Positions 1 through 24,131 of a stretch of 24,131 bases of DNA are shown here, piece after piece; position 1 is the first letter of the stretch; every line of letters begins with the position of its first letter. The stretch spans positions 1 through 24,131 of the IMG/VR virus record IMGVR_UViG_3300025168_010387, one strand, 5' to 3'. The DNA is from a virus. The position numbers and the translations under genes were made by a program. The notes below the pieces were generated by a model. It was not told the DNA's origin. It did not search any database and saw nothing but the letters and a program-made list of their open reading frames with translations.

Positions 1-45
1 AACAACTATATTTATCCCCTTATTTAACTAAGGGGGGGGGTTGTT
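1..45 (+). terminator. Hairpin with nine-G run, probable terminator of an upstream gene
   Basis: CCCCTTA at 16-22 and TAAGGGG at 29-35 form a perfect 7-bp stem with a 6-nt loop. AACAAC at 1-6 can also pair with GTTGTT at 40-45, giving an outer arm. The 3' side contains nine consecutive Gs (32-40), striking in this AT-rich sequence, and is followed by TTGTTTAAGTTT. The position before the first gene of the window suits a terminator for a gene lying off the left edge. A role as 5' leader structure for the downstream operon is also possible. Confidence 0.5.
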
Positions 46-70
46 TAAGTTTAACTAAAACTAAATAGAT

Positions 71-265
71 ATGTTTATCTTTATATGTAAAAAATGTAAC
101 AGTACTAAAGAACTTTCTAAGTCAATTATAATAATTGAGAATGGAAAAGTAAAAACAAAAAATGCAGATTGTAATAACTGCGGAAATCAAATGCAAGAGG
201 TAAGAAAAAACAGGAGAGGATTTCCTAATTTACTAAGAACAGAACCTAGTTTAACTAAAAATTAA
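71..265 (+). CDS. Small zinc-ribbon protein of unknown function
   Basis: This 64-residue protein has two CxxC knuckles: CKKC at residues 6-9 and CNNC at 34-37. They are separated by a short beta-rich stretch, as expected for a one-zinc ribbon. The tail is basic (RKNRRG near residues 45-50), so nucleic-acid contact or a protein-protein role is plausible. Small zinc-ribbon proteins are common in phage accessory regions and cannot be assigned a job by sequence alone. The ATG at 71 follows an A/T-rich leader. The gene sits 9 bp before the next small gene and is probably the first gene of the modification and packaging transcription unit. I do not recognise a named family. Confidence 0.7.
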   Translation: MFIFICKKCNSTKELSKSIIIIENGKVKTKNADCNNCGNQMQEVRKNRRGFPNLLRTEPSLTKN

Positions 266-274
266 TTAAATAAA

Positions 275-520
275 ATGGCTAAAAAAACACATCTAAAAGA
301 AGATGAATTAAAAAAAGTACAAGAATTCGTCAATAAATTAAATGAAGGAAATTGTAATGTTGGTATTTTAGAAAATCAAAAAATGAATTTACTAATGCAA
401 GTCAATCAAGTACAAGAAGAGTTCAATAAATTTCAAAAAGAGATAGAAGAAATTTACGGAAAAGTTTCAATCAATATTGAAGACGGAGCATTATCAGAAA
501 TCAAAGATGAAAAAAAATAG
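275..520 (+). CDS. Small coiled-coil phage protein, function unknown
   Basis: An 81-residue, lysine- and glutamate-rich protein. Residues 8-62 read as two long amphipathic helices, with hydrophobic spacing typical of a coiled coil. The C-terminal segment YGKVSINIEDG (about 61-71) is a compact strand-turn that I associate with small phage proteins of this helical type, often annotated hypothetical. The ATG at 275 follows TAAATAAA, a typical Bacteroidetes-style A/T-rich initiation region. Its 3' end overlaps the QueD start by 14 bp, so translation is probably coupled to the preQ0 cassette. A structural or chaperone-like role is possible, but the sequence shows no catalytic motif. Confidence 0.65.
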   Translation: MAKKTHLKEDELKKVQEFVNKLNEGNCNVGILENQKMNLLMQVNQVQEEFNKFQKEIEEIYGKVSINIEDGALSEIKDEKK

Positions 521-920
521 TATTAGAATAGAAAAAAAGTATCATTTTTATGCTGGACATAGAAACAAAAGTGCCGGAGAAAAATGTGGTAGACTTCATG
601 GACATACTTATTATGTTGAAGTTGTATTAGGATTTGATAATTTAAAGAATGGTGTTACTATATTGTTCCATGATATTGATTTAATAATTAAACCAATTAT
701 AAAACAGTATGACCATTTTTTTATATTCCATAAAGAAGACCCATTATGTGATGCTTTTGATTTAGTAAATGAGCCTTATATAAAAGTTCCTTTTGAAACT
801 TCTGCTGAAAACATGGCTATATGGTTATTCACTCAGATTAAACACGAATTACCAATCGTAGAAATAAGATTAAAAGAAACAACCAGTTCAAAAATTGTTT
901 ATCGTGGCGTTGAGGATTAG
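507..920 (+). CDS. queD: 6-carboxy-5,6,7,8-tetrahydropterin synthase (QueD)
   Basis: Converts 7,8-dihydroneopterin triphosphate, the FolE product, into 6-carboxytetrahydropterin, the second step to preQ0. The 137-residue protein has the full PTPS/QueD signature: zinc ligands His18 (in FYAGH) and His31/His33 (in the CxxxHGH motif), catalytic Cys27, the Asp69-His70 pair (YDH) and Glu124 (RLKET). SAENMA at about 99-104 matches the conserved TAEN region. A TTG-initiated reading from 477 is possible, but the ATG at 507 gives the normal family length and puts the start inside the preceding gene by 14 bp, like the other overlaps here. It is the first enzyme gene in a gap-free run with queE, folE and queC. 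A eukaryotic-type PTPS activity is unlikely in this context. Confidence 0.93.
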   Translation: MKKNSIRIEKKYHFYAGHRNKSAGEKCGRLHGHTYYVEVVLGFDNLKNGVTILFHDIDLIIKPIIKQYDHFFIFHKEDPLCDAFDLVNEPYIKVPFETSAENMAIWLFTQIKHELPIVEIRLKETTSSKIVYRGVED

Positions 921-1599
921 CGAATATTTTTATAGTATACAAGGAGAAGGAAGAACAATGGGAGTTCCAGCAGTCTTCGTTAGACTTCAAGCGTGTAATA
1001 TTTTATGTAAAGGAGAGTGGATATGTGATACAATAGAGGTCTGGAAGACAGGAAATAAATATTCCAGCTTAGAATTTTTATTAATGATAAAAGATTATAT
1101 ACCATATTTAGAAAAAGGTACTCATTTAATTTTTACTGGTGGCGAACCTATACTTCAAAAAAAAGGAATTGTTGAATTTATTTTATTATTTACAGAGACA
1201 TATGGCTTTACTCCTTACCTAGAAATTGAAACTAATGGAACTTTATCTCCTGGAAAAGAGTTGAGTGATAAAATTGATTTGTTTAATTGTAGTTTTAAGT
1301 TAGCAAATAGCGGTGTACGATACGATAGAAGAATAAAAATAGAAGTATTAAAAGAGCTTTTAAATTATAATACAATATTTAAAATAGTAGTTGCAAATGA
1401 AAAAGATTATGAAGAGGCAAGATTAATTTTTGATGAAGTAGGAATTGAAAATAAAAATATTTATCTCATGCCTCCAGCAGATAATATTAATGAGCTAAAT
1501 AAAAATCATAATGCAGTTTCTGATTTATGTATGAAAGAAAGTGTAAATTTTAGTACAAGATTACAAATAATTTTATGGAATAAAACAACAGGAGTATGA
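910..1599 (+). CDS. queE: 7-carboxy-7-deazaguanine synthase (QueE), radical SAM
   Basis: A radical-SAM enzyme that rearranges 6-carboxytetrahydropterin into 7-carboxy-7-deazaguanine. Visible motifs are the N-terminal SIQGEG, the cluster cysteines in ACNILCKGEWICDT, the SAM-binding TGGEP, ETNGT, the SFKLANSG strand, LMP, and the C-terminal RLQIILWN. The cysteines are spaced CX3CX5C rather than the classic CX3CX2C, a local insertion as in some QueE variants. The first in-frame ATG (958) would remove SIQGEG, so a non-ATG start must be used. TTG at 910 gives the typical MRISEYFYSIQGEG opening; GTG at 904 or TTG at 895 are alternatives. The gene overlaps queD by about 11 bp and the next gene by ATGA. 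Confidence 0.92.
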   Translation: MRISEYFYSIQGEGRTMGVPAVFVRLQACNILCKGEWICDTIEVWKTGNKYSSLEFLLMIKDYIPYLEKGTHLIFTGGEPILQKKGIVEFILLFTETYGFTPYLEIETNGTLSPGKELSDKIDLFNCSFKLANSGVRYDRRIKIEVLKELLNYNTIFKIVVANEKDYEEARLIFDEVGIENKNIYLMPPADNINELNKNHNAVSDLCMKESVNFSTRLQIILWNKTTGV

Positions 1600-2435
1600 A
1601 AAAACACAAAGTTACATGGAACGAAATCTATTTAAAAATAGATGCAATGAAAGAAGCATTAACAAATAAGAAAGATAAGATATATGGAATTCCTAGAGGT
1701 GGACAGATTATAGCTGGTCTAACTGGTTTAGCAGTTGATACACCAGAGGAAGCTAATATAATTGTAGATGATTTATACGATAGTGGAGCTACTTATAAAA
1801 AATGGTATAAGAAATATCCTGATAAAGAATATTGTTTTTTATTTAACAAACAATTTGAATATCAAAACACATGGTTAGAATTTCCGTGGGAGGAATCTGG
1901 AGAGAAAGAAGTGGAAGAAAATGTTGTTAGATTACTAGAATATTTTGGAGAGGACACTAACCGAGAGGGATTACAAGATACTCCGAAACGATATATCAAT
2001 TTTTTTAAAGAATTTTTATCTCCTCCTAAATGGAATTGTACAACATTTGAATCTGAAGGCTACGATGAAATGATAGTTCAAAGCAATATACCCTTTCAAA
2101 GTTTATGTGAACACCATATAGCACCGTTCTTTGGAGAAGGTTTTATAGCATATATACCTAAAAAACGAATCGTTGGATTAAGTAAACTAGCTAGAACACT
2201 TGAAACATTTTCTAGAAGACTTCAGAATCAAGAAAGAATTACAAAACAAGTTGCAGAATTTTTGGAAAAAGAATTAGAACCTTTAGGAGTTGCCGTAGTT
2301 TTAAAAGCTAAACATATGTGTATGGAAATGAGAGGAGTAAAAAAACACAATACATGGACTACTACTTCAACAATGAAAGGTGTTTTTAAAGACGATTCAA
2401 AAGCTAGAAATGAATTCTTAAATTTAATTAAATGA
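1596..2435 (+). CDS. folE: Phosphoribosyltransferase-like domain fused to GTP cyclohydrolase I (FolE)
   Basis: A 279-residue fusion. Residues 1-100 resemble a compact type I phosphoribosyltransferase: GIPRGG at 31-36, the PRPP-binding loop VDDLYDSGAT at 57-66, and an LEFPWE ending near 94-99 like xanthine/guanine-type enzymes. Residues 105-279 are FolE, which opens GTP to dihydroneopterin triphosphate and so feeds QueD. FolE residues present are the CEHH motif with Cys171, His173 and His174, QER(I)T at 212-216, and Cys242 in HMCM. The 71-residue spacing of Cys171 to Cys242 equals that of the zinc cysteines of E. coli FolE. The PRTase half is shorter than usual (about 150 residues), so it may be a degenerate or regulatory domain. 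The ATGA overlaps at both ends argue for one intact gene rather than a sequencing fusion. Confidence 0.9.
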   Translation: MKKHKVTWNEIYLKIDAMKEALTNKKDKIYGIPRGGQIIAGLTGLAVDTPEEANIIVDDLYDSGATYKKWYKKYPDKEYCFLFNKQFEYQNTWLEFPWEESGEKEVEENVVRLLEYFGEDTNREGLQDTPKRYINFFKEFLSPPKWNCTTFESEGYDEMIVQSNIPFQSLCEHHIAPFFGEGFIAYIPKKRIVGLSKLARTLETFSRRLQNQERITKQVAEFLEKELEPLGVAVVLKAKHMCMEMRGVKKHNTWTTTSTMKGVFKDDSKARNEFLNLIK

Positions 2436-3127
2436 AAACATTAGTTATTTTCTCAGGGGGACAAGATTCAACCACTTGTTTATACTGGGCATTAAAAGAA
2501 AAAATTAGATGGAATGAAGTAGAGGCAATTACATTTAACTATGGACAAAAACATTCTATTGAAATTGAGCAATCAAAAATCATTTGTAAAAAAGAAAATA
2601 TAAAACAAACTATTATTGACATATCATTTTTAGATACTTTAGTAGAATCAGCACTAACATCAAATGGAGATGTAAATAAAATTAATGATAAAGGATTACC
2701 GGCTTCCTTTGTTCCAAATAGAAATCAATTATTTATTACACTTGCTCACGCTTATGCTCAAAAGATAAAAGCAAAAATCTTAATAGGAGGAATGTGTGAA
2801 ACTGATTACTCTGGTTATCCTGATTGTCGCAGAGATTTCATTGATTCAATAGCATTAGCATCAAATATTGGTAGTGATTCAGATATTATAATTGAAACAC
2901 CTTTAATGTATTTGGATAAAGCAGAAACATTTAAACTAGCAAATAATACCGGACACTTAAAAGAAATAATTGAATTATCTCACACTTGTTATAATGGAGT
3001 TCGTAATGAACTTCATATGTGGGGATATGGATGCAATGATTGTCCAGCTTGTTATCTAAGAAGAAAAGGATATTACAAATTTTTAGAATTAGATGAGATA
3101 GAAAAAAATAAATTTAAACTAGTATGA
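2432..3127 (+). CDS. queC: 7-cyano-7-deazaguanine (preQ0) synthase (QueC)
   Basis: An ATP-dependent enzyme that turns 7-carboxy-7-deazaguanine plus ammonia into preQ0. The 231-residue protein has the PP-loop SGGQDS at 8-13, the VPNRNQ motif at 94-99, TDYSGYPDCR at about 124-133, and four C-terminal zinc cysteines at 186, 201, 204 and 207. The first cysteine spacing (Cys186 to Cys201) is a few residues longer than in the E. coli enzyme. It has no amidotransferase extension such as occurs in Gat-QueC fusions, so the expected end product is preQ0 itself. It overlaps folE by ATGA upstream and the transglycosylase by ATGA downstream, which places base synthesis and base insertion in one translationally coupled set. 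Confidence 0.94.
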   Translation: MKTLVIFSGGQDSTTCLYWALKEKIRWNEVEAITFNYGQKHSIEIEQSKIICKKENIKQTIIDISFLDTLVESALTSNGDVNKINDKGLPASFVPNRNQLFITLAHAYAQKIKAKILIGGMCETDYSGYPDCRRDFIDSIALASNIGSDSDIIIETPLMYLDKAETFKLANNTGHLKEIIELSHTCYNGVRNELHMWGYGCNDCPACYLRRKGYYKFLELDEIEKNKFKLV

Positions 3128-4023
3128 TTTTATATTTTGCTGGAAATGTAGGAAATCAAAAATACAAAGAGTCATGTATGATATTAGGAAATGCCGAAAA
3201 TCAATTAATTTCTTACAATGATATATTAACCAAAAATGCAAATATGAATTTATACTTTGCTGGAGCAGAGGTTTGGCATCAAGTACTAGACGATATACAG
3301 GTAACAAAACAATTAGCATCGTATCATTATATGACAGATTTTAACGATAAAAAAAAAGATGCTGTTTTTAATAGACCTAGAAATATTTTTATTGATTCAG
3401 GAGGTTTTTCTGCCTTTACTCAAGGAGTTAAAATTAACATAGATGACTATTGTGATTTTATTAAAAAATATAAAAAGCAAATTACTTACTATGCACAGCT
3501 AGACGTTATAGGAGACGAGCAAGGAACAGAGAGAAATCAAAAATATATGGAATCACAAGGTTTAAACCCCTTACCTGTATTCCATTTTAAAGGCGATTAC
3601 AAGCGATTAGAGGCATTAGCAAAAGAATATGACTACATATGTCTTGGAGGGCTTGTGCCTCTGTCTAGGACGAAACCTATTTTAATAGCACATTTGGATA
3701 AGTGTTTTTCAATTATAAAAGATAATTGCAAAGTTCATGGTTTTGGAATGACAGGTATGGATATTCTTAAAAGATATCCGTGGTATTCTGTTGATTCTAC
3801 AAGCTGGATAGAAGCATCTAGACGAGGAACACACTATGAATTTAAAAATGGTAAAATGAATATGCTGTCAACATCTGATAAGAAAAAAGCAACTTATAAA
3901 TCAATAGGTTTTAGTGGTAAACAAAAAGGATTGTGGAGACTGAGATTAATACATTCAATAAAAGAATGGCTCAAACTGGAAATATATATTAATGAATTAT
4001 GGAATAAAAAATTAAATAAATAA
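3124..4023 (+). CDS. dpdA: DpdA-like DNA-guanine transglycosylase (TGT-related)
   Basis: A 299-residue protein predicted to swap guanine in DNA for the preQ0 made by the preceding enzymes. It carries a TGT-like core: FIDSGGFSAF with Asp91 (compare DSGGFQ of tRNA-guanine transglycosylase), QLDVIGD with Asp127/Asp131, CLGGLVPL at 173-180, HGFG at 205-208, and YSVDSTSW with Asp224, which aligns in position with the nucleophilic aspartate region of TGT and is followed by a similar RRG. No cysteine occurs after residue 202, so the C-terminal zinc site of tRNA TGTs is missing, as expected for a DNA-directed DpdA-type enzyme. LYFAG occurs twice (residues 3-7 and 43-47), so a start at Met41 is conceivable. 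The ATG at 3124 overlaps queC by ATGA. Function is inferred from motifs and context. Confidence 0.82.
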   Translation: MILYFAGNVGNQKYKESCMILGNAENQLISYNDILTKNANMNLYFAGAEVWHQVLDDIQVTKQLASYHYMTDFNDKKKDAVFNRPRNIFIDSGGFSAFTQGVKINIDDYCDFIKKYKKQITYYAQLDVIGDEQGTERNQKYMESQGLNPLPVFHFKGDYKRLEALAKEYDYICLGGLVPLSRTKPILIAHLDKCFSIIKDNCKVHGFGMTGMDILKRYPWYSVDSTSWIEASRRGTHYEFKNGKMNMLSTSDKKKATYKSIGFSGKQKGLWRLRLIHSIKEWLKLEIYINELWNKKLNK

Positions 4024-4028
4024 AAAAT

Positions 4029-4670
4029 ATGAAAAAAGGATGGTTGGATATTGATCTTTCTAAATTAATTAAAGCAAATTGGAATTACAAAGAAGATTGT
4101 GAAAAACAAACTGATAATTTAATTGCTAATTTTAAACGAATTGGTCAGGTAGAAAATTTATTAATACGAGAATTAGACACTGGTTTTTTTGAAGTGCTAA
4201 ATGGAAATCATAGAATTGATGTTATGAGAATTCTAAAACTAAAAAAAGCTCATGTATATAATTTTGGAAAAATAGGATTAGCAGAAGCACAGCGAACTGC
4301 AATTGAAACTAATGAAACAACATTTGAATCCGATAATATAAAATTAGCAGAAATAATAAATAAGTTAACAAAAATATTTCCTTCTGAGGAATTAGCTAAG
4401 ACAATGCCCTATTCTGAGGATGAAATTTCAAAAATGTCTGATCTTACCAAATTTGATTGGAGTCAATATGATTCAGATGAAGAAGCAGAAAATTTTGGAG
4501 ATAATGAATTCAATATACAAATCAAATTAAATGTTTCACATGAAACGAATGAAAGATGGAAAGAATTAAAAAGTAAGATGTCAGAAATATTAGGATATAA
4601 AAATGAAAGTAAAGTATTTGAATTTGCAGTAATTGAAGCATTAAACATACCTGATGAAAGTATTAATTAA
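4029..4670 (+). CDS. ParB/sulfiredoxin-fold-like protein beside dpdA
   Basis: A 213-residue protein with a ParB-type N-terminal domain. GQVENLLIRELDTGFFEVLNGNHRID (about 39-64) matches ParB box I and II, with GNHR in place of GERR, and LAEAQRTAIETNE (84-96) matches the EAQ helix. The linker at 140-158 is acidic. The last 55 residues look like a small strand plus helices domain resembling a DNA-binding or dimerisation unit. ParB-like proteins of phages often sit just before terminase genes. ParB-like DpdB also works with DpdA in bacterial dpd clusters, where it uses ATP. Both explanations fit its place between dpdA and terS. It is not a plasmid-partition ParB on the evidence here, since no ParA is seen. 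The gap to dpdA is 5 bp and to terS 2 bp. Confidence 0.75.
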   Translation: MKKGWLDIDLSKLIKANWNYKEDCEKQTDNLIANFKRIGQVENLLIRELDTGFFEVLNGNHRIDVMRILKLKKAHVYNFGKIGLAEAQRTAIETNETTFESDNIKLAEIINKLTKIFPSEELAKTMPYSEDEISKMSDLTKFDWSQYDSDEEAENFGDNEFNIQIKLNVSHETNERWKELKSKMSEILGYKNESKVFEFAVIEALNIPDESIN

Positions 4671-4672
4671 TA

Positions 4673-5146
4673 ATGAGAGGAAGAAAAAGACTACCAACTA
4701 AGGAAAAGGAATTAAGAGGAACTCTAAAAGCAGAAAGAGTTGTTGCTAATGAAATGACTGTACAGGTAGTTCAAAATTTACCAAGCCCTCCAGAATGGCT
4801 CACAGAAATAGGAAAGGAGGAATTTATTAAAGTAACTAGTGAATTATATAATAAACAAATGCTACATCAAATAGATTTAAAATTAATAGAAGCGTATTGT
4901 AATTCAATGGCCTTACATATAGAAACTGAAATGATGTTAAGAGAGAAAGGAAGAATACAAGTTTATAGAAATACAGATGGATCTATTAAACATACTCAAT
5001 CTGTACCTTATCAAGCGATTGCAGATAAGGCATTGGATAAAGCATTAAAGATTGCTGTTCAATTTGGATTAACACCTTCGGCAAGAAGTACAATTTCACA
5101 ACCTACATTAATACAACAAAATAACGAATACAATTTCTTTGACTAA
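4673..5146 (+). CDS. terS: Terminase small subunit, P27 family
   Basis: A 157-residue DNA-recognition subunit of the packaging motor. The opening GRKRLPTKEKELRGTLKAER is the characteristic basic N-terminus of P27-type small terminases. The LPSPPEWLTEIGKEEF segment (about 35-50) and the helical body follow, with the typical C-terminal QADKALK-like region (QAIADKALDKALKIAVQFGLTPSARS, about 114-139). It normally forms a ring that binds the packaging start site and loads the large subunit. It is followed by terL in an 8-bp overlap. If phage DNA is 7-deazaguanine-modified, this protein would have to recognise modified DNA; that is inference only. Confidence 0.9.
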   Translation: MRGRKRLPTKEKELRGTLKAERVVANEMTVQVVQNLPSPPEWLTEIGKEEFIKVTSELYNKQMLHQIDLKLIEAYCNSMALHIETEMMLREKGRIQVYRNTDGSIKHTQSVPYQAIADKALDKALKIAVQFGLTPSARSTISQPTLIQQNNEYNFFD

Positions 5147-6704
5147 AGAAAAATATTATTATGATGAAGCTGAAGGTAATAGAGCTGTTGCCTTTATTGA
5201 AACAATGATTAGACACTGTAAGGGTGATTTGACTGGTCAATTATTAAAATTAGAAGATTGGCAAAAAAATGATATTATAAAACCACTCTTTGGAACTAAA
5301 CATAAAGAATCTGATTTAAGAAGGTATCGAACATGCTATGTAGAGATACCAAGAAAGAACGGAAAAAGTACACTTGGAGCTGCGATTGCTTTATATATTT
5401 TGTTTGCAGATAGTGAAAGAGGAGCAGAGGTGTTTAGTTGTGCTGGAGATAGGAATCAAGCTGGAATTATTTTTAATATTGCTAAGTCAATGGTAGAGAT
5501 GTCACCTGAATTATTTAAGAGAGGAAAATTATATCGTAATAGTATTATTAATCCATCAAAAGGAAATACATATAAAGTATTAAGTTCAGACGCTAAACTT
5601 CAACATGGACATAATGCTCATGCAGTATTATTTGATGAATTACATACCCAGCCAAATCGTGAACTCTGGGATACCATGCTTACAAGTACTGGTGCTAGGT
5701 CACAACCATTAATAATGGCAATAACAACTGCAGGAAGTTCAAAGACAGATGGAAATATATGTTGGGAAGTACATGATTACGCTGATAAAATTAAACAAGG
5801 AATTATTGAGGACGATTCTTTTCTTCCAATTATTTACTGTGCAGATGAAGAGGATGATATATCTGACGAAGAAGTTTGGAGGAAAGCAAACCCAAACTAT
5901 GAAAAGAGTATAAAAAAAGAATACATGGTAGGAGAAGCAAAAAGAGCAACAGAGATTGTTTCTTATGAAAATTCATTCAAAAGACTTCACCTAAACATCT
6001 GGACTTCATCGGTTACTAAATGGATAGCAGATAGCATGTGGATGCAAAATTCTTCAAAAATTAATCTGGATGATTTAAAGGGTGAACAATGTTGGGGTGG
6101 ACTTGATTTAGCTTCAACTAGAGACTTGAGTAGTTTTGTTTTATTTTTTCCTAGAGAAGATGGAACGTTTATATTACTACCTTTCTTTTTTATTCCTAGA
6201 GATACAATTCATACAAGAGTTATGAAAGATAAAGTCCCTTATAATGAATGGGAAAGACATGGTTTTTTAAATATTTCTCCAGGAGATGTTCAAGACTACG
6301 AAGCTATAAGAATAAAAATTAATGAATTAAGAGAGGTTTATAATATTGTTTCTTGTGCTTTTGATAGATGGAATAGTTCGCAACTTGTAGTAAATCTAGC
6401 TAGTGATGGTTTACCTCTATCACCATTTGGACAAGGATACGCCAGTATGTCAGCACCGACAAAAGAATTAGAAAAAATGGTTTTAAAAAAAGAAATAAAT
6501 CATTTAGACAATCCTATATTAAGGTGGCAAATGAATAATGTGAGTCTAAGAACTGACCCAGCAGAAAACATAAAAGTAGATAAGGCCAAATCCTCAGATA
6601 AGGTAGATGGTATAGTTGCTACCATCATGGCTCTAGGAGAATGGATGACAGATGAATCAGAAGGAGAAAGTATTTATAATGAAAGAGGATTAATAGCATT
6701 ATGA
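5139..6704 (+). CDS. terL: Terminase large subunit, HK97-like
   Basis: The ATPase-nuclease that pumps and cuts phage DNA. The 521-residue protein shows the adenine-contacting WQ at 41-42, Walker A PRKNGKST at 71-78, Walker B VLFDELH at 163-169, and the coupling motif ITTAGSS at 195-201. The nuclease carboxylates are Asp323 (GGLDLA), Asp409 (AFDRW) and Asp490 (KVDGIVA). The start is TTG at 5139, inside terS. The first in-frame ATG (residue 23) would cut the conserved stretch leading to the WQ motif, so a TTG start is the better call. It belongs to the Terminase_1-type group usually paired with P27 small subunits. Its stop overlaps the next small gene by ATGA. Confidence 0.95.
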   Translation: MTKEKYYYDEAEGNRAVAFIETMIRHCKGDLTGQLLKLEDWQKNDIIKPLFGTKHKESDLRRYRTCYVEIPRKNGKSTLGAAIALYILFADSERGAEVFSCAGDRNQAGIIFNIAKSMVEMSPELFKRGKLYRNSIINPSKGNTYKVLSSDAKLQHGHNAHAVLFDELHTQPNRELWDTMLTSTGARSQPLIMAITTAGSSKTDGNICWEVHDYADKIKQGIIEDDSFLPIIYCADEEDDISDEEVWRKANPNYEKSIKKEYMVGEAKRATEIVSYENSFKRLHLNIWTSSVTKWIADSMWMQNSSKINLDDLKGEQCWGGLDLASTRDLSSFVLFFPREDGTFILLPFFFIPRDTIHTRVMKDKVPYNEWERHGFLNISPGDVQDYEAIRIKINELREVYNIVSCAFDRWNSSQLVVNLASDGLPLSPFGQGYASMSAPTKELEKMVLKKEINHLDNPILRWQMNNVSLRTDPAENIKVDKAKSSDKVDGIVATIMALGEWMTDESEGESIYNERGLIAL

Positions 6705-6907
6705 CAATACCAATAGAGATACTAATATTATTGAGTCCAAATGGATTTGAAAAAAGATTTCATTTATATTGTAAAACAGAGAAAACATATATTTCTGCTT
6801 ATCGTAAAACAGAAATAGAATATGAAGAGCATTTCGGAAAAACAAGGTATTCATCTTATGATAGTTTTAGGGTGGTGATGAATAGAAAATTAAAAAAGAA
6901 AAAATGA
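6701..6907 (+). CDS. Small basic protein of unknown function
   Basis: A 68-residue protein that starts with ATGA overlapping the terL stop, which makes it a real coupled gene rather than noise. Residues 4-12 are hydrophobic (IEILILLSP) but too short for a membrane span. The rest is rich in Lys, Arg, Tyr and Glu and ends in NRKLKKKK. No domain or catalytic motif is recognised. Its place between large terminase and portal is where phages often carry a small accessory protein. A nucleic-acid-binding role would suit the charge but is not shown. Confidence 0.6.
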   Translation: MTIPIEILILLSPNGFEKRFHLYCKTEKTYISAYRKTEIEYEEHFGKTRYSSYDSFRVVMNRKLKKKK

Positions 6908-6919
6908 AACTTTGTTTCA
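6905..6919 (+). terminator. Weak hairpin at the end of the packaging operon
   Basis: TGAAAC at 6905-6910 and GTTTCA at 6914-6919 form a perfect 6-bp stem with a 3-nt loop, overlapping the stop codon of the preceding gene and followed by ATTTATTT. Low GC content makes it a weak terminator candidate. Its position before a promoter-like element supports a transcription boundary. Confidence 0.35.
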
Positions 6920-6932
6920 ATTTATTTAACTA

Positions 6933-6949
6933 GCAAATATTATATTTGC
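6933..6949 (+). promoter_or_regulatory. Bacteroidetes-type -7 box inside a palindrome, before portal
   Basis: TATATTTG at 6941-6948 fits the Bacteroidetes -7 consensus TAnnTTTG and lies 20 bp upstream of the portal start. It is embedded in a perfect inverted repeat, GCAAATA (6933-6939) and TATTTGC (6943-6949), with a 3-nt spacer, so a dimeric repressor or activator site over the promoter is plausible. The only upstream TTG (6912-6914) is 26 bp from the -7 box, longer than the usual spacing, so the -33 element is poor. This is one of the few intergenic gaps in an otherwise packed region. Confidence 0.5.
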
Positions 6950-6968
6950 ACAAATCTAGATTTTATTT

Positions 6969-8195
6969 ATGGCATTATTTGACTTTGTGACTAACCTATT
7001 TAGGTCAGAAAAGAGAGATAATTTTATTGACCCTTCTCAATTTTCATTAGGAACAGGGAGTGGAATCCCTGTAACAAAAGATACAGCATTTAATAATACA
7101 GCAGTCTGGGCTGCGGTGAGAATTTTATCTGAATCTGTTGCTCAACTACCAATTCATCTCTGTGAAAAAACATCTGATGGAGATAAAATTATTCGTGATA
7201 ACCATCCTTTATATTATTTACTCCATAATAAACCAAATGCTTATATGACTTCATTTGCTTTTATTTCTAAAATAATGGTAGATGTAACCACATGGGGAAA
7301 TAGTTATGTTAAAATTATCAGAAATAAACAAGGCAGACCAACAAATCTAGAACCTTATGATGTTAAGAATATTGAAATAAAAATTTATAATGATGATTAT
7401 TATTATTATAATATTTTAACTAATGAAGCGTTAGATATTGATGACATGCTACATTTTAAAGGACTATCTCAAGACGGACAACTTGGATTAAGTCCAATTG
7501 ATGTTTGTGCTAACAGCATTTCTTGGGGAATGGGATTAGAGCAATATGGAAATGATTACTTTCGCAACGGAGCTAAGGTGAGTGGTGTCCTTCAAACTGA
7601 TAGGGCATTGTCTACTGAGGCCGTTGATAGATTACGGAATAGTTTCAATAATAATTATTCTCAGATAGGGAATGCACAAAAAACATTAATCTTAGAAGAA
7701 GGATTAAAATTCAATACTATATCCTTATCAAATGAGGCTAGTCAATTTTTAGCCTCTAGAGAATTTAGTATAACTGAAATTGCACGTATATTTAATTTGC
7801 CTCCACACTTATTACGTGATTTGACAAAAAGTTCATTTAGTAATATCCAAGAACAGAGTCGTGAATATTTACAGTATAGTTTAATGCCTTACCTAATTTC
7901 TTTTGAGCAAGAGATTAACGCAAAGTTATTTACAAAAAATGAAATAGGAAAATTATATTTTGAATTTAATACTAATGCTTTTCTAAGAGGAAACCCAACA
8001 GAGCGTTCAGAATATTATAAAACAATGTTAAATATAGGAGCTATGAGTATTAATGAGATTAGAAAAAAAGAGAATATGAATAGAGTTGAAGGAGGAGACA
8101 ATTTCTTTATGCAATTAAATATGGCTACGGTTGAAACAATAGTCGAGGGAGGAGGAATGAAAGAAGATATTGAAAAAGAAAATATAGAAGAATAA
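6969..8195 (+). CDS. Portal protein, HK97 family
   Basis: A 408-residue protein predicted to form the dodecameric portal ring at the capsid vertex, through which terminase packages DNA. The N-terminal segment NTAVWAAVRILSESVAQLP (about 43-61) is the hallmark opening of HK97-type portals. Further family features are HFKGLSQDGQLGLSPI near 158-173, and the clip/wing region with FLASREFSITEIARIFNLPPHLL (about 260-282). The C-terminus (after about 385) is acidic and flexible. The ATG at 6969 follows the promoter-like palindrome. The gene's stop and the next start overlap as TAATG, tying portal translation to the prohead protease. Confidence 0.94.
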   Translation: MALFDFVTNLFRSEKRDNFIDPSQFSLGTGSGIPVTKDTAFNNTAVWAAVRILSESVAQLPIHLCEKTSDGDKIIRDNHPLYYLLHNKPNAYMTSFAFISKIMVDVTTWGNSYVKIIRNKQGRPTNLEPYDVKNIEIKIYNDDYYYYNILTNEALDIDDMLHFKGLSQDGQLGLSPIDVCANSISWGMGLEQYGNDYFRNGAKVSGVLQTDRALSTEAVDRLRNSFNNNYSQIGNAQKTLILEEGLKFNTISLSNEASQFLASREFSITEIARIFNLPPHLLRDLTKSSFSNIQEQSREYLQYSLMPYLISFEQEINAKLFTKNEIGKLYFEFNTNAFLRGNPTERSEYYKTMLNIGAMSINEIRKKENMNRVEGGDNFFMQLNMATVETIVEGGGMKEDIEKENIEE

Positions 8196-9124
8196 TGCCT
8201 ATCCCTTCTCCGAAACCTAACGAAAGTAAGGATGAATTTATAGATAGATGTATGTCGGATAGTGTTATGGTTAATGAGTATAATAAAAAACAAAGATTAG
8301 GAATTTGCGAAACACAATTAGAAAAAAAAAATATGGAAAAAAATGAAGAAACAACAGTCGAAGAATCTAACGAAAATATTAACGAAAATAATATGGAGTT
8401 GGATAACATCGAGGAAAATAGTAAAACAATATCAAAAGAAGATATTGAAAAAAATGCAATTTATGATGAGGAGGAGGAAAACGAAGAAGAAGAATTAGAA
8501 GATGAAGAGAGAACGGTAATTAATAAAGATGAATTAATGGAAAAAAGATTTTTTAATATAGAAACTAGAGTAGCATCTGAAGGAGATAAACAAGTTGTAA
8601 GAGGCCATGCTGCTGTATTTGGTGAGTTGAGTGAGGATTTAGGAGGTTTTAGAGAAATGATAAATCCAGATGCTTTTAATGATGTATTAGATAATGATGT
8701 TAGAGCATTTTTTAATCATGACCCAAATTTTTTACTTGCTAGAACATCAGCAGGAACATTAAGATTAGGAGTAGATGAAAAAGGATTAAACTATGAATTT
8801 GATGTTCCAGACACAACTGCTGGAAGAGATTTATTAGTTTCTATGGAAAGAGGTGACATAACACAAAGTTCGTTTGCCTTCACAATATCTGAAGATTCAT
8901 GGGCTACAACTTCAAAAGGTGAAATACGAACAATAGAAAAAGTATCCAGATTATATGATGTTTCTCCTGTTTCGATTCCGGCTTACCCATCTGCAAATGA
9001 TTTAACGATTGCTCAAAGAAGTAAAGAAATATACAACAACAAAACAAAAAAAGAAAACGAAAAGGTATTTCAACGATACACTGATGTTTTAGGATTAAAA
9101 ATTAATTTATTAAAAAGAAAATAA
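8195..9124 (+). CDS. HK97-type prohead protease with N-terminal extension
   Basis: A 309-residue protein. Residues 117-280 form the U35-type serine protease that matures the capsid: RGHAAVFGE at 136-144, the FFNHDPNFLLAR strand with probable catalytic His175, TSAGTLRL at 184-191, QSSFAF with Ser226 as the likely nucleophile, and DVSPVSIPAYP at 255-265. Residues 1-43 form a separate small motif (ESKDEFIDRCMSDSVM, then KKQRLGIC) of a kind often found at the front of phage prohead proteases. The linker from 44 to 116 is extremely acidic, with a run of glutamates at about 92-105. This front part may act as a scaffold-like or capsid-targeting segment that is removed on maturation. It overlaps portal and is 1 bp from the capsid gene. 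Confidence 0.9.
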   Translation: MPIPSPKPNESKDEFIDRCMSDSVMVNEYNKKQRLGICETQLEKKNMEKNEETTVEESNENINENNMELDNIEENSKTISKEDIEKNAIYDEEEENEEEELEDEERTVINKDELMEKRFFNIETRVASEGDKQVVRGHAAVFGELSEDLGGFREMINPDAFNDVLDNDVRAFFNHDPNFLLARTSAGTLRLGVDEKGLNYEFDVPDTTAGRDLLVSMERGDITQSSFAFTISEDSWATTSKGEIRTIEKVSRLYDVSPVSIPAYPSANDLTIAQRSKEIYNNKTKKENEKVFQRYTDVLGLKINLLKRK

Positions 9125-9125
9125 A

Positions 9126-10352
9126 ATGAAAAAAAGTTTAGAACTTAAAGAAACTCGTTCAGATTTAGTTTCAAAATTGGAAGGAATTCACTCAGGTGCA
9201 GTTTCTGAAAAAAGAGAACTTAATGAGGACGAAGGTGTAAGTGTAGATAATTTCTTAGGTGAAATTGAAACGCTTGACACAAATATAGTAAGAGCTGAAA
9301 AAATAGAAGCAGAAATGAGAAATGCTGCTGTTGTTTCAGGTGCTACTGTAAATAAAAAAGATGTAGCGGATAAAAGATATTCGTTACAAAAAGCTATCAC
9401 AGGTTTTATGAATCATAATTTAGATGGAATTGAATTAGAATACGACCAAGAAGCAAGACGTAATAATACTATCACAGGTGTTGGTATTCCTTTAATGGTG
9501 ATGGGAGAGCAAAGAGCTAACCCTCAAACTGTTGCAAATGCTGGTGGATTTATTCCAACAGAAGTTGGTGACTGGGCTGGAACTCTACAAAACAAAACAG
9601 TTTTAGGAGATAAAGCTACTTGGATGTACGGTTTATCTGGAGATATGAAATTACCTATCTTATCAGGAACAACTGCTGGATGGAATGGTGAAGGTGATGC
9701 TGCAGAATCTGCTGCAACTGTTGTTGGTTCACAAACATTACAACCAAAAAGATTAGATTCTTACATGGATATTTCAAAAATGTTACTTGCTCAAACTAAT
9801 GGTTCTGTTGAAGGAATTATAAGAAGTGATATAATGGGAGCTATATCTTCAGTATTAGAAGCTGCTGTTCTTGGTGATAATGCTGGTGCTGGTGATGTTC
9901 CACAAGGAGTTTTTGATGCTGGAACTGCTGCTGTTGCAACAGGAAATATGACTTATGCTTCAATATTAGAGATGCAAGCTGATTTAGAAACTGCAAATTC
10001 TGATTTTGGAAGATTAGGTTACATCACAACTCCTGCAGGTAGAGCGTTATTGAAAAACATAGTTGGACAACCTGGAACTGGTTCTTATGGACAACCATTA
10101 TGGTATGAAGATTCAATAGATGGATACGAAGCTAGAAGTACTGGAAACTGTGATACTATTGCAGGTGCAAATCCAAATGGAATAGTGCTTGGACGTTGGG
10201 ATGATTGTGTAATTGGACAATTCGGTTCTGCTTTAGATGTAGTAGTTGACCCTTACACTCGATCATTACATGGTGAGGTAAGACTTGTTGTTTTATCTTA
10301 TTGGGATACAGTATTTAGAAGAGCTACTTCTTTCCAATATTCATATTACTAG
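9126..10352 (+). CDS. Major capsid protein, HK97 fold
   Basis: A 408-residue coat protein. Residues 1-105 are charged and helical, like the HK97 delta domain that serves as built-in scaffold and is cut off by the prohead protease encoded just upstream. The mature part has the expected features: GGFIPTEVGDW near 138-148, the SLDISK-like strand LDSYMDISKMLLAQT (about 210-224), a long helix, and the C-terminal VVVDPYTRSLHGEVRLVVLSYWDTVFRR (about 371-398), typical of HK97-like coats. The cleavage point cannot be fixed from sequence alone, but should lie before about residue 130. The codon choice here (GCT, GGT rich) suggests high expression. The gene is followed by a hairpin terminator. Confidence 0.93.
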   Translation: MKKSLELKETRSDLVSKLEGIHSGAVSEKRELNEDEGVSVDNFLGEIETLDTNIVRAEKIEAEMRNAAVVSGATVNKKDVADKRYSLQKAITGFMNHNLDGIELEYDQEARRNNTITGVGIPLMVMGEQRANPQTVANAGGFIPTEVGDWAGTLQNKTVLGDKATWMYGLSGDMKLPILSGTTAGWNGEGDAAESAATVVGSQTLQPKRLDSYMDISKMLLAQTNGSVEGIIRSDIMGAISSVLEAAVLGDNAGAGDVPQGVFDAGTAAVATGNMTYASILEMQADLETANSDFGRLGYITTPAGRALLKNIVGQPGTGSYGQPLWYEDSIDGYEARSTGNCDTIAGANPNGIVLGRWDDCVIGQFGSALDVVVDPYTRSLHGEVRLVVLSYWDTVFRRATSFQYSYY

Positions 10353-10368
10353 GACTTTATTTAGAAAA

Positions 10369-10413
10369 TTGAGAATGAAAAATGGGGTGTTAAAACCCTG
10401 TTTTTCCTCTCAA
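10369..10413 (+). terminator. Hairpin terminator after the major capsid gene
   Basis: AAAAATGGGGT (10378-10388) pairs with ACCCTGTTTTT (10395-10405) through A-T, G-C and two wobble pairs, leaving a GTTAAA loop and a built-in U tract. TTGAG (10369-10373) and CTCAA (10409-10413) extend the arm across an internal loop. It lies in the 86-bp gap between capsid and connector genes. It would reduce transcription of the downstream head-tail genes compared with capsid, a common arrangement for a highly expressed coat gene. Confidence 0.65.
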
Positions 10414-10438
10414 ATTCTTTATTTTAAAATAACTTAAA

Positions 10439-11053
10439 ATGGCTAGAAACGCATATATTGCAACACCTTCTACTGTACAAATATTAACAACTGCTGAGGC
10501 AAAAACTCATCTTCGTGTTGATTTTAGTGATGATAATGATTATATTGATTCATTAGTTTTAGCTGCTCAAGATGTAATTGAAAATTATTGTAATATTAAA
10601 ATTATGGACGTTACAATAACGCAACGTTGTGATAGTTGGTATGATAGTTTTGAGTTATATTTCTCTCCTGTTCAAAATAGTGGTAAAGCATCTATTGAAC
10701 ACATAAAATATTATAATGATGCAGCAACTCCAGTTTTAACAACATGGGCGGCATCAAATTATGATTTTGATAAATACTCTGCACCATTAAGGGTTTCATT
10801 AGCTGACTTAGATTCTGTTGATGGTTACCCTAATATTTCTAGTATGTTAAATGCTATTGAAATAACTTATAAAGTAGGTTATACTAATTCATCAGACGTT
10901 CCTAAAGCATTAAAACAGGCGTGTTTAATTTTAGTAGGACAATGGTATGAAAATAGACAAGAAGCTGTTGTAGGGAGAAGTGTAGGTCGTATTCCAATGA
11001 CGGCAACTTATTTAATGAATAGATATAGAATAACTGACTTAGGATTAAATTAA
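10439..11053 (+). CDS. Head-tail connector, HK97 gp6-like
   Basis: A 204-residue protein of the phage connector family that binds under the portal ring. The motif LTTAEAKTHLRVDFSDDNDYIDSLVLAAQDVIENYCN (about 16-52) is the standard signature of gp6-like connectors. The C-terminal helix PKALKQACLILVGQWYENRQEAV is also typical, as is the closing short segment predicted to contact the portal. The start is the ATG at 10439 after TAACTTAAA, an A/T-rich initiation region. It begins the head-tail joining block and is 1 bp from the next gene. Confidence 0.88.
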   Translation: MARNAYIATPSTVQILTTAEAKTHLRVDFSDDNDYIDSLVLAAQDVIENYCNIKIMDVTITQRCDSWYDSFELYFSPVQNSGKASIEHIKYYNDAATPVLTTWAASNYDFDKYSAPLRVSLADLDSVDGYPNISSMLNAIEITYKVGYTNSSDVPKALKQACLILVGQWYENRQEAVVGRSVGRIPMTATYLMNRYRITDLGLN

Positions 11054-11054
11054 A

Positions 11055-11450
11055 ATGTTAGATATAGGTTCATTTGATAGAAAAATAATTATTCAAAAAT
11101 CTACTCTAACAAAAGATGCAATGGGTGGAACAATAAACACATGGACTACTCAACACTCTTGTTATTCTAATGTAGAATTCAAACAAGGTTCTTCCAGTTC
11201 AGACACGAAAGATAATGATAATAAAATTAACTCTTATCAAGATATTAATTTTACTATAAGAAATTTAGGTAGTGCCGCTCAAGGTATTACAGGAAATAGT
11301 ATGAGAGTATTGTTTCCAACATCAGAAGGACTCCCAATAGAAAATGAAACTCAATATTATAATATTATAGGTGTTTCACAGTATGGAGGGAGAGAGAAAT
11401 ATAAAGTATTACATACAGAATTACAAACTAATAATTTTATCCAGCCATGA
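11055..11450 (+). CDS. Head closure / head-tail adaptor protein
   Basis: A 131-residue protein of the phage head-tail joining type (HK97 gp7 or SPP1 gp16 group). It opens IGSFDRKIIIQKSTLTKDAMGG, the usual LRxRIxIQ strand followed by the DxxGG turn. The central W (TINTWTT, about 26-32) is typical, as is the C-terminal IIGVSQYGGREKYKVLHTEL strand pair. These proteins form the ring that plugs the connector after packaging. The loop around residues 50-61 (SSSSDTKDNDNK) is unusually polar. It overlaps the next gene by ATGA. Confidence 0.8.
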   Translation: MLDIGSFDRKIIIQKSTLTKDAMGGTINTWTTQHSCYSNVEFKQGSSSSDTKDNDNKINSYQDINFTIRNLGSAAQGITGNSMRVLFPTSEGLPIENETQYYNIIGVSQYGGREKYKVLHTELQTNNFIQP

Positions 11451-11992
11451 TAACAATGAAATTAGAGGGAGCTAATATGTTTGCTATGGAGTTAAGAAAT
11501 ATTGGTTTATCTATGCAAGATAAAAAAAAATTAATAAGCCAAGTAATACTCCCATCAGCTAAAATTGTAAGAAAATCAATGAGAGAAGCTGCTCCAAAAT
11601 TAGAAGGAGCTAGTTCATTTAATGTATATAGAACTCCGAAATGGAATAAAAATATGAAAGCTCCTAAAGGAATGGGAGTTATTTATGCAAAAATAAAACC
11701 AGGACAATTAAAGAAATCTGTTGGTATAATTCATACACCAGCAACAAGAAAATATCCAGGACTTAATATTGCTCCAAGATATAAGGAGGGAGTTTGGGTA
11801 AATCCAGAGAAAGGAGGATGGTATATGCACATGGTACAATTTGGTACTCCAACAACAATAGCAAAACCTTTTGTATTACAATCTTTTGTAGCAGTAGAAA
11901 GTATGATAAAAAGATTACTTGAAAACGATACTCTTAAAATGTTAAAAAGAATAGTAAGAAAACATGGACACAATCACTTTGAAATAATATGA
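11447..11992 (+). CDS. HK97 gp10-like head-tail/tail component
   Basis: A 181-residue protein that begins with a strand-helix unit, KLEGANMFAMELRNIGLSMQDKKKLISQVILPSAKIVRKSMREAAP, typical of HK97-gp10-like proteins. These occur at the head-tail interface or tail terminator of siphoviruses. The middle (about 66-90) is lysine-rich. The stretch WYMHMVQFGTPTTIAKPF (about 125-142) matches the conserved ending of the family (a fold core with G(T)..xxPxPF). It overlaps both neighbours by ATGA. It is somewhat longer than the usual 110-150 residues because of the basic insert. Confidence 0.8.
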   Translation: MITMKLEGANMFAMELRNIGLSMQDKKKLISQVILPSAKIVRKSMREAAPKLEGASSFNVYRTPKWNKNMKAPKGMGVIYAKIKPGQLKKSVGIIHTPATRKYPGLNIAPRYKEGVWVNPEKGGWYMHMVQFGTPTTIAKPFVLQSFVAVESMIKRLLENDTLKMLKRIVRKHGHNHFEII

Positions 11993-12435
11993 TAGAAAAA
12001 GGTATATATTCTTTATTAACACAAGCTGGACAACCTGTTATTTTAACAGGGGTGGATATTTCATTTGCAGTATCTGAAAATATTTCAACAGGAAATACTC
12101 CTACACAAACACCGGCTTTAATATTTTATAAAAATTCTGTTGAAGCTTATGATTCAAAAGGAACAACAGGATTAATATCAGGAAGAAGTACTTTGGATAG
12201 AGCTACTATTCAAATCGATATTTTTGCAGATGATGCTTTAGAAATGTCGGATATTGCACAAAAAGTAAGAGGCCAAATTGATAGAATTGCTGGAACTTAT
12301 GGGGGATGTGTTATTCAAAGTATTCAGTACTTACGAGAATCAAACAACTTTAATATGGACACAGGATTAAGTTCAAGAGGATGGTATCAAACAACACAAT
12401 TTTATGCGTGTAGATTTGTACCTAGTTATTCATAA
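11989..12435 (+). CDS. Probable tail completion protein (DUF3168-like)
   Basis: A 148-residue protein starting with a short helix (IEKGIYSLLTQAG), then strands with TPALIFYKNSV (about 42-52). It continues with a strand pair TIQIDIFADD (74-83), a helix EMSDIAQKVRGQIDRIAG, and a final strand RGWYQTTQFYACRF. This order (helix, strand, RVQIDxxA, helix, strand, terminal strand with the WRxxxxF pattern) is typical of tail-completion/terminator proteins of the DUF3168 type that cap the tail tube. The order of genes (gp10-like, this gene, small gene, major tail protein) supports the call. Similarity is by pattern only, so the exact family name is uncertain. Confidence 0.65.
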   Translation: MIEKGIYSLLTQAGQPVILTGVDISFAVSENISTGNTPTQTPALIFYKNSVEAYDSKGTTGLISGRSTLDRATIQIDIFADDALEMSDIAQKVRGQIDRIAGTYGGCVIQSIQYLRESNNFNMDTGLSSRGWYQTTQFYACRFVPSYS

Positions 12436-12447
12436 AAAATAAATAAA

Positions 12448-12645
12448 ATGTCAAATAAAATATATACATTAATAGATGAGTGGATTGAACATTCAGGTAT
12501 TAAATATGGAAAAGGTGATAAAATAGTAATAAGTTCTTCTCAAGCAAAAAAGTTTGCTGAAGATGGATTAATTGCTAAACCTAAAAAAAAATACAACAAA
12601 ACAAAAAAAACAGTAGTAGAAGATAAAATAGAAGAAAAAGATTAA
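12448..12645 (+). CDS. Small head-tail region accessory protein
   Basis: A 65-residue protein with the pattern GIKYGKGDKIVISSSQAKKFAEDGLIAKP (about 17-45), followed by a lysine-rich and acidic tail. Short phage proteins with this G-x-x-Y-x-x-G-D-x-V then A-x-x-L/F-x-x-x-G-L-I/A layout recur in head-tail modules and are usually annotated as hypothetical. The start at 12448 is preceded by AAATAAATAAA. It lies just before the major tail protein and is probably co-transcribed with it. Its function is not known. Confidence 0.65.
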   Translation: MSNKIYTLIDEWIEHSGIKYGKGDKIVISSSQAKKFAEDGLIAKPKKKYNKTKKTVVEDKIEEKD

Positions 12646-12670
12646 TTAATTAATATAAAAAAAAAATAAG

Positions 12671-13111
12671 ATGGCAACACAAAACGTAATAAATGGAACT
12701 CTAGCAGTTCTAAAAACAGGTGCAGACCACGCAGGTGCAACAGCTATTGCTTTATCTACATCAGCATCTTTATCTTTAAGCATGGAAACAAGAGACATTT
12801 CTAATAAAAGCTCAGCAGGTTGGAGAGAGTTATTGGAAGCACAAAAATCTTGGTCAGCTTCATGTGAGGGTATGTATGCGATGTTGGATTCAGCAGGTAG
12901 TGCAGTTAAAAACTATGATGATTTCTTTGCTTTATTAATAGCAAGAACACCAATGTATATTGAAATAACTACCGGAATTACTGGAGATAAATACTACTAT
13001 GGGGAATGTTATATAACTTCTTTGGAGCAAACTGCTCCATTAGAAGATAATATGACTTACTCTATGTCGTTTGAAGGAACAGCAGCATTAACAGAAGGTA
13101 CAGAAGCTTAA
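12671..13111 (+). CDS. Major tail tube protein
   Basis: A 146-residue protein that stacks as hexameric rings to form the tail tube. Its features match TP901-1-like major tail proteins: an N-terminal NGTLAVLKTG strand, ALSTSASLSLSMETRDISNKSSAGWRELLEAQKSWSASCEGMY (about 26-68) with the typical DxSNK(D/S)SxGW motif, then FFALLIARTPMYIEIT, and a final Y/GECYITSLEQTAPLEDNMTYSMSFEGTAALT pattern. No Ig-like decoration domain is appended. The length is near the lower end of the family. The gene is followed by a structured intergenic RNA region and the tail chaperone pair. Confidence 0.88.
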   Translation: MATQNVINGTLAVLKTGADHAGATAIALSTSASLSLSMETRDISNKSSAGWRELLEAQKSWSASCEGMYAMLDSAGSAVKNYDDFFALLIARTPMYIEITTGITGDKYYYGECYITSLEQTAPLEDNMTYSMSFEGTAALTEGTEA

Positions 13112-13120
13112 TAATAACTA

Positions 13121-13187
13121 GAGCGAGGTTTTGGGCGATTCTACCTTTCGTGGTTTCGCCCTTTACTAAGCTCATAATACACGAAAG
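13121..13187 (+). promoter_or_regulatory. GC-rich structured leader with pseudoknot potential, before tail chaperone gene
   Basis: GGGCGA at 13133-13138 pairs with TCGCCC at 13156-13161, inside an outer GAGC (13121-13124) and GCTC (13170-13173) pair. The hairpin loop contains CTTTCGTG (13145-13152), which is exactly complementary to CACGAAAG (13180-13187), ending two bases before the chaperone start codon. The two pairings can coexist as an H-type pseudoknot. The stretch is clearly richer in GC than its surroundings. It could be a terminator for the major tail gene, a translational control element for the chaperone, or both. No known riboswitch class is recognised. Confidence 0.5.
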
Positions 13188-13189
13188 AT

Positions 13190-13528
13190 ATGGTTGAATA
13201 TATAGAAATAAATGATAAAAAAATGCCAATTAAATTTGGTTTTAACGCTTTAAGACATTTCAGTAGAGAAACTGGTATAACTATAAACCAGATGGAAAAT
13301 CTAGGTAATGAAATGACTTTTGATATTGCGTTAGTTTTAATAATAGCTGGATTAAAAGAAGGAGCTAGAGCAGTAAAAGAAGATTTTAATTATACTATTG
13401 ATGAATTAGGAGATGATTTGGATATGGATATAACAATAATTGAAAGATGTATGGCATTATTTACAGAACAATTATCAGGAAATCAGGATAAAAAAAGAGT
13501 AGGAAAAAAGGCAAAGCCGAAGAAGTAG
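13190..13528 (+). CDS. Tail assembly chaperone, short form (G-like)
   Basis: A 112-residue product of the upstream frame. The opening YIEINDKKMPIKFGFNALRHFSRETGITINQMENLGNEMTFDIALVLIIAGLKEGAR (about 4-61) is the conserved body of tail assembly chaperones in this phage group. The lysine-rich C-terminus VGKKAKPKK overlaps the frameshift site. It binds the tape measure protein and helps the tail tube polymerise around it, acting only during assembly. It lies between the major tail and tape measure genes, the standard place for lambda G/GT-like pairs. Its start lies 2 bp after a predicted RNA structure, so its expression may be controlled there. Confidence 0.86.
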   Translation: MVEYIEINDKKMPIKFGFNALRHFSRETGITINQMENLGNEMTFDIALVLIIAGLKEGARAVKEDFNYTIDELGDDLDMDITIIERCMALFTEQLSGNQDKKRVGKKAKPKK

Positions 13529-13857
13529 AACAATGGACTTGGAATAGTATTGAAGAACTTGGATTAGGTCAATTAGGAATGAATTATGAAGAGTTATATA
13601 CAATGACTCCTTCGGCATTTTGGAATAAAGTAGACGGATTTTATGTCCATTATGAAAATCTAGAACGAAAAGAATGGATAAGAACTAGGTGGCAAACTTG
13701 TCTACTTATGAATATACATCTCCCAAAAGGTAAACAAATAGGTTTGCAAAAACTTGTGAAATTTGATTGGGAAAAAACATCTCAATCAAATATTAAAAGT
13801 TTAGAAGATACGTTGTTAGAATACGAAAAAAGTAAAAAACGAAAAAACTCGAAATAA
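13190..13857 (+). CDS. Tail assembly chaperone, frameshifted long form (GT-like)
   Basis: A -1 shift at A AAA AAG (13504-13510) joins the first 107 codons of the upstream frame to 115 codons of the next frame, giving about 222 residues. The downstream frame is open from 13492, upstream of any good start, and reads GKAEEVEQWTWNSIEELGLGQ, then ELYTMTPSAFWNKVDGFYVHYENLERKEWIRTRWQ, a pattern usual for the T part of tail chaperones. The only ATG in the downstream frame before these motifs is internal (13579), which argues against independent initiation. Lambda and many siphoviruses use the same two-product scheme. Shift efficiency cannot be judged from sequence. Confidence 0.82.
13504..13510 (+). 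promoter_or_regulatory. Programmed -1 ribosomal frameshift slippery site
   Basis: The heptamer A AAA AAG is in the correct zero-frame phase: codons AAA (13505-13507) and AAG (13508-13510) preceded by A. It is the same heptamer used by E. coli dnaX. Slipping by -1 enters the frame encoding the chaperone C-terminal part, whose last stop upstream is TAA at 13489-13491. Just downstream is a minimal GGC-AAA-GCC hairpin (13510-13518), and the zero-frame stop is at 13526-13528. No strong stimulatory structure is obvious. Confidence 0.8.
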
Positions 13858-13858
13858 T

Positions 13859-16336
13859 ATGGATGCAGCAATGAACGTCAGACTAGGTATTAAAACGAAA
13901 TCGTTTAATACTAAAATGAAACAACTCTCTTGGAGACTCAATAAATTAGGTAAAAGATTTACATCAATAGGTAAATCAATCACTAGAAATTTTACCCTTC
14001 CTTTTGCATTAGCTGGTGGTGCAGCAGTTAAACTCTCAATGGATTTCCAAAAATCCATGACTAGAATACAAACCTTAGTTGGAAAAACTGAATCCGAGAT
14101 AAACAGTATGAAAGGTAGTGTCTTGGATATTGCAAAAGATACAGCTCAAGCACCAAAGGATTTAGCAGATGGTTTATATTATTTAGAATCTGCTGGATTA
14201 CGAGGTGCAAACGCAATGGAAACTTTAAATGCTGTCGCAAAGGGTAGTGCTATTGGTTTAGCTGACATGGAATCATTATCTTTAATTGCAGCCGGTGCGC
14301 AAAATGCTTATGGAAAGGAAACATTAACAGCAGCAGAAGCTCTTGATAAATTTGGAGTTATGGTTAGAACAGGTTTGTTTGAATCACAAGAATTAGCAAG
14401 TACTTTAGGAAAACAATTAGGGGTTACTGCTGAACTTGGAATTAGTTTTGATGAAGTCGGAGCGTTTATTGCTACATATACAAGAACAACAGGAGATGCT
14501 GCGGCTGCATCAACAGCTTTAGGTGCTATAATGACGACTTTTACTAAGTTAGATGCAAAACCAACAGAAACTCAAGCAGCAGCACTGAAGAAAGTAGGTT
14601 TAAATGCTGCCGATGTTAAAGAGATGTTAGGGAAGGAAGGTTTATCAAAAACCATGCAAACATTAAAAGAAAAATTTGATGAACAGAATATAACAATGGG
14701 TGCTTTCTTTGGAAGAAGTCAAGCAATGAGAGCTGCATTGTCTGTATTAGGTAAACAAAGCAAAAATTACACGATGTTTCTTGATGATATGGCAGATTCT
14801 ACCGAATTTGTTGGTGAATCTTTTGATATAACTGCCAAAACTGGTGCTTTTAAAATGGAACAAGCAATGAATAATTTAAAAGTTGCTGGAACTGAATTAG
14901 GAGAAGCTCTTGAACCAGTAGTGGTTGCAATTACTGATAAAATAACTAAATTAACAAACTGGTTTTCATCTTTAGACAAGAAAACTAAAGATGTTATTAT
15001 TACTATTGGATTAACTGTTGCGGCTATTGGACCATTAACTTGGGCTATTGGAAGTATTATTACTGCATGTGGATATTTAATACCTGTTCTATATTCTGTA
15101 GGAACAGCGATGTTGAGTATTACATGGCCTGTTGCTTTAGTTATTGCTGCTCTTATTGGTGTTGTTATGGCTTTTGCTTATATAAGAGAAAATTATGATG
15201 CTTTTGCTGAAAGAATGGGTGACTGGGGATGGTGGAAAAATTCAATTATAGAATTAATACAATTTCTTTTAGAACATAATCCAATGTCTGTTATAATAGG
15301 TGGATTTAATGAGTTATTAACTTATTTTGGAAAAACAACAATACCAAATCCATTAAAAGGTATGTCTGAGGAGTTGGAGGTTTTTAAAGAAGATTTAAAA
15401 GATTACGAAAATGATTTTGGCTCATTTAAAGATGCAATGAAAAATCAAGGTGGTGAACTTTTGGATTGGTTTAAAGATTTTTTACCTGAAATTGATTTTA
15501 AATCTTATGGAGGTCAAGAAATTCTTGGACCACCTGTTAAATATGGACCAATTGAAATGCCAAAGGGTTGGAAACCTTTTAGTATGCTTTTTGATGAATT
15601 AGAACCCCCTCCAACTATAACAAAAAGTTGGGAAGAGATTTTTGAAGGAATAGAAAGCGGATTTGAGAAAGTAATGAAAGTCGCTAAACAAGTATTTAGT
15701 TCCTTAGGAGGTTTATTTAAAGCTCAGTCAGATAAAGAACAAGCTATATTGGATAATAAAATAGCAGCACAGGATAAGGAATATGAAACATGGTATGAAA
15801 GAGAGTTAATGAAAATTGAGAATAGTTCAAAGAATGAAGAAGAGAAAAATAATGCTATTGCTGAATTAGATAAAGTGGCATCAACTAGAAAAACAGATTT
15901 AGAAAAAAGACAAGATACAGAGAAGAAAAAAATAGCTCAAAAATCAGCTAAAAGAGAAAAAGGAATGTCTATATTTGATTCTATTGTAAATACAGCATCT
16001 GCAATTGTTAATGCTTTAGGAACAGGAGTTCCACCTTATAATTTTATTTTAGCAGGTATAGTTGGAGCGATGGGTGCAGCTCAAACAGCAGCAATTGCAT
16101 CAACTCCAATACCAGCATTATCAGAGGGTGGAATTGCATTTGGACCAACTTTAGCTCAAGTTGGAGAATACAAAGGAGCTAGTGCAAATCCAGAGGTAAT
16201 TGCTCCTTTAAATAAACTGAAAGGAATGTTAAATACACAGCAGTCAAGTAAGATAGAAATATTTGGAAGATTAGATGGAAACGATATATGGTTGAGTAAT
16301 AATTTAGCAAATACTAATAGAAAACGATTTACATAA
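13859..16336 (+). CDS. Tail tape measure protein
   Basis: An 825-residue protein that sets tail length and is ejected ahead of the DNA. The N-terminal TP901-type core (about 60-360) has the usual FQKSMTRIQTLVG, KDLADGLYYLESAGLRGANAMETLNAVAKGSAIG and GAFIATYTRTTGDAAAASTALGAIMTTF segments. Residues about 377-442 are strongly hydrophobic, with two to three membrane-like spans. Residues about 620-700 form a charged coiled coil. The end carries EGGIAFGPTLAQVGEYKGASANPEVIAPL (about 755-783), a common closing motif. At about 1.5 angstrom per residue, the rule seen in siphoviruses, the tail would be near 120 nm. It starts 1 bp after the chaperone long-form stop. Confidence 0.93.
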   Translation: MDAAMNVRLGIKTKSFNTKMKQLSWRLNKLGKRFTSIGKSITRNFTLPFALAGGAAVKLSMDFQKSMTRIQTLVGKTESEINSMKGSVLDIAKDTAQAPKDLADGLYYLESAGLRGANAMETLNAVAKGSAIGLADMESLSLIAAGAQNAYGKETLTAAEALDKFGVMVRTGLFESQELASTLGKQLGVTAELGISFDEVGAFIATYTRTTGDAAAASTALGAIMTTFTKLDAKPTETQAAALKKVGLNAADVKEMLGKEGLSKTMQTLKEKFDEQNITMGAFFGRSQAMRAALSVLGKQSKNYTMFLDDMADSTEFVGESFDITAKTGAFKMEQAMNNLKVAGTELGEALEPVVVAITDKITKLTNWFSSLDKKTKDVIITIGLTVAAIGPLTWAIGSIITACGYLIPVLYSVGTAMLSITWPVALVIAALIGVVMAFAYIRENYDAFAERMGDWGWWKNSIIELIQFLLEHNPMSVIIGGFNELLTYFGKTTIPNPLKGMSEELEVFKEDLKDYENDFGSFKDAMKNQGGELLDWFKDFLPEIDFKSYGGQEILGPPVKYGPIEMPKGWKPFSMLFDELEPPPTITKSWEEIFEGIESGFEKVMKVAKQVFSSLGGLFKAQSDKEQAILDNKIAAQDKEYETWYERELMKIENSSKNEEEKNNAIAELDKVASTRKTDLEKRQDTEKKKIAQKSAKREKGMSIFDSIVNTASAIVNALGTGVPPYNFILAGIVGAMGAAQTAAIASTPIPALSEGGIAFGPTLAQVGEYKGASANPEVIAPLNKLKGMLNTQQSSKIEIFGRLDGNDIWLSNNLANTNRKRFT

Positions 16337-16339
16337 AAT

Positions 16340-19300
16340 ATGGCTGCAATTAGATATAAGTGCGAATATAAATCTTTAAATGGTTGGGAATATAAATTAG
16401 AAATATGGGATAAGAATTGGACAGGTTCTGTATCTGATTTTAATATTTCTGAGGGTGGTGCAAAGATAAATTATAATTCTGATGGTGATAAAAAATTCAC
16501 CGAGATAATGACCTCAACAATGGAGTTTGTTTTTGCTGTTGAAGATGCATCACAAAATTCTTTTATTACTTATCTTAGAAGTACAACAATTGAAGAGAAA
16601 GATATTTACTGTATTCTCTATAAAAAAGTAACTGGCTCTAGTTATGGAATCATGTGGAGTGGTATTATGTTATTAGACTTAGGAAATAAAGAAGATTTAT
16701 ACTATCCTTATGATGTTAGTTTTAAATGTATTGATGGAATAGCTTTATTAAAAGATATTGACTTTGTTCCAACTCCTAGTGCAAATCCCTATTCTTACAA
16801 TGATACTTATTTAGAACCTGATAACACTTATAATTCCAATAAATATGTTCCTTTTATTCACTGGCTTCAAACTATTTTAGCAAAAGTAGATTTTGCAGGA
16901 ACAACTCAAGGTTTAACAGACTGGAAAATATCATCATCTGTTAATTGGTATAATTTAATTCATGCTGGATACGGTGCGTCATATCAAAACGAAGACCCAT
17001 TAAGAATAACAAGATGTAATGGTGAGCAATTTTATAGCGAAATAGAAGCGGATGAGAGTGAAAACACTCAAGATGTACGTTATGATGCTATGAACTGTTA
17101 CGATGCCTTAGAAGCTATCTGTAAGGCATGGGGAATGAGATGTATGTGGTATCAAAATACAGTGTATTTTATACAGTTAGGAAATTATGATTCAGCAGAA
17201 ACAGGAACAACAGCAGATCCTGTTAATATGAGAACAAAATTGTATAATTCTGACGGTACTTTTAATGTTAATCAGGATAATGTAGGAAATGCTAACATAG
17301 CACGATATGATCAAACAATTGAAAATACAACAAATCCAGGAGAGGGAATACAAAAATTAGCAACTACTACATGGGGTGATTATCCAGTTATAAAAAGAGT
17401 GGAGGCAGATTTTTCTTCTATCTCAAATGTTTCTTACTTCAATGCTTTTCCTTTAATATTTGGAGCAACAGCATCTCCTCATACTTGGGTGAGTAATGGA
17501 AATGTTGAAGGCACTTCATCAATAATTGGAACATTTACTGATGCCGCAAATTTAGACGGTTATTTTGTTGATATTAATTTACAATTTATAAACACCCATG
17601 TTTCAGTAGTTGAACAAGAATTATTATGGACTATAAGAGCCAAACCATCTTCTCAATCAAGTTTTGAAGCCGCAACAAGCAATCTAGCATTAGTAGCTGT
17701 ATTTGAATATAATACAACTACTTCAGCATGGGAAGTTTATTGGGAGCCATATAAAATTTTAGCAAATCAAAATCCTTTACAATTACAATTTTCAACATCT
17801 ACAACAGGAAGTTTAGGAGGTGCTGTAATGAACTTATGTAGAAAAATTATTGCAACCCCTCCTGGAGGTGGGGTTATAAATATAATAAATGGAACAAAAT
17901 TAGGACAACAAGCAAATGGAATTCTACCTACTCATGCAAATATGACTGGGGATTGGGATTTTGAATTTTTTACGTTAGCAGGAAAATCAAATGCTGGAGA
18001 TAATTACGGTCATGGTACTTGGAGATATGTTCCAGCATCTGGAGGTAGAAAAGCTCCATGGTCTAATATTAATACATTAGGAATTGATGTAATGTATAAC
18101 AATACATCAAATATATTATATGGAAACTCTTTTTCTCCAATTTTAGGAGGTTTTATTGGTTCGGTGGGAACAAACACAAATTTCTCTACATCAACATCAA
18201 ATTCTTTTATATATAAAATTAAGGACTTATTATGGGGAGATACAGAGACAAAAGGTGTTCCAGGAAGTTTACAATGTTATAATGGAACAAATTGGAGTTA
18301 TACTGATTTTACTGGTAAATGGGGGATTGGAGTAACCTCTGGAAGTGATTCATTCACAGAATTATTATGTAGACAAACGCTATCAACTCAAATTTCACCA
18401 TCTGAAAAAGGAAATTATACATTAGTAACTGGAAAAACAAATAAAGATATTAGCGGTTCTGTTTTATATCCTAAACAAGTAAATCCTCTAGGTAGAGTTA
18501 AGGATACATTAAATAATAATTACTATGTATTTTTAACAGGTACGATACAAACAGGAATAGATGAGACCTCAGGATTATTTTTTGAATGGACTTATAGTTT
18601 AGCTTCAGGAACAGCAACATCAACAAGTACTGGTGGTGGTGGTGGTGTTGGTGTAAAGTCTGGAAGAATTAATTACAAACAAAATAAAGACACTACATCA
18701 GAGCTTTTTGCTAGAACCTTACAACCGATAGGAATAATTGGTGGAACTGGCTATAAAGCTGGAACATCATACACAACCTTAACACTAGCATCTGCATTAG
18801 TAATAGATTTAAAGGAGGGAAATAAATTAGAAATAGCAGAGAATGGATTAACACAATTAGTAGAATTATCTGCTGATTATACTGCAGAATATCCAACAGC
18901 AATTTCAATAAATTCTGTCACATTTGATATAGATATTTCTCCTGGAGCTGAATTACAAATAAATCAAAATAATTTATACGAACAATACCAAAGAAAAACA
19001 GAGGGTCAAGTAGCTGGGTTTTCAGTTAATTCAACTGGTTTAACAAAAAGTGGAATTAGTATAACAGATTGGCTTAATAGTGATACTATGACTGGTGCTG
19101 CTATTACTAACGTTCCTACTGCCTTATCGGTTAAAAATTACGTTGACGGACAAGCTGGTCATGATGAAACTCTGGCTCAAGTTTTAGTAAATGGAAATAC
19201 AACAAGCGGAACTGACATTATTGTTTCTCATAATGATACATTAAAACTTGGTGATGATGGTGAGTTTCAAATTTGGCATCAAAGTGGAGCAAGTGGAAAT

Positions 19301-22300
19301 AGTTTTATTGATGAAACCAATACTGGTGATTTATATATTAGGTCAAATTCAGCCATAAGATTTTCTCATTATGCTAATAATACTGCAAGTGGTATTTTTT
19401 ATCCAAGTGGTGGCGTTGAATTATATTATAATACTGCAAAGAAATTTGAAACAACATCAACTGGAATATCAATAACTGGTGGTGGAGTTTTTACAGGACA
19501 AGTAACAATCTTACTAACTCCAGTTGCAAATACAGATAGTGCGAGCAAGGGTTATGTAGATACTCAAGTGGCTACTATTCCAAAAGGATTATCATATCAA
19601 GGAACATGGAATGCTTCAACTAATACGCCTACTATTGTTTCTAGCGTTGGATCAGCTGGATATTATTGGATTGTAAGTGTAGAGGGTACGACAACTATTG
19701 ATGGTGTGTCTGATTGGAAAGTTGGGGATTGGATTATATTTAGTGATAGTGGGGTTTATCAAAAAATAGACCAGTCAGAAGGTGATACTTTACAGACAGT
19801 AACAACAAGAGGAAACACAACTACTACTGGTGCTACATTTGGAGCTGCTGTTAATATTAATGGTGGAAATAGTGGTCAATTAAATATAACCTCAGGAAAC
19901 GTAGCTTGGGATGCTTCTATTGATTTAGATACTGGAGATACTAATGGACAATGGAGAATAAGAGCTGAAGGCTCAGATGAAACTTTCCAAATTTCTAACA
20001 TAGATCAAGGAGGAACATCAGCATTTTCTATACATCCAACAACTAAAGCCACAACATTTGGCGGTGATGTAAAAGTAGGAGATGCATATAATACTATATA
20101 TAAAAATGATGGATTTACATTTACTTCAAATCAAGATTACAATATTAAATGTGGTAGTACAAAGATTTTAGATTTACATTTTAACGAGATTAAATTATAT
20201 ATTGGTGGCTCGGAAAAAATAAGGTTAGATTCTACTGGATTAGGAATTGGTACTTCTTCTCCTCAAAATCTTTTACACTTAAAATCCAATGACCCTAAAA
20301 TTTATTTAGAAGATGGTAATGCAGCAACAAATGAAAAGGTTTATGTAGTATATCCAGCAGGGAGTCAATACGTCATACAAACAAAAACAGATGCTTATGG
20401 TACAGGTCAACAAGCTTATGTTATTGATAGAACTGGAACAACAGTTGATGGACAAAACTGGTATATTAATAGCAATGCGGTTTTTTCACTTAATAGTAGT
20501 GGAAATGCAACATTAACTGGCTCACTAACTGGAACAACTGCAACATTTAGTGGAGATATTTTAATAACTGGAAATGATTATTATGGAATAAAATTTGCTA
20601 ATGCATCTGGTACAATTAAATCTTTAATTTATCAACATGCAAGTTATGATGCAATAGTTATAAAAGATATTGTAAACAATACTGATAGATTTATATTTAA
20701 AAATACTGGAAGTTTACTAATTGGAACAACGACAGAAAGAGAGAAGTTAACTGTTCAAGGCAATATTCAAGCACATGATGGTGGTGTTTTAGCTGGAATT
20801 GGAGCTGGAAAAGATGGTTTTGTGTTTCACGATTTATATACTGGTAGTGATTATTGGGGTTATCAAGCAAGACAAGGGGGTATAGGAAGTAGATTAGCTT
20901 TGTGTACTAATGGAGCTGAACAATTAACAATAGATGGAAATGGGTTAGCAATTTTTACTGGTTTAGTATCTGGAATTACTCCAACGGCAGATGCAAATTT
21001 TGCTACAAAATCTTATGTTGATACTCAGGTTGGTAGTGCTGATACATTAAGTGAGGTTTTAGCTTTAGGAAATACATCTGGAGCTAATGGTATTATATTT
21101 AATAATAATATAGCTGAATATTGGAAAGATAGTGCTGGTACAAACACCAGAATGATGATATTAAATAGTGGAAATGTTACCTATATTGGACCAATAGATA
21201 CTTATGCTGGAGGACCAATTTTATATGGTGTTGCTGCTGGAGTTAGCAGCCAGTCATGGTATACTGGTGCTTCTGAAAAAATGAGGTTAGATTCTACTGG
21301 ATTGGGAATTGGAACTTCAAGTCCGAGTGAAAAGTTAGAAGTAGTTGGAAAAGCAATAATTAGAAAATCTGGAAGTGCAACAGCTCATGGAGATACTGAT
21401 TTATTTGTCACAGATGCAACAGCAGCAAGTTCAACAGCAGCAATACAAATTTTAGGTGGGAATGCTGGTTTTTCAAATTTACAATTTTCAGATACTAATA
21501 GTTATAGTCAAGGAGCTATAATTTATGGTCACACCGATAATTACATGGCTTTTAAAGCTAATGCTTCTGAGAAAATGCGACTTACATCTACTGGATTAGG
21601 AATTGGAACGACAAGTCCTACACGATTATTAACTATTGAAAATAATACATCAACAGTAACAAACAATTCTCAATTGAGAATTAATAATTTAGGATCTGGT
21701 GATTCATACATTTACTTATATGCTGGAGCTGATTGGGCTTTAGGAGTTGATAATAGTGATTCCGATAAATTTAAAATATGTTCTTCAAATGATGTTAGTG
21801 ATGGAACTGAAGCGATAACTATTGATAGATCTAATAATGTTGCATTAACTGGCTCATTAACTGGAACAACTGCAACATTTAGTGGAACATCTGATGGTTT
21901 TATTTTTTTAAATTCTACGGATAATGGCTCTAATTTTATGGCTTTGCAAAGAAGTGGAACAAGAATCTCATATATTGGATATGGTGATAATAGTAATAAT
22001 TTAAGTTTTGCTAATGAAACTGCTAACGGACACATTTTATTTATAACAAATAGCTCAGAAAGAGCGAGAATTACTGATGGCGGAAGTTTTCTTATAGGCA
22101 CCACAGTTAATACTGGAGCTAAATTAAGCATTAATCAATCATCTGCAACAGACCCTGTAATGAGGTTAACAGATGCTGGTGTTGCTGATTATGATTTTAT
22201 ATTTCCAGATACGAATACTTTAAAAATTGAAACAAATACTGGAAGCACTAAAACTTTTAAATTATTAAACGCTGGTACTGGAGGATTTAATTTAGAAGCA

Positions 22301-24131
22301 AGTGAGGCAACATTTAGTGGTGCTTTATTAGTGGGAAGTGGTGAGTTTATATCATGGGGGACTGCTGGTCAAACATCTATTGAAGGAAGTACAGTAAGTA
22401 ATAAGTTAGACTTCAGAATTAGTGGTACATCAAAAATGTTGCTTAATTCTACTGGCTTAGGTATTGGAACTTCTTCTGTTGATAGACCTTTAACTATAAA
22501 CTCAGATGCTTCTGGTCATGCTATTAGAATATTAGAAAATGATGCAGCAAATGAAAGTTGGGATATTGGAGTTGATGTTGATGGTGACCTTAATTTTCTT
22601 AATAGTGCTTCAGCCGTTCCCACAGTATCATTTCAAGATAATGGCTCTGCATTATTTACTGGTTTAGTTTCTGGAATTACTCCAACAGCAGATGGAAATT
22701 TTGCTACAAAAGGATATGTAGATACTCAGATAATTGCAAACGATAGTTTAGAGGAAGTAACAAGTGTAGGAAATAGCACATCATACGGAATAGAATTTAC
22801 AAGTACAAATTTTAGTATAGGTCAAGCAAAAATAGGATTATATTCTAATAATTATGTTTATTTAAGAGGTGGAGCTAATGGTCTGGTAATAGCTAGTGGA
22901 GATGGTGTTGTCCGTCATTTATTATCAACTAACGCTCATATTTTTGAAATAAGTGGTGAAAAAATGAGGTTAGATTCTAGTGGTCGTTTGGGAGTTGGTA
23001 GTTCAAGTCCGCAAGAATTATTAGATGTTAATACTAACGGAACTGGATTAAATGTTGAAAATACTGCTGCAATATTTGGTAACGATGTAGGAACTACTCA
23101 AAGTAGAGATACTTGGATAAAAATGAGAGCTTCTGGAGCTACTACTGATAGGTCTTGGGCTTTTGGAAGTAATCAAAGTGGAGATTTTAGATTTAATTAT
23201 TTAGGTGATAGAACAATAGCTCCAACATCTGGCTCTTCTTTTTTAATTATTAAAAATACTGGAAGTCTACTTTTGGGAACTACGACTGATGGCGGAATAC
23301 TTGAAGTAGATGGAACATATGGTGATTTAAAGATTGGTGATCCTAGTATTGGAACACGAATAAGTTATTACGATACTACAAGAATATTAATGAACTCTGC
23401 GGACATTATATTTTACACTAATAGTTTAACACAAAGAATGACTATTAAAGCTGATGGTAACGTAGGAATTGGCACTTCTTATCCAGTATCTAAATTAAAT
23501 ATTGTTGGCTCTGACAATACTTCTTCTAAAATAACAATAACAAATACAGCAACAAGTCCAGATAACACTTGGTCAATTCATTCAAATTACAATTCACAAG
23601 AATTAATTTTTACTGGAGATAGTACGCAAGTTTTAAGTCTTAATGATAACGGAACTGCAACATTTAGTGGAACTATTTCTTCTGTGGGAGCATCTATTTT
23701 TACTTTAAATGATGGTGTTTTTGTAAAAGCAGTTAACGGAACAAATAATGTAGCTTCAACTAATGTTTGGGGTTATGGTTTATATGAAGGTAGTGCTAAA
23801 TTAGGAGAAATTAGTTTAGTTAGAGATGGTAGTAATAGTCAAATGTATATTGGAACTTCTGCTGTTAATCAAATATTAACAATTGGAAGTGGTAATAAAG
23901 CTACTGCAATGACAATTAACGCTAACCAAAATATTTTAATTGGAACAACAACTGATGATGGCTCAAGTAAACTTCAAGTAGATGGTATTGTAAAAGTAAT
24001 TCACACAGATAATTCTTACGCAAAATATAGAGGACAAGGTGTTTATTTTAATAGAGCTACTTCTTATTTAGCTCCAGAAGTTGATAATTATGGAACGCTA
24101 AATGTAGGATATGATGGTGGAAGATGGGGTA
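16340..24131 (+). CDS. Giant tail-tip/tail-fibre protein, 3' end outside the window
   Basis: An open frame of at least 2,597 codons without a stop, starting at the ATG 3 bp after the tape measure stop and running off the right edge. Residues 1 to about 760 lack repeats and contain aromatic, strand-rich sequence, in the position where distal-tail and baseplate-hub proteins lie. A glycine run (STGGGGGVGV, coded near 18627-18655) then leads to the fibre part. The fibre is low-complexity and rich in Ser, Thr, Gly and Asn. It has four K(G/S/N)YVD-Q modules each followed by DTLxxVxxxGN, and about ten LGIGT(T/S)SPxxKLxV units, like large Bacteroidetes phage and adhesin proteins that often end in an S74-type self-cleaving chaperone. 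That end is not visible here. No separate distal-tail gene is seen in the window. Confidence 0.8.
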   Translation, partial: MAAIRYKCEYKSLNGWEYKLEIWDKNWTGSVSDFNISEGGAKINYNSDGDKKFTEIMTSTMEFVFAVEDASQNSFITYLRSTTIEEKDIYCILYKKVTGSSYGIMWSGIMLLDLGNKEDLYYPYDVSFKCIDGIALLKDIDFVPTPSANPYSYNDTYLEPDNTYNSNKYVPFIHWLQTILAKVDFAGTTQGLTDWKISSSVNWYNLIHAGYGASYQNEDPLRITRCNGEQFYSEIEADESENTQDVRYDAMNCYDALEAICKAWGMRCMWYQNTVYFIQLGNYDSAETGTTADPVNMRTKLYNSDGTFNVNQDNVGNANIARYDQTIENTTNPGEGIQKLATTTWGDYPVIKRVEADFSSISNVSYFNAFPLIFGATASPHTWVSNGNVEGTSSIIGTFTDAANLDGYFVDINLQFINTHVSVVEQELLWTIRAKPSSQSSFEAATSNLALVAVFEYNTTTSAWEVYWEPYKILANQNPLQLQFSTSTTGSLGGAVMNLCRKIIATPPGGGVINIINGTKLGQQANGILPTHANMTGDWDFEFFTLAGKSNAGDNYGHGTWRYVPASGGRKAPWSNINTLGIDVMYNNTSNILYGNSFSPILGGFIGSVGTNTNFSTSTSNSFIYKIKDLLWGDTETKGVPGSLQCYNGTNWSYTDFTGKWGIGVTSGSDSFTELLCRQTLSTQISPSEKGNYTLVTGKTNKDISGSVLYPKQVNPLGRVKDTLNNNYYVFLTGTIQTGIDETSGLFFEWTYSLASGTATSTSTGGGGGVGVKSGRINYKQNKDTTSELFARTLQPIGIIGGTGYKAGTSYTTLTLASALVIDLKEGNKLEIAENGLTQLVELSADYTAEYPTAISINSVTFDIDISPGAELQINQNNLYEQYQRKTEGQVAGFSVNSTGLTKSGISITDWLNSDTMTGAAITNVPTALSVKNYVDGQAGHDETLAQVLVNGNTTSGTDIIVSHNDTLKLGDDGEFQIWHQSGASGNSFIDETNTGDLYIRSNSAIRFSHYANNTASGIFYPSGGVELYYNTAKKFETTSTGISITGGGVFTGQVTILLTPVANTDSASKGYVDTQVATIPKGLSYQGTWNASTNTPTIVSSVGSAGYYWIVSVEGTTTIDGVSDWKVGDWIIFSDSGVYQKIDQSEGDTLQTVTTRGNTTTTGATFGAAVNINGGNSGQLNITSGNVAWDASIDLDTGDTNGQWRIRAEGSDETFQISNIDQGGTSAFSIHPTTKATTFGGDVKVGDAYNTIYKNDGFTFTSNQDYNIKCGSTKILDLHFNEIKLYIGGSEKIRLDSTGLGIGTSSPQNLLHLKSNDPKIYLEDGNAATNEKVYVVYPAGSQYVIQTKTDAYGTGQQAYVIDRTGTTVDGQNWYINSNAVFSLNSSGNATLTGSLTGTTATFSGDILITGNDYYGIKFANASGTIKSLIYQHASYDAIVIKDIVNNTDRFIFKNTGSLLIGTTTEREKLTVQGNIQAHDGGVLAGIGAGKDGFVFHDLYTGSDYWGYQARQGGIGSRLALCTNGAEQLTIDGNGLAIFTGLVSGITPTADANFATKSYVDTQVGSADTLSEVLALGNTSGANGIIFNNNIAEYWKDSAGTNTRMMILNSGNVTYIGPIDTYAGGPILYGVAAGVSSQSWYTGASEKMRLDSTGLGIGTSSPSEKLEVVGKAIIRKSGSATAHGDTDLFVTDATAASSTAAIQILGGNAGFSNLQFSDTNSYSQGAIIYGHTDNYMAFKANASEKMRLTSTGLGIGTTSPTRLLTIENNTSTVTNNSQLRINNLGSGDSYIYLYAGADWALGVDNSDSDKFKICSSNDVSDGTEAITIDRSNNVALTGSLTGTTATFSGTSDGFIFLNSTDNGSNFMALQRSGTRISYIGYGDNSNNLSFANETANGHILFITNSSERARITDGGSFLIGTTVNTGAKLSINQSSATDPVMRLTDAGVADYDFIFPDTNTLKIETNTGSTKTFKLLNAGTGGFNLEASEATFSGALLVGSGEFISWGTAGQTSIEGSTVSNKLDFRISGTSKMLLNSTGLGIGTSSVDRPLTINSDASGHAIRILENDAANESWDIGVDVDGDLNFLNSASAVPTVSFQDNGSALFTGLVSGITPTADGNFATKGYVDTQIIANDSLEEVTSVGNSTSYGIEFTSTNFSIGQAKIGLYSNNYVYLRGGANGLVIASGDGVVRHLLSTNAHIFEISGEKMRLDSSGRLGVGSSSPQELLDVNTNGTGLNVENTAAIFGNDVGTTQSRDTWIKMRASGATTDRSWAFGSNQSGDFRFNYLGDRTIAPTSGSSFLIIKNTGSLLLGTTTDGGILEVDGTYGDLKIGDPSIGTRISYYDTTRILMNSADIIFYTNSLTQRMTIKADGNVGIGTSYPVSKLNIVGSDNTSSKITITNTATSPDNTWSIHSNYNSQELIFTGDSTQVLSLNDNGTATFSGTISSVGASIFTLNDGVFVKAVNGTNNVASTNVWGYGLYEGSAKLGEISLVRDGSNSQMYIGTSAVNQILTIGSGNKATAMTINANQNILIGTTTDDGSSKLQVDGIVKVIHTDNSYAKYRGQGVYFNRATSYLAPEVDNYGTLNVGYDGGRWG
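20513..20554 (+). repeat. 42-bp fibre repeat, copy 1
   Basis: It codes LTGSLTGTTATFSG and differs at a single base from the copy at 21845-21886. Shorter relatives ending in GCAACATTTAGTGG occur near 22308 and 23657. The same strand-turn unit has been reused along the fibre, close enough at DNA level for recombination between copies. Confidence 0.85.
20954..21028 (+). repeat. 75-bp fibre module repeat, copy 1
   Basis: It codes FTGLVSGITPTADANFATKSYVDTQ split across a conserved linker, and differs at 7 of 75 bases from the copy at 22655-22729. Both are followed by a divergent DTLxEV or DSLEEV-x-GN start of the next module, marking domain boundaries in the fibre. Confidence 0.85.
21845..21886 (+). 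repeat. 42-bp fibre repeat, copy 2
   Basis: Identical to 20513-20554 except for one silent C/T change, in the same reading frame. The spacing between the two copies is 1,332 bp, a multiple of three, so deletion or duplication between them would keep the frame open. Confidence 0.85.
22655..22729 (+). repeat. 75-bp fibre module repeat, copy 2
   Basis: Second copy of the linker at 20954-21028, with 68 of 75 bases matching. The distance between copies is 1,701 bp, again a multiple of three, so the intervening block (21029-22654 plus one copy) is a candidate in-frame duplication or exchange unit. Confidence 0.85.

What the first reader, a model, noticed from the sequence alone, without database searches (positions are those of the whole stretch)
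507..4023. Complete preQ0 pathway plus a DpdA-like enzyme: predicted 7-deazaguanine modification of phage DNA
Seen: QueD, QueE, FolE and QueC with intact catalytic motifs, in an unbroken chain of short overlaps ending in a TGT-like protein with DSGGF and SVDST aspartates and no zinc-site cysteines. Known: these four enzymes make preQ0, and phage DpdA proteins insert 7-deazaguanines in DNA and protect it from restriction. Inferred: with no QueF-like, amidotransferase-fused QueC or DpdC-like gene in the window, the simplest product is 2'-deoxy-preQ0 in DNA. The whole route from GTP to inserted base is carried here by the phage itself in under 4 kb.
Basis: partly seen in the sequence, partly recalled or inferred. 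Interest (0 to 1): 0.78.

Follow-up and report, generated by a model that had tools for sequence, protein, structure and literature searches.

The report
Phage DNA-base operon with guanine-salvage fusion
A virus of bacteria carries all the enzymes to build a modified guanine and swap it into its own DNA, probably as armour against restriction; its first enzyme is fused to an overlooked guanine-salvage-type domain, and related phages replace the last genes of the operon as a block, probably to change which base they use.

Summary
QueD, QueE, FolE, QueC and a DpdA-like transglycosylase lie in one overlapping operon (window 507-4023) next to the terminase genes of a tailed phage. The DpdA model matches archaeal and bacterial TGT (Z about 19-20), with both aspartates invariant and no zinc-site cysteines. 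The core reading, preQ0 made and inserted in DNA, is a known kind (CAjan, Rosebush).

(1) The "FolE" is a fusion: residues 1-99 are a compact xanthine-guanine phosphoribosyltransferase (XGPRT) domain with intact PRPP and purine-site motifs but without about 25 residues that hold the flexible loop. A search with this domain alone gave 84 distinct viral loci, 80 with at least two que/dpdA genes nearby. Cultured Queuovirinae carry it too, annotated only as GTP cyclohydrolase. I propose that it recycles the guanine DpdA expels into GMP/GTP for FolE (inferred). (2) In close relatives the genes after FolE are swapped as cassettes: QueC+DpdA; a small QueD-like protein+another DpdA (14 loci, never with QueC); ParB-like+short DpdA. 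QueE can be 94% identical while DpdA is 37%.

The window is a 24-kb fragment, so dPreQ0 is the best guess, not shown. New variant of a known kind.

The parts
507..920 (+). QueD (6-carboxytetrahydropterin synthase)
   Evidence: PF01242 2e-22, phrog_2389 8e-22; C27, H31, H33, D69, H70 and E124 invariant among 10 relatives
904..1599 (+). [quoted passage not shown] GTG start likely); three Cys spaced CX3CX5C
   Evidence: phrog_2076 2e-51; PDB 7-carboxy-7-deazaguanine synthases 5e-8 to 3e-4; C30, C34 and C40 invariant in 10 relatives
1596..1892 (+). compact XGPRT-like phosphoribosyltransferase domain, N-terminal part of the FolE fusion
   Evidence: phrog_8995 4.5e-9; PDB XGPRT 4.4e-4 with this domain and 5.6e-7 with a family profile; AF2 model aligned to E. 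coli XGPRT with guanine/cPRPP (1a95) Z 11.0, 99 residues, 2.1 A; PRPP and purine motifs conserved 0.88-1.00 over 98 domains
1893..2435 (+). FolE (GTP cyclohydrolase I), C-terminal part of the fusion
   Evidence: PF01227 1.7e-64 at residues 107-278; TIGR00063 above cut-off; Zn ligands CEHH/MCMEMRGV invariant
2432..3127 (+). [quoted passage not shown]
   Evidence: PF06508 2e-68; TIGR00364 above cut-off; SGGQDST and four Cys
3124..4023 (+). DpdA-like DNA guanine transglycosylase; residues 1-40 are a poorly modelled extension
   Evidence: phrog_887 7e-57; AF2 pLDDT 76.7; Foldseek best PDB hits all TGT, E about 3e-7; VIA Z 20.0 over 254 residues to archaeal TGT 1iq8; D91 and D224 invariant
4029..4670 (+). 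ParB-like protein; conserved gene beside DpdA in this phage group, candidate accessory factor
   Evidence: phrog_723 9e-20; ParB-like gene next to DpdA in 35 of 76 loci

Best explanation
This is a self-contained 7-deazaguanine DNA-modification operon of a tailed phage. FolE, QueD, QueE and QueC convert GTP to preQ0, and the DpdA-like enzyme exchanges guanine in phage DNA for preQ0, which probably blocks restriction enzymes. The N-terminal XGPRT-like domain of the FolE fusion most likely takes guanine, including the guanine that DpdA expels at each exchange, joins it to PRPP, and returns it as GMP. Host kinases would make that GTP, FolE's substrate, so the guanine cycle closes. Shown by computation: gene content, domain identities, folds, conserved sites, genomic linkage. 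Inferred: catalytic activity, base identity, DNA as substrate, and the recycling role.
For: Gene families and motifs. TGT fold of DpdA. The five-gene set gives dPreQ0 in CAjan and Rosebush (28-32% of G), and CAjan without dpdA has none (PMC6884629). XGPRT identity of residues 1-99. Site conservation over 98 domains: G36 1.00, D58 .98, D59 1.00, D62 .95, G64 1.00, T66 .98, K85 .88, W93 .99, P97 1.00. Linkage: a search with the domain alone gave 84 non-redundant viral loci; 80 have at least two of QueD/QueE/QueC/DpdA nearby, 73 are fused to FolE in one ORF, and several of the rest are separate genes inside the same clusters. Cultured phages VpKK5, NP1, MMDA13, a Stenotrophomonas phage and Vibrio 1.207.B carry it beside DpdA. 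Separately, two Prochlorococcus contigs put a compact PRT beside or overlapping a nucleoside deoxyribosyltransferase, another base-exchanging enzyme.
Against: The domain lacks about 25 residues that in full-length XGPRT-type proteins lie between the RGG and DD motifs (23-38 residues between them here against 51-56), the stretch holding the flexible loop, so activity may be weak or lost. Most DpdA phages do without it: 34 phage records have the fusion against 240 with DpdA. Sinorhizobium has the fusion in que operons with no DpdA seen nearby, so it is not tied to DNA exchange. The window is a fragment, so another modifying gene may exist. AF2 confidence for the fused protein is modest overall (65.9), though about 84 over the PRT part.
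Confidence: 0.6

Rival explanations
1. Same preQ0-in-DNA operon, but the XGPRT-like domain is a regulatory or scaffolding module: it binds PRPP, guanine or GMP and tunes FolE, or helps its assembly, without catalysis.
For: The segment with the flexible loop is missing in the fused forms while the ligand site is conserved. It sits directly on the first enzyme of the pathway, as a feedback module would.
Against: Stand-alone copies exist inside que clusters (L115, L122, L126, L130, L041, L045) and, outside them, beside a nucleoside deoxyribosyltransferase in Prochlorococcus, which suits an enzyme. D62, the base-side Asp of the PRPP loop, is kept at 0.95.
Confidence: 0.22
2. The XGPRT-like domain acts on a pathway product (preQ0 or CDG) and makes its nucleotide, so part of the modification could be built from a nucleotide rather than by DpdA exchange.
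For: A PRT acting on preQ0 is, from my own knowledge, part of toyocamycin-type pathways (not tested here). The domain tracks the preQ0 pathway rather than DpdA in Sinorhizobium.
Against: A TGT-fold DpdA with both catalytic aspartates is present, so a nucleotide route is unnecessary. D62, thought to contact N7, is conserved although 7-deazapurines have no N7.
Confidence: 0.1
3. The final base is not preQ0 but a further product (amide, formamidine or amine) made by a gene outside the window.
For: The window is a fragment. Closest relatives carry a stand-alone class II glutamine amidotransferase, one has DUF6884 beside QueC (L005), and another a QueF-like ORF (L026).
Against: The amidotransferase occurs only with an amidoligase and also in QueC-less relatives, which points to another function. 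No QueF outside the FolE cross-hit in the 31-kb relatives.
Confidence: 0.2
4. The enzymes feed host tRNA queuosine rather than phage DNA.
For: The same four enzymes make the tRNA precursor; PRT-FolE operons without a DpdA seen nearby exist in Sinorhizobium.
Against: DpdA homologues of this class (phrog_887; CAjan, 9g) act on DNA in published work. The protein has no cysteines for the TGT zinc site and is exchanged together with its supply enzyme as a cassette.
Confidence: 0.06

Closest known systems
Phage preQ0/DpdA modification of CAjan and Rosebush (Hutinet et al. 2019, PMC6884629)
   Same: [quoted passage not shown] predicted dPreQ0 in DNA
   Different: Here FolE carries an XGPRT-like domain; QueE has a wider Cys spacing; the operon sits by the terminase with a ParB-like gene; the finishing cassette is swapped among close relatives
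Queuovirinae que/dpdA clusters (NP1, PaMx25, VpKK5) and Sphingomonas phage MMDA13
   Same: Carry the same PRT-FolE fusion beside DpdA, though annotated only as GTP cyclohydrolase
   Different: Gene order QueE-QueC-QueD-FolE-DpdA next to DNA polymerase; NP1 has an amidotransferase-fused QueC and MMDA13 a QueF-like protein; the window has neither
E. coli/Yersinia xanthine-guanine phosphoribosyltransferase (Gpt)
   Same: Fold, RGG loop, DDxxDSGxT PRPP loop, Lys and Trp of the purine pocket
   Different: About 25 residues with the flexible loop are gone; fused to FolE
Cellulophaga phage phi47:1 que/dpdA cluster
   Same: DpdA (30% identity) directly beside a ParB-like gene with FolE, QueC, QueD and QueE
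   Different: No PRT domain was detected on its FolE; extra QueF-like gene

Membership tests
[quoted passage not shown]
phage preQ0-in-DNA pathway (Hutinet group 2) | no amidotransferase or QueF acting on preQ0 | tested here: inconclusive
   None in the window; no QueF in the 31-kb relatives; a class II amidotransferase in relatives appears unrelated to QueC; record is a fragment
phage preQ0-in-DNA pathway (Hutinet group 2) | 2'-deoxy-preQ0 in virion DNA | not testable with these tools
   needs LC-MS
DpdA / TGT superfamily | TGT (beta/alpha)8 barrel | tested here: met
   Foldseek and VIA: TGT, Z 20.0, 254 residues, 3.4 A
DpdA / TGT superfamily | two catalytic aspartates | tested here: met
   D91 and D224 invariant in 11 relatives
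DpdA / TGT superfamily | acts on DNA, not tRNA | not testable with these tools
   inferred from homology to CAjan and 9g DpdA
bacterial DpdA (NCBIfam NF041059) | score over curated cut-off | tested here: not met
   24.4 bits against cut-off 200; it is of the phage type (phrog_887)
XGPRT (Gpt) | PRPP-binding DDxxDSGxT and RGG loops | tested here: met
   conserved in 98 domains: R .90, GG .99-1.00, DD .98-1.00, D .95, S/T and G 1.00, T .98
XGPRT (Gpt) | purine-site Lys and Trp (K115, W134 of E. coli) | tested here: met
   K85 0.88, W93 0.99; residue roles from general knowledge
XGPRT (Gpt) | flexible catalytic loop | tested here: not met
   R-to-D spacing 23-38 against 51-56 in full-length forms
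QueE | three cluster-binding cysteines | tested here: met
   C30, C34, C40 invariant
QueE | canonical CX3CX2C spacing | tested here: not met
   CX3CX5C here, up to CX3CX18C in relatives

The most novel reading that the evidence does not exclude
The compact XGPRT domain closes a guanine cycle: guanine expelled from DNA by DpdA is returned as GMP to the GTP pool that FolE draws on. This chassis (QueD, QueE, PRT-FolE) is constant while a finishing cassette (supply enzyme plus matched DpdA) is exchanged between phages, so that each phage changes its DNA base by recombination.
Probability: 0.4. Interest if true: 0.72.

Novelty: new variant of a known kind. Interest (0 to 1): 0.58.

Why it matters
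It links a salvage-type enzyme to phage DNA hypermodification through a gene fusion found in many phages but labelled only as GTP cyclohydrolase in the records read here. It also provides a natural series in which the base-supplying enzyme and the inserting enzyme change together on a constant background. That makes the open question of how DpdA selects its base directly testable, and offers new enzymes for writing modified guanine into DNA.

Tried and rejected
Sequence search of the DpdA-like protein against PDB gave mostly antibody chance hits and one weak DNA-guanine transglycosylase; only the fold search settled it. PF14489 (QueF) rang in 12 of 13 relatives, but apart from a second, weak hit in the L026 record all hits lie inside the FolE ORF (T-fold similarity), so it is not evidence of QueF. 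The relatives' class II amidotransferase looked like a missing G+ step, but it always comes with an amidoligase, also in QueC-less phages, so I rejected it as the Gat partner of QueC. 'The compact PRT occurs only in que clusters' was tested and is false: Prochlorococcus and Clostridia examples stand elsewhere. A first genome scan for the PRT found nothing; a second with a broader alignment did. Profile comparison of the small QueC-replacing protein with QueD was weak (27% probability, E 7e-4); the only PDB hit is the QueD-like PH0634 (E 0.002). The paper defining DpdL and the DpdA3/DpdA4 subfamilies is not held, so those names come from memory. No paper found links a phosphoribosyltransferase to phage 7-deazaguanine, but key papers are not held.

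Full report
OBSERVATION. The window is an IMG/VR virus record of 24,131 bp, linear, a fragment. The five ORFs at 507-4023 are real and overlapping, with strong family matches: QueD, QueE, FolE, QueC and a DpdA-like protein. Downstream come a ParB-like gene, small and large terminase subunits and the portal protein, so this is a tailed phage. QueE keeps three invariant cysteines with unusual spacing CX3CX5C.

DpdA. The 299-residue protein has no Pfam hit but belongs to phrog_887 and is 36-38% identical over its core to DpdA of 9g and CAjan. An AlphaFold2 model (mean pLDDT 76.7) matches only TGTs among the best Foldseek hits (E about 3e-7) and archaeal TGT at Z 20.0, 254 residues, 3.4 A. D91 and D224 are invariant across relatives. 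No Cys follows D224, so the usual TGT zinc site is absent. It scores far below the bacterial DpdA model, so it is of the phage type.

PATHWAY. FolE+QueD+QueE+QueC+DpdA without an amidotransferase is the published signature of dPreQ0 (Rosebush 28%, CAjan 32% of G; CAjan without dpdA has none; PMC6884629). In the closest 31-kb relatives QueF appears only as a cross-hit inside FolE. A stand-alone class II amidotransferase there comes with an amidoligase and also in QueC-less relatives, so it is probably unrelated. The product dPreQ0 remains an inference.

THE FUSION. Residues 1-99 of the 'FolE' are a phosphoribosyltransferase domain closest to XGPRT: phrog_8995 4.5e-9, PDB XGPRT 4.4e-4 with this domain alone and 5.6e-7 with a family profile, and a structural match to E. 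coli XGPRT with guanine and a PRPP analogue (Z 11.0, 99 residues, 2.1 A). Over 98 non-redundant domains the PRPP loop (D58 .98, D59 1.00, D62 .95, G64 1.00, T66 .98), the RGG loop and the purine-pocket Lys and Trp (K85 .88, W93 .99) are conserved. The stretch between RGG and DD is 23-38 residues, against 51-56 in full-length relatives, which removes the segment with the flexible loop.

LINKAGE. Searching viral contigs with the PRT domain alone gave 99 loci, 84 after removing those at least 95% identical. In 80, at least two of QueD/QueE/QueC/DpdA lie nearby; the other four are short or cut contigs that still show QueE, QueC or a DpdA. In 73 the PRT is fused to FolE; several of the rest have it as a separate gene inside the cluster. 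Only the best 80 of 120 hits were kept, so these are not complete counts. Cultured Queuovirinae and MMDA13 carry the fusion with DpdA, annotated as GTP cyclohydrolase only; the MMDA13 and 2019 papers do not mention a phosphoribosyltransferase. Sinorhizobium has it in que operons with no DpdA seen. Two Prochlorococcus contigs have a compact PRT beside or overlapping a nucleoside deoxyribosyltransferase.

MECHANISM PROPOSED. Each DpdA exchange expels one guanine and uses one preQ0, that is one GTP. An XGPRT domain on FolE could return that guanine as GMP. The fusion, the stand-alone copies in que clusters and the pairing with another base-exchanging enzyme favour salvage. The lost loop and the absence of the domain from most DpdA phages (34 fusion records against 240 DpdA records) speak against a general need.

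CASSETTES. In the close relatives QueD, QueE, PRT-FolE and usually ParB are constant, while what lies between FolE and ParB differs: QueC+DpdA (window, L003, L009, L011, L015, L023); DUF6884+QueC+DpdA (L005); QueC+QueF-like+DpdA (L026); a small protein of phrog_17812+another DpdA (L004, L008, L016, L021); the same small protein+a weakly glycosyltransferase-like protein+DpdA (L024); ParB-like+short DpdA+methyltransferase-like (L006, L014); truncated QueC+DpdA (L010, L020). Identities show exchange: L009/L010 QueE 94%, ParB 84%, DpdA 37%; L015/L011 QueE 90%, DpdA 43%; L024/L021 QueE 89%, DpdA 25%. Over the 84 loci the small protein is present in 14, never with QueC (61 have QueC alone; Fisher p 2.6e-10, phylogeny not corrected). 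It looks QueD-like (HRH motif; PH0634 E 0.002) and may be the CDG decarboxylase called DpdL in a paper I know only from memory.

VERDICT. The finding is correct, and its core is a known kind of system. What is new, as far as I could check, is the XGPRT-FolE fusion as a recurrent part of this pathway and the swapping of finishing cassettes with their DpdA.

Noticed in passing
L004:831-1220, L008:3492-3809, L016:621-1010, L021, L024, L080, L099, L104, L105, L111, L114, L128, L132: A small phrog_17812-like protein (HRHxF, SCE and ED motifs; QueD-like) occurs in 14 loci, never with QueC; candidate enzyme on CDG, perhaps a decarboxylase giving 7-deazaguanine.
   Followed up: partly
L009:8834-9499, L011:3582-4244, L015:8858-9523, L026:3843-4505: QueC proteins that lost all four zinc-type cysteines while keeping the P-loop and core motifs; L010 and L020 carry only a truncated QueC.
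   Followed up: no
window 4029-4670; L093, L097, L099, L101, L104, L119, L120, L124: ParB-like genes lie directly beside DpdA in 35 of 76 loci, up- or downstream; they could target DpdA, as ParB domains are also found with phage DNA methyltransferases (phrog_498).
   Followed up: partly
L024:9154-10131: A weakly glycosyltransferase-like protein (PF00534, E 0.0025) between the small QueD-like gene and DpdA; possible sugar addition to the modified base.
   Followed up: no
L006:3265-3828, L013:4146-4733: Methyltransferase-like gene directly after a short DpdA in QueC-less phages; possible methylation of the carboxy-deazaguanine.
   Followed up: no
L040:1215-2068, L043:3511-4370: Prochlorococcus: compact stand-alone PRT beside or overlapping a nucleoside 2-deoxyribosyltransferase; looks like a purine-salvage pair.
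   Followed up: partly
L034:7429-10896, L037:5940-9892: Sinorhizobium que operons (L034 on a plasmid) with the PRT-FolE fusion and no DpdA detected nearby; role unclear.
   Followed up: no
L134:8484-15742 (G002), also G003, G007, G010: Amidoligase and class II amidotransferase genes in four relatives (a gamma-glutamyl cyclotransferase also confirmed in G002), independent of QueC; a separate modification system.
   Followed up: partly
window 3124-3246: DpdA N-terminal extension of 40 residues repeats the LYFAG start (MILYFAGN / MNLYFAGA); shared by L003, L005, L009 and L015, not by the other DpdAs aligned; low model confidence.
   Followed up: no
window 16340-24130: Open-ended ORF of 2597 residues, a repetitive tail-fibre-like protein; relatives have 1194-1264 residues at this place.
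   Followed up: no
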